This document shows, one piece after another, positions 1 to 64,000 of a stretch of DNA of 64,000 nucleotides. The stretch spans positions 7,051,501-7,115,500 of the forward strand of contig NZ_CP029190.1 in assembly GCF_008642295.1 (NCBI RefSeq), given 5' to 3'. Position numbers and translations under genes: made by a program. Below the pieces are notes generated by a model. It saw only the letters and a list, made by a program, of their open reading frames with translations, was not told where the DNA came from and searched no databases. The number at the start of each line of letters is the position of its first letter. Position 1 is the stretch's first letter. Source of the DNA: Streptomyces venezuelae (GTDB lineage: Bacteria > Actinomycetota > Actinomycetes > Streptomycetales > Streptomycetaceae).

Positions 1-157
1 TCATGCCGCCGGTGTACACGGAGGACGAGGACCAGGCGGCCGTACAGGCGGCGGCTGCGGCGGAGTTCGCCGGGAGGACGACGGACAGGCCGGCGACCGC
101 TGCACCGGTGGCGGCCAGGGCGAGGGCGCGGCGGCGTAGTGCGCGTACGCGTATCAC
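1..157 (-). CDS. secreted chitin-binding/chitinase-type protein, N-terminal fragment
   Basis: Only the first 52 codons are in the window. The GTG start at 157 follows an AAGGAG Shine-Dalgarno at 170-165 with a 7-base spacer. The product opens with an arginine-rich n-region and an alanine/leucine/valine core, then AAAAA just before the mature start: a Sec-type signal peptide of about 37-40 residues. The mature end has Cys, Trp and a WSSSSVYTGGM stretch, which resembles the start of family 5/12 carbohydrate-binding modules found at the N-terminus of Streptomyces chitinases. The promoter region carries two DasR/chitinase-type 12-bp elements (223-250), which supports a chitinolytic role. The catalytic part lies outside the window, so the enzyme family (GH18, GH19 or other) cannot be told. 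Confidence 0.7.
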   Translation of the reverse strand, partial: MIRVRALRRRALALAATGAAVAGLSVVLPANSAAAAACTAAWSSSSVYTGGM

Positions 158-222
158 GTAACAGCTCCTTGGGTGGGGGGAGTTGCCGTGGGGGCGGCAA
201 CGTCTCCCCACTCAAGCGAGAA

Positions 223-250
223 TGGTCTGAACCTGTCAAGGTCCAGACCA
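223..250 (-). promoter_or_regulatory. pair of DasR/chitinase-type 12-bp elements around a TTGACA -35
   Basis: TGGTCTGAACCT lies on the plus strand at 223-234 and TGGTCTGGACCT on the minus strand at 250-239, an 11/12 match in inverted orientation. Between them, on the minus strand at 239-234, is TTGACA, a good -35 for the secreted protein starting at 157. Streptomyces chitinase promoters are known for 12-bp repeats of the form TGGTCCAGACCT over the promoter, and the DasR site consensus contains TGGTCTAGACCA. Regulation by N-acetylglucosamine/chitin via DasR is inferred. Confidence 0.65.
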
Positions 251-288
251 ATCCTGACGCGATGTCATGCCACCGTGACGTCCCTGCG

Positions 289-951
289 CTACGCCGTGCC
301 GAACGGGCTCCCGTCGAGCCGGCGGAGCAGTTCGGCCGGGTCCCGGTACACGGTCCCGGCTCCGGCCGCCTCGAGATCGGCCTGCGGAATACCGCCGCTG
401 AGCAGGCCCACGCAGGTGACCCCGGCCCGGGTGCCCGCCTTCATGTCCCACACCGTGTCCCCGACGAACACGGCGCCGGCCGCGGGCGCACCGGCCAGCT
501 CGAGGGCGTGCAGCACCGGCTCAGGGGCCGGTTTCCCCTCGCTCACGTCATCGGCGCTGGCCGTCGCGGTGATGGCCTCGTCGGCGTCGATGGCCTTCCG
601 CAGGGCCGCCAGCTCCGCTTCCCCCGCGGAGGTGACGAGCACGACCCGCCAGCCCCGCCGGTCCAGTTCGCGCAGCAGTGCGCCGGCCGAGTCCAGGGCC
701 GGCAGCCGGTCGAAATACGCGCCGTAGAGGACGTCGTGCGCGGTGCTCAGCCGGTCGTCCCCGCCGGTGTCGCGGTCGTCGCCGAGCAGATGGGCGAGCA
801 GATCCGCCCCGGGCAGGCCGATCGCCCGGTGGATGTCGTGCATCGCCACCTTGTGGCCGGCCTGGCGGAACGCTTCCCACCAGCATGTGACGTGCAGGTG
901 ATTGGTGTCGGCGAGGGTCCCGTCGACATCGAAGAGCGCGGCCCGGTTCAT
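289..951 (-). CDS. HAD-family hydrolase, phosphoglycolate phosphatase-like
   Basis: This 220-residue protein has the full HAD set: motif I DVDGT with nucleophile D8 and D10, motif II around T107-S108, motif III K140 (in SEGKP) and motif IV GDTVWDM with D165 and D169. An alpha-helical cap sits between motifs I and II, as in the PGP/beta-phosphoglucomutase group (subfamily I). It should be a cytosolic phosphatase for small phosphorylated metabolites; the substrate cannot be told. The ATG at 951 was chosen because GGGAGG lies 5 bases upstream and the product begins directly with the conserved MNRAALFDVDGT. A much longer in-frame extension upstream is antisense to the next gene and is not coding. 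Confidence 0.85.
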   Translation of the reverse strand: MNRAALFDVDGTLADTNHLHVTCWWEAFRQAGHKVAMHDIHRAIGLPGADLLAHLLGDDRDTGGDDRLSTAHDVLYGAYFDRLPALDSAGALLRELDRRGWRVVLVTSAGEAELAALRKAIDADEAITATASADDVSEGKPAPEPVLHALELAGAPAAGAVFVGDTVWDMKAGTRAGVTCVGLLSGGIPQADLEAAGAGTVYRDPAELLRRLDGSPFGTA

Positions 952-1320
952 GTCTGCCTCCCGGCTTCGATGCCGACGATGTACAGGCGGCCGGTACGGG
1001 CGCCCCCGCCGCGGACAGCAGTCCCCCGGCCCGCAGGGCCGGCAGCACGACGGCGGTGATCGGACGCATGACCCGAGCATGCACCGTCGCCCGCCGCCGA
1101 CCGGCCGACGGCGCCGGCGACACGCCGGACGACGGCGTTCCGCCGCCCCGCCCCCGCCCCGCCGCCGCCCCGCCCCCTTCCCGCCCCCTTCCCGCCGCCG
1201 TCGGATCCTCCGAAGCGCCGGCCGGGACGGATGAGGCGGCGCGGGCGGGGTATCCGCCTCCTGCCCAGCCGACGCAGCGCAGGCCGGCACCCGGCTGCCG
1301 TCCCCCGAGAGGAGCCCCGG
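952..1320. other. divergent intergenic region with a C-rich/G-rich tract
   Basis: This 369-bp gap separates two divergent genes, so it should hold both promoters, but I could not pick convincing -35/-10 boxes. Positions about 1137-1203 are almost only C with a few G and T on the plus strand. The minus strand therefore has many runs of three to five G separated by one to three bases, a pattern able to form G-quadruplexes. No small gene is supported here. Confidence 0.5.
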
Positions 1321-2478
1321 ATGGCCCTGACCGCTCCCCAGCGGGGAGCCGTGGAGCAGGCCCTCACCCGGCCCGCCACCCCACAGCTCACCATGGGTGT
1401 GGAGGAAGAGTTCCTGTTGGTGGACCGCCGCAGCCGCGCCCCGGCCGGCCGTGCACCCCGCGTCATCGACGCCGCCCGGCCGCTGCTCGGCATGCAGGTG
1501 CAGCGGGAGTTCTTCACCGTCCAGGTGGAAGCCTGTACCGCCCCGACCGCCAGCCTCACCGCGATACGGGAGGAGCTGGCCCGCAACCGGGCCGTGCTCC
1601 GCGCCGCCGCGGCCGGTGAGGACTGTCTCCTCGTCGCCTCGGGAACGGCCGTGATCCCATCGGACGGCCCCCTGACCGTCACCGAGGGTGCCCGCTACCA
1701 GCGCATGAGCACCCGCTACGCCGCCGTCCTCGGCGCCCGCGACCGGGTGGTGTGCGGCTGCCACGTCCACATCGGCGTCACCTGCCGCGCCCAGGCCCTG
1801 GCCCTCGCCAACCACCTCCGGCCCTGGCTGCCCGTGCTCCAGTCCATCGCCGCCAACTCGCCGTACAGCCGGGGGAGGGACACGGGGTACGCGAGCCGGC
1901 GGGCCGTCGATCATGCCCGCTGGCCGACCGTGGGTCCGGCCCCCGTTCTGGACGAGGACTCCTACGAACGCCTCGCGAACGCCCTCGTCCGCGGCGGAAC
2001 GCTGCTCGACCGGGCGATGATCTACTGGTACGCCCGGCCCTCCGAGCACGTACCGACGGTGGAGATCCGGGTCGCCGACAGCAACGCCGACATCGAAGTG
2101 ACCGTATTGCTGGCGGCCCTGGTCCGGGGCCTGGCCACGGCCCTGCTCCCGGAGGCCGACCGGGGCGGCCCGCCGCCGGTTCCGCCGTGCGAGCTGCTGT
2201 GCGCGGCCCACCGGCAGGCGGCCCGGCACGGGCTGGAAGGCGCCGGCCTGGACCTGGCCACCGGCCTGCACGTGCCCGCCTGGCATCTGGTCGACCGGCT
2301 CCTTGTCCGGGCGGCACCGGGCCTGGAGGCGGCCGGCGACCTCGCCCGCGTCGCCGGACTCCTCGACCGGCTCCGCACCACCGGCACCGGCGCGGCCCGC
2401 CAGCGCGAGGCGTTCCGGCGCCACGGCCGGCTGTCCGACGTGGTGGACGGCCTCGCGAGGACCACGGCCGCCGCCTGA
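1321..2478 (+). CDS. carboxylate-amine ligase, YbdK/GCS2 (glutamate-cysteine ligase 2) family
   Basis: This 385-residue protein has the family signature MGVEEEF at residues 25-31, which supplies Mg/ATP ligands. It continues with the conserved GCHVHIGV, SPYSRGRDTGYASRR and EIRVADSN segments of the GCS2 fold. Family members make gamma-glutamyl or related amide bonds using ATP; YbdK has weak glutamate-cysteine ligase activity in vitro. Streptomycetes use mycothiol rather than glutathione and carry several paralogues whose substrates are unknown. The ATG at 1321 follows GAGAGGAG with good spacing. The gene stands alone. Confidence 0.85.
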   Translation: MALTAPQRGAVEQALTRPATPQLTMGVEEEFLLVDRRSRAPAGRAPRVIDAARPLLGMQVQREFFTVQVEACTAPTASLTAIREELARNRAVLRAAAAGEDCLLVASGTAVIPSDGPLTVTEGARYQRMSTRYAAVLGARDRVVCGCHVHIGVTCRAQALALANHLRPWLPVLQSIAANSPYSRGRDTGYASRRAVDHARWPTVGPAPVLDEDSYERLANALVRGGTLLDRAMIYWYARPSEHVPTVEIRVADSNADIEVTVLLAALVRGLATALLPEADRGGPPPVPPCELLCAAHRQAARHGLEGAGLDLATGLHVPAWHLVDRLLVRAAPGLEAAGDLARVAGLLDRLRTTGTGAARQREAFRRHGRLSDVVDGLARTTAAA

Positions 2479-2570
2479 CGCGGTCCGCCCCGCCCGCCCC
2501 GCGGCAGCCCGCTCGGCCCGGCTCAGCCCGCCCGGCCCGGCCAGCGGCAGGCGGTGGCCCATGGTGTTCC

Positions 2571-3251
2571 ATGGCCCCCATGAGCACTGACGGCACCCGC
2601 GACTTCCACGAGACCCTGCACTCCCTGCGCGTGTGGGACACCGAGCTCCCCGCCTTCGACACCGCCGCGGCCCCCGCCGAGCCGCTGCCGCTGTTCCGGG
2701 AATGGTTCGTCCACGCCGCCCGGGCCGGACAGACCGAGCCGCACACCATGGGCCTGGCCACCGCGGATGCCGAGGGGCGGCCCGACGTACGCATCCTGAT
2801 GCTGCACGACGCCGACGAGCGCGGCTGGCACTTCGCCTCGCACTCCACCAGCACCAAGGGCCGCCAGCTCGCGGACCGCCCCGATGCCGCCCTCCTCTTC
2901 TACTGGCCCGCCGTCGGCCGGCAGGTGCGCATCCGGGGACGGGTGTCCGCCGCCGGCCCCGAGGAGAGCCGGGCCGACCTGGCCGTCCGCACCCGCGGGG
3001 CGCTCGCGGCGGCCCTCACCGGGCGCCAGAGCGAAGTGCTCGGCTCTGCCGAGGAGCTGGAGCGGGCTTCGGTCGCCGCCTGGGAGCGGGCCGGCACCGA
3101 GCCGGACGCCCCCGCACCCACCTGGACGCGGTACGTCCTCCAGGCCGCCGAGGCCGAGTTCTTCCAGGGCGCCGCCACCCGCCGCCACGTCCGCCTCCGC
3201 TACCGCCGGACCCCCGCCGGCACCTGGACCCGCGACCTCCTGTGGCCGTGA
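2571..3251 (+). CDS. pyridoxamine 5'-phosphate oxidase (PdxH/PhzG-like) family protein
   Basis: The 226-residue product has the PdxH layout: an N-terminal helix, a split-barrel FMN-binding core (TMGLATADAEGRPDVRILML, then STKGRQL and ALLFYWPAVGRQVRIRG) and a C-terminal dimerisation segment ending in EFFQGAATRRHVRLRYRR, which parallels the EFWQGGEHRLHDR end of PdxH. It probably oxidises a pyridoxine-type or other substrate with FMN. The sequence is divergent enough that a PhzG-like or unknown substrate is possible, and it may be a second copy of the vitamin B6 salvage enzyme. ATGs at 2571 and 2580 are both possible; no clear Shine-Dalgarno decides. Confidence 0.75.
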   Translation: MAPMSTDGTRDFHETLHSLRVWDTELPAFDTAAAPAEPLPLFREWFVHAARAGQTEPHTMGLATADAEGRPDVRILMLHDADERGWHFASHSTSTKGRQLADRPDAALLFYWPAVGRQVRIRGRVSAAGPEESRADLAVRTRGALAAALTGRQSEVLGSAEELERASVAAWERAGTEPDAPAPTWTRYVLQAAEAEFFQGAATRRHVRLRYRRTPAGTWTRDLLWP

Positions 3252-3276
3252 CCCGCCCGGAGGGCTGCCGGCGCGG

Positions 3277-4017
3277 CTAGCGCCGCGTGGTGGTGTGGGG
3301 CAGGGAGAGCGAGCCGACCCGGCTGTCGCTGTCGGTGTCCACCAGGGTCACCATCAGCGGCGTGCTCCCGGTGGCACCGGTGGCGAGCGCGCGCAGCCGG
3401 AACCGTTCGGTGCGTACGGCGTCCCGGGCGAGCGGAGTGCCGCCCTGGAGCACTGCGGCCGGCAGGACGTCGTTGGCGATGCGGAGGGGGACCGTACGCC
3501 AGGCACCGGTGGCGGGGTCCCTGCGCTCCAGGAGGAATTCGTCCCCCGAGGCGGGCACATCGCCCGCCCGGCCCAGCAGGATCTCCATCTGGAAGGCGAG
3601 CAGCAGGTGCCCGTACGCCCGGGTGTTGCCGTTGCGCAGGGTGATGCCGAACTCCTGGGCGGGGCCGCCGCGGACCAGGGAGAGCTGCCCGCCGGGGGCC
3701 GACACCGACAGGGCGAGCCGGGTCGCGGGCGCGGGTGCCGGCGCCTTCGGAGTGACCAGGCTCGGGGACGGGGCCGCCGGCTTCGGCTGCGCGGCCACGG
3801 GCGACGGCGCCGCGGACGAGGGCACCGCCGTGGCCGTAGCCGTGGCCGTGGCCGTAGCCGTGGCCGCAGCTGCGCCGGACAGCGCGGTGGCGGAGGCAGG
3901 AGCAGAGGGGGAGGCGGGGCTCGGGGAGCCGCCCGCCTGCGGGGCACAGCCGGCGAGCGCGGCGACGGCCAGGAGGGCGGTCAGCGCGGGGAAGGCGGGG
4001 AATCGTCTGGCGGGCAT
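3277..4017 (-). CDS. putative lipoprotein with Ala-Thr repeat linker
   Basis: This 246-residue protein starts with a signal peptide ending in the lipobox LAGC, so it should be processed at the Cys and lipid-anchored outside the membrane. A low-complexity linker of Ser, Ala, Pro and alternating Ala-Thr follows, encoded by hexamers GCCGTG/GCCGTA at 3827-3868. The C-terminal 140 residues form an apparently beta-rich domain with no catalytic motif I recognise. The function is unknown; it may bind a ligand at the cell surface. It is convergent with the PdxH-like gene, 25 bases from its stop. Confidence 0.7.
   Translation of the reverse strand: MPARRFPAFPALTALLAVAALAGCAPQAGGSPSPASPSAPASATALSGAAAATATATATATATAVPSSAAPSPVAAQPKPAAPSPSLVTPKAPAPAPATRLALSVSAPGGQLSLVRGGPAQEFGITLRNGNTRAYGHLLLAFQMEILLGRAGDVPASGDEFLLERRDPATGAWRTVPLRIANDVLPAAVLQGGTPLARDAVRTERFRLRALATGATGSTPLMVTLVDTDSDSRVGSLSLPHTTTRR
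3827..3868. repeat. hexamer repeat (GCCGTG/GCCGTA) in lipoprotein linker
   Basis: Seven consecutive 6-bp units follow the pattern GCCGTR, the last degenerate (GCCGCA). They encode the alternating Ala-Thr stretch of the lipoprotein linker. The unit is a multiple of three, so slippage would change linker length without a frameshift. Confidence 0.8.
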
Positions 4018-4235
4018 GGCGCAGAACCGTACCGGCAGCAGGACCGCAGGTCAGGCCCGGAACGATAACGCTTCGGCCCCGATACCGTACGCGGCCTTGC
4101 GGCCCCGGTGGCTCCGCCGGTCCGTCTGACGGCGCGCAGGCTCGTGGTGCGGGGGGCCGCCTTGACCTCAGCCGTGACCGGCGCATCGCGTGATCGTTTG
4201 GGTGGCTGGCGGAGATCGTCCAGACACGAAGGCGA

Positions 4236-7200
4236 GTGGTCGGGGTGCGGGTTGCGCGCAGGACGGTTCTACAGGCGGCCTCGGCCGGTGCCCTGGCGGC
4301 CCTGCTCGGCCGGCCCCCGGCGATGGCCGAAGGCTCCGGCCCGCAGCCGGCCGAAGACCTGGTGAGCCTGCGGTTCACCCGGGCCACCAATGGCGCGGCG
4401 ACCGCCACCGCCACCGGGGACCGGTTCGTCGCCGAGGTGCAGAACATCCTCTGGTCACTGCCCCCGGACGGCTCGCCCGCCACCCCGCTCACCCCGCCCG
4501 ACCTGGAGCCCGGCCGTCCGGTGTTCTCCCCGGACGGCCGCCGGGTCGCGATGTCCGCCTACCGCGGCGGCGCCTTCCACATCTGGGTGATGGACGCGGA
4601 CGGCACCGGTCTGCGCAGGCTCACCGACGGCCCCTTCGACCACCGCGCCCCCGCCTGGTCGCCCGACGGGCGCCGGCTCGCCTTCTGCTCCGAGCGCGGC
4701 GGAGATCCGGTGGCCGGCAGCCCGTACCGGATCTGGACCGTCCCCCTCACCGGCGGGCCCCCACGGCGGCTGACCGGCCTGCCCGGCCAGAACGGCCCCG
4801 GGCAGAGCGGCGAGTGGGAGGACTACGACCCGGTCTGGTCCCCGGACGGCTCCCGGGTGTGGTTCGTCCGAGGCACTTTCATCCCGGGCCCGGACACCCT
4901 CACCGCCCGGACCCTGGTCTCCGTCCCCGCCGACCCGGCCGGCCGCGCCGATGCCACCGGGCCCGTACGCACCGTACGCACCGAACACACCGCCACCGCC
5001 GGCCGGCTGCTCTGTCCGGCGCTCTCCCCGGCCGGCCGGACCGCCTGGCTGTCCGCCGCCCCCGGTCCCCGCAAGGCCGAGAGCCTGACCCTGGTCGTCG
5101 ACGGCCGCCCGGTCGCCCTCGACGGGGACCTCGCCCCCGCACCGCCGCGCTGGATCGGCGACGACCGGCTGCTGATCACCCTGGACGGCCGGTTCCGGGT
5201 GATCCGCCCGCACCGGGACGCGACCGGCCGCGAAATCCCCCTCGACGCCACCCTGTCCGTACCCCGCCCCCGCTACCGGCCCAAGGAGTACGTCCTCGAA
5301 GCGGAACGCAGCCGCCCGGTCCGTGGCATCCACCAGCCCGCCCTCTCGCCCGACGGCCGCAGCATCGCCTTCGCCGCGCTCAACGCGCTCTGGATCGCCC
5401 CGGTCACCCGGGGAGCCGGGGGAGCCCCGCGGAAGATCGTCCAGGCCCCCGCCACCGCCTACCTCCAGGGACCGGTGTGGACCCCGGACGGCCGGGCCCT
5501 CCTCTACACCGACGACCGCGACGGGCTGAACGCCGTACGCCGCACAGAACTGTCCGGCACGGGCACGGCTGCGGGCACCGGCTTCGGCACCGGCCGGGAC
5601 AGCGTCCTCGCCCCGGGCGGTCGCGTCCACGGGGTCCTCTCACCCGACGGCACCCGCCTCGCCGCCCTCGACCTCACCGGCCGTCTGACGGTCCGCGACC
5701 TCGCCACCGGTACCGAAACCCCCCTGGTCCCGGCCCTCGGCGGCGGCGGCCTGCCCGGCCCGCCCAGCTGGTCCCCCGACGGCCGCCACCTCGCCCTCTG
5801 CGACCGCAACCGGCTCAGCCGCCGCTTCCGCGAAGGCCACAACCTCACCCGGATCGTCGACACCGCCACCGGCGCCGCCCGCCTCCACGCCCTGGCCCCG
5901 CACACCTCCCTCTCCGACCGCTACGCCTCCGGCCCCGTCTGGTCCCCCGACGGCCGCTTCCTCGCCTGTATCGCCGAATCGGCCCTCTGGCTGCTCCCGG
6001 TCACCCCCGACGGCACCCCGGCCGGCCCGGCCCGCCGCCTCACCGACGAGCCCGCCGATCACCCCTCCTGGTCCGGGGATTCGCGCACCCTCCTCTACCA
6101 GTCCTGCGCCCGGCTGCGCCTGCTCACCCTCGACCCCGACGGGGCACCGGCCGCCGCCCCCCGCACCGTCCCGGTCTCCCTGACCTACCGCCGGCCCGCC
6201 CCCGTCGACACGGTCGTGCACGCCGGACTGCTGTGGGACGCCACCGGCTCAGCGCCCCGCGCCGATGTGGACATCCTCATCAGCGGCGGCCGGATCACCG
6301 CCGTGGAACCCCACCGGCGGGGCCGCCGCGCCACCCGCACCGTCGACGCCTCCACCGGCACGGTCCTGCCGGGCCTGTGGGACTCCCACATCCACCCGTA
6401 CACGGACACCTACGGAGCCCGCCAGGGCGCCCTGCACCTCGCGTACGGCATCACCACCGCGGTCTCCCTCGGCGGCTCCGGCTACGAACAGGCCCGGCTG
6501 CGCGAGGACATCCGCTCCGGCCGGCTGGCCGGACCCCGCCTGCTGGCCGGCGGCGAGCTCCTCGACGGCTCCCGCGTCGCCTACAGCATGGGACGCGCCC
6601 ACCGGACCCGGGAGGGCTTCGCCCGCTCCCTGGCCCGGGCCGTCGCACTGGACTGGGACTTCGTCAAGACGTACGTCCGCGCGCCCTACGCCGACATGGC
6701 CGAGGCCGCCCGCTTCGCCCACGACCGGCTGGGCGTCCCGGCCGGCTCCCACCTGTGCAGCCACGGCATCCAGGCGGGCCAGGACCTGACCACCCATCTG
6801 GTGGCCACCGAACGCGCCGAGTCCGGCCACGGAGCCACCCCGTCCGGCCACACGTACCAGGACACCGTCGAGGTGTACACGCGCGGCCGGTTCGACCTGG
6901 TCGCCACCCCCTTCACGGCCCTGCCGCTGCTCGGCGCCGACCCGGCAGCCGCCGCCGACCCCCGGGTCACGGGCCTGATGCCGCCCTGGGACGTGGCGGC
7001 CGTACGGACCGCCGCGGCCCGCCCGCCGACGGCCGAGCAGGAAGCCGCCCTCGAACGTGAGGTCGCCGTCTACCGGCGCGTCCTCGCGGACGGGGGCCGC
7101 CTCGCCCTCGGCACCGACGCCCCGCTCACCCCCGTCGGCCTCCACCTCCACCTGTCCCTGCGCGCGCTGCACCGGTACGGGATGACACCGGCCGAGGCCC

Positions 7201-7520
7201 TCACCACCGTCACCCGCACCCCGGCCCGTGTCTTCGGCGTGGCGGACCGGCTCGGCACGGTCGAGCCAGGCAAGATCGCCGATCTCACCGTCGTCGACGG
7301 CGACCCCTTCACCGATTTCGCCGACCTGATCCGGGTACGGGCGGCCCTGCGCGGCGGAACCCTGACGGAACGCCGGGCCCCGGAACGCGCCCGCACCGCG
7401 CCCCGTCCACCCGCCGCACCCGAGGACGGCTGGGAAGGGGTCCTGCACCAGATGCTCCGCGACAGCTGCTGCACCGGCCACCCGGACGGGCCCCCGGATC
7501 CCGCTGTTCCATACCGGTGA
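4236..7520 (+). CDS. Tat-exported TolB-like beta-propeller fused to amidohydrolase
   Basis: This is a 1094-residue protein. Residues 1-33 form a Tat-type signal (RRTVLQAASAGALAALL then AMA). Residues about 50-640 hold many SPDG-containing blades of the WD40-like/TolB propeller (PD40) type. Residues about 650-1070 are an amidohydrolase with the DSHIHP metal motif (H718 and H720 counted from 4236), the later GTDAPLTPVG Asp and the usual closing VEPGKIADLTVVDGDP. Such proteins are predicted to hydrolyse cyclic amides or peptides outside the cell; the substrate is unknown. GTG starts at 4236 and 4245 are both possible: AAGG at 4229 is 3 bases from the first and 12 from the second. It is divergent from the lipoprotein gene. 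Confidence 0.82.
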   Translation: MVGVRVARRTVLQAASAGALAALLGRPPAMAEGSGPQPAEDLVSLRFTRATNGAATATATGDRFVAEVQNILWSLPPDGSPATPLTPPDLEPGRPVFSPDGRRVAMSAYRGGAFHIWVMDADGTGLRRLTDGPFDHRAPAWSPDGRRLAFCSERGGDPVAGSPYRIWTVPLTGGPPRRLTGLPGQNGPGQSGEWEDYDPVWSPDGSRVWFVRGTFIPGPDTLTARTLVSVPADPAGRADATGPVRTVRTEHTATAGRLLCPALSPAGRTAWLSAAPGPRKAESLTLVVDGRPVALDGDLAPAPPRWIGDDRLLITLDGRFRVIRPHRDATGREIPLDATLSVPRPRYRPKEYVLEAERSRPVRGIHQPALSPDGRSIAFAALNALWIAPVTRGAGGAPRKIVQAPATAYLQGPVWTPDGRALLYTDDRDGLNAVRRTELSGTGTAAGTGFGTGRDSVLAPGGRVHGVLSPDGTRLAALDLTGRLTVRDLATGTETPLVPALGGGGLPGPPSWSPDGRHLALCDRNRLSRRFREGHNLTRIVDTATGAARLHALAPHTSLSDRYASGPVWSPDGRFLACIAESALWLLPVTPDGTPAGPARRLTDEPADHPSWSGDSRTLLYQSCARLRLLTLDPDGAPAAAPRTVPVSLTYRRPAPVDTVVHAGLLWDATGSAPRADVDILISGGRITAVEPHRRGRRATRTVDASTGTVLPGLWDSHIHPYTDTYGARQGALHLAYGITTAVSLGGSGYEQARLREDIRSGRLAGPRLLAGGELLDGSRVAYSMGRAHRTREGFARSLARAVALDWDFVKTYVRAPYADMAEAARFAHDRLGVPAGSHLCSHGIQAGQDLTTHLVATERAESGHGATPSGHTYQDTVEVYTRGRFDLVATPFTALPLLGADPAAAADPRVTGLMPPWDVAAVRTAAARPPTAEQEAALEREVAVYRRVLADGGRLALGTDAPLTPVGLHLHLSLRALHRYGMTPAEALTTVTRTPARVFGVADRLGTVEPGKIADLTVVDGDPFTDFADLIRVRAALRGGTLTERRAPERARTAPRPPAAPEDGWEGVLHQMLRDSCCTGHPDGPPDPAVPYR

Positions 7521-7526
7521 AGCCGG

Positions 7527-7547
7527 GTACCGGCAGCACCCCGGTAC
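7527..7547 (+). terminator. short hairpin after the propeller-amidohydrolase gene
   Basis: GTACCGG (7527-7533) pairs perfectly with CCGGTAC (7541-7547) across a 7-base loop, six bases after the stop at 7520. There is no T-run, as is usual for streptomycete hairpins, so terminator function is only probable. Confidence 0.4.
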
Positions 7548-7626
7548 GGGGCGCCGCTGCCCTGCCCTCCCGCGCCCGGGACATCATGGGGCCGAGGCTA
7601 CGCGCGGACGGAACGGGGCACGCGGA

Positions 7627-8136
7627 ATGAAGGCGACCGAGGTACTGGCCGACGCGTTCGGGCGCATCCGGGAGGCCGTCCACGACGTGGTCGAGAACCT
7701 CTCCGAGGAGGAACTCCACGCCCGTACCGGCCCGGAGGCCAATTCGATCGCCTGGCTGGTGTGGCACCTGACCCGGATCCAGGACGACCACATCGCCGAC
7801 GCCGCCGGCGAGGAGCAGCTGTGGCAGGCCGCGGGCTGGCGGGAGCGCTTCGGCCTGCCCTTCCCCGCAGCCGCGACCGGATACGGACACACCCCGCAGG
7901 AGGCCGCCTCGGTCCGCGTGGACTCCGGCGACATCCTGCTGGGCTACCTGGACGCGGTGCACGACCGTACGACGGCCTTCGTCCGCGGGCTCGCCGCCGC
8001 CGACCTCGACCGGGTGGTCGACGAGCGCTGGGACCCGCCGGTCACCCTGGGCGTCCGGCTCGTCAGCGTGGTGGCCGACGACCTTCAGCACGCCGGGCAG
8101 GCGGCCTTCGTCCGGGGCGTGCTCCGGAGCCGCTGA
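7627..8136 (+). CDS. DinB-superfamily (DUF664-like) protein
   Basis: This 169-residue all-helical protein has the DinB four-helix-bundle pattern. The metal-binding histidines appear as WHLTRIQDDHIAD in the second helix and DDLQHAGQAAFVRG near the end, matching the H...HxxxH arrangement of the family. Actinobacterial relatives include mycothiol-dependent transferases and maleylpyruvate isomerases, so a thiol-dependent detoxification role is plausible but unproven. The upstream Shine-Dalgarno is weak (ACGCGGA next to the ATG). It is convergent with the arylamine N-acetyltransferase gene. Confidence 0.75.
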   Translation: MKATEVLADAFGRIREAVHDVVENLSEEELHARTGPEANSIAWLVWHLTRIQDDHIADAAGEEQLWQAAGWRERFGLPFPAAATGYGHTPQEAASVRVDSGDILLGYLDAVHDRTTAFVRGLAAADLDRVVDERWDPPVTLGVRLVSVVADDLQHAGQAAFVRGVLRSR

Positions 8137-8168
8137 CCCGGCGCACGCCCACGGCCCGCGGCCCGCGG

Positions 8169-9020
8169 TCAGTCGGAGTCGGTTCCGACCGGCAGCCGGG
8201 CGATCACCCCGGCGTCCAGCTCGATGCCGAACTCCTCGTCCAGCACCCGCTGGAGGTCCGTCACCTCGAGCTTCTGCTCGCTGCGGGTGCCGTCCGGCAG
8301 GACCTGGATCCAGTTCAGCCCGTCGATCAGCTGGTGCCGGTCGGCACTGAAGTGCTGGGCGAACAGGCGCTTGACGAAGGGGGACCGGGGGTGCGAGCCC
8401 ACGAAATGGCTGCCGACCACATAGTCGATGGGGTACTGCGGAAGCAGGGTGAACGTGTGCCGGTCGAGCCAGCCGTCCGCCCCGTACTGGTGTAGCCACC
8501 ACTCGTCGACACCGAGGACCCTCGCCCGCCGCTCCATCCGGAACCGCCAGCCCGCGAAATCCGCCTCGGCCCCGTCGGCGAGCTCGACCGGCCCCAGCGG
8601 GCCACCGCCGAATCCGACGTCGCACAGCCAGGTCCGCTCGTCGTCGGACGGCTGCACGGCCAGCAGTGCATGGGTGGCCGGCAGGATCTTCTCGTTCCCG
8701 AGGGTGACCCGCCCGATCAGCGCGGTGAACCGGAAGCCCAGCCTCTCCAGAGCCGCCGCGAACAGGGTCACGTGCTCGTAGCAGTAGCCGCCGCGCCGCG
8801 ACCGTACCAGCTTGTCCTGGACGGACTCCAGGTCCAGGGGGAGCGGGATCCCGAGGACGGCATTCACGTTCTCGAACGGAATCGAGGTCACATGCGCCCG
8901 GTGCAGGGCCCGCAGCACCTCCAGCGTCGGTGTCCGCTGCCCGGTGTGTCCCAGCCGGCCGAGGTAGGCGTCGAGGTCCAGCGCATCGCCGTCCCAGTGT
9001 CCCCCGTGGTCAGTCTGCAT
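8169..9020 (-). CDS. arylamine N-acetyltransferase
   Basis: This 283-residue protein contains the complete NAT catalytic triad in conserved surroundings: C80 in RRGGYCYEH, H117 in PATHALL and D134 in CDVGFGG. Length and the order of the three domains (helical bundle, beta barrel, alpha/beta lid) fit the prokaryotic NAT family. It should transfer acetyl from acetyl-CoA to arylamines or hydrazines by a ping-pong mechanism. In actinomycetes, relatives also close or amidate ansamycin chains, but no such cluster is nearby. The ATG at 9020 has AAGGA 8 bases upstream. Confidence 0.93.
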   Translation of the reverse strand: MQTDHGGHWDGDALDLDAYLGRLGHTGQRTPTLEVLRALHRAHVTSIPFENVNAVLGIPLPLDLESVQDKLVRSRRGGYCYEHVTLFAAALERLGFRFTALIGRVTLGNEKILPATHALLAVQPSDDERTWLCDVGFGGGPLGPVELADGAEADFAGWRFRMERRARVLGVDEWWLHQYGADGWLDRHTFTLLPQYPIDYVVGSHFVGSHPRSPFVKRLFAQHFSADRHQLIDGLNWIQVLPDGTRSEQKLEVTDLQRVLDEEFGIELDAGVIARLPVGTDSD

Positions 9021-9100
9021 CCTCGTCGTCCTTCACTGTGATGGATCGTCACTTTCCGTCGACCCTAGGCGACCGGGCCCCGGTGCGGGTGTTGGGTTGC

Positions 9101-10297
9101 TCACGTGCCCGCAGGGCCGGGGCCGTTCAGGCGGCGGTCGAGGTAGCGCTGGAACTGCCACAGCGGACGCTCCAGGTGGGAGAAGCGGCCCCCGGACGGA
9201 GCCGGGTCGGTGGCCAGGCCGCGCTGGACACCGCGGACGGCCACCAGGTCCTCGCCCTGGATCAGCTCCAGGGAGCTGCGCGATTCCTCGGCCCAGGCCT
9301 CGAAACCGGGCCGTTCACGGGCGGCGGCCGTGGTGAGGACGGTGGCGACGGCATCATGCCGGTCCGGTCCGGTGGGCAGCCAGCGCAGCACCGTCACACT
9401 GTCCGGCACCACGGCCATGACCAGGTGCGGGAACACCCCCGCGATGAGCATGCCCGCCTCCCCGGCTGCCCCGGCCGTGCCGGGAATCAGCGCGGCCGGG
9501 TCGGGCGGGGACTCCGCCCCCGCGGCGACCGCACCCGCCGCGAACGGGGTGTACATGGTGAACCAGCGGCCGTCGCACGTGTCGATCACGGTGTCCCTGC
9601 CCGGCAGAAGCGGCTCCAGGGTGGCGGCATGGGTGCCCATGTGGTGGTAGTTCTCCGAGCCGTTCTCCACCGCCACCTTCCAGTTCGCGGGTACGCCGTT
9701 CCAGCGCAGGGTGTACGCGGTCTGCAGCGCGCCGAGCCCGTAGGGCGCGAGGCGCTCGTCGAGCCCCGACAGCTGCGGAGCGAGCGGTTCGGCGTCCGGA
9801 TCGAGGTTCACCATCAGAAAGCCGTTCCAGACCTCCACCCGGTGGCCGGGCAGCCGGCACGCGGCCCGGTCGAACTCCACCCGGTGCATCAGCGGCGACC
9901 CGGCGAGCCGGCCGGCGAACTCGCCGTTCAGGCGGTACGTCCAGGTGTGGTACGGGCAGGTCAGCCGCTTCAGGGTGCCCTGTGCCGGGGTGGTCTCCGG
10001 CGGCAGCACGTCCATGAAGCGGTGCCGGCAGACCCGGGACAGGGCATGGGGGGTGCCGTCCTCGTCGCGGGTCAGGACCAGCGGGACTCCGAGGTCGTCG
10101 ACCCGGAGATACGAGCCGGGACCGGGCAGGTCCTCGGCCCGCCCCACGCAGATCCAGTCGCGCCGGAAGATGCGTTCCTGTTCACGGGCGTGGAACTCGG
10201 GCGCGGTGTACGCCCGGGCCGGCAGCGTTTCGCCCCGCTCCAGCGGGAGCCCGGCAAGCCGGTGCAGTTCTCGCAGCAGGTGGTTCAGGTCCGTCAT
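9101..10297 (-). CDS. Rieske non-heme iron oxygenase, alpha subunit
   Basis: This 398-residue protein has an N-terminal Rieske [2Fe-2S] domain with CRH (C90, H92) and CPYH (C114, H117) ligands. A C-terminal catalytic domain holds the mononuclear iron site ENYHHMGTH (H218 and H223, with acidic and Asn residues nearby). This is the ring-hydroxylating/demethylating alpha-subunit architecture. No beta subunit, ferredoxin or reductase gene is adjacent, so it probably works as an alpha-only (type IA-like) oxygenase with electron donors encoded elsewhere. The substrate is unknown. GGAAGG precedes the ATG. It lies 80 bases downstream of the NAT start on the same strand, so the two could share a transcript. 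Confidence 0.9.
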   Translation of the reverse strand: MTDLNHLLRELHRLAGLPLERGETLPARAYTAPEFHAREQERIFRRDWICVGRAEDLPGPGSYLRVDDLGVPLVLTRDEDGTPHALSRVCRHRFMDVLPPETTPAQGTLKRLTCPYHTWTYRLNGEFAGRLAGSPLMHRVEFDRAACRLPGHRVEVWNGFLMVNLDPDAEPLAPQLSGLDERLAPYGLGALQTAYTLRWNGVPANWKVAVENGSENYHHMGTHAATLEPLLPGRDTVIDTCDGRWFTMYTPFAAGAVAAGAESPPDPAALIPGTAGAAGEAGMLIAGVFPHLVMAVVPDSVTVLRWLPTGPDRHDAVATVLTTAAARERPGFEAWAEESRSSLELIQGEDLVAVRGVQRGLATDPAPSGGRFSHLERPLWQFQRYLDRRLNGPGPAGT

Positions 10298-10451
10298 GAC
10301 GGGTCCGCCTTCCAGATCGCCCCGAGTCCGTTCCGTCCCCTGTCACGACGCTACGGACGGCGGGCGGCGGGGACATCGGGCCCGGGGCGAAGCCGGCACT
10401 GCATCCTTCGGCGGACCCGGCTGCCCGGCCTCCGCCTTGCGGACGATCCGG

Positions 10452-11495
10452 TCACCCGGCGGAGACCAGTGGCGGGTTGAGGCGGGCGAAGCCCTCCTGG
10501 CGCTCGTACGGGAAGTACGGGTACGGCGCCGGGCGGTGGCTCGCCGCATCCAGCCGGGCGGTCTGCTCGGCGGTCAGTGACCATCCGACGGCCCCGAGGT
10601 TCTGGCGCAGCTGCTCCTCGTTGCGCGCACCGATGATCACGGAGGACACCGTCGGCCGGTGCAGCAGCCAGTTGAGGGCGATCTGGGGGACGGTCCGGCC
10701 GGTTTCCGCGGCCACCTCATCGAGCGCGTCGACCACGTCGTAGAGGTACCCGTCCTCCACCGGGGGCCCGTAGTCCGCGGTCTGGTGCAGCCGGCTCCCG
10801 GGCGGCAGCGGGCGGCCCCGGCGCACCTTGCCGGTCAGCCGGCCCCACCCCAGGGGGCTCCAGACCAGGGCGCCGACACCCTGGTCGTGCCCGAGCGGCA
10901 TCAGCTCCCACTCGTAGTCGCGCCCGATGAGGGAGTAGTACACCTGGTGGGCCACATAGCGCGGATAGCCGTGCCGGTCGGCTGCGGAGAGGGATTTCAT
11001 CAGCTGCCAGCCGGCGAAGTTGGAGACCCCGACATGACGGATCTTGCCGTCCCGTACGAGCCGGTCGAGTGCGGACAGCACCTCTTCGACCGGGGTGGCC
11101 GCATCGAAGGCGTGCAGCTGGAAGAGGTCGATGCGGTCGGTGCCGAGCCGGCGCAGGGCGTCCTCGGTCGCGCGGACCAGCCGCGCCCCGGAGGTGCCCG
11201 CCGCGTCGGGGCCGTCGCCCATCGGCAGCCCGGCCTTCGTCGACAGCAGCACCCGGTCGCGCCGCCCCCTCACCGCCTCGCCCAGCACGGTCTCCGAGGC
11301 TCCGGCGGAGTACACGTCCGCCGTGTCGAACAGGGTGATGCCGGCATCCAGGCTGATGTCCACCAGCCGGCGGGCCTCCTTGGCGCCGGTGTCGCCCCAC
11401 GCGCCGAAGAGCGGCCCGCTGCCGCCGAAGGTGCCGGCCCCGAAGGAGAGCGCGGGAACCATGAGACCGGACGTACCGAGCTGCCTGTACTCCAT
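10452..11495 (-). CDS. aldo/keto reductase
   Basis: This 347-residue TIM-barrel oxidoreductase has the AKR signatures: FDTADVYSAGASE (Asp and catalytic Tyr), STKAG (catalytic Lys), LFQLHAFD (catalytic His region) and the NADPH-binding end SSVIIGARNEEQLRQNL. It matches the AKR group near YajO/Tas or IolS and should reduce aldehydes or ketones with NADPH. A GGAGG Shine-Dalgarno precedes the ATG at 11495. The gene is divergent from a TetR regulator 90 bases away, with a repeated element between them, so repression by that TetR is likely. Confidence 0.92.
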   Translation of the reverse strand: MEYRQLGTSGLMVPALSFGAGTFGGSGPLFGAWGDTGAKEARRLVDISLDAGITLFDTADVYSAGASETVLGEAVRGRRDRVLLSTKAGLPMGDGPDAAGTSGARLVRATEDALRRLGTDRIDLFQLHAFDAATPVEEVLSALDRLVRDGKIRHVGVSNFAGWQLMKSLSAADRHGYPRYVAHQVYYSLIGRDYEWELMPLGHDQGVGALVWSPLGWGRLTGKVRRGRPLPPGSRLHQTADYGPPVEDGYLYDVVDALDEVAAETGRTVPQIALNWLLHRPTVSSVIIGARNEEQLRQNLGAVGWSLTAEQTARLDAASHRPAPYPYFPYERQEGFARLNPPLVSAG

Positions 11496-11510
11496 GACGA
11501 ACCTCCACTG

Positions 11511-11573
11511 TTAATGGAACTTTCGACCCCTTAAGCTGCTCTCACGGTAGCAGTGATCGACGATTAATGGAAC
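11511..11573. promoter_or_regulatory. 10-bp direct repeat between aldo/keto reductase and TetR genes
   Basis: TTAATGGAAC occurs twice on the plus strand, at 11511-11520 and 11564-11573, in an AT-richer stretch between divergent starts. The copies sit next to the two Shine-Dalgarno sequences, so a protein bound there would block both genes. This is a candidate operator of the TetR protein. Confidence 0.45.
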
Positions 11574-11585
11574 AGGAGTCCCGTT

Positions 11586-12233
11586 ATGGTGGCTGGAGAG
11601 GCAGAACCGGGGACCGTGCGGCCCGGCGGACGGACGGCGCGGGTCCGGGCGGCGGTCCTGCAGGCGGCCGGAGACCTGCTCGCCGAATCCGGCTTCGGCC
11701 GGCTCGACCTCGCCGAGGTCGCCCGCCGCGCCGACGTGGGCAAGACCACCGTCTACCGCCGCTGGGGAACACCCGCCGGCCTGGTCGCCGACCTGCTGGC
11801 GGACATGGCCGAACAGTCCCTGCCGCGCACGGAGACGGGCTCCCTCGACGGGGACCTCCGCGCCAATGCCGACCTGGTGTGCCGCACGCTCGCGGACCCC
11901 CGCCAGGGTGCGTTGTTCGCGGCGGTGATCGCCGCGGCCACCGCCGACCCCGGAACGGCCGAGGCCCTGCACCGCTTCTACGCGATCCGGGTGGCGGAGT
12001 GGGCGCCCTGTGTCCGGCAGGCCGTCGACCGGGGCGAACTCCCGGCCGGCACCGACCCGGAGGAGGTGATCCGCGCGGTGTCCGCCCCCCTCTACTACCG
12101 GCTGCTGACCACCGCGGCGCCCCTGGACGAAGCTGCCGCCGCACAGGCGGCGCAGGCGGCGGCGGCAGCCGCCCGGGCCGGCGCCTTCACCCGCGGAACC
12201 CCCGAATCCGCCGGAAGTAATTGCTCCATGTGA
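11586..12233 (+). CDS. TetR-family transcriptional regulator
   Basis: This 215-residue protein carries a TetR N-terminal helix-turn-helix at about residues 18-65 (AAGDLLAESGFGRLDLAEVARRADVGKTTVYRRW) and a variable helical ligand-binding domain. The C-terminal region resembles TetR_C_11-type regulators of Streptomyces and is Ala-rich near the end. The ATG at 11586 follows AGGAG. Divergent orientation to the aldo/keto reductase suggests local repression and auto-repression; the ligand may be a substrate of that enzyme. Confidence 0.88.
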   Translation: MVAGEAEPGTVRPGGRTARVRAAVLQAAGDLLAESGFGRLDLAEVARRADVGKTTVYRRWGTPAGLVADLLADMAEQSLPRTETGSLDGDLRANADLVCRTLADPRQGALFAAVIAAATADPGTAEALHRFYAIRVAEWAPCVRQAVDRGELPAGTDPEEVIRAVSAPLYYRLLTTAAPLDEAAAAQAAQAAAAAARAGAFTRGTPESAGSNCSM

Positions 12234-12328
12234 CGATTTGACAACATTGGGTCACCGTCAGGGGCGGGCGGCTCCTCCGCCGGGCAGAACCGGATGGGGG
12301 AGACACCCCTGGTGGAGGGAGGGCCCGC

Positions 12329-13033
12329 GTGCTCACCGACCTACTCGCCCGGATCACCGGCCGGCCGAAAGCCGCAACCGCACCCGTGGCATTCACCGCA
12401 GACTTCGGCTCCACCACCCAGTGGGTGGCCGGCCGGTCCTGGGCCTATCCGAACGGAGGCCCCGTCAATCCCAGGGACGACAAACTCGACCACCTGGTGG
12501 CCGATCCCGCGTACAGCCGCAGCGGCGTCTTCCGCGCCACCCGCCGTACCGACGGCAACTGGAACACCGGTCTGCTCACCACCGAGGGCAGCGAAGAGGA
12601 ATTCCTGATGCAGGCCGGCGACCTGCTGGAGACCCGGGTGCGGCTGCCCGAGCAGACCGGCGCCTGGCCCGCCATCTGGACCTGGCGCGACGGCGATCAG
12701 GAGATCGACGTCTTCGAGTACCACCCGGACAACCCCGACCTGCTGGAACTCTCCAACCACGTCCACGGCGGCTCCCACCTCTCCTACCGCAACGCCGCCA
12801 TCGTCCGCCCGGGCGCCTGGGTGGACCTGGCGGTGGAATGCGGCGCCCGGTCGGTGGTGTGGTGGGTGAACGGCACCAAGGTCTACGCGGACCGGCGCGG
12901 GGTCGGCCGGCGCTGGCGGGCCGCCCTCATCGTCAACCTGTCGGTCTGCGCGGGCCGCTACCACCCGCCGCCGCCCCCGGAGATCACGGAGATGTCCTAC
13001 GAGGTGGCCTACCTGAGGGTGCGCCGGCCCTGA
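12329..13033 (+). CDS. GH16-like beta-glucanase/concanavalin-fold protein
   Basis: This 234-residue protein shows the GH16 active-site pattern EIDVFE in DGDQEIDVFEYHPD, preceded by WPAIWTW as in family 16 laminarinases/lichenases. Later strands (WVDLAVECGARSVVWWVNGTKV) fit the jelly-roll fold. No signal peptide is visible: the N-terminus MLTDLLARITGRP is short and charged. The enzyme would therefore be cytosolic, exported by another route, or a degenerate relative. The GTG start at 12329 has GGAGGGAGGG directly upstream. Hydrolysis of beta-glucan is inferred only from the motif. Confidence 0.7.
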   Translation: MLTDLLARITGRPKAATAPVAFTADFGSTTQWVAGRSWAYPNGGPVNPRDDKLDHLVADPAYSRSGVFRATRRTDGNWNTGLLTTEGSEEEFLMQAGDLLETRVRLPEQTGAWPAIWTWRDGDQEIDVFEYHPDNPDLLELSNHVHGGSHLSYRNAAIVRPGAWVDLAVECGARSVVWWVNGTKVYADRRGVGRRWRAALIVNLSVCAGRYHPPPPPEITEMSYEVAYLRVRRP

Positions 13034-13043
13034 CACTGGCCGC

Positions 13044-13556
13044 ATGAGCCTACGAGACGTACCCGGAACCGAGTTGACCGTCCTGCAGGACCAGCAGCAG
13101 GACCAGCGGACCGCCGTCGCCGTCCGGCGTGCGGACGACTCCGATGCGGCCGGCATGGCCGAGGTGTGGCTGCGTTCCTTCGCCGCCGCCCTGCCGACCG
13201 TACGAAGGGCCCACGGCGACGATGCGGTCCGGGACTGGTTCTCCTTCGTGGTGGTGCCGCAGTACGACTGCTGGGTGGCCGTCGCCGGGGGTGCGGTGAT
13301 CGGGCTGCTGGTCCTCGACGGCGAGGAGCTCGAGCAGCTCTACCTCGACCCCGCCTGGCGCGGCCGGGGAGTGGGCGACCGCCTCGTCGGCCTGGCCAAG
13401 CAGCAGCGCCCCGACGGGCTGGCGTTGTGGACGTTCCAGGTCAACGGACCGGCGCTGCGGTTCTACGAGCGGCACGGGTTCACGGCGGTGGAACGCACCG
13501 ACGGGCGGCGCAACGAGGAAGGCGAGCCGGACGTCCGCTATGTGTGGCGGCCCTGA
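13044..13556 (+). CDS. GNAT-family N-acetyltransferase
   Basis: This 170-residue protein has the GNAT acetyl-CoA motif A (LEQLYLDPAWRGRGVGDRLV) and the closing NGPALRFYERHGF motif B. The first 27 residues, rich in Gln and Asp, are an extension before the fold. The substrate is unknown. It begins 10 bases after the GH16-like stop, so the two may be co-transcribed. Confidence 0.87.
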   Translation: MSLRDVPGTELTVLQDQQQDQRTAVAVRRADDSDAAGMAEVWLRSFAAALPTVRRAHGDDAVRDWFSFVVVPQYDCWVAVAGGAVIGLLVLDGEELEQLYLDPAWRGRGVGDRLVGLAKQQRPDGLALWTFQVNGPALRFYERHGFTAVERTDGRRNEEGEPDVRYVWRP

Positions 13557-13593
13557 ACCGGCCCGCCGGCCGGCGCGGTCCCGTCGGTCCGGG

Positions 13594-13619
13594 CCCTCCC
13601 GGTGGGGAGGCCGGGAGGG
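13594..13619 (+). terminator. GC-rich hairpin after GNAT gene
   Basis: CCCTCCCGG (13594-13602) pairs perfectly with CCGGGAGGG (13611-13619) across an 8-base loop, 38 bases after the GNAT stop. It is a probable intrinsic-type terminator lacking a U-tract. Confidence 0.5.
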
Positions 13620-13706
13620 AGTGCGGATACGGCGGACCCCGCCCGGACGGGGGTGCTCGGGCGGGGTCGTGGGCTCTTCCGCGGGGGTCGGAAAGGCCCG
13701 CCGTGC

Positions 13707-13772
13707 GCGCACAGCATTGCACTATTTTCAGCCAGGCAACAAGCGTCTGGCTGGAATCGGTTGGCTGTGCGC
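13707..13772. other. nested inverted repeats, possible structured leader
   Basis: GCGCACAGC (13707-13715) is complementary to GCTGTGCGC (13764-13772). Inside it, CAGCCAG (13729-13735) is complementary to CTGGCTG (13747-13753). The stretch is clearly AT-richer than its surroundings and lies 62 bases upstream of the next start. It could be a folded RNA leader or an operator. No function is known. Confidence 0.4.
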
Positions 13773-13834
13773 CCGGGGGCCGACAACCGGCGCGGCGCAC
13801 CCGGTGAGCAGGCCCGGGGCTCTACTGTCGGCGC

Positions 13835-14110
13835 ATGGCAGACACGTTCGACCACGATCCCCAGGTATGGACCGCAGCCAGGCTCCGTGCCGCCCTCGCC
13901 GACCTGCCGGACGAGACGCCGATCCACATCGGCGTCGCGGACGGACCCGGCGACTTCGAGGGCTACGGCGAGTACGTCCTGGTGGACGCCGAGCCCATCG
14001 AAACGGACCTCGACCACGAGCCCGGCCACCCCGACGACCCCGGCCCCCACATCGAGTTCACCCTGTTCGCCGACGTCAAGGCCGGCGTGTACCACCTCGA
14101 CACGGACTGA
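13835..14110 (+). CDS. small acidic protein, DUF6225-like
   Basis: This 91-residue, very acidic protein (many Asp and Glu) has the pattern VWTAARLRAALADLPDETPIHIGVAD, then a strand-rich second half. It resembles the small Streptomyces family labelled DUF6225, whose role is unknown. I see no signal peptide or membrane segment. The family assignment is from memory of the N-terminal pattern. Confidence 0.65.
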   Translation: MADTFDHDPQVWTAARLRAALADLPDETPIHIGVADGPGDFEGYGEYVLVDAEPIETDLDHEPGHPDDPGPHIEFTLFADVKAGVYHLDTD

Positions 14111-14212
14111 CCGCCCCGTCGGGACCGGCCACGATCCCGCGGACACGCTGCGCATCTGATTGGCTACCGCCACGGGTGCGACAGGCGTGCCCGATGAGGC
14201 AAGGGACCGGCG

Positions 14213-14632
14213 ATGAGCACAGCGCAGGACAAGCAGACCAACCCGGCCGCCCGGCTGGGCTTCCAGCCCGGCCAGGTCGTCCAGGAACTCGGCTACGACG
14301 AGGACACCGACCACACGCTGCGGACCGAGATCGAGATCCTGACCGGTCAGGATCTGGTCGACGAGGAATTCGACGATGTGGTCGACGCCGTGATCGTCTG
14401 GTTCCGCGCGGAGGACGGCGACCTCGCCGACATCCTGGTCGACGCCACGACCCTGACCGAAGCGGGCGCGCTGATCTGGCTCTTCACGCCGAAGAACGGA
14501 CGGGACGGGTATGCCGAACCCTCGGACGTCCAGGAGGCCGCCGTGACCGCCGGACTCCAGCCGGTCGGCTCCGCCGGGGTCGGCCCCGACTGGAACGGCA
14601 TCCGGCTGGCCGCCCCGAAGGCCAGGAAGTAG
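14213..14632 (+). CDS. DUF3052-family protein
   Basis: This 139-residue acidic protein matches the actinobacterial DUF3052 family along its length: NPAARLGFQPGQVVQELGYDED, then DDVVDAVIVWFRAEDGDL, LIWLFTPKNGRDGYAEPSDVQEAA and the closing DWNGIRLAAPKAR. The family is highly conserved in streptomycetes, often as several paralogues, and has no established function. It is cytosolic and has no catalytic motif I can name. A GGCGATG context precedes the ATG. Confidence 0.85.
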   Translation: MSTAQDKQTNPAARLGFQPGQVVQELGYDEDTDHTLRTEIEILTGQDLVDEEFDDVVDAVIVWFRAEDGDLADILVDATTLTEAGALIWLFTPKNGRDGYAEPSDVQEAAVTAGLQPVGSAGVGPDWNGIRLAAPKARK

Positions 14633-14675
14633 CGGAACCCCGCGACGCCCTGCCGGGCGGGCCGGCGGCCGGTGT

Positions 14676-14894
14676 TCACCTTCCGTCGCGGTGGGTTTCG
14701 TCGACCACCGGCAGGGCCGCGGCCGTACGGCGACGCTTGGCGACGCTGGAATAGACGGCGAGCCCGATGGCTCCGCACACCATCATGATGACGCCGACGA
14801 CGTCCAGGTTCACGCCGTCCATCGTCCAGTCGCTCGCGAACGTGAGGACCGCGCCCACCACGATGAGCGCGATGCAACCGCCAATGCCTCCCAT
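14676..14894 (-). CDS. DUF6458-type small membrane protein
   Basis: This 72-residue protein has two membrane segments, GGCIALIVVGAVLTFA and VVGVIMMVCGAIGLAVYSSV, joined by DWTMDGVNLD and followed by a basic tail (KRRRT). It matches the small actinobacterial DUF6458 family of unknown function. It is convergent with the DUF3052 gene. Confidence 0.8.
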   Translation of the reverse strand: MGGIGGCIALIVVGAVLTFASDWTMDGVNLDVVGVIMMVCGAIGLAVYSSVAKRRRTAAALPVVDETHRDGR

Positions 14895-15125
14895 GGAATT
14901 CGCCTCCGAAGTCGGGATGGTCGTCCATGGGCGCGGCTACCCGCCGACGCCCCGGGGAAACGGTCCCGGGGGAACGGTCCCCGGGAATCGGCGGGCGCCC
15001 CGGCCCGCGTCGGCGGGCGTCATCCGGTTGGGCTCGCCGCGGCATGGGCTGCGGCGATCCGCGGACGGCGCTCCGTACGATGGCGCCCGGCCGCGTGTTC
15101 ACCCAACGGTGGAAGGAACCGTCAG

Positions 15126-15521
15126 ATGACCGTCGAGGAAAGCGCCCACCAGGTCAGCGTCCATCTCTCGGACTGCGAGCACGAGACCGCCGACACCGTC
15201 CTCGACGTCCTGCGCGCCGCATTCTCCGAAGTCCTTGCCCCCGAGCGGGCCGGACAGGGAGCGGGTGGCACGGGCGCGGTCCAGGCCACCGTGTGGTCGA
15301 TGGCCGTGGACGCCCGCTCCCGCAGGGACCACGGCACCGAGCCGGCCGCCCACCTGGGCTCCCCGGTGACGGCGGAGCTCTACGGCTCCGCCGACCCCAT
15401 CCGCCTGGTCCGCCAGGAGCTTCAGAAGGCCTTCGTCGTGGAGCACCTCGGCACCGTCCCCGGCGAACACGAGATGGAATCCCGGCTCCGCCTCACCAAC
15501 CGCGAAGCCCCCGCGCACTGA
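15126..15521 (+). CDS. hypothetical protein, 131 aa
   Basis: I do not recognise this protein. It begins MTVEESAHQVSVHLSDCEHE and contains a probable alpha/beta segment (TVLDVLRAAFSEV) and a Gly-rich turn. The end has regularly spaced charged residues. There is no signal peptide, membrane helix or metal motif. GGAAGGAA lies 9 bases before the ATG at 15126, and codon use is typical of its neighbours, so it is a real gene. It is convergent with the MerR gene. Confidence 0.65.
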   Translation: MTVEESAHQVSVHLSDCEHETADTVLDVLRAAFSEVLAPERAGQGAGGTGAVQATVWSMAVDARSRRDHGTEPAAHLGSPVTAELYGSADPIRLVRQELQKAFVVEHLGTVPGEHEMESRLRLTNREAPAH

Positions 15522-15560
15522 GCGGCCGGACGGGGCGCCCGGACGGGGCGGGCCGTACGC

Positions 15561-16385
15561 TCAGCCGGCCAGCGGCACGGCGACGTCGCAGGCCGGATCG
15601 GCCGGGGCGAGCCCGGACCACTCCGCGAAGTACACCTCGCGGGGAGCCGCCGACGCCGTGCGGGCCTCGCCCTCCACCCACGTGTAGACCGCGTCGTAGG
15701 CGGAGAGGATCTGCGGGTAGGCCACCTGAGCCTTCGTCACCCGGGTGTAGGCCTCCGCATGGGCCGGCTCGATCCGGCTGGCCACCGGGAACTCGGCCGC
15801 GCGCGCCGGGTCCACCGGGACGCAGATCTCCACCGGGCCGTCACCGTCCTCGGTCACCTCTCCGTGGTAGACGACGAACGGGTGGCCGAAGAAGCCCCCG
15901 TGCGCCTCGGCCACCGCGGCCAGCCGGCCGAGGGCCGCGTGGATCCAGTCGGGGAGCTCCTCCGGGGTGATGTGCCGCTGCTCCGTGAGGACCAGCTGCT
16001 CCGGCACCTCGCGCTGCTGAATCTCGTACATGTCCAGGTTCCCTTCGTCTCCGAGCAGATGGTTGCGGAGGTGCGCTGCCAGCTCGCGCTGGGCCGCCAG
16101 GCGGCGCTCGACGCCGTCCCAGTACGCGGCCACCAGCCGGGCCGCCTCCGGGGCCGGGGCGGACAGGACCGCCCCGACCTCGGCCAGTGGCATGTCCAGC
16201 CCGCGCAGCCGCACGATCAGCCGGGCTGCGTCGAGCCGGCTCTCCCGGTAGTACCGGTAGCCGGTGCCGGGATCGACATGGTCGGGCGGCAACAGGCCCT
16301 GGCGGTCGTACAGCCTCAGGGCCTTCTGGGACAGGCGCGCCCGACGGGCGAACGCGCCGATGCTGAGCAGTGCGTCTTCCTCCAT
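15561..16385 (-). CDS. MerR-family regulator with GyrI-like effector domain
   Basis: This 274-residue protein has an N-terminal MerR winged helix (LLSIGAFARRARLSQKALRLYDRQGLLPPDHVDPGTGYRYY) and a dimerisation coiled coil at about residues 75-115. From about residue 120 it has a GyrI-like/AraC-effector domain (EIQQREVPEQLVLTEQRHITPEEL...). This is the BmrR/TipA-like layout for sensing hydrophobic or cationic drugs. Targets are not evident; neighbouring genes do not encode an obvious pump. Confidence 0.88.
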   Translation of the reverse strand: MEEDALLSIGAFARRARLSQKALRLYDRQGLLPPDHVDPGTGYRYYRESRLDAARLIVRLRGLDMPLAEVGAVLSAPAPEAARLVAAYWDGVERRLAAQRELAAHLRNHLLGDEGNLDMYEIQQREVPEQLVLTEQRHITPEELPDWIHAALGRLAAVAEAHGGFFGHPFVVYHGEVTEDGDGPVEICVPVDPARAAEFPVASRIEPAHAEAYTRVTKAQVAYPQILSAYDAVYTWVEGEARTASAAPREVYFAEWSGLAPADPACDVAVPLAG

Positions 16386-16422
16386 GCCCGCTACGCTCCC
16401 GTCTTCCCCAGGGGCAAGGTCA

Positions 16423-16452
16423 ACCGCCCGGCTCCTGTCGGGGCCGGGCGGT
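16423..16452 (-). terminator. 10-bp stem hairpin downstream of CBM48-like gene
   Basis: ACCGCCCGGC (16423-16432) pairs with GCCGGGCGGT (16443-16452) around a 10-base loop. It lies just beyond the stop of the minus-strand gene ending at 16486 and upstream of the MerR start. It probably terminates the former. Confidence 0.5.
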
Positions 16453-16485
16453 GGGTGGTGGCGCGCAGGCGGCTCGGGGAGGGAA

Positions 16486-16761
16486 TCAGGTGTGGAGCCG
16501 GCTGTTGGGGCCGTCCAGGTCCAGGACGCTGTCGTCGTTGAACCAGTGGTCGTCGGCGGCGAGGTAGCGGAAGGAATGCGTGCTCGAGCTCGGCAGCTCG
16601 ACCGTCACCGCACGCATACCGTCCTTGCGCGGGCGCAGGGTGTGGGTGCCGGGCTGCCAGCCGTTGAAGTCGCCCACGACGCTCACGGGTCCGGGCGGCG
16701 TGTCGGCGGGCAGCACGAAGGTGACTTCGGTGCGGTTCTTGCGCAGCTTGCGCTCCAGCAT
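16486..16761 (-). CDS. isoamylase early-set (CBM48/AMPK-like) domain protein
   Basis: This 91-residue single-domain protein matches the glycogen-binding early-set fold: VTFVLPADTPPGPVSVVGDFNGWQPGTHTLRP, then VELPSSSTHSFRYLAADDHWFNDDS. The DFNGW and YLAADDHWFND motifs carry the carbohydrate-facing aromatics of the AMPK-beta/CBM48 group. Stand-alone copies are common in Streptomyces and probably bind glycogen or other alpha-glucans. No catalytic domain is attached. Confidence 0.85.
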   Translation of the reverse strand: MLERKLRKNRTEVTFVLPADTPPGPVSVVGDFNGWQPGTHTLRPRKDGMRAVTVELPSSSTHSFRYLAADDHWFNDDSVLDLDGPNSRLHT

Positions 16762-16883
16762 GGCGGGCTCCTAGAAGGCTGGACGGGGAGTGGCCGGAAG
16801 CCATCCTCGGCCCGGCCGGACCGCCGCGCACTCCGGCAGATCCGTCCGGCGCGGGAACACCACCCACCTGCCACGCGCCGTAC

Positions 16884-17762
16884 TCAAGATGGTGCAGTCC
16901 CGCTCGCTGCGGAGCCGTCCGCCCCGGCCGCCTTCGCCGTGAGCAGGCGGGCGCGGAACAGGTGCAGCACCTGGTCCAGCGCCGCCCGGGTGGGTTCTCC
17001 CGGGGCGTCGATCAGATGCTCGGTCAGCACGGAGTGCGGGGGGAGTACGCCCTCGGGGTTCGCCGAACCGTCGTCCAGCTCGACGGCGACGAAGGCGTCG
17101 CCCAGCTCGCGCCGCAGGAACGCGAACCGGTCACCGGGCACGAGCCGGTCGCCCTTGAACCGCAGCCCCATGACCTGGAGGCCCTCCCGCTCACAGCGCC
17201 CCCGTACGACGTCCAGTTCCGCGGCACCGATGTCGATCGTCCGGGACCGGCCCGCCAGGCCCGGCACGCCCGCGAGCGGCAGCGAGGGCTGGGACAGCAC
17301 CGGGGCCACGATCCGCGGGTCGGTGGCCATGGCCAGGGCGAAGCCGCCGGTCAGGCACATCCCGACGGCCCCGACCCCCGGGCCGCCGCACCGCTCGTGC
17401 TCGTGGGCGGCCAGGGCGCGCAGCCAGGTCACGACCCGGGAACTCCGGCCCGTGGCCAGCAGGGTGAACTCCCGACTCACGCACACCTTCAGCACCGACG
17501 AAGCCACATACCGGCCGGCGCTCAGCGCGCCGTGCGCCGCGGGGCGGGGATCGCGGCCCGGCTCGCCGAACAGCACCGGGAGGACAGCCGTACAGCCGAT
17601 CGCTGCCACACGGTCCGCGAACTCCAGCACCTTCGGCGTGATCCCCGGGATCTCGGCCATCACGATCACGGCCGGCCCGGTGCCGCGCCGGAGGATCCGG
17701 CGCTCGACGCCCCCGTGCGTGAACCTGCTCTGCTCGTAGCCGGCCAGGTCGTGGTCCGCCAT
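16884..17762 (-). CDS. dienelactone hydrolase-family protein
   Basis: This 292-residue alpha/beta hydrolase has VIVMAEIPGITPKVLEFADRVA, the oxyanion-side segment typical of the family, and the nucleophile region GAVGMCLTGGFALAMA, in which Cys replaces Ser as in true dienelactone hydrolases. The later PGDRFAFLRREL Asp and PHSVLTEH His fit the triad. It could hydrolyse dienelactone or another lactone or ester; no aromatic catabolic genes are near. The ATG at 17762 was preferred because GGAGGAG is 5 bases upstream. Confidence 0.85.
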   Translation of the reverse strand: MADHDLAGYEQSRFTHGGVERRILRRGTGPAVIVMAEIPGITPKVLEFADRVAAIGCTAVLPVLFGEPGRDPRPAAHGALSAGRYVASSVLKVCVSREFTLLATGRSSRVVTWLRALAAHEHERCGGPGVGAVGMCLTGGFALAMATDPRIVAPVLSQPSLPLAGVPGLAGRSRTIDIGAAELDVVRGRCEREGLQVMGLRFKGDRLVPGDRFAFLRRELGDAFVAVELDDGSANPEGVLPPHSVLTEHLIDAPGEPTRAALDQVLHLFRARLLTAKAAGADGSAASGTAPS

Positions 17763-17830
17763 GACTCTCCTCCACCGCTCCACCCGCAGGATCCGCCGTG
17801 CACGTACCGTAGTACGGCGTCGGCGGGATG

Positions 17831-17846
17831 CATGACGAATGTCATG
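17831..17846. promoter_or_regulatory. CATGAC-GAAT-GTCATG palindrome in divergent promoter region
   Basis: A perfect 6-bp inverted repeat with a 4-bp centre lies between the divergent starts at 17762 and 17963. A third ATGACA half-site follows at about 17854. It is a candidate operator for an unidentified regulator. Confidence 0.35.
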
Positions 17847-17962
17847 ACAATCAATGACAGTTCTACTCCTGGGGTTTGACGATCAGTCGGGTGCTGAGGC
17901 GAAAGGATCGAGGGGTCCGAAGCCATCCGGCACCCGATCGGCCACAGCCACAGGAGTAACCC

Positions 17963-19336
17963 GTGCAGCTCGTGCAGTCAGTGCAGTCAGTGCAGCGTAC
18001 GCACGCCACCACCCGCAACGACGGCCGGAAGCACCGGGCCCGCAGGCCGGCCCCGGCCGCCGCCGTGCTCGCACTCGCCTTGCTGGCCGCCACCGCCCCC
18101 GCGGCCACGGCCGCCGACGGCGGCAGGATCGACCGGCTCGACCGGCAGGCGCTTGCGGCCGAGCTCCGCGCCGTACACGAGGCCGGTGTGTACGGCGCCT
18201 ACTCCGCCGTGCGCGACGGCCACGCCCGGTGGAAGGGCGCAGCAGGCCTCGCCGACCTCGACACGCGCCGGCCCACCAGCCCCGACCTGCGGCACCGCGT
18301 CGGCAGCGTCACCAAGTCCTTCACCGCCGTCGCCGTCCTCCAGCAGGTGGCCAACGGCCGTATCCGTCTCGACCAGCCGATCGGGGACCACCTGCCCGGG
18401 CTGGTACCCGGCGAGCGCGGTCGCAAGGTCACCGTCCGGATGCTGCTCAACCACACCAGCGGCATCGCCGACTATGTGGCGGAGGCCTTCCCCTCCCTCA
18501 AGCAGGCCGACCCGAGCAGCCTGGACGAGCACCGCCACCGCACCATCGCCCCCACCGAGCTCATACGGCTCGGTGTCGGCCTCCCGCAGACCTTCGAGCC
18601 CGGCACCGACTGGGGGTACTCCAACACCAACTACATCCTGCTCGGCGAACTCCTGCGCAAGGTCACCGGCCAGGACCCGGAACGGGTCATCACCCGGGAC
18701 GTGATCCGCAAGGCCGGGCTGCGCGACACCTGGTTCCCCGGCACGCAGCCGGCCGTCAGGGGCCCTCATGCGCGGATGTACGAGAACCTGCACGGCCTGA
18801 TCGACCCGCCGCGCGACTACAGCACCTACAACATGACCTGGGCCGGCACCGCCGGTGCGCTGATCTCCACCCAGCAGGACCTCAACACCTTCTACCGCCG
18901 CCTGCTGGCGGGCGAGCTGCTGCCCGCCGCCCAGCTGCGCGAGATGCGCACGACCTGGCCGGTCAAGGCCCCGGACGGCAGTGTGGGCATGCGCTACGGC
19001 CTCGGCATCTACTCCATGGACACGTCCTGTGGCCCGGTGTGGGGCCATGACGGAGGCGTCTTCGGAGCCGGCACCTGGGCGTTGTCCACTCCCGAAGGGA
19101 AACGGCAGTTCGCCGTGGGCTGGAACCTGACCAAGTACCAGCGCCTCGACGAGGCCGGCCAACCGATCCCGCACGCTGCCGACGAGGCCATGGGCCGGCT
19201 GATGGAACGCGCCCTGTGCGGGACCGCTCCGGCCGCCGGCGGAACGTCGAAGGCGGCGCCCAAGGCGGCGCCCAAGCCGGTGCCCAAGCCCGCGCCCAAG
19301 TCTGCTCCGCTCCAGCGGATTCCGCTCAACCGCTGA
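17963..19336 (+). CDS. secreted serine hydrolase, beta-lactamase/D-alanyl-D-alanine carboxypeptidase (class C) family
   Basis: This 457-residue protein has a signal peptide after a basic N-region, with cleavage near ATAAD (about residue 51). A class C beta-lactamase-like domain carries SVTK (nucleophile S115, K118), YSN (Y219 to N221) and the third motif HDG in WGHDGGVFGAG. The last 50 residues are a repeated Lys-Ala-Pro tail. It could be a DD-carboxypeptidase or an esterase; S. R61-type DD-peptidases share this layout. The GTG start at 17963 follows AGGAG. The first codons contain three GTGCAG repeats, giving VQ-rich residues 3-11. Confidence 0.88.
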   Translation: MQLVQSVQSVQRTHATTRNDGRKHRARRPAPAAAVLALALLAATAPAATAADGGRIDRLDRQALAAELRAVHEAGVYGAYSAVRDGHARWKGAAGLADLDTRRPTSPDLRHRVGSVTKSFTAVAVLQQVANGRIRLDQPIGDHLPGLVPGERGRKVTVRMLLNHTSGIADYVAEAFPSLKQADPSSLDEHRHRTIAPTELIRLGVGLPQTFEPGTDWGYSNTNYILLGELLRKVTGQDPERVITRDVIRKAGLRDTWFPGTQPAVRGPHARMYENLHGLIDPPRDYSTYNMTWAGTAGALISTQQDLNTFYRRLLAGELLPAAQLREMRTTWPVKAPDGSVGMRYGLGIYSMDTSCGPVWGHDGGVFGAGTWALSTPEGKRQFAVGWNLTKYQRLDEAGQPIPHAADEAMGRLMERALCGTAPAAGGTSKAAPKAAPKPVPKPAPKSAPLQRIPLNR

Positions 19337-19370
19337 CGCGGCCTCACCGCCCGGGACACCGAAGAGCCCC

Positions 19371-19402
19371 CGGCCCCCGGGAATGAGCAATCCCGGGGGC
19401 CG
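19371..19402 (+). terminator. strong hairpin after serine hydrolase gene
   Basis: A perfect 12-bp stem, CGGCCCCCGGGA (19371-19382) with TCCCGGGGGCCG (19391-19402), encloses an 8-base loop and lies 34 bases after the stop. No U-tract follows. Confidence 0.75.
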
Positions 19403-19554
19403 AGTGCCATGGCCTTCGCTGACCGCCCGGTTCAACGACCGACCGGCCGCGGGGTTATGCCCGGCGCCGACCCGAGCCGGTGGAAACGGAAATCCATTAC
19501 CGCTGGCCGGAAACATCCCTTGCCGAGGGGCGATGCGCGCGGGATACCACCTCC

Positions 19555-20940
19555 ATGACGGATTCTTCGCACCCGAGCCGCCGAAGCGTCCTCGCCGGCC
19601 TCGGCAGCATTCCCCTGATCACGGCCACCCCCCGCTACCGGCCCGCCGCAGCCCCCGGCGGCAGCACCCTGCTCCGCGGTGCCGAACTGATCCTCACCAT
19701 GGACCCCGTCCTCGGGGAGGGGACGCTGGGCGCCCTTCCCCGCGCCGACCTGCTGATCCGGGACGGCAGGATCGAGTCCGTGGGCCCGCGCCTGACGGCC
19801 CCGCCCGGCACCCGCGTGGTGGACGTCAGCGGCCGTGCGGTCCTGCCCGGATTCGTGGACGTCCACAACCACCTCTGGCAGTCCAGCATCCGCGGCGGCT
19901 GCACCGCACACGACCTGTACGGATGGCTGCGCACCTGCAACGGCCCCACCCTCGGACGCATCGACCCGGCGGACATGTACCGCTTCGTCCGCCTCGCCGC
20001 CCTGGACGTCCTCCAGACCGGGGTGACCACCGTCGTCGACTGGGTCCACCCCGTCCCGTACGACACCGGCGAGCGCTACATCCGCGCCCTGGACGACTCC
20101 GGGCTCCGGTTCGTCTACGCGATGTCGCAGGACATCGCGGACGCGGATCTCGTCACCCGCGTCAAGAAGGAACTCCTGGACCCGCTGCCGCTCGCCTCGG
20201 CCCAGGTGGCCGTCCATGCCCGGATGCCCGACCTCGGCCTGCTGCGCCACTTCCACGGGCTGGCCCGCGAGCTGGGCGTGATGCTCAACTCGCACGTCCT
20301 GGAGCACCGGGCCGACCGCGCGGACGACCCGGTCGGCGCGCTGCGCCTGGCCGGCGCCTTCGGTCCGGACCTGCTGATGAACCATGCCGTCCACCTCACC
20401 GACGAGGAGGTCTCCCTGGCCGCCGAACACGACGTACGGGTGGCCCACTGCCCCCTGAGCAACATGCGGCTGGCCTCGGGCATCATGCGGCTGCCCGCCC
20501 TGTACGCCCGCGGTGTGAAGACCGGACTCGGCCAGGACGGCGGCGCCAACGACACCTCCGACATGTTCGCCCTGATGAAGGCCGCGGTCGGCCTCCAGCG
20601 GGCGCTGCACCAGAACGCGGAGGTCCACCCCACCCTTGCGGCCGTCCTGCGGATGGCGACCCTCGGGGGCGCCGAGTGCATCGGCATGGCCGACCGCGTG
20701 GGCTCACTGACCCCCGGCAAACGCGCCGACGTGATCGTCCTCGATCCGGCGGCGCTCAATTTCGCGCCCCGCCGGGACTGGATCGCGCAGATCGTCCTGA
20801 ACGGCCGGCCGTCCAATGTCAGCCATGTCTTCGTGGACGGCAGGATGCGCAAGGCCGGCGGCGAGCTCGTCGGCGTCGACACGCACACCGTGCTGCGCGA
20901 GGCGGAGCAGGCCGCCGCCCGTCTTCCCGACATGCCGTGA
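19555..20940 (+). CDS. Tat-type amidohydrolase, chlorohydrolase/deaminase (AtzA/TrzN/SsnA) group
   Basis: This 461-residue protein starts with a twin-Arg segment (SRRSVLAGLGSIPLITATP), suggesting Tat export. The amidohydrolase core has the metal motif VDVHNHLW (H104, H106), later His residues in MLNSHVLEH and LLMNHAVHLTDEE, and the GQDGGANDTSDMF Asp region. It ends with LTPGKRADVIVLDP. The subgroup contains cytosine, guanine and triazine hydrolases/deaminases; the substrate is unknown. The ATG at 19555 was taken as the start because the Tat motif follows directly; its Shine-Dalgarno is weak. Confidence 0.82.
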   Translation: MTDSSHPSRRSVLAGLGSIPLITATPRYRPAAAPGGSTLLRGAELILTMDPVLGEGTLGALPRADLLIRDGRIESVGPRLTAPPGTRVVDVSGRAVLPGFVDVHNHLWQSSIRGGCTAHDLYGWLRTCNGPTLGRIDPADMYRFVRLAALDVLQTGVTTVVDWVHPVPYDTGERYIRALDDSGLRFVYAMSQDIADADLVTRVKKELLDPLPLASAQVAVHARMPDLGLLRHFHGLARELGVMLNSHVLEHRADRADDPVGALRLAGAFGPDLLMNHAVHLTDEEVSLAAEHDVRVAHCPLSNMRLASGIMRLPALYARGVKTGLGQDGGANDTSDMFALMKAAVGLQRALHQNAEVHPTLAAVLRMATLGGAECIGMADRVGSLTPGKRADVIVLDPAALNFAPRRDWIAQIVLNGRPSNVSHVFVDGRMRKAGGELVGVDTHTVLREAEQAAARLPDMP

Positions 20941-21025
20941 CGGATTCCCGCCGTCCGGGGACACGGTTGTGTCGGGTGGAGCAGGCGGAGCTGCCCGGGA
21001 GCGGCGGTGGTGGTCGGATCGCTCC

Positions 21026-21205
21026 ATGAAGGATCCGTTCGCCTGCGAAGAGCAGGCCCTGCTCGCACCGTCCGCCCCCGCCGACCGGGCGGCTGCCCGC
21101 CGGACGGTCGCCGCCCGCGCCGTCGACCGGGCGGAGCTGCTGCTGCTCATCGACATGCTGGGCCTGCACCCCGAACACGACCGCCCCGATGAACCGGGCC
21201 GCTGA
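21026..21205 (+). CDS. small hypothetical protein, 59 aa
   Basis: This short acidic/alanine-rich protein begins MKDPFACEEQALLAP and ends in a helix RAELLLLIDMLGLHPEHDR. Similar short proteins occur in streptomycetes without known function. Codon bias supports translation. It lies between the amidohydrolase and a PP2C phosphatase on the same strand. I cannot assign a role. Confidence 0.5.
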   Translation: MKDPFACEEQALLAPSAPADRAAARRTVAARAVDRAELLLLIDMLGLHPEHDRPDEPGR

Positions 21206-21288
21206 AGCCCCCCTGCGTGCGGGTGCCTTTCCCGCCCGCAGGGCAACAGCGGCAGGTTTCGGACGGCATTGCGGTGTATGCAGGAGGG

Positions 21289-22407
21289 ATGGACATCCGT
21301 CGGATGCGTGTGAGCCATCAGCGGCCGGGGGATTTCGGTCACGCGCTGCTGGTGGTCCCGCTCGCCTTGATCGCCTTCGTCACCGTGGTCGACATCCTGG
21401 CCCCGCCGGAGGTCCATCTCGGCCCGTTCCTGGTGGCCGCCCCCGCCCTGACCGCGTCGTTCGCCGGCCCGCGGGCCACCGGAATCGTCGGCGCGATCGC
21501 GGTCCTGGCCCAGGTCGTGGTCGCGATGGTGCGCACCAGCCTCACCGACCTGAACCACACCTTTCAGATCACCGCGCTCATTCTGATCTCCGTGATCGTC
21601 ACCTTCTTCGCCCATCTCCGGGAAGTCCACGAGAGGGAACTGCTGCAGTTGCGCACGGTCGCGGAGACCGCGCAGCAGGTGGTCCTGCGCCCGCTCCCGG
21701 AACGGCTCGGCCCGTTGCGGATCGCCTCCCTGTACCTGGCCGCCGAGGCGGAGGCGCAGATCGGCGGTGACCTGTACGCCGCCACCCGGACAGCCCGCGG
21801 GACCCGGCTGATCATCGGTGACGTACGGGGCAAGGGTCTGGACGCGGTCGGCGATGCCGCCCTCGTCCTCGGCGCCTTCCGCGCGGCCGGCCACCAGGAG
21901 GGCGATCTGCCGGGGCTGGTGGCCTATCTGGAGCGCGCGGCCACACCGGACTGGGACCATGCCGACGTCCTGAGCAGCGGTACGGCGGCCCCGGGCGAGA
22001 GCTTCGTGACCGCCGCCGTGCTCGACGTCCCCGACGACGAGCCGTCGCTGCGGCTGGTCAGCTGCGGCCACCCGCCGCCGTTGCTGCTGCGGGACCGCCG
22101 GGTCCTGACCCTGGACGTGGCCCACCCGGCGCCGCCCCTGGGCCTGGCCGGCCTGGTGGAGTCCCGGGTCACCGCCGAGGAGTTCGCCTTCGAGCCCGGT
22201 GACCTCGTACTGCTGTGCACCGATGGAGTACTCGAGGCACGGGACGAGGCCGGCCGGTTCTACCCGCTCGTGGAACGCCTCGCCGGCTTCCCCTGCACGG
22301 GCCCGCAGGACCTGCTCGACCGGCTCCGCAGCGATCTGCTCGCCCATGCGGTGGGCGGGTTCCTCGGGGACGACGCCGCCATGGTCGCGATCCAGCGGCT
22401 AACGTGA
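21289..22407 (+). CDS. membrane-anchored PP2C/SpoIIE-type serine phosphatase
   Basis: About 372 residues. Three to four membrane segments lie at roughly residues 15-110 (LLVVPLALIAFVTVVDIL, AAPALTASFAGP, IVGAIAVLAQVVVAMV, ALILISVIVTFFA), followed by a PPM/SpoIIE catalytic domain. Its metal motifs are IGGDLYAA, IIGDVRGKGLDAV, LVSCGHPPPLLL, LLCTDGVLEARD and a final GDDAAMVAI. Such proteins in Streptomyces act in partner-switching cascades on anti-anti-sigma factors. No anti-sigma kinase gene is adjacent. The start is uncertain: AGGAGGG is immediately before the ATG at 21289 and 15 bases before the ATG at 21304. Confidence 0.85.
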   Translation: MDIRRMRVSHQRPGDFGHALLVVPLALIAFVTVVDILAPPEVHLGPFLVAAPALTASFAGPRATGIVGAIAVLAQVVVAMVRTSLTDLNHTFQITALILISVIVTFFAHLREVHERELLQLRTVAETAQQVVLRPLPERLGPLRIASLYLAAEAEAQIGGDLYAATRTARGTRLIIGDVRGKGLDAVGDAALVLGAFRAAGHQEGDLPGLVAYLERAATPDWDHADVLSSGTAAPGESFVTAAVLDVPDDEPSLRLVSCGHPPPLLLRDRRVLTLDVAHPAPPLGLAGLVESRVTAEEFAFEPGDLVLLCTDGVLEARDEAGRFYPLVERLAGFPCTGPQDLLDRLRSDLLAHAVGGFLGDDAAMVAIQRLT

Positions 22408-22450
22408 GCCCTGTCCGAGGACCGGCTCCGAGCGATGTGGAGACATCGTC

Positions 22451-22879
22451 ATGGCCCTGTCGATCGCAGAGCGCGAGGCCTTCCTCGCCGAACCCCACAT
22501 CGGATCCCTGGCCGTCGCCCGCCCGGACGCGGACCGGGCCCCGCTGGTCGTGCCGATCTGGTACGTCTACCAGCCCGGCGGCGACCTGTGGGTGGTGACC
22601 GCTGTGGACTCCGTCAAGGCGCGGTTGCTGGCCGGGGCCGGCCGCTTCTCCCTTTTGGCCGAACGCGTCACTCCGACGATCCGCTACGTTTCCGTCGAGG
22701 GCGCGATCGTGTCCACCGCGCCCACCACCAAGGACGAGATGCGGACCGTCGCCGCCCGCTATCTGCCCCCGGCGGCCCTGGAGGCCTACCTGGAGCTCTC
22801 GGCCCGTGAATACGGCCCCCAGCAGACCGTCCGGATGCGCCCGGAGCACTGGCTCTCCGCCGACTTGGGCAGCATCTGA
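22451..22879 (+). CDS. pyridoxamine 5'-phosphate oxidase-fold (FMN/F420-binding) protein
   Basis: This 142-residue split-barrel protein has IGSLAVARPDADRAPLVVPIWYVYQPGGDLWVV, then VSVEGAIVSTAP. It resembles the actinobacterial FDOR/PNPOx-like group that binds flavin, F420 or heme. It is too short for true PdxH. Its physiological reaction is unknown. GGAG lies before the ATG, 43 bases after the phosphatase stop. Confidence 0.75.
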   Translation: MALSIAEREAFLAEPHIGSLAVARPDADRAPLVVPIWYVYQPGGDLWVVTAVDSVKARLLAGAGRFSLLAERVTPTIRYVSVEGAIVSTAPTTKDEMRTVAARYLPPAALEAYLELSAREYGPQQTVRMRPEHWLSADLGSI

Positions 22880-22885
22880 ACCCGG

Positions 22886-23488
22886 TCAGCCGATGAGGTG
22901 CCCGACCGTGGGGGCCACCGGGCCGAAGAGGTCGGCGATGGCGGTCAGGCTCCCGGTCTGGAGGGTGGCCGCCGGTACGGTGCTGCCGTCGGGGGCGGTC
23001 AGGGAGCGGGTCGCGGTCGCCTCGGCGACGACGGTGGGCCGGTAGCCCAGGTTGAAGGCCCCTTGGGCGGTGAAGGTGATGCACATGTGGGTCATAAACC
23101 CGGCCAGCACCAGCTCGGGTCCGGCGTCCAGGCTGCGCAGGGTCTTCTCCAGGTCGGTGGCGTGGAAGGCGTTGGGGAACCGCTTGACCACGACCGGCTC
23201 GCCGTCGGCCGGCGCCACCTCGGGGCTGATGGCCCCGATCTCCGCGCGGATGTCGTACGGAGTGCCCTCGCCGCCGTCGTTGACCACGTGGACGACCGGG
23301 GTGCCGGCCGAGCGGGCAGCGGCGAGCAGCCGGGCCCCGGCGGCCAGGGCGGGCTCGGCGCCTTCGAGGGCCATCACGCCGCTGCGGTAGGTGTTCTGGA
23401 AATCGATCATGATCAGGGTGGTGTCGGCGAGGCGGGGCAGCGTGTTGTCGAGGCCGCTGAGGGCGCGCAGGGTGAGGGAGGCGGTCAT
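22886..23488 (-). CDS. isochorismatase-family cysteine hydrolase
   Basis: This 200-residue protein has the family triad: D29 in MIDFQNTY, K102 in VVVKRFPNAF and nucleophile C136 in GFMTHMCITFTAQGAFNLGY. The family includes nicotinamidases, ureidoacrylate hydrolases and isochorismatases; this sequence is closest to general cysteine hydrolases of unknown substrate. It lies directly downstream of, and on the same strand as, a GlxA-type regulator, the usual pairing for regulator-controlled hydrolases. It is convergent with the PNPOx-like gene. Confidence 0.87.
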   Translation of the reverse strand: MTASLTLRALSGLDNTLPRLADTTLIMIDFQNTYRSGVMALEGAEPALAAGARLLAAARSAGTPVVHVVNDGGEGTPYDIRAEIGAISPEVAPADGEPVVVKRFPNAFHATDLEKTLRSLDAGPELVLAGFMTHMCITFTAQGAFNLGYRPTVVAEATATRSLTAPDGSTVPAATLQTGSLTAIADLFGPVAPTVGHLIG

Positions 23489-23526
23489 GGAAAGGTCGTT
23501 CCTTCCGACTGGGGTTCAGCTGGGGT

Positions 23527-24519
23527 TCAGCTGGTGCAGGAAGTGGTGCGGAAGCGGCGGCGGTAGGAGGCCGGCGTGGTGTTGATCTGCTTCCGGAAAG
23601 CGCGGTGCAGTGTTTCGACCGAACCGAGCCCGGTGGCCGCCGCGATCTGCTCCAGTGACCGGTCGGTGGTCTCCAGAAGCCGGCGGGCCGCTTCGACCCG
23701 GGCGGCCTCCACATAGGCGGCCGGACTGCTGCCGGTCTCCTGCCGGAAGACCCGGGCGAAATGGCGTTCGCTCAGGCACAGGTGACCGGCCAGCACCGGC
23801 GCGGACAGATCCTCGTCGAGGTGCTCGGTGATGAAGGTGCGCAGCTCGTCGATGTCCCTGCGGGCCGGTGCGGGCCGGCTCAGCGGGACGCTGAACTGGC
23901 TCTGGCCGCCCTGCCGCCGGAGATAGACCACCAGCTGCCGGGCCACGCTCAGCGCCAGTTCCTCGCCGTGGTCCTCGGCCACCAGGGCCAGCGCCAGGTC
24001 CAGGCAGGTGCTGATGCCCGCGCCGGTCCACACCCGTCCGGACCGCACGAAGATCGGATCGGCGTCCACCCGCACCCGGGGGTGCTCGGCGGCGAGTTGT
24101 GCCGCGGTCGACCAGTGGGTGGTCGCCCGGCGCCCGTCGAGCAGCCCGGCCGCCGCGAGCAGGTGCGCGCCCACGCACACGGATGCGATCCGCCGGGCGT
24201 GGGGGGCGGTGTTCCGTACCCACTCCACCACGGCTTCGTCGACCCGGGCCACCGGGCCGTCCGGGTGCAGGTCCACCGCGCCGGGCACCAGCAGGGTGTC
24301 CACTGCGGCGCCCACGTCGGCGAAGGCCAGGTCGGCCAGCAGCCGTACGCCGGCGGAGGTGACGACCGGTCCGGCATCGGGGCCGGCCAGCCGGACCTCG
24401 TACCCGGACCGGCCCCCGGTCTCCCGGTTGGCCAGGGCGAACACCTCGGCCGGGCCGGTGACATCGAGCAGGTCGACATCCGGGAAGACCGCGATGACGA
24501 CTCGGTGGGGAGTGGGCAT
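23527..24519 (-). CDS. GlxA-family AraC-type regulator with DJ-1/PfpI domain
   Basis: This 330-residue protein has an N-terminal DJ-1/PfpI-like domain (VVIAVFPDVDLLDVTGPAEVFALAN, then SVCVGAHLLAAAGLLDGRRATTHW with the elbow Cys). The C-terminal AraC double helix-turn-helix (residues about 225-322) ends PASYRRRFR. GlxA-type regulators control catabolic or adenylation-related genes in Streptomyces. Its stop is 39 bases upstream of the isochorismatase-like start, so the pair is probably one operon. Confidence 0.9.
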   Translation of the reverse strand: MPTPHRVVIAVFPDVDLLDVTGPAEVFALANRETGGRSGYEVRLAGPDAGPVVTSAGVRLLADLAFADVGAAVDTLLVPGAVDLHPDGPVARVDEAVVEWVRNTAPHARRIASVCVGAHLLAAAGLLDGRRATTHWSTAAQLAAEHPRVRVDADPIFVRSGRVWTGAGISTCLDLALALVAEDHGEELALSVARQLVVYLRRQGGQSQFSVPLSRPAPARRDIDELRTFITEHLDEDLSAPVLAGHLCLSERHFARVFRQETGSSPAAYVEAARVEAARRLLETTDRSLEQIAAATGLGSVETLHRAFRKQINTTPASYRRRFRTTSCTS

Positions 24520-24586
24520 GCACCCATCGTCACCGCAGCCCCTGACGACTGCAATGACGGCAATCTGTCACATCCGGCCATGCTCG

Positions 24587-25984
24587 TCAGAGGCGGACCC
24601 GCCATTCGACCGTGGTGCCCAGGGTGCGGGCGATCTCCGGGTCCCGCACCGACGGGGTGCGGTCCTCGACCCGTACCGACAGCCGGTGCGTCCGCAAGTC
24701 GATGAGAGACAGGCCCAGTTCGGCCACCCGCACCCGGGTCCGGCCCGCGAAGGGCCGCAGCTCCCGGCCGTCCAGGTACCAGCGTACGGAGAACCGCTGC
24801 GCGGCCGGCGCCGGCAGCCGGGGCAGGGCGACCGCCGCCGCCTGGTGGCCGCGCAGCGTGCGTCCGGTGGGGGTGAGGGCGGTGGCCGGCCGTGCGTGGC
24901 GGTAGAAGCCGGCGATCATCGCCTCGACCCCGGGCAGGTTGAACGGCCGCTCCAGCACGCGCATCAGCGAGTTCTCGGTGGGTCGGTTCAGCCCGGTCAC
25001 AAAGTAGCCGCCGCCTTCGTACGCACCGACCGTGCCTCCGTCCGGGGAGATTTCGCCCAGCCAGCGATGCCACTTCTCGCGGCGCTCGGCCATCGTGGCG
25101 GCGTCCTGTACGGACACGTTCGGCTCGGCCGGTTCGCGACCGGTGTACCGCTCGTAGTCCGGCAGACCGGGGTAGAAGTATTCGTCCGCCAGCCGGCCCA
25201 GCGAGTGGCCGGTTTCGTGGACGGCGACCTGCCCGGACTTCGGGTTGCGCGCCGAGGCCGTCGCGATGCCGTCGTAACCGAGGCTCTGGCTGGCCTCGTT
25301 GTAGCCGGCCCCGCCGTACTTGGCGCTGTTCGCCAGGACCAGTACCAGATCGGCGTCGGGCACCCGGGCCACGTACCCGTCGACCTTCTCCTGGTCGACG
25401 CAGAGCAGCCGCTCGATGTCCCCGCACCAGAAGTACGAGCCCAGCGCGGTGTCCCGCACGGTGTCCCGGGCCGGGTCGCCGGTCACCCCGGACTCGCGGG
25501 AGACCGCATCGACCGTCCACACGTTGAACAGCCCCTGGTACGTCGTGTAGGGCTCGACGGCCGCCAGCTCCGCCCACTTCGCCTGCGCGTCGGCACGGAA
25601 CCGCGCCAGCTCCTCCGCCGTATAGCCGTCCCCGACCACGACCACGTCGAGCCGGTCGGCGGAGGGACCGTTGTCGATCATCTTGGCGACCGTGCCGTCC
25701 GCCTCCCGGGCCGGGGCGGACAGGCGTCCGGTGGGCACGCCCCGGCCCGCGGCGGGCACCAGGGCGTGCCCCGATCCGGCGGCCGTGCCGTTCTCGGGGC
25801 CGGGTATCTCCACCTCCACCAAGGCGTGCGGCCCCGGTTCGGCCCGAGGAGCCGGCGGCGGTCCGGCCGAGGCGGTACCGGGCCCGGCGGCGAGTGCGGC
25901 AAGTGTGACGAGTGCGGCGACGGTGGCCGCGGCCACCCTCGCCGACGACGGCAGGGCATGGCGGCGACGCTGGGTCGTACGCAT
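24587..25984 (-). CDS. secreted M64-family (IgA peptidase-type) zinc metallopeptidase
   Basis: This 465-residue protein has a basic signal peptide (RRRHALPSSARVAAATVAALVTLAAL) with cleavage near ASAG. The zinc motif HETGH (H256, E257, H260) is followed by SLGRLADEY, in which the later Asp/Glu resembles the third-ligand region of M64. The upstream segment DRLDVVVVGDGYTAEELARFRADA is the hallmark of M64 peptidases. The last 110 residues are a separate beta-rich domain. It probably degrades extracellular protein. GGGGAGGATCCC precedes the ATG at 25984. It is divergent from an XRE-TPR regulator. Confidence 0.88.
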   Translation of the reverse strand: MRTTQRRRHALPSSARVAAATVAALVTLAALAAGPGTASAGPPPAPRAEPGPHALVEVEIPGPENGTAAGSGHALVPAAGRGVPTGRLSAPAREADGTVAKMIDNGPSADRLDVVVVGDGYTAEELARFRADAQAKWAELAAVEPYTTYQGLFNVWTVDAVSRESGVTGDPARDTVRDTALGSYFWCGDIERLLCVDQEKVDGYVARVPDADLVLVLANSAKYGGAGYNEASQSLGYDGIATASARNPKSGQVAVHETGHSLGRLADEYFYPGLPDYERYTGREPAEPNVSVQDAATMAERREKWHRWLGEISPDGGTVGAYEGGGYFVTGLNRPTENSLMRVLERPFNLPGVEAMIAGFYRHARPATALTPTGRTLRGHQAAAVALPRLPAPAAQRFSVRWYLDGRELRPFAGRTRVRVAELGLSLIDLRTHRLSVRVEDRTPSVRDPEIARTLGTTVEWRVRL

Positions 25985-26018
25985 GGGATCCTCCCCGGAC
26001 ACGAAGTTAATCAGCGAG

Positions 26019-26044
26019 TTAAGCGAACTGAACCAGCCGCTTAA
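26019..26044. promoter_or_regulatory. TTAAGCG inverted repeat between M64 peptidase and XRE-TPR genes
   Basis: TTAAGCG (26019-26025) and CGCTTAA (26038-26044) are perfect 7-bp arms with a 12-bp spacer. A further GTTAATCAGCG at 26006-26016 looks like an additional half-site. This AT-rich island in the 159-bp divergent region is a candidate operator of the neighbouring regulator. Confidence 0.45.
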
Positions 26045-26143
26045 ACTAGGGCGGGGCCGGGGGGCCGCGCAATGATCGCGCGCCTTCGAATGCTGATGAA
26101 TACTGGTGAATGTCGGGGGAGTTGAACGAACAGGGGGTTCCCG

Positions 26144-27472
26144 GTGGACCAACCGGCCGAGATCGGCCGACGGGTGCAGCAGCTGCGCACCCGCGGCGGT
26201 ATGACCCAGCGGCAGCTCGCCGAGCCCGCCTACAGCGCGGCCTACATCTCCACCCTGGAGTCCGGCCGCGTCCGTCCCTCCGAAACGGCGCTGCGCTTCC
26301 TCGCCACCCGCCTCGGCACCACCTACGAGGAACTCGCCACCGGCCGCCCCGCCCACCTGGCCACCGAACTCAGGCTCGCCCTGACCGACGCGCAGCGGAC
26401 ACTGGCCACCGGCGCGGCCGACGAGGCGGCCGGCCACTACCGGAGCCTGCTCGCCGAGGCGGAACGCCTGGAACTGCCCGCAGAACAGGCCGAGGCGCAG
26501 CTGGGCCTCGGCGACTGCGCCCTGGAATCCGGTGAACTTCCCGCGGCACGCGGTCACTTCGCCGCGGCCGAGGCGCTGCTGTCCGGCGAACCACTGCCGC
26601 GCCGGGCCCGCGCCATCCGCGGCCGGGCCGTCGCCCACCTCCTCGCGGGGGAGCTCCGGTACGCCTGCTACCTGCTCGAATCGACCATCGAGGAGCTGGA
26701 AGCCCGCGGCCTGGCCGACCCCGAGGCGCTGGTGATGCTGTACGCGGCCGTCATCAGCCCGTACATCGACATGGGTGCGCACGCCCGCGCGGCCCATGCC
26801 GCCGAAACGGCCCTCGCCCTGGCCCCGCAGGTCGGCGATCCCGCCCTGGTGGCCGGGATGCACCGGCAGGTGGCCCGGACCTTCCTCGCCGAGGGGCGCA
26901 CCGCCGACGCCGACGCCTCGCTCGCCAAGGCCCAGTCGATGTACCGGCAGCTCCGGCTGGCCACCGACCTCGCGCACTGTCACTGGATGCGCGGCTACGT
27001 CAAGGCCCAGAGCGGAGAACTCACCGCTGCCGAGGAGGAGTTGCGTACGGCCCGGAGTATTCTCGCCGCCCGGCGGGCCGCCCTCTACACCGCACAGGTG
27101 GAGGTCGAGCTGGCCGATGTCCTGCGCCGCCTCGGCCGGCACGGGGAGGCCGCCGAGCTCCTGTCCGGCGTACTGGACCTGGACGACCACCACGGCGCCG
27201 TGCACGCCGGCGGGGCCCACCGGCTCCTCGGCCTCATGGCCGAGGAGCGCGGTGACACCGAAGCGGCCGAGGAGCACTACGTACGTGCCCTGGCCCTGCT
27301 GGAACGCAGCGGGGCCACCGGTGACCTCGCCGACCTGTGCCGGCTCCTGGGTGATCTGCTGCGCCGTGCGGGCCGGACCGAGGCCGCCCTCGACGCGTAC
27401 CGCACCGGCCTGGGCCACCGGGCCGCCATCGGCACCACCACCCTGGGCCCGGCTCCGCCCGGCCCCTGCTGA
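26144..27472 (+). CDS. XRE-family regulator with TPR domain
   Basis: This 442-residue protein has an XRE helix-turn-helix at about residues 6-65 (IGRRVQQLRTRGGMTQRQLAEPAYSAAYISTLESGRVRPSETALRFLATRLG). It then has about eight helical tetratricopeptide-like repeats rich in Ala, Leu and Glu. This layout resembles peptide- or small-molecule-sensing regulators of the RRNPP type, and Streptomyces has many orphan copies. It is divergent from a secreted M64 peptidase. The GTG start at 26144 follows an AGGGGG motif. Confidence 0.85.
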   Translation: MDQPAEIGRRVQQLRTRGGMTQRQLAEPAYSAAYISTLESGRVRPSETALRFLATRLGTTYEELATGRPAHLATELRLALTDAQRTLATGAADEAAGHYRSLLAEAERLELPAEQAEAQLGLGDCALESGELPAARGHFAAAEALLSGEPLPRRARAIRGRAVAHLLAGELRYACYLLESTIEELEARGLADPEALVMLYAAVISPYIDMGAHARAAHAAETALALAPQVGDPALVAGMHRQVARTFLAEGRTADADASLAKAQSMYRQLRLATDLAHCHWMRGYVKAQSGELTAAEEELRTARSILAARRAALYTAQVEVELADVLRRLGRHGEAAELLSGVLDLDDHHGAVHAGGAHRLLGLMAEERGDTEAAEEHYVRALALLERSGATGDLADLCRLLGDLLRRAGRTEAALDAYRTGLGHRAAIGTTTLGPAPPGPC

Positions 27473-27499
27473 GCGCTGCGGCGGTGGCGGTGGCAGTGG

Positions 27500-28942
27500 T
27501 TACGGCCGGGCCAGGATGTCGGCCATCCGGTGCGCGTAGATCACCCGCCCGCAGGGGGAGCCGGTGTCCGTGCAGGTCGCGTCCGCGGTGTCCATCCGGT
27601 GCTCGGACAGGGACCAGAGGTACTGTGTGCCGCCGCCCGGCCGGCTCTGCCCGTGCTCGACGTACAGGTCCTCGGGGCCGACGGCATTGGTGATGTTGCC
27701 GCCGAGGTCCACCAGCCGGGCCCCGGAGACCTGGGCGCGCCGCAGGCTGCCGCTGTTGTTGAGGTAGCTGCGGTTGAAGTAGTACACACCGTTGTAGCGG
27801 GCCGCGCCCTGGGTGAGGTCACGGGGCAGGTGGAACGCGCTCGTTGCGGCGACCGTGCCGTTCACCGTCTTGAGCAGTCCGGTGGTGTCGTCGATCGGCA
27901 GCGCACCGACCCGCCCCTTCTCGGGGTGGTTCTCGTCGGAGTTGCAGTACTCGCCCATGATCAGCGCCGGTGCCGCGGGGTCGCTGCGGTCGACCGATAT
28001 GTACGAGGCCTTCGGCGCGCCGGTCGCCACACAGGTCCCGTCGGAGGTGTTGCCCTGGGCGCCGGCGAACGTGTAGGAGGCCACCTGCGGCATCACATAG
28101 CGGTAGGTGTGGCTGTAGTAGACGTTGTTCTGCCGGCCGATCTTCGTCTCGTCCCGGACGTTGCTCTTCAGTCCGTCGAGGGTGGTGTCGTCCGCCGAGG
28201 CGTCCTGGTCGGGGTTGAGGTCCAGGACCGCACGCATGTCGAAGACCCGCAGGCCCTTCAGGGTGTCCGCGACGTAGAGGTGGTTCTTGTACCAGGCGAT
28301 GCCTCCGGCGTGGACGTCGACGGCCCGGTAGGAGATGTGCCGGTAGGAGTTGTAGTACGGCTCGACCAGCAGGACATGGCGGTACCGGCGGCCCTCGGGG
28401 TCGCCGGGTACCGCGGTCTCCGGGTCGAGGAACGACAGCCGGACTCCCTTGTCGTGGCAGGTGGCGGGGTCCGACTCGCACAGGGCCTGGCCCGCCTTGT
28501 CGTACCAGGCGGTGACCAACGGCTTGCGGGTGCCCCAGAGTTCGTCGGCCTGGGCGTCCGAAACACCGGTGATGCCCTGGGGTATCCATTCCCGGGTGTC
28601 GGAGTCGCCGCCGTCCCAGCAGAACTTCCGCGCCGGGGCGAGGACCGTGCCGCTGTCGCCCGTACCGAAGGGGTCGGCGGTGCAGGAAGTGCCCGTCTTC
28701 GCAACCCGGTTGCCCTGGTCGAGAAGGGCCTGGACGCCCTGCGTGGGGAGGGCCGCCTTCAGGGCGGCCACCTGGCCGTTCAGATCAGGCCCGGGCTTGA
28801 GGTTGAAGGAGGAGGCGACGGCCGGGTCGCCCGGGGCGGCCTGCGCGGGGGAGCCGGCCACCGGAACGGCGAGGACCGCCGCGGCCAGCACGGCGGCCCA
28901 ACTGGCAGGCCGGAAAACGGGAATACGGGTGGACCAAGTCAT
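27500..28942 (-). CDS. secreted protein with propeller-like repeats
   Basis: This 480-residue exported protein has a signal peptide (IPVFRPASWAAVLAAAVLAVPVAG, cleavage near AQA). The body contains short repeated elements such as GGIAWYKNHLYVADTLKGLRVFDMRAVLDL, resembling blades of a beta-propeller (LVIVD or NHL-like), and six or more Cys that may form disulfides after export. It has no catalytic motif I recognise. Homologues are common in Streptomyces as hypothetical secreted proteins. The ATG at 28942 puts the hydrophobic core at the expected distance; its Shine-Dalgarno is poor. It is convergent with the XRE-TPR gene. Confidence 0.7.
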   Translation of the reverse strand: MTWSTRIPVFRPASWAAVLAAAVLAVPVAGSPAQAAPGDPAVASSFNLKPGPDLNGQVAALKAALPTQGVQALLDQGNRVAKTGTSCTADPFGTGDSGTVLAPARKFCWDGGDSDTREWIPQGITGVSDAQADELWGTRKPLVTAWYDKAGQALCESDPATCHDKGVRLSFLDPETAVPGDPEGRRYRHVLLVEPYYNSYRHISYRAVDVHAGGIAWYKNHLYVADTLKGLRVFDMRAVLDLNPDQDASADDTTLDGLKSNVRDETKIGRQNNVYYSHTYRYVMPQVASYTFAGAQGNTSDGTCVATGAPKASYISVDRSDPAAPALIMGEYCNSDENHPEKGRVGALPIDDTTGLLKTVNGTVAATSAFHLPRDLTQGAARYNGVYYFNRSYLNNSGSLRRAQVSGARLVDLGGNITNAVGPEDLYVEHGQSRPGGGTQYLWSLSEHRMDTADATCTDTGSPCGRVIYAHRMADILARP

Positions 28943-29010
28943 TCCGTGATCATTCCAACCCGGAGGTTCCCGCGTCCAGCGACAGTGGTCCGGGACCGGT
29001 GCTCCTCGCG

Positions 29011-29054
29011 CCATGTCAAGAAACCTTGACACCATGTCAAGCCTTGCTTACTTT
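29011..29054 (+). promoter_or_regulatory. promoter with 21-bp-spaced CCATGTCAAG operator repeats
   Basis: A -35 TTGACA (29026-29031) and a -10 TACTTT (29049-29054) are separated by exactly 17 bp. CCATGTCAAG occurs at 29011-29020 and 29032-29041, 21 bp (two helical turns) apart. The first copy also forms TGTCAAG-AAAC-CTTGACA, a perfect inverted repeat (29014-29031) covering the -35. The operon downstream encodes its own XRE regulator, so auto-repression is the simplest reading. Confidence 0.7.
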
Positions 29055-29094
29055 CAAGGTGTCAAAGGTTCTTTACATGGCAGCGGGAGCGTTC

Positions 29095-29526
29095 ATGCCC
29101 CTCGAAGAGAAACGTGCCTGGAGTATGGGCCTGGTCACGATGGCCGCCTACCTCGGCTACCTGGCGGCGGTCCTCGGCCGGACGGACGGTGACGCCGGCT
29201 TCACGCAACTTCCCTATATATCGCCGATGTTGTCGTCCATCGGCGCTGCGATCGGCGCCTCGATCCTGATCCACATCGTGCTGGACCTCACCTCGGGGGA
29301 GCGCGGGCAGAAGACCGACCAACGGGACCGGGAGATCGGCCGGTTCGGGGAACACGCCGGCCAGGCGTTCGTGGTCATCGGCGCGGTCGCGGCACTGGTC
29401 ATGGCGATGGCCGAGGTGGACCACTTCTGGATCGCCAACGCCGTCTACCTGGCCTTTGCCCTGTCCGCGGTGCTCGGCTCCGCAGCCAGAATCTTCGCAT
29501 ACCGCCGGGGCTTCCAGCCGTGGTGA
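29095..29526 (+). CDS. four-helix membrane protein in XRE-regulated operon
   Basis: This 143-residue protein has four hydrophobic segments (LVTMAAYLGYLAAVL, MLSSIGAAIGASILIHIVL, FVVIGAVAALVMAMA, AVYLAFALSAVLGSAA) separated by charged loops. The pattern is common to small membrane proteins paired with short XRE regulators. Transport or sensing is unknown. GGGAGC lies 5-9 bases before the ATG at 29095; an earlier ATG at 29077 is possible. Its stop overlaps the regulator start by 4 bases. Confidence 0.75.
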   Translation: MPLEEKRAWSMGLVTMAAYLGYLAAVLGRTDGDAGFTQLPYISPMLSSIGAAIGASILIHIVLDLTSGERGQKTDQRDREIGRFGEHAGQAFVVIGAVAALVMAMAEVDHFWIANAVYLAFALSAVLGSAARIFAYRRGFQPW

Positions 29527-29762
29527 AGTCCACCAGGATCACCAACAGCATCCGGTCCCTGCGGTTCGCCCACGGCGAGATGACCCAGGCACAACTGGCC
29601 GAGCACATCGGCGTGACCCGGCAGACCGTCATCGCCATCGAGAAGGGCCGCTATTCCCCCTCCCTCGAGATGGCCTTCCAGATCGCCCGGGTCTTCAAGG
29701 TCTCCCTCGAAGAGGTCTTCCAGTACCCGGACCATGTGAACGACGAGGAGGAGTCACCGTGA
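29523..29762 (+). CDS. short XRE-family transcriptional regulator
   Basis: This 79-residue helix-turn-helix protein (SLRFAHGEMTQAQLAEHIGVTRQTVIAIEKGRYSPSLEMAFQIARVFKVSLEEVF) belongs to the compact YozG/XRE type often coupled to a membrane protein. Tandem GTG codons at 29520 and 29523 both could start; the second makes a GTGA 4-base overlap with the upstream stop. It ends in a GTGA overlap with the next gene. It probably binds the repeats at 29011-29041. Confidence 0.87.
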   Translation: MKSTRITNSIRSLRFAHGEMTQAQLAEHIGVTRQTVIAIEKGRYSPSLEMAFQIARVFKVSLEEVFQYPDHVNDEEESP

Positions 29763-30745
29763 AGGCGATCGTGCAGGACGTGTACGGCTCCGCGGACGTG
29801 CTCCGGCTCGCGGAGGTGGACCGGCCCGCACCCCGCGACGACGAGGTCCTCGTCCGGGTGCACGCAGCCGGGGTGGACGCCGGGGTCTGGCACCTCATGA
29901 CGGGTCTGCCCCGCCTGCTCCGGCCGGCCTACGGACTGCGCAGGCCCCGTCACCGCACCCCCGGCATGGACCTCGCGGGACGGGTCGAGGCGGTCGGCCG
30001 GAACGTCACCCGGTTCCGGCCGGGCGACGAGGTGTTCGGGATCGGCCGCGGCACCTTCGCCGAGTACGCCTGCGCCCCCGAGCGCAAACTCGCGCCGAAA
30101 CCCGCCGGCCTCACCTTCGAACAGGCCGCTGCGGTCCCGGCGTCCGCCCTCACCGCCCTCCAGGCCCTGCGGGACCGGGGGCAGGTGCGCCCGGGCGCGA
30201 AGGTCCTGGTCATCGGCGCCGCCGGGGGAGTGGGCACGTACGCGGTACAGCTGGCCCGGGCGCTCGGCGCCGAGGTCACCGGCGTGTGCAGCACGGGCAA
30301 GACCGCGCTGGTCCGCTCGATCGGCGCGGACCATGTGGTCGACTACACCCGCGAGGACATCACGGACGGCACCCGCCGCTACGACCTCATCCTCGACATC
30401 GCGGGAAACCGCCGGCTGTCACGCCTGCGGCGGGCCCTCACCCCCACCGGCACGCTCGTCCTCGTCGGCGGTGACGGCGGTCCTTGGCTGGGCGGCACCG
30501 ACCGGCTGCTCCGCGCCCCGCTGCTGTCCGCGGTCGTGCGTCAGCGGCTGCGGGTGCTGGTCTCGGCGGAGCGCCACCAGGACCTGCTGGTCCTGACCGG
30601 GCTCATCGAGTCCGGGCGGGTGACACCGGTCGTCGACCGGACGTACCCGCTCGAAGAGACCCCCGAGGCCATCCGGCGGCTGGCGGACCGCCGGGCCCTC
30701 GGCAAGGTGGTCGTCACCGTGGTCAGTAGTCGAGCGAGTACGTGA
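29759..30745 (+). CDS. zinc-independent MDR oxidoreductase (quinone reductase-like)
   Basis: This 328-residue medium-chain dehydrogenase has an N-terminal GroES-like domain beginning VKAIVQDVYGSADVLRLAEVD and a Rossmann domain with VLVIGAAGGVGTYAVQLARALGAEV. The structural and catalytic zinc Cys/His sets of alcohol dehydrogenases are missing, as in NAD(P)H:quinone reductases. Its start overlaps the XRE regulator stop by 4 bases, so all three genes of this operon are translationally coupled. A role in redox stress is possible. Its end overlaps the convergent gene by 23 bases. Confidence 0.88.
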   Translation: MKAIVQDVYGSADVLRLAEVDRPAPRDDEVLVRVHAAGVDAGVWHLMTGLPRLLRPAYGLRRPRHRTPGMDLAGRVEAVGRNVTRFRPGDEVFGIGRGTFAEYACAPERKLAPKPAGLTFEQAAAVPASALTALQALRDRGQVRPGAKVLVIGAAGGVGTYAVQLARALGAEVTGVCSTGKTALVRSIGADHVVDYTREDITDGTRRYDLILDIAGNRRLSRLRRALTPTGTLVLVGGDGGPWLGGTDRLLRAPLLSAVVRQRLRVLVSAERHQDLLVLTGLIESGRVTPVVDRTYPLEETPEAIRRLADRRALGKVVVTVVSSRAST

Positions 30746-31250
30746 CGTCCTTCGGGACCGGCGCGGGCGCGGTGTCGGTGTAGAGCAGCCGGATCGTGGT
30801 GAAGCGCAGGGTGTCGGGGTGCTCGGGCCAGGGCTTCGGATGGGCCAGGGTCACCGTCACCGGGTAGGGGTGGAAGCGGCCCGCTGCGCAGTAGGGGCGG
30901 CAGTCGTTCACCAGGTCGGTGCCGGTGGCCGTCGCGGTCCGTGGCCCCCAGTTCTCCCAGCGCAGCCGGACGAGCTGGTTGTTGCCGTCTCCGCAGGCCA
31001 GCAGGTACTGCTCGGGGCGTACCTGGGGTTTGGAGAAGCAGTCGACGACCACGACCGGCGCCGGGGCGGGCCGGGGCGTCTGCGCGGCACCCGGCGCGGC
31101 GCCCGCGGTCAGGACCGCCGCGGCGCCGCAGAGCAGTGCGGCCGTCCGCAGCGCGGACGCGGACCGGGATGCGCGCGACCGGGATGCGCGCGACCGGGAT
31201 GTGCGCGACCGGGATGTGCGTGTGGGCCTGCCGTCTCCTGAAGTGTCCAC
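30723..31250 (-). CDS. secreted hypothetical protein with SR-repeat N-region
   Basis: This 175-residue protein has an unusual signal peptide: its n-region is built of 5-residue repeats rich in Ser and Arg (SRTSR, SRASR) encoded by 15-bp DNA repeats. It is followed by the hydrophobic core LRTAALLCGAAAVLTAGAA. The mature part contains Cys pairs (DCFSK, LLACGDG, NDCRPYC), probably disulfide-bonded, and ends in a beta-rich stretch. No family is recognised. It is convergent with, and overlaps by 23 bases, the quinone-reductase-like gene. Confidence 0.65.
   Translation of the reverse strand: MDTSGDGRPTRTSRSRTSRSRASRSRASRSASALRTAALLCGAAAVLTAGAAPGAAQTPRPAPAPVVVVDCFSKPQVRPEQYLLACGDGNNQLVRLRWENWGPRTATATGTDLVNDCRPYCAAGRFHPYPVTVTLAHPKPWPEHPDTLRFTTIRLLYTDTAPAPVPKDVTYSLDY
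31162..31221. repeat. four tandem 15-bp repeats
   Basis: Four tandem units of GACCGGGATGCGCGC lie at 31162, 31177, 31192 and 31207. The last two have T at position 11 and the last ends in T. They encode the Ser-Arg repeats of the signal peptide n-region on the minus strand. Confidence 0.9.
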
Positions 31251-31350
31251 GGGACCCTCCTCGCCCGTCCGTCACGGCCATGCCCAGCTTCCCCCATCCG
31301 GACCAACCCCGCACCCGCTGGGCCCCGCGCCCCCGCCGCCGCCCTCGCCC

Positions 31351-31848
31351 TCACCTGTCCTGCAGGGCCGCCTCCGGACGGTCGTCTTCCGCCAGCGCCC
31401 GGCGCCAGATGAACAGGGCCAGCGCCATCACCAGGATCAGCCCCGTCAGGATGAGCAGCTCGATGCCCTGCACCTTCCACTGGAACGACTGCTCCGACTC
31501 CGCGGTCACGATGAGCACCTTCCGGACGCCCGCGATCATGCCGACCACCAGGAAGGGTTCCGCGTTCAGCGTCCGGTTGCGGATGGTCAGGCGCACCGTG
31601 TGCAGCAGCTCGGCCACGATGAACAGCACCAGGCTGCTGTCCAGCGCCGTCAACACGATCGCCTGCTCGTCGTACGGCCCTCTGATGGCGTTCACGACAT
31701 CGCTGACGACTCCGAACGCCAGCAGGGCGGCCAGCAGCACCAGGAACGCCGCGACGACCAGGTGAATGGCGTCCTCGGCCACCTGCAGGGCGCTCTGCAC
31801 CCGGGCGCCCCGGATCTTGTCGGACAAAGCAGCGGCCATGGACCGCAT
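31351..31848 (-). CDS. PsiE-like (phosphate-starvation-inducible) membrane protein
   Basis: This 165-residue protein has four membrane segments (HLVVAAFLVLLAALLAFGVV, LTALDSSLVLFIVAELLHTV, FLVVGMIAGVRKVLIV, LLILTGLILVMALALFIW). The middle region has the PsiE-family pattern DSSLVLFIVAELLHTVRLTIRNRTLNAEPFLVVGMIAGVRKVLI. The function is unknown; in E. coli the gene belongs to the Pho regulon. It is divergent from hypX, separated by 184 bp that should hold both promoters. Confidence 0.82.
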   Translation of the reverse strand: MRSMAAALSDKIRGARVQSALQVAEDAIHLVVAAFLVLLAALLAFGVVSDVVNAIRGPYDEQAIVLTALDSSLVLFIVAELLHTVRLTIRNRTLNAEPFLVVGMIAGVRKVLIVTAESEQSFQWKVQGIELLILTGLILVMALALFIWRRALAEDDRPEAALQDR

Positions 31849-32032
31849 GCTAGGTCCGCCGCCCCGGCCGCAGCTGCTCGCAGCGCCGGTGGGCGCCCGT
31901 CTGCTCGGCGTTCGTGTGACCTGACCGCCCGGGGTCGCCGCATTCGCCGCCGGGTGCCGCAGAATCGCAAGCGGCCGGAGCCCGTCCGGTCACCGCCACA
32001 AGCGGGCCGCCTGCCGGCACGGAGGGGTTGCC

Positions 32033-33826
32033 ATGCACATCCTGCTGGTCGCAAGTGCCTTCAACAGCCTCACCCAGCGCGTCCACGCCGAACTGCGCGA
32101 CCACGGCCACAGCCTGACGGTGTGCCTCGCCCACGACGACGCGTCCCTCCGTGAGACCGTCGCCCGCTGCGCACCGGACCTCGTCCTGGCGCCCATGCTG
32201 AAGCGGGCCATCCCCGAAGACGTATGGGCCGCCCACACCTGCCTCGTCGTCCATCCCGGCCCGGTGGGCGACCGCGGGCCCTCCTCCCTCGACTGGGCCG
32301 TCCACGAGGGCGCGACCCGCTGGGGCGTCACCGTGCTCCAGGCCAACGCCGAGATGGACGCGGGCGACGTATGGGCCTCGGAGGCCTGCCCCGTCCCGCC
32401 CGTGGGCAAGAGCGACCTGTACCGCAACGAGGTGTCCGACGCCGCCGTGGCAGCGGTGCTCTCGGCCGTGGAACGGTTCGCCTCCGGAACGTACATCCCC
32501 CGCCCACAGCGCGGCGGCACGGGCACCGGGGTCGCCGCGGTCACCGCCCGGACCAGGCCGTACTTCAGCCAGGGGCTCCGCCGTATCGACTGGGAGGCGG
32601 ACGGCACCGACACGGTCCTGCGCACGCTGCGCGCCGCCGACTCCCGGCCCGGGGTACTCGACGAACTGCTCGACGGCCAGTGGTTCCTGCACGGCGGGCA
32701 CCCCGAGGACCAACTCACCGGCCGCCCGGGGGAGCTGCTGGCCACCAGGAACGGGGCGGTCTGCCGGGCCACGGCCGACGGCGCCGTGTGGATCCCCGAG
32801 ATGCGGGCCCGGCGCGCCCCCGGAGGTCCCGCCACCGTCAAACTCCCGGCCGTCCTGGCACTCGGCGCCGAACGGCTGGGCCGGGTGCCCGGGCTGCGCG
32901 AACACCCGGCACCCGTGGACGACTCCGCGCGCCGGGGCCGCACCTGGTCCGACATCCGGTACCGGGAGGAGGGCGGAGCGGGCTTCCTCTCCTTCTCCTT
33001 CCCCGGCGGGGCCATGAGCACCGCGCACTGCCGCCGCCTCCTGGACGCCTACCGGGCGGCCTGCTCCCGGCCCACCTCGGTCCTGGTGCTCGGCGGCAGC
33101 CGGGACTTCTTCTCCAACGGGATCCATCTCAACGTCATCGAGGCGGCCGAGGACCCGGGAGCCGAATCCTGGGCCAACATCAACGCCATGGACGACCTCG
33201 TCGAGGCCGTCCTCACGACCACCGACCGGCTGGTGGTCGCCGCCGTGGGCGGCAACGCAGCCGCCGGCGGGGTGATGCTGGCCCTGGCCGCCGACGAGGT
33301 GTGGTGCAGGTCGGGGGCGGTCCTCAACCCGCACTACCGCCTGATGGGCCTGTACGGCTCGGAGTACTGGACCCACACCCTGCCCCGCCGGGTCGGTCCC
33401 GCCGCGGCCGGCCGGCTCACCCGGGAGGCCCTGCCGGTGAGCGCCGCGGCCGGGCAGCGGCTCGGCCTGGTGGACCGGACGCTGGCCTGCCCGCCGGAGG
33501 AGTTCGCCGGGGAGGTCCGCCGGCTCGCCACCCACCTGGCCGCATCACCCGCCACCCAGGCGAGGACCGCCGCCAAGAAGGGGGAGCGGGAGCGGCAGGA
33601 GGCGGACCGGCCGCTGGCCGCATACCGCGAGGAAGAACTGGCGCGGATGCACCGCACCTTCTTCGACCCGGAGGCCCCCTACCACGCGCTGCGCCGGGCG
33701 TTCGTACGCAAGGAGCCGGCCGGCGGAACGCCTCCGCACATCGGTGCGACGCTGCCCGGGCGGCCCGGTGGCGTGCTGTCGCGGGGTGACCGGCCGCCTG
33801 CTATCAAGAAGTGCGAAGGACGATAA
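32033..33826 (+). CDS. hypX: hydrogenase maturation protein HypX (CO-forming)
   Basis: This 597-residue two-domain protein has an N-terminal formyl-THF hydrolase/formyltransferase-like part (HPGPVGDRGPSSLDWAVHEG, H74, then AEMDAGDVWASE). The C-terminal part is enoyl-CoA hydratase/isomerase-like (LVLGGSRDFFSNGIHLNVIEAAEDPG, then GGNAAAGGVMLALAADEVWCR). HypX forms the active-site CO ligand from N10-formyl-tetrahydrofolate via formyl-CoA and is found in organisms that make hydrogenase in air. GGAGGGG precedes the ATG. It is the first gene of the block and ends 40 bases before hhyS, which fits an oxygen-tolerant group 1h enzyme. Confidence 0.93.
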   Translation: MHILLVASAFNSLTQRVHAELRDHGHSLTVCLAHDDASLRETVARCAPDLVLAPMLKRAIPEDVWAAHTCLVVHPGPVGDRGPSSLDWAVHEGATRWGVTVLQANAEMDAGDVWASEACPVPPVGKSDLYRNEVSDAAVAAVLSAVERFASGTYIPRPQRGGTGTGVAAVTARTRPYFSQGLRRIDWEADGTDTVLRTLRAADSRPGVLDELLDGQWFLHGGHPEDQLTGRPGELLATRNGAVCRATADGAVWIPEMRARRAPGGPATVKLPAVLALGAERLGRVPGLREHPAPVDDSARRGRTWSDIRYREEGGAGFLSFSFPGGAMSTAHCRRLLDAYRAACSRPTSVLVLGGSRDFFSNGIHLNVIEAAEDPGAESWANINAMDDLVEAVLTTTDRLVVAAVGGNAAAGGVMLALAADEVWCRSGAVLNPHYRLMGLYGSEYWTHTLPRRVGPAAAGRLTREALPVSAAAGQRLGLVDRTLACPPEEFAGEVRRLATHLAASPATQARTAAKKGERERQEADRPLAAYREEELARMHRTFFDPEAPYHALRRAFVRKEPAGGTPPHIGATLPGRPGGVLSRGDRPPAIKKCEGR

Positions 33827-33845
33827 CTCCTATTTTCATTGGATT

Positions 33846-33859
33846 CCTCCCTGAGGAGG
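33846..33859 (+). promoter_or_regulatory. hairpin covering the hhyS Shine-Dalgarno
   Basis: CCTCC (33846-33850) pairs with GGAGG (33855-33859) across CTGA. The GGAGG is the Shine-Dalgarno, 7 bases before the hhyS ATG. A five-pair GC-rich hairpin could reduce initiation. Confidence 0.35.
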
Positions 33860-33866
33860 CTGCGCG

Positions 33867-34967
33867 ATGAATGCAGCGACGCCGACCACCACCACCAGCA
33901 CGACCGAGACCTCCGGAGCCGCTGCGGCCTCGGCCGAGGAAGAGACCCCCATCCACATCCTCTGGATCAATGCGGGGCTGAGCTGCGACGGCGACTCGGT
34001 GGCCCTGACCGCCGCGATGCAGCCGAGCATCGAGGAGATCGTGCTCGGGGTACTGCCCGGCCTGCCGAAGATCGCCGTCCACTGGCCCCTGATCGACTTC
34101 GAGTGCGGCCCGGTGGGCGGCGCGGACACGTTCATCGAGTGGTTCTTCAAGGGCGAGCGCGGGGAAATCGACCCCTTCGTCCTGGTGGTCGAGGGGTCCA
34201 TCCCCAACGAGTCCATCAAACCCGAGGGCTACTGGTGCGGGTTCGGGGACGACCCGGAGACCGGCCAGCCCATCACCACCAGCGAGTGGATCGACCGGCT
34301 GGCCCCCAAGGCGCTCGCCGTGGTCGCGATCGGCACCTGCGCCACCTACGGCGGAATCCACGCCATGTCCGGCAACCCCACCGGCGCCATGGGAGTGCCC
34401 GACTACCTGGGCTGGGACTGGAAGTCCAAGGCCGGCATCCCCATCGTGTGCGTCCCCGGCTGCCCGATCCAGCCCGACAACTTCTCCGAGACGCTGACCT
34501 ACCTGCTCTACCAGGCCGCCGGAGCCGCCCCGATGATCCCCCTGGACGACAAGCTCCGTCCGACCTGGCTGTTCGGGGCCACGGTGCACGAGGGCTGCGA
34601 CCGCGCCGGGTACTACGAGCAGGGCCAGTTCGCCACCGCGTACGACTCGCCCCAATGCCTGGTCAAGCTCGGCTGCTGGGGCCCCGTCGTCAAGTGCAAC
34701 GTACCCAAGCGCGGCTGGATGAACGGGATCGGCGGCTGCCCCAACGTCGGCGGCATCTGCATCGCCTGCACGATGCCCGGCTTCCCCGACAAGTTCATGC
34801 CGTTCATGGACGAACCCGCCGGCGCCAAGGTCTCCAGCAAAGCCAGCGGCGCGTACGGAGCCGTGGTCCGCAGGCTCCGCGAGATCACCATCCGGACCGT
34901 GGACAAGGAACCGAAGTGGCGCCGCACCGGAGAACGGCTGACCACCGGCTACCGGCCGCCCTGGTGA
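33867..34967 (+). CDS. hhyS: group 1h [NiFe]-hydrogenase small subunit
   Basis: This 366-residue subunit has a Thr-rich N-terminus with no twin-arginine signal, so the enzyme is not Tat-exported. It carries the iron-sulfur relay. The usual proximal CxxC is C40-D41-G42-D43, i.e. Cys-x-x-Asp; D43 replaces the second Cys, the known 3Cys-1Asp ligation of actinobacterial-type enzymes. GTCATYGG and CVPGCPIQPDNFSE supply more proximal ligands, and VHEGCDR, LGCWGP, CNVPKRGW, GGCPNVGGICIACTMPGFPDKF the medial and distal clusters. Group 1h enzymes oxidise atmospheric H2 at high affinity, in Streptomyces mainly in spores. It precedes hhyL. Confidence 0.96.
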   Translation: MNAATPTTTTSTTETSGAAAASAEEETPIHILWINAGLSCDGDSVALTAAMQPSIEEIVLGVLPGLPKIAVHWPLIDFECGPVGGADTFIEWFFKGERGEIDPFVLVVEGSIPNESIKPEGYWCGFGDDPETGQPITTSEWIDRLAPKALAVVAIGTCATYGGIHAMSGNPTGAMGVPDYLGWDWKSKAGIPIVCVPGCPIQPDNFSETLTYLLYQAAGAAPMIPLDDKLRPTWLFGATVHEGCDRAGYYEQGQFATAYDSPQCLVKLGCWGPVVKCNVPKRGWMNGIGGCPNVGGICIACTMPGFPDKFMPFMDEPAGAKVSSKASGAYGAVVRRLREITIRTVDKEPKWRRTGERLTTGYRPPW

Positions 34968-35038
34968 CCCGGCCGGCCTCCCTCCCGCGTGACCCGAGCC
35001 CCAGCAAAGATGACCTGAAGAAGGGCGCAGCACACACG

Positions 35039-36820
35039 ATGGCACCGAAGACAAAGCCCGGCGACGGCAGTGGTCTGGTGGAGATGGCCTGGGATCCGAT
35101 CACCCGGATCGTGGGCAGTCTCGGCATCCACACAAAGATCGACTTCAAGCAGAAGCGCGTGGCGGAGTGCTACAGCACCTCCTCCGTCTTCCGCGGCTAC
35201 AGCGTCTTCATGCGCGGCAAGGACCCCCGCGACGCGCACTTCATCACCAGCCGCATCTGCGGGATCTGCGGCGACAACCACGCCACCTGCTCCGTGTACG
35301 CGCAGAACATGGCCTACGGGGTGAAGCCCCCGCACCTCGCCGAGTGGATCATCAACCTCGGAGAGTCCGCGGAGTACATGTTCGACCACAACATCTTCCA
35401 GGAGAACCTGGTCGGGGTCGACTACTGCGAGAAGATGGTCCGCGAGACCAACCCCGGAGTCCTGGAACTCGCCGAACGCACCGAGGCCCCGCACGCCGGC
35501 GAACACGGCTACCGCACCATCGCCGACATCATGCGCTCCCTCAACCCCATCGAGGGCGAGTTCTACCGCGAAGCCCTCCAGGTCAGCCGCTACACCCGGG
35601 AGATGTTCTGCCTGATGGAGGGCCGCCATGTGCACCCCTCCACGCTCTACCCCGGTGGCGTCGGCACCATCGCCTCCGTCCAATTGTTCACGGACTACAT
35701 GAGCCGCCTGATGCGGTACGTGGAGTTCATGAAGCGGGTCGTCCCGCTCCACGACGACCTCTTCGACTTCTTCTACGAGGCCCTCCCCGGCTACGAGGAG
35801 GTCGGCCGCCGGCGCGTGCTGCTCGGCTGCTGGGGAGCGCTCAACGACCCCGAGTACTGCGACTTCACCTACGCCAACATGACCGACTGGGGACGGAAGA
35901 TGTTCGTCACCCCGGGCGTCATCGTGGACGGAAAACTGGTCACCAACGACCTCACCCAGATCAACCTCGGCATCAGGATCCTGCTCGGCAGCTCCTACTA
36001 CGAGGACTGGGAGGGCCAGGAGCAGTTCGTCACCCGCGATCCGCTCGGCAACCCCGTCGACCCGCGCCACCCCTGGAACCAGCACACCATCCCGGCGCCG
36101 CAGAAGCGGAACTTCGACGACAAGTACAGCTGGGTGATGTCCCCCCGCTGGTTCGACGGCAAGGACCACCTGGCACTGGACACCGGCGGCGGCCCCATCG
36201 CCCGGCTGTGGTCCACCGCCCTGTCCGGGCTGGTCGACATCGGGTACGTCAAGGCCACCGGCCACAGCGTGGTCATCACCCTGCCGCGCACCATGACCAA
36301 GCCCGAGACCCGCTTCGAGTGGAAGATCCCGCAGTGGAGCAACGCGCTGGAACGCAACCGCGCGCGCACCTACTTCCAGGCGTACGCCGCCGCCGTCGCC
36401 CTGCACTGCGCCGAGAAGGGCCTGGAGGAGGTCCGCGCCGGACGCACCCAGACCTGGGAGAAGTTCGAGGTGCCGGACGAGTCCATCGGCGTCGGCTTCA
36501 CCGAGGCCGTACGCGGTGTGCTCTCCCACCACATGGTCATCCGGGACGGCAAGATCGCCAACTACCACCCCTACCCGCCGACTCCGTGGAACGCCAGCAC
36601 CCGCGACACCTTCGGCACCCCCGGCCCGTACGAGGACGCCGTCCAGAACACCCCCATCTTCGAGGAGAACCCGCCGGAGAACTTCAAGGGCATCGACATC
36701 ATGCGCGCCGTGCGCAGCTTCGATCCCTGCCTGCCCTGCGGGGTCCACATGTACGTGGGCGGCGGCAAGACCGTGCAGAAGATGCACGTGCCGACCGGAC
36801 TGAGCGGCCTGGGCGGATGA
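35039..36820 (+). CDS. hhyL: group 1h [NiFe]-hydrogenase large subunit
   Basis: This 593-residue catalytic subunit has L1 motif RICGICGDNHATC (C74, C77) and L2 motif DPCLPCGVH (C564, C567, H570), which supply the four Cys that hold the Ni-Fe(CN)2CO centre. Twenty-three residues follow H570; in most [NiFe] enzymes the protease encoded nearby (40140-40685) removes such a tail after nickel insertion. ITRIVGSLGIHTKID at the N-terminus and the GGxxARLW region are typical. The ATG at 35039 follows AAGAAGGG at some distance; a longer in-frame extension overlaps hhyS in another frame and is not coding. Confidence 0.97.
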   Translation: MAPKTKPGDGSGLVEMAWDPITRIVGSLGIHTKIDFKQKRVAECYSTSSVFRGYSVFMRGKDPRDAHFITSRICGICGDNHATCSVYAQNMAYGVKPPHLAEWIINLGESAEYMFDHNIFQENLVGVDYCEKMVRETNPGVLELAERTEAPHAGEHGYRTIADIMRSLNPIEGEFYREALQVSRYTREMFCLMEGRHVHPSTLYPGGVGTIASVQLFTDYMSRLMRYVEFMKRVVPLHDDLFDFFYEALPGYEEVGRRRVLLGCWGALNDPEYCDFTYANMTDWGRKMFVTPGVIVDGKLVTNDLTQINLGIRILLGSSYYEDWEGQEQFVTRDPLGNPVDPRHPWNQHTIPAPQKRNFDDKYSWVMSPRWFDGKDHLALDTGGGPIARLWSTALSGLVDIGYVKATGHSVVITLPRTMTKPETRFEWKIPQWSNALERNRARTYFQAYAAAVALHCAEKGLEEVRAGRTQTWEKFEVPDESIGVGFTEAVRGVLSHHMVIRDGKIANYHPYPPTPWNASTRDTFGTPGPYEDAVQNTPIFEENPPENFKGIDIMRAVRSFDPCLPCGVHMYVGGGKTVQKMHVPTGLSGLGG

Positions 36821-37401
36821 GCGCCCCGACCGCGCCGCGCCCCACGGCCCGGCAGGCCCCGAACGCGGAGCAGGCCGGACGGCGCGTCGAGGAGATCCTC
36901 GACCGCCTGGCCGCGGCCGGAGACCACCGGGCAGCAGCCTCGGCCGAGGAACTCGTCCGGGTGCTGATGGACTTCTACGGAGCCGGGCTGGCCCGGATCG
37001 TCGAACTGCTGGAAGACCAGGCCCCGCAGACCCCGCAGTCGCCGCTGCCCCGGCTGCTCGAGGACGAACTCGTCTCCGGCCTGCTGGTCCTGCACGACCT
37101 CCACCCCGAGGACACCGCCACCCGGATCGCCCGCGCCCTGGACGGCGTCCCACACCCCGTGGAGGTGGTGGAGTTCGACACCACGACCGGCACCCTGCGG
37201 CTCCGCTCCGCCGAGCCGTCGGGTGCGGGCTCGGGCTGCGGATGCCCGAGCACCGGCGAAGCCGTCCGGCAGGCCGTCGAAACCGCCGTGGCGGGCTTCG
37301 CCCCGGAGGTGAACCGGGTGGAGCTGGAACAGCCCACTGCCTCCTCCCGGCAGCCGGCCCTGCTCCAGATCGGCACCCGTCCGCCGGCGACGGCTTCGTG
37401 A
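36817..37401 (+). CDS. NifU C-terminal-domain protein of hydrogenase locus
   Basis: This 194-residue protein has a C-terminal NifU-like (Nfu) segment (LRLRSAEPSGAGSGCGCPSTGEAVRQAVETAVAGFAPEVNRVELEQP) containing the CxC/CxxC-type motif GCGCP. A helical N-terminal half of about 90 residues is specific to this locus. It probably supplies or repairs an iron-sulfur cluster for the hydrogenase small subunit. It starts with an ATGA overlap on hhyL, so the two are translationally coupled. NifU-domain genes occur with actinobacterial group 1h hydrogenases. Confidence 0.75.
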   Translation: MSAPTAPRPTARQAPNAEQAGRRVEEILDRLAAAGDHRAAASAEELVRVLMDFYGAGLARIVELLEDQAPQTPQSPLPRLLEDELVSGLLVLHDLHPEDTATRIARALDGVPHPVEVVEFDTTTGTLRLRSAEPSGAGSGCGCPSTGEAVRQAVETAVAGFAPEVNRVELEQPTASSRQPALLQIGTRPPATAS

Positions 37402-38072
37402 GTACGCACCAGGCGGCGCGGCAGCGCCCGGCTGCCGCCGCCGCCCCCGGTGCCACGGGCCTGCGCCGGTTCACCGCACCGCGACCGCCGGAGCAGCAGC
37501 GGTGCGAACTGTGCGGCAGACCGGTCGCCGAACACGACCACCGGCACCTGGTGGACACCGAGCAGCGCGCCCTGACCTGCGCATGCACCCCCTGCGCCCT
37601 GCTGTTCACCCGGCCCGGCGCCGCGGGCGGCCGGTTCCGCACCGTCCCGGACCGCTATCTGACCGACCCGGACCACACCCTCGACGACACCGCCTGGGAA
37701 CGCCTGCAGATTCCGGTCGGCGTCGCCTTCTTCTTCCGCAACGCCGCCCTCGACCGGCTGGTCGCCCTCTACCCCAGCCCGGCCGGCGCCACCGAGAGCG
37801 AACTCGACCCGTCGACCTGGCAGTCCGTACTCGGCGGCAGCCGCCTGACCCGGCTGCTCGAACCCGACGTGGAGGCCCTGCTGCTGCACCGCGAACACGG
37901 CCGCACCGAATGCCACCTCGTCCCGGTCGACATCTGCTACGAACTGGTGGGCCGGATGCGCCTGCTGTGGCAGGGATTCGACGGCGGAGCGGAGGCCCGG
38001 GCCGCGCTGACGGAATTCTTCGAACAGGTCCGGCAACGGGCCAGGGCGGCAGGGGAGGCGGAACCGTCATGA
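37398..38072 (+). CDS. DUF5947-like protein of hydrogenase locus
   Basis: This 224-residue protein has an N-terminal Cys-rich part, CELCGRPVAEHDHRHLVDTEQRALTCACTPCALLF, with Cys-x2-Cys and Cys-x-Cys-x2-Cys that could bind zinc or a rubredoxin-type iron. An alpha/beta C-terminal part follows. The family (DUF5947) is seen mainly next to actinobacterial hydrogenases. The function is unknown; a redox or assembly role is possible. It starts with a GTGA overlap and ends with an ATGA overlap, locking it in the operon. Confidence 0.65.
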   Translation: MSTHQAARQRPAAAAAPGATGLRRFTAPRPPEQQRCELCGRPVAEHDHRHLVDTEQRALTCACTPCALLFTRPGAAGGRFRTVPDRYLTDPDHTLDDTAWERLQIPVGVAFFFRNAALDRLVALYPSPAGATESELDPSTWQSVLGGSRLTRLLEPDVEALLLHREHGRTECHLVPVDICYELVGRMRLLWQGFDGGAEARAALTEFFEQVRQRARAAGEAEPS

Positions 38073-38737
38073 CCGAACTCGCCTTCAGCTGCACCGGCGT
38101 ACGCGCCGACCCCTACGCGGCCGGGCCCACCCTGGTCTTCCGGCTGCGCATCACGGCACCACCGCAGGAGCCGGTCCACGCCCTGGCGCTGCGCTGCCAG
38201 ATCCGGATCGAACCGGCCCGGCGGAGCTACGAGGACCGGGAGGCGGCCGGACTGGCCGACCTCTTCGGTGAACGCTCACGCTGGGGCACCACCCTCCAGC
38301 CCGTGCAGTTCGCCCAGGTCCCCCTGATGGTCCCCGGCTTCACCGGCGAAACCGAGGCCGACCTCGTGGTGCCCTGCACCTACGACATGGACATCGCCGC
38401 CACCCGCTACTTCGAGGCCCTCTCAGGCGGCGAAGTGCCCCTGCTGATGCTCTTCTCCGGCACGGCGTTCACCGGACCCGGAGGCTTCCGCGTCCAGCCC
38501 GTGCCCTGGGACCGGGAGGCGACCTGCCGGATGCCCGTCGCGGTGTGGCGGGAGATGATCGAACAGCACTTCCCCGGCTGCGGCTGGATCCGGCTGCCCC
38601 GCGACACCATGGACGCGCTGCTCGCCTACCGCTCCCGGCACGCCCTGCCGTCCTGGGAGGCGACGCTGCGCGCGCTGCTGGAGGACGGCGCCGCGACGGC
38701 ACTACTGCCGCGGGTCACCGAGAGGACCGCGACATGA
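38069..38737 (+). CDS. DUF6084-like protein of hydrogenase locus
   Basis: This 222-residue protein of unknown function is predicted to be mainly beta-structured: LVFRLRITAPPQEPVHALALRCQIRIEPARRSYEDREAAGLADLFGERSRW, then LVVPCTYDMDIAATRYFEALSGGEVPLLMLFSG. It matches the family labelled DUF6084, found beside DUF5947 in hydrogenase loci. No cofactor motif is evident. It is coupled by 4-base overlaps to both neighbours. Confidence 0.65.
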   Translation: MTELAFSCTGVRADPYAAGPTLVFRLRITAPPQEPVHALALRCQIRIEPARRSYEDREAAGLADLFGERSRWGTTLQPVQFAQVPLMVPGFTGETEADLVVPCTYDMDIAATRYFEALSGGEVPLLMLFSGTAFTGPGGFRVQPVPWDREATCRMPVAVWREMIEQHFPGCGWIRLPRDTMDALLAYRSRHALPSWEATLRALLEDGAATALLPRVTERTAT

Positions 38738-40143
38738 CCACCGCCGTGTTCGGACCCGAGACGGAGTCCCGGCTCGCCACCGCCCGGCAGGTCGCCGACG
38801 CCGTCCTCTTCGAGGGCTATGTGCTGTACCCGTACCGGGCGTCCGCGGCCAAGAACCGGCTGCGCTGGCAGTTCGGCGTCCTGGTGCCCCCCGCCTGGGG
38901 CACCGATGGTGCGGAGCACGCCTTCCAGCGCACCGAGGTCCTGATGGAACCCCGGGCGGACGCCACCCTGGCGGCCGAGGTGCGCTTCCTGCACGCCCGG
39001 CGGCGTACCGTCGAACAGGCCCGGCCGGACGGCACCTTCGAGACCGTGCCCGAACTCCACCTCCCCGACCGGGTCCTGGTCCCCTGGGACGAGGGGGACG
39101 AGCAGCGCGTCGAGGTCCTCACCACCGTCGCCGAACTGGCCGGCGACGGGATCGCCGTCCCCTTCAGCCGCCCGGCGACGGAGGAGTACGAGCCCGTCCA
39201 CGACCCCGACGGCCGGCTGGTGGGCCGACTGGTCCGCCGGGGTGAGGAGGTGACCGGGGTCCTGCGGCTGTCCGCGACCGAACTCGACGGCCCCTACCGG
39301 GTGCTGAAGCTGACGGCCGTGGTCGAGAACACCGGCACCGGCAACGGCTACGCCGACCGGGACGCCGCCCTGCCGCACTCCCTGGTCTCCACCCACCTCC
39401 TGCTGTGCCTCGGCGCCGGCTCCTTCCTCTCCATGACGGACCCGCCGGAGTGGGCCAAGGCGGCGGTCGCCTCCTGCCGGAACAGCAACACCTGGCCCGT
39501 ACTGGCGGGCGACCCCGGCCGCGCCGACCTGATGCTGTCCTCGCCGATCATCCTGGAGGACCACCCGGCCATCGCCCCGGAAAGCCCGGGAGCGCTCTAC
39601 GACGCCACCGAGATCGACGAGATCCTCGCCCTGCGCACCGCCGCCCTCACGGACCGGGAGAAGCGCGAGGCCCGCGGGACCGACGCCAAGGCCGCCGCCG
39701 TGATCGACCTCGCCGACTCGATGCCCCCCGAGGTACTGGAACGGCTGCACGGAGCGGTCCGGGCCCTCCGGGAGATCACCGAACCCGGCAGACCGCCGGC
39801 CCCCGCCCATTTCGCCGACAGCCCCGGCACGCCCGACACCCCCTGGTGGGACCCCGCCGCCGATGCCGGCTTCGACCCCGCCACCGACCACGTCCTGGTC
39901 GACGGCCGCCACGTCACCGCGGGCAGCCGGGTGCAACTGCGCCCCGGGCTGCGCCGCACCGACGCCCAGGACCTGTTCCTGCACGGCCGCAACGCCCGGG
40001 TGGAAGCCGTACTCCACGACGTGGACGGCGGAACACACCTCGCGGTGACCGTCGAGGGGGACCCCGGCGCCGACATCCGCCGCGAACAGGGACGGTTCCT
40101 GTACTTCCGGCCGGACGAACTCGCCCCCCTGGAGGACACGTGA
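38734..40143 (+). CDS. conserved hydrogenase-locus protein of unknown function, 469 aa
   Basis: This 469-residue protein contains LFEGYVLYPYRASAAKNRLRWQFGVLVPPAWG near the N-terminus, LRLSATELDGPYRVLKLTAVVENTGTG in the middle and LPHSLVSTHLLLCLGAGSFLSMTDPPEWA, then an acidic C-terminal domain. I know no biochemical function for it. Homologues sit in group 1h hydrogenase loci, so it probably acts in assembly, electron transfer or anchoring. It has no signal peptide or clear membrane helix. ATGA and GTGA overlaps couple it to its neighbours. Confidence 0.65.
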   Translation: MTTAVFGPETESRLATARQVADAVLFEGYVLYPYRASAAKNRLRWQFGVLVPPAWGTDGAEHAFQRTEVLMEPRADATLAAEVRFLHARRRTVEQARPDGTFETVPELHLPDRVLVPWDEGDEQRVEVLTTVAELAGDGIAVPFSRPATEEYEPVHDPDGRLVGRLVRRGEEVTGVLRLSATELDGPYRVLKLTAVVENTGTGNGYADRDAALPHSLVSTHLLLCLGAGSFLSMTDPPEWAKAAVASCRNSNTWPVLAGDPGRADLMLSSPIILEDHPAIAPESPGALYDATEIDEILALRTAALTDREKREARGTDAKAAAVIDLADSMPPEVLERLHGAVRALREITEPGRPPAPAHFADSPGTPDTPWWDPAADAGFDPATDHVLVDGRHVTAGSRVQLRPGLRRTDAQDLFLHGRNARVEAVLHDVDGGTHLAVTVEGDPGADIRREQGRFLYFRPDELAPLEDT

Positions 40144-40685
40144 CCACCGCGACCACCACGACCACCACCACGACCCGGACCCTGGTCGCCGGTGTCGGCA
40201 ACATCTTCCTCGGCGACGACGGCTTCGGCGTGGAAGCGGTACGCGCCCTCGCCGCGCACGAACTGCCGCCCGGCGTCGAGGCCGTGGACATCGGCGTACG
40301 CGGCGTACACCTGGCATACCAGCTGCTCGACGGCTACGACACGCTCATCCTGATCGACGCCACCGCCCGCGGCGGCGACCCCGGAACCCTGTACCTGATC
40401 GAAGCCGGCCAACCCGGCGGCACCGAACCCCCGGCTGCCGTGCTCGACGGCCACCACATGTCACCCGATGCCGTACTGGCCCTGCTGGACACCCTGTGCG
40501 CCGGCACCGGATCGACCCCGCCGCGGCGCACGCTCGTGGTGGGCTGCGAGCCCGCCTCCGTGGAGGAGGGGGTGGGACTCAGCCCCGAGGTCGCCGCGGC
40601 CGTGCCCGAGGCGGTGCGGTGGGTCCTCGATCTGCTGGTCCCCGCGTCCGTACCCGGAACGGCCACCGGTCCGGCCGGGAAGTGA
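40140..40685 (+). CDS. hydrogenase maturation protease (HyaD/HycI, M52 family)
   Basis: This 181-residue protein has the M52 motif GVGNIFLGDDGFG (metal-side D27), then LIDA (D73) and DGHHMS (H105/H106), equivalent to the nickel-sensing Glu/Asp, Asp and His of HybD. It should clip the C-terminal tail of HhyL after nickel insertion. The first dozen residues are a Thr run encoded by ACC/ACG repeats and precede the core, so the true start might be slightly later. It overlaps the preceding gene by 4 bases (GTGA). Confidence 0.88.
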   Translation: MTTATTTTTTTTRTLVAGVGNIFLGDDGFGVEAVRALAAHELPPGVEAVDIGVRGVHLAYQLLDGYDTLILIDATARGGDPGTLYLIEAGQPGGTEPPAAVLDGHHMSPDAVLALLDTLCAGTGSTPPRRTLVVGCEPASVEEGVGLSPEVAAAVPEAVRWVLDLLVPASVPGTATGPAGK

Positions 40686-40695
40686 GGAGAACATC

Positions 40696-40812
40696 ATGAA
40701 GAAGTCCGCCCTCGAAGGTGTCGGCGTGGCCGTCGCCCTCGTCGCCCTCGTCGCGATGATGAAGCAGGTCCTGCCCGACCTCCGGCGCTACCTCCGGATG
40801 CGCAGCATGTGA
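40696..40812 (+). CDS. DUF6893-type 38-residue membrane peptide
   Basis: This short protein has one membrane helix (LEGVGVAVALVALVAMMK) with a positive N-terminus (MKKS) and a basic tail (PDLRRYLRMRSM). It matches the Streptomyces small-protein family called DUF6893. GAGGAG lies 6 bases before the ATG. It sits between the hydrogenase protease and hypA, 10 bases after the protease stop, so it is almost surely part of this operon. It might tether the soluble hydrogenase or an electron acceptor to the membrane. Confidence 0.7.
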   Translation: MKKSALEGVGVAVALVALVAMMKQVLPDLRRYLRMRSM

Positions 40813-40821
40813 CGCCCTCCG

Positions 40822-40872
40822 GGCTCGCCGCTGCACCGAATGGCGTATCCGCGCCGCCGGTACCGGCGAGCC
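40822..40872. other. competing inverted repeats before hypA
   Basis: GGCTCGCCG (40822-40830) is complementary to CGGCGAGCC (40864-40872), while the overlapping CGCCGGTACCGGCG (40855-40868) is its own palindrome. The two pairings exclude each other. The 145-bp gap between the structural and hyp halves of the block may hold a secondary promoter or a processing site; I saw no clear -35/-10. Confidence 0.3.
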
Positions 40873-40957
40873 ACGGACTCCGCTCCGCCGGCCCGCCGTG
40901 TAATGGTGCCCGGCGGACGGGCCGCGCGTCGATCGGCCTCCGCCAGGACGGAGACCG

Positions 40958-41353
40958 ATGCACGAGATGTCCATGGCCATGGCCGTCGTCGGCCAGGTCG
41001 AGGAGGCAGCCGCCCGGGCCGGCGGGGTCACCGCCGTCACCTCCGTCCGGCTCAGGGTGGGCGAACTCGCCGGAGTCGTCCCCGACGCCCTGGCGTTCTC
41101 CTTCGAACTCGCCTGCGCCGGCACCCTCCTGGAGGGCGCCGAACTGGTCACCGAAGCCGTACCGGGCCGGGCCCGCTGCGGCGCCTGCACGCACGAGTGG
41201 GCGGTCGGCATGCCGCCCGCGCTCTGCTGCCCGGAATGCGGGGCGGCGACCGCCGAACTCCTCGCGGGCCGTGAGCTGCAGATCGTCAGCGTGCGCTGGG
41301 AGGACGGCCCGGCCCCCGACCGCACCCGAGAACCGATCTCCGAGGAGCACTGA
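40958..41353 (+). CDS. hypA: hydrogenase nickel insertion protein HypA
   Basis: This 131-residue protein starts MHEMS, with the nickel-binding N-terminal His2, and has the zinc ribbon CGAC (C74, C77) and CPEC (C91, C94). It delivers nickel with HypB. The length and VRLRVGELAGVVPDAL segment are standard. It is three bases upstream of hypB and 145 bases after the small membrane peptide. Confidence 0.95.
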   Translation: MHEMSMAMAVVGQVEEAAARAGGVTAVTSVRLRVGELAGVVPDALAFSFELACAGTLLEGAELVTEAVPGRARCGACTHEWAVGMPPALCCPECGAATAELLAGRELQIVSVRWEDGPAPDRTREPISEEH

Positions 41354-41356
41354 ACC

Positions 41357-42178
41357 ATGTGCCGAGTCGTCGACCTCCAGCAGGCGGTCCTCGCCAAGAA
41401 CGACGCCACCGCGCACGCGCTGCGCGCCGGACTGGCGGCCCGGGGCACCACGGTGGTCAATCTGCTCTCCAGCCCCGGCAGCGGGAAGACGGCCCTGCTG
41501 GAGAGCGAACTGCTCCTCGCGCGGGAGCGGGGTGTGCCGGTCGCCGCCCTCACCGCCGACCTCGCCACGGAGAACGACGCCACCCGGCTCGCCCGCTCCG
41601 GCGTTCCGGTCAAGCAGGTCCTCACCGACGGACTGTGCCACCTGGAGGCCGGGATGCTGGGCCGCCACCTGGAAGGATGGCTCCCGGCGGACACCCGGCT
41701 GCTGTTCGTGGAAAACGTCGGAAACCTCGTCTGCCCCGCCTCCTACGACCTCGGTGAAACCCTGCGGGTCGTGCTCGCCTCGGTCACCGAGGGGGAGGAC
41801 AAGCCCCTGAAGTACCCGACGGCCTTCGGTCTCGCCCAGCTGGTGCTGGTCACCAAGACCGATATCGCCGAGGCCGTCGGGTTCGACGAGGCGGCGTTCC
41901 GGGCGCATGTCGAACAGGTCAACCCCGGGGTGGAGGTGGTGCTGACCTCCGCGCGCCGGGGTGAGGGCACAGGTGTGCTCCTCGACCGTGCGACGGCGGT
42001 CGCAGCCGGCGGCCCGGTGCACCAACCGGTCATGGCCCGCCATCACCACGACCACCACACCCACACCCACACCCACGATCACGATCACGAACACGATCAC
42101 GCCGACCACCACGCCCACGACCACGACCACCACACCCTGGAGCAGGTCGCGGCACCCGGCCACGGGCCCCGCGCGTGA
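41357..42178 (+). CDS. hypB: hydrogenase nickel incorporation GTPase HypB
   Basis: This 273-residue SIMIBI GTPase has the P-loop SSPGSGKT (38-45), DLATENDATR, ENVGNLVCPASYDLGE and the TKTD guanine motif. It drives nickel transfer with HypA. The N-terminus MCRVVD lacks both the CxxCGC high-affinity site and the usual N-terminal His cluster. Instead a His-rich stretch lies near the C-terminus (about residues 229-259, 18 of 31 are His). The tail probably stores or buffers nickel. Its stop overlaps hypF by 4 bases. Confidence 0.95.
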   Translation: MCRVVDLQQAVLAKNDATAHALRAGLAARGTTVVNLLSSPGSGKTALLESELLLARERGVPVAALTADLATENDATRLARSGVPVKQVLTDGLCHLEAGMLGRHLEGWLPADTRLLFVENVGNLVCPASYDLGETLRVVLASVTEGEDKPLKYPTAFGLAQLVLVTKTDIAEAVGFDEAAFRAHVEQVNPGVEVVLTSARRGEGTGVLLDRATAVAAGGPVHQPVMARHHHDHHTHTHTHDHDHEHDHADHHAHDHDHHTLEQVAAPGHGPRA

Positions 42179-44628
42179 CCACTCGCCCTCCCGGCACCCT
42201 CGCACCCGATACGCACCGACGCCGCCGCCGGATCACCGTACGGGGCGTCGTCCAGGGCGTCGGCTTCCGGCCGTTCCTGTACACCCTCGCCACCGCCATG
42301 GACCTGTCCGGGCACGTGACCAACACCGGTGACGGCGTCCTCGTCGAGGTCGAGGGCGAAGCGTCCGCAGTGGCGCTGTTCTGCGACCGGATCGCCACCG
42401 AGGCACCGCCCCTGGCCGTCGTGGAGTCCGTCGACCACCGGGAGGTCCCCGCCGCCGGCTCAAGCGGCTTCGCCATCACCGCCTCCCGTACGGAGGGGCC
42501 CGCCCGTACCCTGGTCTCCCCGGACACGGCCACCTGCGCCGCCTGCCTCGCCGAACTGGCCGACCCGGCGGACCGGCGCCACCGCCACCCCTTCATCACC
42601 TGCACCCACTGCGGCCCGCGCTTCACCATCACCACCGGCCTGCCGTACGACCGCTCCCGGACCACCATGGCCGGCTTCCCGATGTGCCCCGACTGCGCCC
42701 GGGAGTACGCCGATCCGGCCGACCGGCGCTTCCACGCACAGCCCGTCGCCTGTCACGCCTGCGGCCCCCGCCTCCGGCTGCTGCGCCCGGAGCCGGGCGG
42801 GCGGTCGGGCGGGCCGTCGGGCGGGCAGTCGGGTGGGCCGCCCGTCGAAGCCGTCGGCGTGGACCCGGTCGCCGAAGCCCGGAGGCTTCTCTCCGCCGGC
42901 GCGATCCTCGCCGTCAAGGGCCTGGGCGGCTACCACCTGGCCTGCGATGCCACCCACACCGAAGCCGTCGCCCTGCTGCGCCGCCGCAAGGCCCGTGGCG
43001 ACAAACCGTTCGCACTGATGGCCCGCTCGGTCTCCGACATCGAACACCTTGTGCACCTCGGCCCGGAGGAACGCGCCCTGCTCACCGGGGGAGCGCGGCC
43101 CGTCGTCCTGCTCCGCCGCCGCGCCGCCACCCCGCAGGAACAGCAGGGCCCCCTCCCCACGGAGGCCGTCGCACCGGGCAGCCCCGACCTGGGCGTGATG
43201 CTCCCGTACACGCCCCTGCACCATCTGCTCCTCGGCCTCCCAGGCGACCCACCGGGACCCCGCCTGCTCGTCATGACCAGCGGAAACACCGCCGGCGAAC
43301 CCATCGTCACCGACGATGGCGAGGCGCTGGAACGGCTGGCCCACCTGGCCGACGCCTGGCTCACCCACGACCGCCCGATCCATGTGCCCTGCGACGACTC
43401 CGTGGTGCGGGTGTGCGGCGGGGAACCGATGACCGTACGCCGTGCCCGCGGCTACGCCCCCCTGCCGATCACCCTGCCGCTGCCGGTCCGCCGCCCGGCC
43501 CTCGCCGTGGGCGGGGACCTGAAGAACACGTTCTGCCTCGCCGAAGGGCGCCGCGCCTGGCTGTCGGCGCACATCGGAGACATGGACGACCTCGCCACGC
43601 AGTACGCCTTCGAGCGCGCCGAGCGGCACCTGGAGACCATCACAGGGGTGGCTCCGGAGGTCCTGGCCGCCGACCGGCATCCCGGGTACCGCTCCGGGCA
43701 GTGGGCCGAACGGCACGCGGCCGGCCGGCCGGTCGAGCGGGTCCAGCACCATCACGCCCATGTCGCCGCTGCGATGGCCGAACACGGGGCGGACGGCAGC
43801 CGGCCGGTGATCGGCATCGCCTTCGACGGCACCGGATACGGCGACGACGGGGCGGTCTGGGGCGGAGAGATCCTGCTCGCGGACTACGCCGGGTACCTGC
43901 GCTTCGCCCACCTCGCCTATGTCCCCCTGCCCGGCGGCGACGCCGCCGTGCACCGCCCCTACCGCATGGCGCTGGCGCACCTGCGCGCGGCCGGCCTCGG
44001 ATGGCCCGACGGCCTGCCCTGCGTGGCGGCCTGCCCGCCGGAGGAACGACGCGTACTCGCACGGCAGTTGGACACCGGGCTGAACTGCGTGCCCACCTCC
44101 AGCATGGGCCGGCTGTTCGATGCCGTGTCCTCCCTCGCCGGGGTGTGCCACCGGTCGCGGTACGAGGCGCAGGCGGCCATCGAGCTGGAGGCCGCAGCGC
44201 TGTCCGCCCCCGCCGCGGCGGCGAACGCGCCCGGCGCCGGCTATGCCTTCGCGGTCTCCGCCGCCGATCCGGACTCCCGGGACCCGCTGACCGCGGACCC
44301 CGCGCCGGTCCTGGCCGCCGCCGCGGCGGACGTACGTACCGGTACGCCGCCGGCGGTCGTCGCGGCCCGCTTCCACGCCGCGGTCACCGGCCTCGTCCAC
44401 CGCCTCTGCGTCCTGGCGCGGGAGCGGCACGGACCGGACACCGTGGCCCTGACCGGCGGGGTGTTCGCGAACGTGCTGCTCTCCGAGGCGTGCACCGACG
44501 TACTGCGCCGGGACGGTTTCACGGTGCTGCGCCACCACCGGGTGCCCCCGAACGACGGGGGCCTGGCCCTGGGCCAACTGATGATCGCCGCATCCGCGAC
44601 CGGATCCGCATGCCGGACGGCCGACTAG
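42175..44628 (+). CDS. hypF: carbamoyltransferase HypF
   Basis: This 817-residue protein has all HypF modules: an acylphosphatase domain (VRGVVQGVGFRPFL, about residues 18-105), two Cys4-type zinc fingers (CAACLAEL and CTHCGPRF; CPDCAREY and CHACGPRL), a YrdC-like domain and a Kae1-like C-terminal domain (about 430-810) with HHHAHVAAAMAEHG. It makes carbamoyl-adenylate from carbamoyl phosphate for HypE. A Gly/Ser-rich insert (GGRSGGPSGG, residues about 207-222) sits between the zinc fingers and YrdC. It overlaps hypB by 4 bases. Confidence 0.96.
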   Translation: MTTRPPGTLAPDTHRRRRRITVRGVVQGVGFRPFLYTLATAMDLSGHVTNTGDGVLVEVEGEASAVALFCDRIATEAPPLAVVESVDHREVPAAGSSGFAITASRTEGPARTLVSPDTATCAACLAELADPADRRHRHPFITCTHCGPRFTITTGLPYDRSRTTMAGFPMCPDCAREYADPADRRFHAQPVACHACGPRLRLLRPEPGGRSGGPSGGQSGGPPVEAVGVDPVAEARRLLSAGAILAVKGLGGYHLACDATHTEAVALLRRRKARGDKPFALMARSVSDIEHLVHLGPEERALLTGGARPVVLLRRRAATPQEQQGPLPTEAVAPGSPDLGVMLPYTPLHHLLLGLPGDPPGPRLLVMTSGNTAGEPIVTDDGEALERLAHLADAWLTHDRPIHVPCDDSVVRVCGGEPMTVRRARGYAPLPITLPLPVRRPALAVGGDLKNTFCLAEGRRAWLSAHIGDMDDLATQYAFERAERHLETITGVAPEVLAADRHPGYRSGQWAERHAAGRPVERVQHHHAHVAAAMAEHGADGSRPVIGIAFDGTGYGDDGAVWGGEILLADYAGYLRFAHLAYVPLPGGDAAVHRPYRMALAHLRAAGLGWPDGLPCVAACPPEERRVLARQLDTGLNCVPTSSMGRLFDAVSSLAGVCHRSRYEAQAAIELEAAALSAPAAAANAPGAGYAFAVSAADPDSRDPLTADPAPVLAAAAADVRTGTPPAVVAARFHAAVTGLVHRLCVLARERHGPDTVALTGGVFANVLLSEACTDVLRRDGFTVLRHHRVPPNDGGLALGQLMIAASATGSACRTAD

Positions 44629-44641
44629 CGAGGAGACCCCC

Positions 44642-44962
44642 ATGTGCCTGGCGGTACCGGGAAAAGTGCTGGACATCGAGGAACGGGACGGCACCCGCAT
44701 GGCCACCGTCGACTTCGGCGGTGTGGTCAAGGACGTGTGCCTGGAGTACCTGCCGGACCTCCAGGTCGGCGAATACGCCATCGTCCACGTGGGGTTCGCC
44801 CTCCAGCGCCTGGACGAACAGTCGGCGAAGCAGACGCTCGACCTCTTCGCCACCCTCGGGCTGCTGCAGGAGGAATTCGGCGACCCGTGGGAAGCGGCCA
44901 CGGGTGCGGGCGGACCGCAGTGGTCCGAGAGCAACGAGGCGGCGCAGGAGGCCAAGCGGTGA
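44642..44962 (+). CDS. hypC: hydrogenase assembly chaperone HypC
   Basis: This 106-residue chaperone begins MCLAVPGKV, with the essential Cys2 that carries the Fe(CN)2CO unit with Hyp[41 protein letters not shown] is the standard barrel. A C-terminal extension of about 25 residues is polar and probably disordered. GAGGAG precedes the ATG. It overlaps hypD by 4 bases (GTGA). Confidence 0.96.
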
Positions 44963-46101
44963 AGTACATCGACGAATTCCAGAACCCCGAACTGGCCCGG
45001 CGCCTGCTGGACGACATCCACGCCACCGTCACCAGGCCGTGGGCCCTGATGGAGGTGTGCGGAGGACAGACGCACACGATCATCCGGCACGGCATCGACC
45101 AACTGCTGCCGGACGCCGTGGAACTGATCCACGGTCCGGGCTGCCCGGTGTGCGTCACCCCGCTGGAACTCATCGACAAGGCCCTGGAGATCGCCTCCCG
45201 GCCCGAGGTGATCTTCTGCTCCTTCGGCGATATGCTCCGGGTCCCCGGCACCGGGCGGGACCTGTTCCGGGTCCGCGGCGAAGGCGGTGACGTACGGGTG
45301 GTCTACTCCCCGCTCGACGCCCTGCGGATCGCCCGGGAGAACCCCGACCGCGAGGTGGTGTTCTTCGGCATCGGCTTCGAAACCACCGCACCCCCCAATG
45401 CCATGACGGTCCATCAGGCCCGTCGCCTCGGCATCCGCAACTTCAGCCTGCTGGTGTCCCACGTCCGGGTCCCCCCGGCGATCGAGGCGATCATGCAGTC
45501 CCCCGACTGCCGGGTCCAGGCCTTCCTCGCGGCCGGACACGTCTGCAGTGTCATGGGCACCGGCGAATACCCGGCGCTGGCCGAGCGGTACCGGGTCCCC
45601 GTCGTGGTCACGGGATTCGAGCCGCTGGACATCCTGGAAGGCGTACGGCGGACCGTGCTGCAACTGGAGCGCGGCGAGCACCGGGTGGAGAACGCCTATC
45701 CGCGCGCAGTCCGGCCGGAGGGCAATCCCACCGCCCTCGCCATGCTGGAGGACGTCTTCGAGGTCACCGACCGGGCCTGGCGCGGCATCGGGGTCATCCC
45801 CGCCAGCGGCTGGCGGCTGTCGCCCCGCTACCGGGAGTACGACGCCGAACACCGCTTCGCCGTGACCGGGATCAAGACCCGCGAGCCCGCCGCCTGCCGC
45901 AGCGGCGAGGTCCTGCAAGGCCTGCTGAAGCCGAACGAGTGCGAGGCGTTCGGCACCACCTGCACCCCCCGCAATCCGCTCGGGGCCACGATGGTCTCCA
46001 GCGAGGGCGCCTGTGCCGCGTACTACCTCTACCGGCGCCTCGAACCCGCCACCGCACCCCCGGCAACCCTGGAATCCCTGGAGGCGAGCCCCGTTGCCTG
46101 A
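44959..46101 (+). CDS. hypD: hydrogenase iron-cofactor scaffold HypD
   Basis: This 380-residue protein has the catalytic Cys motifs MEVCGGQTH (C34) and GPGCPVC (C62, C65), then the cluster-binding Cys near the end ([40 protein letters not shown]). It holds the nascent Fe(CN)2CO group together with HypC. The GTG start overlaps the hypC stop by 4 bases. It overlaps hypE by 8 bases. Confidence 0.96.
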
Positions 46102-47167
46102 GTCCACCCAGCTCCGCACCCCGGACCTCACGGCATGGTCCTGCCCGGTACCGCTGCGCGACCACCCCAGGGTGGTCATGGGGCACGGCGGCGGCGGCAC
46201 GCTTTCCGCCGAACTCGTCCAGCACGTCTTCGCACCGGCCTTCGGCGGCGAGGCGCTCGCCCAGCTCGGCGATTCCGCCGCCGTTTCGGTGGGCGGTGCC
46301 CGACTGGCCTTCTCCACCGACTCGTTCGTCGTCCGGCCGCTCTTCTTCCCCGGCGGCAGCATCGGCGATCTCGCGGTCAACGGCACCGTGAACGATCTGG
46401 CCATGAGCGGCGCCCGCGCCGCCTACCTGTCGAGCGCCTTCATCCTGGAGGAGGGCGTCGAGGTCGAGGTGGTCGCCCGGGTCGCCGAGGCCATGGGTGC
46501 CGCGGCGCGCACCGCGGGCGTCGAAGTGGCCACCGGGGACACCAAGGTGGTCGAATCCGGCCACGGGGACGGCATCTTCATCACCACCTCGGGGATCGGG
46601 CTCATCCCCGCGGGGGTCGATCTGAGGCCGCAGCGGGTCCGGCCCGGGGATGTGGTGATCGTCAGCGGGGAGATCGGCCTGCACGGGGTGGCCATCATGA
46701 GCGTGCGCGAGGGGCTGGAATTCGGGGTCGAGATCGAAAGCGACTGCGCGGCACTGGGCGGACTCGTCGAATCCATGCTCGCGGTCACCCCGGACCTCCA
46801 TGTCCTCCGTGACCCGACCCGGGGCGGCCTGGCCGCCTCCCTCAACGAGATCGCCGCGGCCTCCGGCACCGGGGTGGTGATCCAGGAGCGCACCGTGCCG
46901 GTCCCTGCGGCCGTGGCCAACGCCTGCGCCATCCTCGGTCTGGACCCGCTGTACGTGGCCAACGAGGGCAAACTCGTCGCCTTCGTCCCCCGCGAGCACG
47001 CGGACGCCGTCCTGGACGCCATGCGCGCCCACCCCCTGGGTGCGGCGGCAGCGGTGATCGGCGAGGCGGTGGAGGCCCACCCGGGCATGGTGGTCGCCCG
47101 TACCGCCCTCGGCGGTACCCGGGTGGTCGACCTGCCGCTCGGCGAACAACTGCCCCGTATCTGCTGA
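46094..47167 (+). CDS. hypE: carbamoyl dehydratase HypE
   Basis: This 357-residue PurM-like ATPase begins near the conserved [16 protein letters not shown] and ends in PRIC, the invariant C-terminal Cys that is carbamoylated by HypF and dehydrated to thiocyanate, the cyanide source for iron. The [29 protein letters not shown] segment is diagnostic. No ATG or GTG fits the N-terminus; a TTG at 46094 inside the hypD end is the best start. It is the last gene of the block. Confidence 0.94.
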
Positions 47168-47358
47168 CATGCGGCACGGTGCATCCGGTGTCATAGTGGT
47201 GATCGGGTGCGGGTGCCCGGGGGTGTGTGAGCGACCGAGCCAAAGAGCTTCAACGGGGCCCGCCCGGCGAATCCCCGTTCGCCACGGTTTCCGAACGCCT
47301 ACCGGCATGCCGCGGATGCGACTGCGCCGCCGCGGCCTGCCGAGGGAAGGGGAAGCTC

Positions 47359-47961
47359 ATGAGGAGGAAGATCCTGTCGACCGCGGTGGCGACGGCCGTG
47401 GCGTGCAGCGGGTGGACCGCCGTCAGCATGTCGACGGCGGACGCGGCCGATGCGGCGGACGGGGCGGCGCGAGCCGTACCCAGTGTCACCTGCATGTTGT
47501 CGGAAGGCCCCAATAATCGCTTCGGGGTGTCGGGCGACGGATTCAGGCCGGGTGAACGGATTCGTGTACAGAACTCGAGCGGCACCACGGTGCGGACCAC
47601 CACGGCGATCACCGGAGGCTTCTTCGAGGTCACGGGACTGCCCAACGACACCTACACCGCCGTGGGCAGGAGGTCCGGCAGAGCGGTCTGCCCCAAGTTC
47701 GTCACGGACGAGGAAGCCGCGATCAAGTGCACCGTGACCAAGGGGCCGGGACAGACCTTCGGCGTGTCCGGCAGGGGCTTCCCCGAGGCCGAGACGGTCA
47801 CCCTGAAGAACTCCCAGGGCGCCACCGTGGGCACGTTCCTGACGATCAAGGACGGCTTCTTCGAGTTCACCGGGGTACCCAACGACACGTACACCGTCAC
47901 CTCGAAGTTCGCCAAGGTGACCTGCCCCAAGGCTGCCGCCACCCCTGAAGGCGAGGGCTGA
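47359..47961 (+). CDS. secreted two-repeat beta-domain protein
   Basis: This 200-residue protein has a signal peptide (LSTAVATAVACSGWTAVSM, cleavage near ADA) and two tandem domains of about 65 residues. Each has Cys near both ends: VTCMLSEGPNNRFGVSGDGF...GFFEVTGLPNDTYT and IKCTVTKGPGQTFGVSGRGF...GFFEFTGVPNDTYT. This looks like an internal duplication of an Ig-like fold with one disulfide each. The function is unknown. GAGGGAAGGGGAAG precedes the ATG at 47359. A strong hairpin follows the stop. Confidence 0.72.
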   Translation: MRRKILSTAVATAVACSGWTAVSMSTADAADAADGAARAVPSVTCMLSEGPNNRFGVSGDGFRPGERIRVQNSSGTTVRTTTAITGGFFEVTGLPNDTYTAVGRRSGRAVCPKFVTDEEAAIKCTVTKGPGQTFGVSGRGFPEAETVTLKNSQGATVGTFLTIKDGFFEFTGVPNDTYTVTSKFAKVTCPKAAATPEGEG

Positions 47962-47975
47962 ACCGGAGTTGGACC

Positions 47976-48007
47976 GGAGGGCCGGCCGCACCCGCGGCCG
48001 GCCCTCC
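47976..48007. terminator. bidirectional strong hairpin between convergent genes
   Basis: A perfect 14-bp stem runs from 47976-47989 (starting GGAGGGCC) to 47994-48007 with a 4-base loop, 14 bases after one stop and 4 bases from the stop of the convergent gene. It can serve both genes. Confidence 0.8.
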
Positions 48008-48011
48008 ACCG

Positions 48012-48695
48012 TTATCCGTTGTGCTGCCGGCGCACCATCTCGGAGATCCAGACGGGTGCGAACGGTGAGGTGCAACCCGGCGGAGTCGGGTAGTCCTTGA
48101 GCACCTCAAGGCGCTCACCGATGCCGATCGCACGGGCGCGGTGTTCGGCATGCTCGATGCCGATCTGAGCCAGACAGTGGTTCATCGCCCACTGCAGGCG
48201 GTCCGGGGAGTCCTTCATCTCCGCCTCGATGATGTCGAGCAGTCCGTCGAGGTCGAGGCCCTCGGGCCGCTTCGCCACGCGTTCGGTGGTCAGCGCCCAG
48301 CCGGCACTGGCGACCACCGGATCCGGATCGGCGAACCACGCCAGGCGCAGCTCTTCCGCGTGCGGGCTCTTCTTCACCACGTAGTTCACGAGCCAGTCGT
48401 GCACCTTGGGTGTGCGCGCCTCGCGGAGCATGACGTCCAGCTCGTCCCGCTCGAAGGCCTTCGGGCGGCAGATCAGGATCGCCAGCAGTTTGGCCGCGGA
48501 GTCATCCGTCTCCCAGAGCCGGAGCGCGAGGTCCTGCTGGGTCTTCAGCCGCTTCGCGAGTGCGCGCAGCTTGCCGAGGTTCACACCGTGGTCGTCACCG
48601 TGTTTCTCGTTCACCTTGCGCGTCTTCGGGTCCTCGAGCTCAGCCAGCTCGGCCATGACCTGGGTCATGACCTCGGCCAACGCCGTCTCGGCCAC
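48012..48695 (-). CDS. AlkD-like DNA alkylation repair (HEAT-repeat) protein
   Basis: This 227-residue helical protein has AlkD-type HEAT repeats: LGKLRALAKRLKTQQDLALRLWETDDSAAKLLAILICRP, then KSPHAEELRLAWFADPDPVVASAGWALTTERVA and MNHCLAQIGIEHAEHRARAIGIGERL. Related proteins excise alkylated bases or scaffold on DNA; catalytic residues cannot be verified here. The GTG start follows AGGAGGTG. It is divergent from a small membrane protein across a 35-bp palindrome. Confidence 0.75.
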   Translation of the reverse strand: MAETALAEVMTQVMAELAELEDPKTRKVNEKHGDDHGVNLGKLRALAKRLKTQQDLALRLWETDDSAAKLLAILICRPKAFERDELDVMLREARTPKVHDWLVNYVVKKSPHAEELRLAWFADPDPVVASAGWALTTERVAKRPEGLDLDGLLDIIEAEMKDSPDRLQWAMNHCLAQIGIEHAEHRARAIGIGERLEVLKDYPTPPGCTSPFAPVWISEMVRRQHNG

Positions 48696-48756
48696 CGCAC
48701 CTCCTGTCCGTTGCGTACGGGATTCAGCCTACGACGGAAGCAGTGCAGCCAGCCTG

Positions 48757-48791
48757 AGGCCACCACTTGCACAATGTGCAAGTGGTGGCCT
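48757..48791. promoter_or_regulatory. 35-bp perfect palindrome between divergent genes
   Basis: The left arm is AGGCCACCACTTGCACA (48757-48773), a single A at 48774, then its exact complement to 48791. Inside, TTGCAC can act as -35 and TACCGT (48792-48797) as -10 with an 18-bp gap for the rightward gene. A related AGTGCAAGT half-site occurs at about 48820-48828. A dimeric regulator such as TetR, GntR or LacI would fit. Confidence 0.65.
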
Positions 48792-48855
48792 ACCGTACTC
48801 GAAGACCAAGGGTTGAACTTAGTGCAAGTACCGCCCGGAACCGAAGGATGCCCTC

Positions 48856-49368
48856 ATGACGCTCGCCGCAGTCCTCCAACTCCTCCTCTCCGCAACCTTC
48901 TTCGTCATTCCGGTCGCCGTCTGGTACACCGGCGGCCGGGCCCAGCTCAGCGCCGAAGCCGAGATGCGGCGGCAGGGCCACGGGCCCGAAGTGCTCGCCC
49001 GGCATGGCATCGCGTTCCGCGAGAAGACCTGGGAGCTCGTGTTCGCCCTCGGTGTCGGCGCCACCCTCGGAGTCCTCGGCGGGCTCAACCTCGCCGGCCA
49101 CGACACGGGCCGGCTGCTGTCCTGGATCATCGAGCCGCTTGTGCTGCTCGTCGTCGGCTTCATCACCACCGGCCAGGTCTTCGCCGCCGCCTACACCCGG
49201 GCCGCCTTCGCCAAGTCAGAGGACCCGGCGGTGCGGGCCGTCGACGCCCCGGCCCTGATCGCCGCCGCGAACTCCGGCTTCCCCTCCTGGCTGAGGCCCC
49301 TGGTCCTCGCCCGTTTCGGCCTCGCCACGGTCGGTTCGGCCCTCGTCCTGGTCCTGCTCGCCCTCTGA
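48856..49368 (+). CDS. small membrane protein, hypothetical
   Basis: This 170-residue protein has about four membrane segments (LQLLLSATFFVIPVAVWY, LVFALGVGATLGVLGGLNL, IIEPLVLLVVGFITTG, LARFGLATVGSALVLVLLAL). I do not recognise the family. A long soluble loop between segments 1 and 2 has many charged residues. It lies downstream of the palindrome and may be regulated by whatever binds there. It is convergent with the DNA ligase gene, 15 bases apart. Confidence 0.65.
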   Translation: MTLAAVLQLLLSATFFVIPVAVWYTGGRAQLSAEAEMRRQGHGPEVLARHGIAFREKTWELVFALGVGATLGVLGGLNLAGHDTGRLLSWIIEPLVLLVVGFITTGQVFAAAYTRAAFAKSEDPAVRAVDAPALIAAANSGFPSWLRPLVLARFGLATVGSALVLVLLAL

Positions 49369-49382
49369 CCGTGCTTGCGGGA

Positions 49383-51473
49383 TCAGGTCAGGTAGTCGGT
49401 GACGAGTTCGGCGAAGGCCTCCGGGGTGAGGACCGTGACGCCCAGCTCGGCAGCCTTCAGGGCCTTCGAGCTCGGCTTCCCGCTCGGGGACGCTGCGCAG
49501 ACCAGATAGGTGGTCCGGGAGCTGACACTGCTGCCCGCCCGGCCACCGGCCTTCTCGATCACCGCGTTCATCTCCGACCGCCCCAGTCCCTCCAGCGGGC
49601 CGCTCATCTTCCCCGTGACGACCACGGTCGCGTCCGCCAGCGGGCCCGGAGCGGTCTCACCGGCCGCCGCCTGCGGCCCCGACGGTTGCTGCGGCTGCTG
49701 CGGCTCTGTCATGTTCACCCCGGCCCCGGCCAGTTTCTCGATGACCGGCGCCAGCGCGGCGACCCGTTCGACAATGACCGGCGCCTTCTCCCCGCCTATG
49801 CCCTCGACCTCCTGCATGGCTTCGGCATCGGCCTGCCGGATGGCGTCCATCGTGCCGAAGTGCGCGGCGATACGACGGGACATGCTGCGTCCCGTACCCA
49901 GCACACCCAAGGCGCAGAACACCCGGCTGAGCGGCCGGGACTTGGCCGCCGCGATCTGCTCGGCCAGCTTCGCCCCGCGCTTCGCGCTGCCGGAGGCGGC
50001 CGTCAGCTGCTCCTCGGTGAGGGTGAACAGGTCGGCGACGTCGGTGACGGCGCCGGCCTCGATCAGGGCTCGGACGTAGGTCTTGCCCAGGCCGTCGATG
50101 TCGAGCATGTCGCGCCCGGCGGCGTACTCGATCAGGGCGGGCAGCGCGCAGGCGGACCCCTTGGCGCAGCGCCACCGCTCCTGCTCCTTGTTGATCTCCC
50201 CTCCGCAGTTGGGGCACGCCGTGGGCAGCGGCACCTCGGGCGCACCGGCCGGGCGCCGCGCGATCACGGCGGCCTGAACCCGCGGAATGATGTCGCCCGC
50301 CTTGTAGACCGTCACGGTGTCCCCGAGGTGGAGGTCGCGGCGCCGGATGTCCGCAGGGTTGTGCAGGGTGGCCCGGGTGACCGTGGAACCGTCGATGTCC
50401 ACCGGTTCGAGGATGGCCGTCGGGGCGAGCACACCGGTACGGCCCACCTCCCAGACCACGTCCTTCAGTACGGTCTGCCGCTCCACGGCCGGCAGCTTGA
50501 ACGCGATCGCCCAGTGCGGGAACCTGCTGCCGAACCCGGCCGCGGCCTGCTCGGCCGCATCGTTCGCCTTGATCACGACCCCGTCGATGCCGAACGGCAG
50601 GCCGGGCCGCAGTGCGGCCATCTCGTCGACCTTCTGCTGTGCCTCGGCGAGGGTGGCGACCACGTGCAGACCGGCCGGGGTGCCGGCCGTGGTCTGTACG
50701 CCCGCCTCCGCGACGGCGGCCAGCACCTCGGCGTGCGTGGCCCCGGCGGGGACGAAGGCGACGCCGTCCAGCTCGACCGCCCCGTACGCCCAGAACGTCA
50801 TCGCGAGCCGGTACGGACGGTCCTTCGCCCGCAGCGTCCCGGCCGTCCCATTGCGCGGGTTCGCGAAGACGGGCGCGCCGTGCGCGGCGCGGACCTCGTT
50901 GGCCGTCTCGAACTGCTGCTGGGTGAACAGGACTTCGCCGCGCACCTCGAACGTGGCAGGCACCGGAAGCGTCTCGGGCAGGCCCTCGATGGTGCCGATG
51001 ACATGACTGACGTCCTCGCCGTGCGTGCCGTTGCCCCGGGTGATGATCCGCTCCAGCCGCCCGGCACGGTAGCGGGCGGCCACGGCCGCACCGTCCATCT
51101 TCGGCTCCACGGTGAACCCGCCGACGGGCTCCTGGCCCAGGCGGCGCCGGAGGGAGGCGCCCCACGCGGTGAGGCCGGCCGGGTCGAAGACGTTGTCCAG
51201 GCTGAGCAGCTGCGTGGTGTGCGCGACATCGCCTGCCGGAGCCGCACCGTCCGCGACCAGACCGGTGGGGGAGTCCTGGGCCACCTCGTCGGGGTGCGCC
51301 TGTTCCCAGGCCAGCACGGAAAGCCGGAGCAGGTCGTACGAGGCGTCGTCCATCGGGCTGTCGCCGTCCCCGTAGTACGCCCGCGAGGCCTCGCGCAGGC
51401 GGCCGAGCGCGGCCTCGTATGCGGTGCGTCCGGACATGACTGACAGCGCCTCATCGGCGGAAAGGGTCTTCAT
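49383..51473 (-). CDS. ligA: NAD-dependent DNA ligase (LigA family)
   Basis: This 696-residue ligase has the adenylation Lys in KMDGAA (K125), the SLDNVF motif, an OB-fold, a Cys4 zinc finger (CPNCGG, later CAKGSAC), helix-hairpin-helix repeats (IDGLGKTYVRALI, VEGIGGEKAPVIV) and a C-terminal BRCT domain. It seals nicks with NAD. Whether it is the replicative ligase or a second copy is not evident from the sequence: the neighbours are not replication genes, and variations such as KMDGAA for the more usual KxDG-x-A/S suggest a divergent paralogue. The ATG at 51473 has GAGGA upstream. Confidence 0.9.
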   Translation of the reverse strand: MKTLSADEALSVMSGRTAYEAALGRLREASRAYYGDGDSPMDDASYDLLRLSVLAWEQAHPDEVAQDSPTGLVADGAAPAGDVAHTTQLLSLDNVFDPAGLTAWGASLRRRLGQEPVGGFTVEPKMDGAAVAARYRAGRLERIITRGNGTHGEDVSHVIGTIEGLPETLPVPATFEVRGEVLFTQQQFETANEVRAAHGAPVFANPRNGTAGTLRAKDRPYRLAMTFWAYGAVELDGVAFVPAGATHAEVLAAVAEAGVQTTAGTPAGLHVVATLAEAQQKVDEMAALRPGLPFGIDGVVIKANDAAEQAAAGFGSRFPHWAIAFKLPAVERQTVLKDVVWEVGRTGVLAPTAILEPVDIDGSTVTRATLHNPADIRRRDLHLGDTVTVYKAGDIIPRVQAAVIARRPAGAPEVPLPTACPNCGGEINKEQERWRCAKGSACALPALIEYAAGRDMLDIDGLGKTYVRALIEAGAVTDVADLFTLTEEQLTAASGSAKRGAKLAEQIAAAKSRPLSRVFCALGVLGTGRSMSRRIAAHFGTMDAIRQADAEAMQEVEGIGGEKAPVIVERVAALAPVIEKLAGAGVNMTEPQQPQQPSGPQAAAGETAPGPLADATVVVTGKMSGPLEGLGRSEMNAVIEKAGGRAGSSVSSRTTYLVCAASPSGKPSSKALKAAELGVTVLTPEAFAELVTDYLT

Positions 51474-51539
51474 GGGAAAGATCCTCGTACACGGGTCTGA
51501 CAATGCCCCTCGCCGCGGGAGCAGCACGGTTTGGCGCGG

Positions 51540-52151
51540 TCATTCGATGACGAGGTCGGCGCGCTCGCGCCCCGGGGCGATCAGCGCCGCGTTCGCCTCG
51601 TCCGAACGGGACACCCAGGCGGCTGCGAACGCAGGGTCCTTGCCGTGCCGGATATGACGGGTGATCAGGCGGGGGACGCGTACGGTGTCCTCGGGCGCGA
51701 GGAACCACACCTCGTCGAGCAGCGGACGCACCGCCGCCCACGGTCCGTCCTCGAACAGCAGATAGTTCCCCTCGGTGATGACGAGGGGCACTCCGGGCTC
51801 GACCGGGATGCTGCCGGCGACCGGTTCCTCCAGAGCGCGGTCGAAGGCGGGGGCGTAGACGGTGCCCGGATCCGGGGCGCGCAGCCGGCGCAGCAGGGCG
51901 GCGTACCCGGCCGCGTCGAAGGTGTCGGGGGCGCCCTTGCGGTCGGCTCGGCCCAGGCGGACCAGTTCGCGCTGGGCGAGGTGGAAACCGTCCATGGGTA
52001 CGACGGCCGCCCGGCCGGGACCGAGCGCGTCGGCGAGGCGGTCGGCGAGCGTGGACTTGCCCGCGCCGGGCGGCCCGGCGATCCCGAGAATCCGCCGGCC
52101 ACCCGAGGCGGCGAGCGTGCGGGCCCGGTGTTCCAGTGCGACGAGGTCCAT
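51540..52151 (-). CDS. uridine kinase/PanK-like P-loop kinase
   Basis: This 203-residue protein has the Walker A GPPGAGKST (26-34), VVPMDGFHLAQREL and a VITEGNYLLFEDGPWAAVRPLLDEVWFL Walker-B-like segment, as in nucleoside/nucleotide kinases and fructose-import-type kinases of the PRK family. The substrate could be uridine, pantothenate or a sugar. It has 66 bases between its end and the ligase gene and is on the same strand. The nucleoside deaminase immediately upstream makes a nucleoside substrate attractive. Confidence 0.82.
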   Translation of the reverse strand: MDLVALEHRARTLAASGGRRILGIAGPPGAGKSTLADRLADALGPGRAAVVPMDGFHLAQRELVRLGRADRKGAPDTFDAAGYAALLRRLRAPDPGTVYAPAFDRALEEPVAGSIPVEPGVPLVITEGNYLLFEDGPWAAVRPLLDEVWFLAPEDTVRVPRLITRHIRHGKDPAFAAAWVSRSDEANAALIAPGRERADLVIE

Positions 52152-52174
52152 CAGCAGCTCAGAATCTCAGCAGC

Positions 52175-52666
52175 TCAGGAGCGGCTGTGGAAGCGGAGCT
52201 GCAGGGCACGGACCTCGTCGGCCAGCGCGGGCACCGGCCCGTCGACCGGGAGGCCGGGGACGATCTCCCGAATGGGCAGGGTACGCACCGGGGGCGCCGG
52301 CACACCCAGTTCGGCCAGCCAGCCGCCGAGCTGGGCGGAGGACGCCGCGTACACGATACGGCCGAGCCCGACCCAGCCGTGGGCCGCGGCGCACATCGGG
52401 CAGTGCTCGTTGGAGGTGTAGACGGTGGCGGCGGCCCGCTCCTCGGGGGTCAGGCGGGTGGCGGCCCAACGGGCCAGCTCGAACTCCGGATGCCGGGTGC
52501 GGTCTCCGCCGGACACCCGGTTGTGGTCCTCGGCGAGGACCGTCCCGTCGGCGGCGACCAGGACGGAACCGAAGGGCTCGTCGCCGGCCTCCAGGGCGTC
52601 CGCCGCCAGCTCCAGACAGCGGCGCAGGTGCCGCAGGTCGGCATCGGTCAGGCGCTGGTCCGTCAT
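52175..52666 (-). CDS. nucleoside deaminase (cytidine/guanine deaminase-like)
   Basis: This 163-residue deaminase has the zinc motif HPEFE (H59, E61) and EHCPMC (C89, C92). It matches the tRNA-adenosine/guanine/cytosine deaminase group. Its physiological base is unknown. It is next to a nucleoside-type kinase on the same strand, separated by 23 bases, so the two probably act in a salvage pathway. Confidence 0.88.
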   Translation of the reverse strand: MTDQRLTDADLRHLRRCLELAADALEAGDEPFGSVLVAADGTVLAEDHNRVSGGDRTRHPEFELARWAATRLTPEERAAATVYTSNEHCPMCAAAHGWVGLGRIVYAASSAQLGGWLAELGVPAPPVRTLPIREIVPGLPVDGPVPALADEVRALQLRFHSRS

Positions 52667-52726
52667 GTGCTCGTCCTCCGGATCGCTCGATCCCCCTGAC
52701 CCGATCCTAGATCCGGTCAGCGCCGG

Positions 52727-53308
52727 TCAGCGGCCGGGTCCGGACTCCTCCGGGCCGAGGACCCGCACGATACGGGCCGGGTTGCCGACGGCCAGAACCC
52801 CGGCCGGGAGATCCCTGACGACCACGGATCCGGCGCCGACCACCGTGTTCGCGCCGATGGTCACCCCCGGGCAGACGATCACTCCGCCGCCCAGCCAGAC
52901 GTTGTCACCGATGGTGACGGGCAGCCCCCGCTCCCAGCCGGCCCGCCGGAGATCGGGGTCCAGGGCGTGCTCGGGTGCCAGCAGCTGAACGTTCGGGCCG
53001 ATCTGCACGTCCGCGCCGACGGTGATCGGGGCGGTGTCGAGGAACACCGCCCCGAAGTTGACGAACGTACCGGCGCCGATACGGATGTGGTGGCCGAAGT
53101 CGCAGTGGAAGGGGGGCCGGATTCGCACCCCGTCGCCGACCTCGCCCAACAGCTCCCGCAGGATCGCCTCGCGGTCCTCGGGCGGGAGCGGGCCGGGCGC
53201 GTTGTACCGTGCGCAGAGCTCTGCGCGGCGCGCGCTGTCGGCCGCGAGCTGCGGGTCGTCCGGCAGGTACCAGTCGCCGGCCGCCATGCGCTGGTAATTC
53301 TCCCCCAC
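52727..53308 (-). CDS. maltose O-acetyltransferase-type hexapeptide acetyltransferase
   Basis: This 193-residue left-handed beta-helix protein has an N-terminal helical cap (MAAGDWYLPDDPQLAADSARRAELCARYN) and hexapeptide repeats (IRIGAGTFVNFGAVFLDTAPITVGADVQIGPNVQLLAPEHALDP, then VTIGDNVWLGGGVIVCPGVTIGANTVVGAGSVV). It transfers acetyl from acetyl-CoA to sugars. The GTG at 53308 was chosen as GGGAGG is spaced 6 bases before it; an earlier GTG directly abuts the Shine-Dalgarno. Confidence 0.9.
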   Translation of the reverse strand: MGENYQRMAAGDWYLPDDPQLAADSARRAELCARYNAPGPLPPEDREAILRELLGEVGDGVRIRPPFHCDFGHHIRIGAGTFVNFGAVFLDTAPITVGADVQIGPNVQLLAPEHALDPDLRRAGWERGLPVTIGDNVWLGGGVIVCPGVTIGANTVVGAGSVVVRDLPAGVLAVGNPARIVRVLGPEESGPGR

Positions 53309-53410
53309 GGACACCCTCCCTTGACCGGTACATCGAAGCCGACGCCAACGCTGACGCACCGGCCCCCGGCCGTCAAGGACGGCGGGGCGCGCACCGGGGA
53401 AACCTCCTGC

Positions 53411-53854
53411 TCAGTCGCCGGAGGAACCCCAGAAGTAGATCTCCGCCGGCTCCCCTTGACCGTCATGGAGAACGGCACACCGCCCGTGCCAACGCCCGTG
53501 GTCAAACTCCCCGAACCTCGGCACGTGCGCCCTGGTGAGCTTCCGCGCGCCCAGGACCCGCAGCGCCTCCTCCTCGGTCACCGGCTTCATCGTGCAGTAG
53601 TCCGGCTTCTCGTCGGGCCCGGTGATCCGCAAGATGTCGAGGATCGAGTGAGTCCCGTCGTGCTGGACGAGCTCGTGCTCCCACAACTCCTCTTCGGTCT
53701 CGGGCCACGGCAGCCGTTCCTCCTCCGGCCTCCAGTCGCCGCCCGGACCCCAGTGGTAGTCCCGCTCCTCGAACACCTTCCGCCGCAGCCCCTCGAACGC
53801 CCCGACGAGATCCTCCTGATACGGCACGGCGTATTCCCACCCCGACGCACCCAT
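53411..53854 (-). CDS. hypothetical protein, 147 aa
   Basis: This Trp/Glu-rich cytosolic protein contains WEYAVPYQEDLVGAFEGLRRKVFEERDYHWGPGGD and ends with EPAEIYFWGSSGD. I recognise no family with certainty; similar proteins are found across streptomycetes without a known role. GGGGAGGG lies before the ATG at 53854. Same strand as, and downstream of, the FemAB-like gene, but 62 bases away, so it may or may not belong to that operon. Confidence 0.6.
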   Translation of the reverse strand: MGASGWEYAVPYQEDLVGAFEGLRRKVFEERDYHWGPGGDWRPEEERLPWPETEEELWEHELVQHDGTHSILDILRITGPDEKPDYCTMKPVTEEEALRVLGARKLTRAHVPRFGEFDHGRWHGRCAVLHDGQGEPAEIYFWGSSGD

Positions 53855-53916
53855 GTGACCCTCCCCATCCAGCCTTTCCAGAACGGCCGGACGCTAGCAC
53901 TGGCCACTGACAAGCC

Positions 53917-54930
53917 CTAGCGGAGCGCGTACAGGTCAGTGATCTCGGCTCCGCGGAGGCGTTTGGCGTGGATGGCCTTCATCCCCGCGTGCAGGGCGGT
54001 CGTGCCCTCCCGGTACGCGGCTTCGATGGGCAGGTAGTACGTGAGGTTGAAGTAGGCGAACGGGGCCGAGCAGGCGGGGTCCGTGCCGACGGCGCGCAGC
54101 CAGGTGGTGCCGGCGAAATGGTAGGAGAGGCTGAAGGCGGCCATGCGCCGGCCGTCGTATGCGGCGGTCACCCGGGCCTGCTCGCCCATCGCCTCGGCCT
54201 GCCGGCCCAGCAGGCGGGTCATCAGGTCGGCGTTGTCGCCGGTGTGGCCGTGCGCCGACTGGAGTACCGCCAGCAGCCGCCCGGCATCCCGGTGGCACTC
54301 GCCGAGCGGCAGGTGGCGGATGCGCAGCCCGGCGGCCTGGAACGCCGCGCGTTCGCGGCGCACCACCACCCGGCGCTTGGACGGCAGAGAGTCGAGGTAG
54401 TCGTCGAAGCCGGTGCCGGGCAGCGGGATGGTCGCGTCGGCCTCCAGCCGCTGTGGCACCGCCCCGTCGTACACCGCGCCGAGCTGCCCCGCGGCGGCCT
54501 CGGTCAGGTACGGCCACCAGTGCGTGGTGCCGTGCCGCTCGGCGTGCTCGCGCGCGCAGTCCCGCAGCAGGGTCAGACAGGCGGTACGCCGCTCCGCCGA
54601 CAGGGCCGGGTCGGTCAACGGCGCGTTGTGGTAGCCGCGGCGGGCGCCGGCGATCACGCGGGGTCGTGGTGGCCCGGACAGGTCCAGGTGGTCCGGGTCG
54701 TAGAAGGCGTTGGGCTCGCTGTGGACGAGGTAGAGCGGAGCGGCGGCGAGCAGTGCGCCGTCCCCGTCTCCGTCCCCGTCGCGGACGAGGGCGTAGGAGG
54801 CGGTCGCGGTCGGGTCGGACTCTTCGCCGGACAGCCAGCGGTGGGAGAGGTACAGGCCGGCGGAACGGGCCAGCCGGTCCCAGTCGTCCGCCGGTATGTC
54901 GCGGAGGGTGGTGGCCATGTGGGCTTTCAT
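53917..54930 (-). CDS. FemAB-like GNAT-fold acyl/aminoacyltransferase
   Basis: This 337-residue protein has the double-GNAT layout of FemAB-like enzymes: SLPSKRRVVVRRERAAFQAAGLRIRHLPLGE in the middle, then AAYDGRRMAAFSLSYHFAGTTWLRAVG and FAYFNLTYYLPIEAAYREGTTALHAGMKAIHAKRLRG at the end. Related enzymes move amino acids from aminoacyl-tRNA, or acyl groups from CoA, onto amines. Its start overlaps the MFS stop by 4 bases (ATGA), so it is the last member of the leftward operon with two ATP-grasp ligases. It might extend or cap the ligase product. Confidence 0.75.
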   Translation of the reverse strand: MKAHMATTLRDIPADDWDRLARSAGLYLSHRWLSGEESDPTATASYALVRDGDGDGDGALLAAAPLYLVHSEPNAFYDPDHLDLSGPPRPRVIAGARRGYHNAPLTDPALSAERRTACLTLLRDCAREHAERHGTTHWWPYLTEAAAGQLGAVYDGAVPQRLEADATIPLPGTGFDDYLDSLPSKRRVVVRRERAAFQAAGLRIRHLPLGECHRDAGRLLAVLQSAHGHTGDNADLMTRLLGRQAEAMGEQARVTAAYDGRRMAAFSLSYHFAGTTWLRAVGTDPACSAPFAYFNLTYYLPIEAAYREGTTALHAGMKAIHAKRLRGAEITDLYALR

Positions 54931-56285
54931 CGTGGTGTCGGGCCCTCCGTGCGAACGGTGTCGGTGTCGGTGTCGGTGTCGGCGTTGGTGTCGGTGTCGG
55001 CAGGCGTGCCGCGGGGGACCGGCCGCAGGGCGGGGACGGCCAGCAGCGCCAGCAGGCAGGCCGCCCCCTGAACCGCCCACGGCACGAGGCCCCCGGCGGC
55101 CAGGAGGGTGGTGAACAGCACGGGCGCCGCGATGTTCCCGGTTGCCCAGGAGAGCTGATAGAGGCTCTGTTTGCCGCCGCGGGCGGCACCCGGAGTGAGG
55201 GTGACGGAGAGTTCGTTCAGGGCCGGGGAGCAGAAGATCTCGGCCAGGCTGAACAGCACCATCGCCAGCACCAGCGAGGGCCAGGTGGGAAGCCCGCTCC
55301 AGGGCAGTGCCGGGGCGGCGAAGGCCAGCATGGCGGCGGTGAGGAGTCCGTAGCCGAGGGCGATGGTGTGCCGTGGCTGTGCGGGGGCGAGGTGGGCGGT
55401 CAGCGGTGTGGTCAGGGTGGAGACCAGCACCGTGTTCAGGATGAGCAGGAAGCTCGCCGCCCATGCGGCCAGGCCCAGGGTGGTGGTGGCGTACAGGGCG
55501 ATGAGTACGGCCAGCATCGACTGGGACAGGACGAAGGGGAGGGCGCAGACGACCAGGAGCAGATAGCGGCGGTTGTTGTCGTCACCGCGCTCCGCCCGTG
55601 GCGCGGAGGGCGGTGGCGCGGGCGGCGGCGCCGTCACGGGTACGCGGGCGAAGCAGGCCGCCGCGATCAGGTACAGCGGTGCGGCGGCCAGCAGCAGACC
55701 GGTCAGGGCCCCGGTCCCGTACAGCGCGAGTGCACCCGCAGCCAGCGCCGCGCCCGCGCCGATGCCGATGTTGCGCAGGCTCCCGGTGAACGCGAACCAG
55801 GCGCGGATCTCACCGGCCGGCGTGGCCTGCGTGATCAGTGAACGCTGCGCCGTGTAGTACGCGTTCACCCCGGACTGCACCAGGAGGTAGGCGCAGGCGA
55901 TCTGCCACGGACGGTGGGCGAGGAGGAAGGCCAGGAACCCGGCCGCGGTGACCACGTTCGCCACGACGGTCAGCGGTCGCGGCCCCCGCCGGTCCATGAC
56001 ACGGCCGGCGAGGAAGACCACCGGCAGCGCGGCAAGCTGACCGGCCGTCACGGCGGCCCCGACGGTGGCGGGCGTCAGACCGCGCACGGTCGTGAAGTAC
56101 AGCAGCCCGAGGGGCAGCAGCATGCCGCTGCCCACCGAGTCGATGAGGTTGCCGGTCACGAACCGGCCGTGCCCGCGGACGGCCGGCAGCCCCAGCACTC
56201 GCACCAGCCGGCCCCGCCGAGTGCGACCGGGCACGGGCACGGAGGTGGCGGGGTCGGCGGGGTCGGCGGAGGTATCAGGCGTCAC
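54927..56285 (-). CDS. MFS transporter of ATP-grasp operon
   Basis: This 452-residue protein has about twelve membrane segments in the MFS arrangement and the intracellular loop pattern GRVMDRRGPRPL of motif A. It probably exports the product of the cluster. The C-terminus is a low-complexity tail of alternating Asp and Thr encoded by hexamer repeats at 54957-55000. The GTG start at 56285 lies inside the end of the ATP-grasp gene (11-base overlap); a later start is possible. It overlaps the FemAB-like gene by 4 bases. Confidence 0.85.
   Translation of the reverse strand: MTPDTSADPADPATSVPVPGRTRRGRLVRVLGLPAVRGHGRFVTGNLIDSVGSGMLLPLGLLYFTTVRGLTPATVGAAVTAGQLAALPVVFLAGRVMDRRGPRPLTVVANVVTAAGFLAFLLAHRPWQIACAYLLVQSGVNAYYTAQRSLITQATPAGEIRAWFAFTGSLRNIGIGAGAALAAGALALYGTGALTGLLLAAAPLYLIAAACFARVPVTAPPPAPPPSAPRAERGDDNNRRYLLLVVCALPFVLSQSMLAVLIALYATTTLGLAAWAASFLLILNTVLVSTLTTPLTAHLAPAQPRHTIALGYGLLTAAMLAFAAPALPWSGLPTWPSLVLAMVLFSLAEIFCSPALNELSVTLTPGAARGGKQSLYQLSWATGNIAAPVLFTTLLAAGGLVPWAVQGAACLLALLAVPALRPVPRGTPADTDTNADTDTDTDTVRTEGPTPR
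54957..55000. repeat. hexamer repeat (GTCGGT) at MFS gene end
   Basis: About seven 6-bp units (TCGGTG in register, two of them imperfect) encode the alternating Asp-Thr tail of the transporter. Slippage would alter only tail length. Confidence 0.85.
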
Positions 56286-57585
56286 GGGTGGCGGCACCGG
56301 CGGCGGGGGTGAGCAGGGCCCGGATCTTGTCCAGCACTTCCTGCCGGGGAAAACCGGTGCCCGCGTGCAGGTCCTCCAGGGCCTTGACCGTCCGCTGCTC
56401 CTCGCCGTCGGCGAGGGTGAAGACGACGATCTCGCCGTGACCGGCGCCGTCGATGACCAGTTCGTGCGCGGTGACGAGGTCCAGCCGGTCCGCCAGCTCC
56501 TCGCGGGCACCCGGCGGCAGCCCTTCGGGGGAGAGGAATTCCACGGCCCAGCCGGTGCGGTGGACCTCCCCGGGGGCGTACCGGCCGAGGGCCATGTCGG
56601 CCAGCGCGGTGAAGGTGTTGCTGCCGGAAGCGGCACAGGAGAGCGTGGTCGCGCCGCCGATGCGGGGGTTGATCTCCAGGACCGCGTACCGGCCGCCGCT
56701 GTAGATCATGTCCACGTTCACGGAACCGCGTACGCCCAGCGCCTCGCAGAGGGTGACCAGCCGGGCGGCGACGGGCCGGAACGCCGCGTCGGCCTCCGGC
56801 CGCGGCCCGCACCAGCGCAGCCCGGCGAAGGTGAACACCGGTTCGGGGCCGGCGGTGCCGGTCCAGCACACCGGAAGGACCCGGTAGGCGCCGGGTTCGC
56901 CGACGATGTCCACGGAGCACAGGTCCCCGCTGATGCACTCCTCGATGACGGCCGACACGGGCGGCGGGTCGAGGAGGTAGGCGTCCAGCGCGGCGGCGTC
57001 GGGCAGCGCCCGGATGCCCATGCTGGTGGAGTCCCACAGCGGCTTGGACAGCAGCGGGTAGCCGATCCGGGCCGCCCCGGCCCGCAGCGCATCGCCGTAG
57101 GCGGGAACCGGCAGGCCGCGGCCGGCCAGCAGGTCGGAGTCGGCCCGGATCCCGCGCGGCACGTCCAGGCCCGACCGGATGAGCAGCTGTTTGGTCTCCC
57201 ACTTGTCGCTCAGCAGTGCGGTGGCCGCGAGCGGGGTCATCACCGTCGGTACGCCCTCGGCCTCGAGCAGCTCCTTCACGGTCGCGTCGCGCAGCGCGTT
57301 CTCGCACGGCAGCGAGATGGAGATGGCGGCGTCGGCTCCCCATCGGGTGACCAGCGCGGCCAGTTCGCCGGGGGTGACGGCCGGATCGACGGGCTGCCGG
57401 CCGCCGGGGAAGTCCTCCTCCCCGGCCTCACCGTGGGTGTGGAACAGCCGGGTCTCGATGCCCTGGCCGGCCAGTTCGCGGACGGTGCGCTGGATGTAGG
57501 GGTCGGCGCGCTGGATGTCGACGGACCTCAGGAACGCGATCTTCTGCACGGGCTTCCGCTCTGCTCTCTGCTCTGTTCCGCTCAC
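56275..57585 (-). CDS. ATP-grasp ligase 1
   Basis: This 436-residue ATP-grasp protein has the pre-grasp segment (KIAFLRSVDIQRADPYIQRTVRELAGQGIETRLFHT), the nucleotide-binding K128/K132 (SDKWETK) and K181 (YPLLSKPLWD), and the Mg site VDMIY...LEINPRIGG (D292, E304, N306). The family joins a carboxylate, via acyl phosphate, to an amine, amino acid or thiol. It begins 7 bases after the stop of the second ligase, so they are co-translated. Substrates are unknown. The GTG at 57585 was used; a GTG near residue 13 is possible. Confidence 0.87.
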   Translation of the reverse strand: MSGTEQRAERKPVQKIAFLRSVDIQRADPYIQRTVRELAGQGIETRLFHTHGEAGEEDFPGGRQPVDPAVTPGELAALVTRWGADAAISISLPCENALRDATVKELLEAEGVPTVMTPLAATALLSDKWETKQLLIRSGLDVPRGIRADSDLLAGRGLPVPAYGDALRAGAARIGYPLLSKPLWDSTSMGIRALPDAAALDAYLLDPPPVSAVIEECISGDLCSVDIVGEPGAYRVLPVCWTGTAGPEPVFTFAGLRWCGPRPEADAAFRPVAARLVTLCEALGVRGSVNVDMIYSGGRYAVLEINPRIGGATTLSCAASGSNTFTALADMALGRYAPGEVHRTGWAVEFLSPEGLPPGAREELADRLDLVTAHELVIDGAGHGEIVVFTLADGEEQRTVKALEDLHAGTGFPRQEVLDKIRALLTPAAGAATRDA

Positions 57586-57592
57586 GGCTGGT

Positions 57593-58852
57593 TCACTTCA
57601 CTCTCAGACTGGTGCCGGCGATCGCCCGGTCGGCCAGGGCACGGGCGCGCGCGGGGGAGTCGGCCACGGCCACCACATGGCCGATGCGGCCGGAGCTGTC
57701 GGCCGGCTCGGGGACGGTGTCACCGGGCCGCAGCCCGATCTCGCTGTGGGTGCCGGGAACCTCCGGCACGCGTACGTGGTCCAGTACGCCGCCCCGCCCG
57801 GGCAGCAGGAAGCGGATGGCCGCCGCCCCCTCCCGTACCGCCCCGGTCTCGGGCAGCCGGCCGGTCACGGCCTGGAGGTAGGCCACCGCCTCGCTGATTC
57901 CGGTTGCGGCCTCGACGATCTCGCAGATGTTGTCACCGGGCAGCCGGGCCCCCGTCTCGATCACCACCGGGGTGTCCGATCCGGGCGGGATCTTCACCTC
58001 CGTGTGCGCGATGCCGTTGCGGACCCCGACGGCGAGCGCCGCGCGGGCCGCGGCGTGCTGCACCGCGCGGGTCAGATCCGGCGGCAGTCCGGCCGGGCAG
58101 GAGTGCCCGGTCTCCACCCGGTACCGCCCGGCGGTGGTGTCCTTGGCGACCACCGGCAGCGCGTACGGGACGCCGTCCAGCACCACGGTCTCGGCCGAGT
58201 ACTCGGGGCCCGGCACATACGCCTGGAGCAGCACCCGCGGGTCCAGCGCCAGTCCGTGCGGCATGGCCCGGGTGAACCGGCGGGCCGCCGCGACGGCCTC
58301 GTCCAGGTCCTCGGGTCCGGCCACCACGCTGACCCCCCAGGAGCCGCCCTGCTCGGCCGGCTTGACCACCAGCGGCCAGCCCAGCCCCACCTCGGAGGCC
58401 GCCCGGCGCGCCTGCGCGGCATCCTCGGCCACCGCGTCGAGCGGGACCGGGATCCCGGCCGCACGGAACGCCCCGGCCATCGCGATCTTGTTGCGGGCGG
58501 CATGGGCGAGGGCCGGGTCGTTGCCCGGCAGGCCGAGCCGCGCCGCCAGCGCCGCGACCAGCGGGGTGAACAGTTCCCAGCAGGCTGCGACCGCGCCGAT
58601 CCGGTGCTCCCGGCAATAGGACTCCATGTCGTCCAGGGCCCGGTCCGGGTCGGTCAGATCCGTGAAGCAGACCCCGGCCAACTCCCCGGTCGGCCACGGG
58701 GCGTACCTTCCGTGGATCTCCCGGTGCGTGGCGCCGTACAGCCGCAGCCCGAGCCGTTCGGCGGCGGCAGCCAGGAACGGCCCGGCGTTCCCCATCGGTT
58801 CGACCACCAGCACACCGGTGCTGCCGGCGCCCGGTACCTCGCTCATCGTCAC
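57593..58852 (-). CDS. ATP-grasp ligase 2, L-amino acid ligase-like
   Basis: This 419-residue ATP-grasp protein is different from its neighbour. It has VLVVEPMGNAGPFLAAAAERLGLRLYG at the start, K164 in WPLVVKPAEQGGSWGVSVV, VPGPEYSAETVVLDG and HTEVKIPPGSDTPVVIETGARLPGDN (E285, E299, R303). The layout follows dipeptide-forming L-amino acid ligases (BacD/DdaF-like) and carnosine-synthase-type ligases. It is the first gene of the leftward operon, divergent from the radical SAM gene. GTG 58852 and ATG 58846 are possible starts; neither has a clear Shine-Dalgarno. Confidence 0.87.
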   Translation of the reverse strand: MTMSEVPGAGSTGVLVVEPMGNAGPFLAAAAERLGLRLYGATHREIHGRYAPWPTGELAGVCFTDLTDPDRALDDMESYCREHRIGAVAACWELFTPLVAALAARLGLPGNDPALAHAARNKIAMAGAFRAAGIPVPLDAVAEDAAQARRAASEVGLGWPLVVKPAEQGGSWGVSVVAGPEDLDEAVAAARRFTRAMPHGLALDPRVLLQAYVPGPEYSAETVVLDGVPYALPVVAKDTTAGRYRVETGHSCPAGLPPDLTRAVQHAAARAALAVGVRNGIAHTEVKIPPGSDTPVVIETGARLPGDNICEIVEAATGISEAVAYLQAVTGRLPETGAVREGAAAIRFLLPGRGGVLDHVRVPEVPGTHSEIGLRPGDTVPEPADSSGRIGHVVAVADSPARARALADRAIAGTSLRVK

Positions 58853-58946
58853 GAGGCCAGTGGACCCGCCGGGGCGGTGGAGCGTCTATCGGGTTGATCT
58901 CCGAAAACAACTCACCCAGAACACACCCCCCTTGGAGGACCGTCCA

Positions 58947-59012
58947 ACGCAACATGCTTTCAGCCAGCCCGAGTTGGTGCGCACGGCCGATAGCGTCAAC
59001 AAAATGTTGCGT
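58947..59012. promoter_or_regulatory. 9-bp inverted repeat in shared divergent promoter region
   Basis: ACGCAACAT (58947-58955) and ATGTTGCGT (59004-59012) are perfect arms, 48 bp apart (start-to-start 57 bp, five to six helical turns). They lie in the 217-bp region between the divergent starts of ATP-grasp ligase 2 and the radical SAM gene. An inner CAACA-AAA-TGTTG abuts the second arm. It is a candidate operator for joint control of both operons. Confidence 0.45.
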
Positions 59013-59069
59013 GCTCGAATGCCTGCGCAAGGTAACCAGGCGCGGCAGACCCGACATGAGGGATCCATC

Positions 59070-60509
59070 GTGAGCAACCTGCACAACGAGCTGGCCCAGT
59101 TCATCGAGCAGGGCGTCATCCCGCCCTACCAGTACTCCTACCCGCCCCGTTCGACCTACCGCCCCCTCGACGAGGGAGCCTGGGACGCCCGCCAGGTCTG
59201 GGCCCGCGACCTGGAGAACCACCAGACACCCGAACTCAACCTCTACCTGCACGTGCCCTTCTGTCGCTACAAGTGCGGCTTCTGCAACCTCTACACGGTC
59301 ATCTCCACCGACCAGGAGCTGTACGACGCCTACACTGACGCCCTCTGTACCCAGATCCGGGACCACGCCGAGATCATCCAGGCGCGCCGGCTGCGCACCG
59401 TCTACATCGGCGGCGGCACCCCCTCCCTCCTCGGAACCCGCCACTTCGAGCAGATCTTCGACACCCTCGGCTCCGTCTACCCCAACTGGCGCTCCACCGT
59501 CGAGGAGGTCGCAGTCGAAGCCACTCCGGACTCGATCGTCGCGGACCCCGAAGGCTTCGGCCGCCTCCTCGAACTGGGCCTGACCCGCGCCAACATCGGC
59601 ATCCAGTCCCTGGTGCCCAAGGAGATCCGGGAGGCCGGACGCGGTCAGGCGGGCGAGGACACCATCCGCCGCGCGGTCGCGATCGCCCACGAGCTGGGGC
59701 TGCCCGACCTGTCCACCGACCTGATCATGGGATTCGCCGGACAGACACCCGAATCCTGGCGCCACTCGGTGGACGAACTGGCCAAGCTGGCCCCGACCAC
59801 CATCTCCACCTACTTCCTGACGGTGCGTCCGGACGCCTGGTTCTCCCGCACGGGTGCCTATCAGTACATGTGGAAGCCCGAGCTGTACGAGCGCTACGAC
59901 TACGCCCGCGAGGTGTTCACCGCCCACGGCTACGTCCAGGAGGGCTCAGTCCGCTACAAGAAGCCCGGCCGCGGCGGCTACGTACAGAAGGTCCTCACCT
60001 TCCACGGCGTCCCGCTGCTCGGACTCGGCGTCGGCGCCCGCTCGTACACCACGGTCCTGGACTACATGACCGGAAGCGTCAAACCGTCCCTCACGGAGGT
60101 GGCGCAGTACATCGAGCAGGCGAAGGCGCACAGCCTCCGCCCGACCACGGGTTTCGCCCTCACCCCCGAGGAGATCGTCCGCAAGCGGCTGGTCCTGGAC
60201 GCCTTCGACCTGGACCTGGCCGAGCTGGACCGGTTCGGCCTCGAAGCGATCGCCGGCGAGGTCGACGCGGTGCTGGCGGCGGCGGAGTCCAACGGCCTGG
60301 TGCACCGGGTCGGACCGCGCCGGATCCAGCTCACCCCCAAGGGGTTCAAGTACCGCGACATCCTGTCCTGGATGTTCTACTCCGGCCGGGTCAAGGACCT
60401 GGACCGCGAGTACTACGAGGGGCTGCACGAGGCCAACGCGCGGGCCCGCCGGAACATGGGAACTCCGGTGCGCATCACCGGAATCACCGGTGTGCGGGAG
60501 ACCGTGTGA
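59070..60509 (+). CDS. HemW/STM4012-like radical SAM enzyme
   Basis: This 479-residue protein has the radical SAM cluster CRYKCGFC (C65, C69, C72) inside LYLHVPFCRYKCGFCNLYT, the GGGTPSLLG SAM motif and the HemN-type C-terminal domain ending LTPKGFKYRDILSWMFY. The N-terminal YSYPPRSTYRPLD element recalls STM4012-type proteins, an uncharacterised family associated with an ATP-grasp protein (STM4014). HemN-like enzymes include class C methylases and cyclopropanases in natural-product pathways. The GTG at 59070 follows GAGGGA. Its stop overlaps the DUF1152 start by 4 bases. Confidence 0.85.
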   Translation: MSNLHNELAQFIEQGVIPPYQYSYPPRSTYRPLDEGAWDARQVWARDLENHQTPELNLYLHVPFCRYKCGFCNLYTVISTDQELYDAYTDALCTQIRDHAEIIQARRLRTVYIGGGTPSLLGTRHFEQIFDTLGSVYPNWRSTVEEVAVEATPDSIVADPEGFGRLLELGLTRANIGIQSLVPKEIREAGRGQAGEDTIRRAVAIAHELGLPDLSTDLIMGFAGQTPESWRHSVDELAKLAPTTISTYFLTVRPDAWFSRTGAYQYMWKPELYERYDYAREVFTAHGYVQEGSVRYKKPGRGGYVQKVLTFHGVPLLGLGVGARSYTTVLDYMTGSVKPSLTEVAQYIEQAKAHSLRPTTGFALTPEEIVRKRLVLDAFDLDLAELDRFGLEAIAGEVDAVLAAAESNGLVHRVGPRRIQLTPKGFKYRDILSWMFYSGRVKDLDREYYEGLHEANARARRNMGTPVRITGITGVRETV

Positions 60510-61633
60510 GCGACCTGTTCATCGCGGCGGGCGGCGGCGGCGACCCGATCGGAACCGCCATCACCGCGAGCGCCATGAGCGGCGCGTTCGCGACGGCCAC
60601 CGCCGGGCCCGTCTTACCCGTGGTGGCCACCTACTCCTGGGAACGCCCGGAGGTCGACCCCACCCCCGGCCCCCTCGGCGTACGGGACTTCACCGGACTC
60701 CTCCACCGCCCCGAGGGCCGGGTGCTGACTCCCGCCACACGGGCCGTCACCCCGGCCGGCTCCACCCTGCCCCGGCTCGCCGCGGATCTGCCGGTACGGC
60801 TGGTGCTGCTCGACCCGTACGAGGGGCTCGCCGGTCTGGCCGGGCAGATCCGGCGGCTGGCCGCGGCCGGCTCCGGGCGGGTGCGGATCGTCGACGTCGG
60901 AGGCGACATCCTCACCCACGGGGACGAGAAGACCCTCTGCAGCCCGCTGGTGGACGCGCTGGTGCTGGCCGCCTGCACCCTCGCCGGGGTCGATGCCACC
61001 GTGCACATCGCCGGTCCCGGGACCGACGGGGAGATCCCCCAGGACGTCCTGCTCGACCGGCTGGCCAGGCTGGCCGGGATGGCCGCGATGGCCGGGGTGC
61101 CCGGTCCGGCGGCCGGTCCGGCGGGCCACCCGTTCGCCCCAGACGCCCGGCACGCAGCCACCGTGGACCGGGCACTGGCCTGGCACCCCTCGGAAGCCTC
61201 GGCGCTGTTCGCCGCGGCCGTGTGCGGAATACGCGGCACCGTACGGACCGTCGGGCGCGCGATACCGCTCACCGACGCGTCCGCCTCCGTCCACGGCACC
61301 GGCCTGGCAGCCGCCGTGGCGGAAAACCCCGTGGCCCGGGGCCTGCTGGAGCTGCTGCCCCGTACCGTCGACGAAGCGGCCGATGTCTCGGCGCGGCTCA
61401 CCGGCATCCACGAAATCGCCCGCGAACGCCACCCGGTTCCCGCCCCCACCCCGCCGGCCGTACCGTTCCCGGTCGACGCGGCCCGGGCGCGGGCACAGGT
61501 ACGGGCGGAGGCCGGCGGCACGAGCCACGCCACCTACCGGTTCGCCGCCCGGGCGCTGCGGCTGCCCTGGCAACGCATCCCCGAGCTGCGCACCCTGTTC
61601 GGCGACAAGAGCCCCCTCCTCACCCTGCACTGA
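60506..61633 (+). CDS. DUF1152-family protein
   Basis: This 375-residue protein starts LFIAAGGGGDPIGTAITASAMSG, a glycine-rich Rossmann-like loop, and continues VVATYSWERPEVDPTPGPLGVRDFTGLL, RVRIVDVGGDILTHGDEKTLCSPLVDALVLAACT and WHPSEASALFAAAVCGIRGTV. This is the DUF1152 pattern of archaeal and actinobacterial proteins of unknown function, probably a nucleotide- or sugar-phosphate-like binding enzyme. A GTGA overlap joins it to the radical SAM gene, so the two very likely act together. Confidence 0.77.
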   Translation: MSDLFIAAGGGGDPIGTAITASAMSGAFATATAGPVLPVVATYSWERPEVDPTPGPLGVRDFTGLLHRPEGRVLTPATRAVTPAGSTLPRLAADLPVRLVLLDPYEGLAGLAGQIRRLAAAGSGRVRIVDVGGDILTHGDEKTLCSPLVDALVLAACTLAGVDATVHIAGPGTDGEIPQDVLLDRLARLAGMAAMAGVPGPAAGPAGHPFAPDARHAATVDRALAWHPSEASALFAAAVCGIRGTVRTVGRAIPLTDASASVHGTGLAAAVAENPVARGLLELLPRTVDEAADVSARLTGIHEIARERHPVPAPTPPAVPFPVDAARARAQVRAEAGGTSHATYRFAARALRLPWQRIPELRTLFGDKSPLLTLH

Positions 61634-61656
61634 CACGACACGACACGGCGGCCCAC

Positions 61657-61704
61657 GACGGGGCGGACGGGTCCGGGATCGCGCCCCGGCCCTCCCGCCC
61701 CGTC
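61657..61704 (+). terminator. long hairpin after DUF1152 gene
   Basis: GACGGGGCGG (61657-61666) pairs with CCGCCCCGTC (61695-61704), with further pairing inside the 28-base interval. It begins 24 bases after the stop and likely marks the end of the rightward operon. Confidence 0.6.
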
Positions 61705-61780
61705 CTCCGCCTGGAAGCGGAACAGAGATCGCCGGTTAGGATGCACCCCGCACAACCGTACGAATCTGAAAGGGGCCGCC

Positions 61781-62854
61781 ATGTCAGGCCCGCATTCCGG
61801 CCCCGCGCCCTCCAAGGCTCCCGGCGTTCCGGACACCGAGGCGCGTCCGGCGTGGTGGCGGACGAACGCCGCGCGCCTCGGGTTGATCGCCGCGGTGCCG
61901 GTGCTCGGCCTGTTGGAGCCCCCTCTGGGCGGCGCGGCGCTGATCGCCGCGCTGGTCGCGGTATGGCGGGCCAAGGCCTGGCCCAAGGCCGGGAAGGTCG
62001 TGACGACCGTGGCCGCCATGGCCCTGCTGGGCGCCGTACTGCCCGACCGCCCCAAGGACGCCGCGGCCGGCGACGCGCCGCGACCCCCGCGTGCGAAGGC
62101 CGCGGCCACGGCGGTCCCGACCGCCAAGTCCTCGCCGACGCCCACGATTCCGCCGCTCGCCGACTACCGGGGGCAGTCCCTGGAGACGGCCTTCGACCAG
62201 GCGCGCAAGGCCGGTTTCCTCGTCCACCAGCACGACGCCTCGGAGAAGGACGGGTTCGTACGAGGCCGCTCCCGATGGACGGTCTGCTTCCAGCGGACGG
62301 GCTGGGACGGGCGGCAGCCGACCGCGGAGTTCGGCGTCGTACTGAACGGCTCCCCGTGTCCGCAGCGGGACGGCGACCCCGTCCCCTGGCCGAAGATGCC
62401 GGACCTGGTGTGGAAGACGTGGCGGACGGCGCACACCGAGGTCGCCGCTCTCGGTGTGCGCCCCGACCGGATCAAGGCTCGGGCGGCCTACCTCAACGAC
62501 ACCCTGCCCGACGAAGGCGAGTACGACGACTGGCGGGTGTGCGCCCATGACCCCGCCGCCGGGGTGGCCGTCCAGCCCGACGACTACGCGGAACTGCGGC
62601 TGACCGCCGAGAAGAACGGCTGCCCGGAGGGGGACCGCGGAGTCGGCACCGGCGCGCGGCTCCCGGACCGCGACGAGGACGGCGACCCCGACTACCGTGA
62701 CCCCTACCCCGGAGACCGCAACCGCACCAGCGCCTTCCCGAACGGCCGCCCCGGCTCAGGAGGATCCGGCGGCTCGGGAGGATCGGGCGGGTCGTCCGAC
62801 GGTTCGGGCGGTGGCAGCGGCTGGAGCCCGTGCCGACACACCCGCTGGTGCTAG
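61781..62854 (+). CDS. membrane protein with PASTA-like and calcium-motif regions
   Basis: This 357-residue protein has two adjacent membrane segments (LGLIAAVPVLGLL, AALIAALVAVW; then VVTTVAAMALLGAVL). After a Pro/Ala linker comes a PASTA-like domain (LADYRGQSLETAFDQARKAGFLVHQHDAS). Later, DRDEDGDPDYRDPYPGDRN matches a calcium-binding DxDxDG motif, followed by a Gly/Ser linker and CRHTRWC. The stop TAG lies within the CTAG at the edge of a MITE. If CTAG is the target duplication, the uninterrupted gene would end at the same codon. Confidence 0.7.
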   Translation: MSGPHSGPAPSKAPGVPDTEARPAWWRTNAARLGLIAAVPVLGLLEPPLGGAALIAALVAVWRAKAWPKAGKVVTTVAAMALLGAVLPDRPKDAAAGDAPRPPRAKAAATAVPTAKSSPTPTIPPLADYRGQSLETAFDQARKAGFLVHQHDASEKDGFVRGRSRWTVCFQRTGWDGRQPTAEFGVVLNGSPCPQRDGDPVPWPKMPDLVWKTWRTAHTEVAALGVRPDRIKARAAYLNDTLPDEGEYDDWRVCAHDPAAGVAVQPDDYAELRLTAEKNGCPEGDRGVGTGARLPDRDEDGDPDYRDPYPGDRNRTSAFPNGRPGSGGSGGSGGSGGSSDGSGGGSGWSPCRHTRWC

Positions 62855-63079
62855 TGCCGTGACCGGAAAGGTTCACCGGCTCGTGGCGCCCGGCACGGCA
62901 CCTCGTCCCCCAGCTACCGCTGGGAGGTGCCCCCAGCGTTGTCGGGCCACGCAAGTACGTCCAGTACGAGCCGTGGCCCTCCGCCTTGCGATGCGTCCCC
63001 TAGGCCCTGCGGGCCTGGGGAGGCCCCATGCACCGGACGCCGCGGGCCCACCGGCAAACCTTTCCGGTCACAGCACTAG
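62851..63079. mobile_element. MITE-like element with 23-bp terminal inverted repeats
   Basis: The ends are 23-bp inverted repeats matching at 22 positions: CTAGTGCCGTGACCGGAAAG... on the left, CTAGTGCTGTGACCGGAAAG... on the reverse strand of the right. CTAG at each end may be a 4-bp target duplication (62851-62854 and 63076-63079), which leaves a 221-bp element. The interior contains no long gene but several strong hairpins (for instance GGCACCTC..AGGTGCC around CCCAGC/GCTGGG near 62925-62960). CTAG-type (YTAR) targets are known for IS5-family elements, so mobilisation by such a transposase is inferred. Confidence 0.8.
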
Positions 63080-63214
63080 GAGCGCGCCCCGGTCCTCCGC
63101 AGCGCGATGCCGGATTTCCGCCAGCGTCGGTGGTCTCGCTCACGAGAGAGTCGGCGAAGGCTCGTGTTCCTGGTCGCGGGTCTGTCCGTTCGGCACTCCG
63201 CGAAAGGCACAGCC
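63080..63214. other. intergenic region before flavin reductase-like gene
   Basis: This 135-bp stretch lies between the MITE and the next start. I see no convincing promoter boxes, hairpin or small gene. It probably holds the promoter of the flavin reductase-like gene, displaced from the upstream gene by the insertion. Confidence 0.4.
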
Positions 63215-63853
63215 ATGCACCTCGTCCCCGGGCTCAAGGTCCTGTACTTCGGAACTCCCGTGGTGCTGATCAGCTCACTCAACGAGGACGGCACGGCGAA
63301 TCTCGCGCCGATGTCCTCGGCGTGGTGGCTGAACCAGTCCTGCATGCTCGGTCTCGGCAACAGCGCCCAGACCACCGCGAACCTGCTGCGGGAGGGCGAG
63401 TGCGTGCTCAACCTGCCCTCGTCGGCGATGGTCGACGCCGTCGACCGGATCGCGCTCACCACAGGGAAGCCGGCCATGCCGGACTCCAAGGTGCGGCAGG
63501 GCTACCGGTACGAGCCGGACAAGTTCTCGGTCGCACAACTGACCGAGCAGGCATCGGACCTGGTCCGGGCGCCCAGAGTCGCGGAATGTCCGGTCCAGCT
63601 GGAGTGCAGGGTGGTCTCGGCCCATCCCTTCGGCGGTCCCGCGTCGCACACCACCGCCTTCGAGGTGGAGGTCCTTCGCGCCCATGTCGAGGAGGACCTG
63701 GTCATCCCCGGAACCCATTACGTGGACCCGGTCGGCTGGGACCCGCTGATCATGAAGTTCTGCGAGTTCTTCGGCGCTGGACACAACGTTCACCCGTCGA
63801 GACTCGCCAAGGGCTGGAACATGCCGCACCAGCTCGAGTCGACGATCATCTGA
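63215..63853 (+). CDS. flavin reductase-like (FMN split-barrel) protein
   Basis: This 212-residue protein has the flavin-reductase-like core: PVVLISSLNEDGTANLAPMSSAWWLNQSCMLGLGNSAQTTANLLREGECVLNLPSS, then FEVEVLRAHVEEDLVIPGTHYVDP. It should bind FMN and either reduce it or act on a small substrate; a partner monooxygenase is not adjacent. The ATG at 63215 has AAAGG upstream at good distance; longer in-frame versions begin in the intergenic region and lack support. Confidence 0.8.
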   Translation: MHLVPGLKVLYFGTPVVLISSLNEDGTANLAPMSSAWWLNQSCMLGLGNSAQTTANLLREGECVLNLPSSAMVDAVDRIALTTGKPAMPDSKVRQGYRYEPDKFSVAQLTEQASDLVRAPRVAECPVQLECRVVSAHPFGGPASHTTAFEVEVLRAHVEEDLVIPGTHYVDPVGWDPLIMKFCEFFGAGHNVHPSRLAKGWNMPHQLESTII

Positions 63854-63858
63854 GCATG

Positions 63859-63900
63859 CATCCGGCGTGCCACGGCTGGTTTGCCGTGGCACGCCGGATG
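63859..63900. terminator. strong 18-bp hairpin after flavin reductase-like gene
   Basis: A perfect 18-bp stem (63859-63876, starting CATCCGGCGTGCC, with 63883-63900) encloses TGGTTT, six bases after the stop. It probably serves also a convergent gene that ends near 63962. Confidence 0.8.
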
Positions 63901-63961
63901 TTGCGGAGGCTAGGGGCGGCAGGTCACCCGTGTGATGGCCGGTGCAGCCGCCCGCTTGGGA

Positions 63962-64000
63962 TCAGCGGCCGTTGTGGTGGTCGCGGTGACCGCGGTGACC
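63962..64000 (-). CDS. possible C-terminal end of a His/Gly/Arg-rich protein
   Basis: On the minus strand, the last 39 bases read GHRGHRDHHNGR and then TGA at 63964-63962. Such His/Gly/Arg endings are common in small Streptomyces proteins, and position after a terminator in convergent orientation fits. The rest lies outside the window. Another frame stays open to a TAG at 63911, so the call is weak. Confidence 0.3.
   Translation of the reverse strand, partial: GHRGHRDHHNGR

Follow-up and report, generated by a model that had tools for sequence, protein, structure and literature searches.

Small peptides can be assembled without an NRPS, as in the phosphonoalamide pathway of Streptomyces, in which two distinct ATP-grasp ligases, PnaB and PnaC, act in turn according to PMC11867202. 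The cassette described here likewise encodes two distinct ATP-grasp ligases, one of which has the architecture of the L-amino acid ligases, with BL00235 and BacD of bacilysin biosynthesis as its nearest solved relatives. It lies in a window of 64,000 nucleotides from Streptomyces venezuelae, the whole stretch of DNA that we analysed, and consists of six uninterrupted reading frames arranged as two divergent operons, A-B-C-D on the minus strand and E-F on the plus strand. The cassette spans 7.7 kb, and there is no NRPS or PKS gene among the six.

The minus-strand operon comprises A (53917-54930, 337 aa), a FemAB-like or GNAT-type transferase (PF04339, 62.1 bits; PF13480, 28.2 bits), B (54927-56285, 452 aa), an MFS transporter (PF07690, 90.1 bits), and the two ATP-grasp ligases C (56275-57585, 436 aa) and D (57593-58846, 417 aa). 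On the plus strand, E (59070-60509, 479 aa) is a HemN-like radical SAM enzyme and F (60506-61633, 375 aa) is a DUF1152 protein. A and B overlap by 4 bases, B and C by 11, and E and F by 4, while C and D are separated by a gap of 7. A sequence-only reading of this DNA had described two tightly coupled divergent operons with exactly these six genes; the coordinates, overlaps and short gap were re-derived in agreement with it, and Pfam matches back all six of its family assignments. E begins with a GTG codon at 59070, consistent with the starts of its relatives. The divergent intergenic region between D and E (58847-59069, unstranded) measures 223 bases from the ATG of D, and the shared promoter region of 217 bp reported earlier is obtained from an upstream GTG (58852) instead.

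Within this region, the inverted blocks CTATCGGG (58886-58893) and CCGATAG (58987-58993) are largely conserved in an alignment of 11 loci. A palindrome, CAACAAAATGTTG (58997-59009), is common to the closest loci and was found in 7 of the 20 regions scanned. We infer that the region serves as a promoter/operator. A sigma-70 reading of the conserved blocks was dropped because the spacing between TTGGTG and CGATAG is just about 8 bases.

The grouping of the six genes is not due to chance, since 18 of the 23 other distinct loci carrying at least five of them keep the identical order, and three more keep all six in a different order. A is absent from one further locus (L141), which lies at a contig end, and F is absent from another (L057). 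In the three reordered loci D has moved into the operon of E, with all six genes still together, and there are also an extra PF10014 2OG dioxygenase, a second MFS gene and a gene for a 448-aa protein. The 448-aa protein has no Pfam or NCBIfam match and is a possible further ligase, its sequence appearing ligase-like by eye. The PF10014 dioxygenases are a family known for free amino acids. None of the six genes that flank the cassette in the window is matched at any other cassette locus.

At a threshold of at least 70% identity, E is present in 20 of 392 Streptomyces genomes, the window's own included, and the full six-gene set accompanies it in 18 of these; the loci in the remaining two hit contig ends. 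The sequence-only reading was to be abandoned if its two operons did not co-occur elsewhere. They do co-occur, and every one of the 18 genomes with an intact locus holds both together, so that objection does not arise. No match from outside the genus was found in a phylum sample of 296 genomes (E-value 1e-60; two matches, both from Streptomyces) or in a class sample of 394 genomes (E-value 1e-70; five matches, all from Streptomyces). Matches in further samples numbered 0 in 19 genomes, 1 in the 219 from the order of Thermomonospora, 3 in the 193 from the phylum of Myxococcus (two of the three about 31% identical) and 0 in the 201 from the phylum of a Chloroflexota MAG. Searches of viral contigs confirmed no E relative, those in plasmid and phage records are all less than 60% identical, and a PADLOC defence scan of C, D, E and F gave no match.

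D combines an ATP-grasp domain (PF13535, 56.6 bits, cut-off 27) with the C-terminal domain of the L-amino acid ligases (PF18603, LAL_C2, 48.5 bits, cut-off 29.4), which together define that type, and also matches PF18130 (ATPgrasp_N) with 47.2 bits. Its best PDB match is BL00235 (3vot, E-value 2.4e-21), followed by BacD, although its score against the BacD equivalog is far below the cut-off (51.8 versus 850 bits). C is a member of the ATP-grasp superfamily (PF02655, 43.3 bits, cut-off 23.2) and contains the stretch LEINPRIGG. It is distant from the D-Ala-D-Ala ligase, PylC and archaeal Ddl-like models, reaches 57.3 bits against NF053643 (cut-off 500), and has only remote relatives among characterised ligases. 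D-Ala-D-Ala ligases are its best PDB matches (E-value 1.1e-7), and identification of C as a D-alanine--D-alanine ligase was rejected on its scores of 39.2 bits against PRK01372 (cut-off 243) and 25 bits against TIGR01205 (cut-off 245.65). A is 48-81% identical across the 25 listed loci that possess it, with HGH and C-terminal LHxGM blocks conserved in seven sequences, and a search by sequence returned no credible PDB match. B is 44-82% identical in relatives over the best segment.

The most conserved member of the cassette is E, which is 70-93% identical in relatives. A search for the wider E clade matched 2008 proteins, of which 120 were listed. Its CX3CX2C motif and PF04055 score (75.6 bits, cut-off 29.5) place it in the radical SAM superfamily, and C65, C69 and C72 are invariant in 14 sequences. 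In profile searches E matches HemN (1olt, E-value 2.9e-43), with an alignment covering profile positions 16-424, and NocN (9p2u, 2e-29), a class C radical SAM methyltransferase as are NosN, C10P and Jaw5. As judged from such matches, E is perhaps a two-SAM enzyme. Assignment to coproporphyrinogen III oxidase of the HemN type failed (TIGR00538, 113.9 bits against a cut-off of 324.95), and E also scores below the HemW cut-off. The STM4012 family (NF006067) was likewise rejected at 260.5 bits against a cut-off of 380, though it is still the best NCBIfam match. In a tree, E occupies its own long, fully supported branch, and it is 28.6-34.5% identical to the 19 plasmid records that it matched. One STM4012 locus examined sits on a Deinococcus plasmid.

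F belongs to DUF1152 (PF06626, 190.8 bits, cut-off 27) and is predicted to be a Rossmann-like enzyme. Its structure model is confident and Rossmann-like, with a weak resemblance to PIG-L deacetylases; the structural matches to PIG-L/MshB-type N-deacetylases are 10-15% identical in sequence. The N-terminal zinc motif of PIG-L deacetylases is AHPDD, but AAGGGGD stands in its place in the family of F, and we therefore do not classify F as a zinc N-deacetylase in spite of the weak fold resemblance. Each column of AAGGGGD is conserved in 75 or all of the 76 family sequences. Against PDB sequences, a profile search with F had just two matches (E-values 1.7-1.8), and no paper on DUF1152 was found in the literature searched. 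F may be dispensable or replaceable, because L057 (Streptomyces sp. SID486) is otherwise complete and its draft genome has no DUF1152 match at an E-value of 1e-10.

We assign a probability of roughly 0.6 to the reading that these genes constitute a self-contained Streptomyces cassette for a small exported amide metabolite, di- or tripeptide-like and made without an NRPS. E and F would produce or modify a non-standard building block, D would act as the L-amino acid ligase that joins amino acids, and C would link the building block to the product of D, or the reverse, in a manner comparable to PnaC and PnaB in phosphonoalamides. A would then add an acyl or aminoacyl cap to the product, and B would export it. 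The family matches, the conservation of the genes as a set, the unshared flanking genes, the dioxygenase, second MFS and ligase-like additions, and the phosphonoalamide precedent argue for this pathway. Counting against it are the lack of an obvious gene for making an unusual amino acid, the L057 locus, the remoteness of C from characterised ligases and the missing PDB match for A. An amide or peptide-like route had already been proposed by the sequence-only reading: its single conserved unit with co-occurring operons has held up, and the additions in three loci fit a small amide or peptide, but it did not anticipate the purine context of E relatives, which may alter what the building block is. 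Its statement that no characterised cluster is known to have this gene combination agrees with our search, in which titles and abstract openings disclosed no matching pathway; since most subscription journals lie outside the literature covered, this absence is weak evidence of novelty.

The cassette ingredient may be nucleotide-derived, because relatives of E outside the cassette have, in two loci that are well resolved, genes for purine-nucleotide enzymes as neighbours. In Streptosporangium saharense (L153), the E relative (63% identical) has a PurA-like gene 11 bases downstream, an extra GuaA gene divergent from it and a nucleotide-kinase-like gene nearby. In L139 (S. cylindrosporus), a PurA-like gene overlaps the start of the E relative (48% identical), and dNMP-kinase-like, PNP-domain and HD nucleotidase-like genes are also present. 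The two PurA-like proteins share 48% identity, and both fall under the PurA cut-offs. PurA or GuaA is near 3 of 4 E-type loci, these four being all that were obtained outside the cassette, versus 1 among 71 other loci of the HemN/STM4012 type (Fisher p 2.3e-4), in a small sample and by a comparison chosen after the loci had been seen. The controls are 80 loci minus 8 cassette loci and L062, several with flanks below 10 kb; their one positive is a PurA match in L085, and a GuaA match in L073 (23%, partial) was left uncounted. Since the queries had been taken from the tested loci themselves, the positives reflect annotation, and a blind search was made of the controls alone. L158 and L159 (31% identical) were left out as not E-type; both have an IMP dehydrogenase gene a few genes away. 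These contexts would fit a product of the peptidyl-nucleoside type, in which E would act on a purine nucleotide, nucleoside or analogue, F would process it and C, D and A would attach amino acids. For dedicated Pur enzymes, formycin offers a precedent (PMC8724604), and the weaker structural matches of F include nucleotide-binding Rossmann-like proteins. However, the Clostridia GuaA may be a housekeeping enzyme, being the sole match in that draft genome, where the contig's radical SAM match has two stop codons; without this locus the count is 2 of 3 (p 0.003). The purine-type link in L157 is limited to two TadA-like deaminases and a HAD phosphatase, an extra GuaA could reflect self-resistance by target duplication, and the L139 PNP protein is similar to a defence-effector model too. 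Nucleoside-forming genes would be expected in a peptidyl-nucleoside cluster; 13 purine-context queries found no homologue in the cassette loci examined, a deaminase 1.2 kb from A being the sole find in the window. A nucleoside precursor could come from primary metabolism, but on balance we consider a peptidyl nucleoside unlikely. A wider proposal is somewhat more doubtful still: E would represent a separate HemN-like clade acting on a purine-type nucleotide, accompanied elsewhere by repurposed PurA paralogues with an altered aspartate loop and joined in Streptomyces to DUF1152, two ATP-grasp ligases and a FemAB-like transferase, yielding antimetabolites of a new class, nucleotide-derived and decorated with amino acids.

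Alternatively, C, taken as Ddl-like, and the FemAB-like A might alter the cell wall, peptidoglycan or a surface metabolite; in favour of this, the FemAB-like family is the top Pfam match of A, and the best PDB matches of C are D-Ala-D-Ala ligases. We regard this as improbable, given that C is far under the Ddl cut-offs and adjoins a ligase of the amino-acid type, and that the patchy distribution (20 of 392 genomes) and the exporter better suit a secondary metabolite. The notion of two independent operons, adjacent by accident, could draw on the seven examined loci with DUF1152 but without the other five genes, and on three with an STM4012-like radical SAM/DUF1152 pair but without ligases. It is nevertheless already contradicted by the data, as the whole set is together in all 18 of the 392 genomes with an uncut locus, even where D switches operon, and we give it almost no credence.

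The cassette, proposed to make a small exported amide, recurs in scattered Streptomyces strains and is small enough to be expressed whole, and it contains two ligases whose specificity is directly assayable. DUF1152 gains a recurrent set of partner genes, and a HemN-like clade becomes connected to purine-type enzymes in other bacteria. Nikkomycin/polyoxin-type pathways include an ATP-grasp ligase. These peptidyl nucleosides also involve a radical SAM step and 2OG oxygenases, as described in PMC8724604, but the cassette resembles them through the relatives of E only, with no nucleoside-forming gene found among its own. The phosphonoalamide pathway differs in that the term "radical SAM" is absent from the main text of PMC11867202, while the cassette is without a phosphonate enzyme. 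Finally, the STM4011-STM4015 system is linked to the cassette by its STM4012 member, the family closest to E in NCBIfam, but the genes that accompany E are different ones.

The six genes form two divergent, tightly coupled operons, as the sequence-only reading had described, and each is an open frame with the Pfam family expected. The reverse strand carries A (53917-54930, FemAB-like/GNAT), B (54927-56285, MFS), C (56275-57585, ATP-grasp) and D (57593-58846, ATP-grasp with LAL_C2), and the forward strand carries E (59070-60509, radical SAM) and F (60506-61633, DUF1152). A and B overlap by 4 bases, B and C by 11, and E and F by 4, with C and D 7 bases apart. The divergent gap is 223 bases counted from the ATG of D and 217 from an upstream GTG, the latter matching the 217-bp shared region reported earlier. 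The genome is a single contig of 7.53 Mb, in which the window spans 7.05-7.12 Mb.

The expectation that the two operons co-occur elsewhere is borne out. Among 392 same-genus genomes, 20 (the window's own counted) encode E at 70% identity or more, and 18 of these have all six genes; the other two, G439 (without A) and G465 (where just C and E are seen, along with one extra gene), are interrupted at contig ends. Same-genus, named-locus and class searches gave 23 distinct loci, window excluded, that carry five or six of the genes, when repeats (L055, L056 and L058, of L037, L142 and L143) and fragments (L054 and L059/L146) are omitted. Eighteen keep the window's order, three are rearranged, L141 lacks A at a contig end, and L057, from Streptomyces sp. 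SID486, lacks F, with no DUF1152 match found in that draft genome. Conservation is highest for E (70-93% identity across loci, best segments), and F ranges from 43 to 75% (best segments). Homologues of F (E-value 1e-20) occur at 37 places in 35 of 150 same-genus genomes. Of the 20 places retrieved with wide flanks, ten match the window in having the six genes in the same order, with F 49-64% identical; at three, DUF1152 is divergent from a distant radical SAM gene and ligases are missing; and at seven, none of the other five genes accompanies DUF1152.

The three ligase-free pairs, each of an STM4012-like radical SAM gene and a divergent DUF1152 gene, are in L041 (99-2846), L048 (7582-10345) and L049 (7051-9745), with an EamA transporter near the pair in the last two. 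A more distant DUF1152 group (L042-L047 and L050; 36-40% identical to F by tblastn) lies beside GntR genes, adjoined in most cases by FtsK and RepSA-type genes of pSAM2-like integrative elements, and could be cargo of such elements.

In the rearranged loci L144, L145 and L147, and in part in fragment L146, D stands on the operon of E, after F. The three loci carry three added genes, encoding a PF10014 2OG-Fe dioxygenase (191.5 bits; in NCBIfam it matches the isoleucine dioxygenase HilB alone, at 23.5 bits where the cut-off is 350), another MFS protein (40.4 bits) and a 448-aa protein that has no match in Pfam or NCBIfam and, read by eye, may be ligase-like. The strongest sign that the six genes serve a single function is that all remain together despite this changed order. 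Across 11 aligned divergent regions, the inverted blocks CTATCGG ... CCGATAG and the stretches GAAAACAACTC and TTGGTGC are largely kept, and 7 of 20 regions, all from loci whose E shares 85% identity or more with that of the window, have the palindrome CAACAAAATGTTG or CAACAAATTGTTG 71-74 bases upstream of E. Co-regulation of both operons is plausible.

The conserved core is A-F. For six genes on the flanks of the window's cassette, none of the other cassette loci holds a match, and outside the window's genome the only matches are two deaminases in L157, both to one flank gene. Most flanking genes of L031-L040 are likewise unshared; the few common to pairs or trios of loci (one beside A in L036-L038, one near F in L031-L033) are taken as shared descent of close loci. 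Two neighbours without counterparts at other cassettes are a deaminase-like gene about 1.2 kb from A (52175-52666), 37% identical over 100 residues to a deaminase adjoining the Myxococcaceae E relative of L157, and a maltose O-acetyltransferase-like hexapeptide protein (52727-53359; 167.5 bits, below cut-off).

D is an L-amino-acid-ligase-type ATP-grasp enzyme whose closest solved relatives are BL00235 (3vot) and BacD. C, a distant member of the ATP-grasp enzymes, comes closest to the D-Ala-D-Ala ligases and to an archaeal Ddl-like model, but scores far below the cut-offs for membership. A belongs to PF04339/PF13480, and sequence comparison with the PDB gave no credible match. E can be aligned to HemN (profile positions 16-424) and NocN, and falls below the cut-offs for HemN, HemW and STM4012. 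A tree of 40 rows places 34 of them in the E clade, which long branches with full support set apart from the STM4012-type enzymes. The E proteins of the cassettes, rearranged ones included, form one 12-row clade (support 98/100) that takes in two proteins without known context; Streptosporangium saharense and soil proteins are placed nearby, and the outer branches include long or unresolved ones. Two E-type proteins of about 650 residues, P0223 (named Candidatus Levybacteria) and P0229, have a long extra N-terminal part.

The simplest reading is that the cassette encodes an NRPS-free amide pathway in which two ligases would act and E and F would supply a special residue. To the broader proposal of an NRPS-free amide pathway we assign a probability of 0.6. 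A second and distinctly less probable reading, which overlaps with it, is that the ingredient is nucleotide-derived, a suggestion raised by the purine context of E's kin at the four E-type loci obtained outside the cassette. In S. saharense (L153; E relative 63% identical), a thymidylate-kinase-like gene, an SDR gene and GuaA are transcribed divergently to E, and 11 bases past E comes a PurA-like gene (10946-12127). This extra GuaA (7580-9202; 727 bits, above cut-off) is about 50% identical to the genome's second GuaA and may be either a dedicated enzyme or target-duplication resistance. S. cylindrosporus has, besides its cassette (L138), a second copy of E (L139; 48%) preceded by dNMP-kinase-like and PurA-like (8264-9397) genes and followed on the opposite strand by PNP-domain and HD genes. 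A Clostridia MAG (L062/L152; E matches of 46% over about 186 residues and 39% over 298) has PfkB-family kinase and HAD genes upstream and its draft genome's sole GuaA match directly downstream; the radical SAM match on a second contig holds two stop codons. L157, from a Myxococcaceae MAG (57%), has an HAD phosphatase, a heme-oxygenase-like protein, two TadA-like deaminases and a cyclase as neighbours. The PNP-domain protein of L139 (10827-12758), which has a long N-terminal region and adjoins the HD nucleotidase-like gene, resembles PADLOC effector models (56.2 and 52.5 bits).

PurA or GuaA is nearby in three of four E-type loci and in one of 71 control radical SAM loci (p 2.3e-4; 2 of 3 and p 0.003 without the Clostridia locus), in a small-sample comparison framed after the loci had been seen. 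Both PurA-like genes directly adjoin the E-type gene. Their products are short, 48% identical to each other and below PurA cut-offs; they keep WGDEGKG, and a search for a TTGR-type motif, which we take to be that of the PurA aspartate loop, found none in either. They are possibly repurposed members of the adenylosuccinate synthetase family. Dedicated Pur enzymes do occur in formycin biosynthesis (PMC8724604). However, these purine-type genes are absent from every cassette locus retrieved, which counts against a nucleotide-derived ingredient.

The literature searched, partial in coverage, yielded no matching pathway and no characterised cluster with this combination, in keeping with the sequence-only reading. 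Clusters with ATP-grasp amide genes are a known kind; within that coverage, none appears to have been described that also includes a HemN-like enzyme and DUF1152. The amide pathway proposed here would resemble that of the phosphonoalamides in being NRPS-free and having two ligases; there, dipeptides are formed by one ligase, and its partner adds the special residue (PMC11867202).
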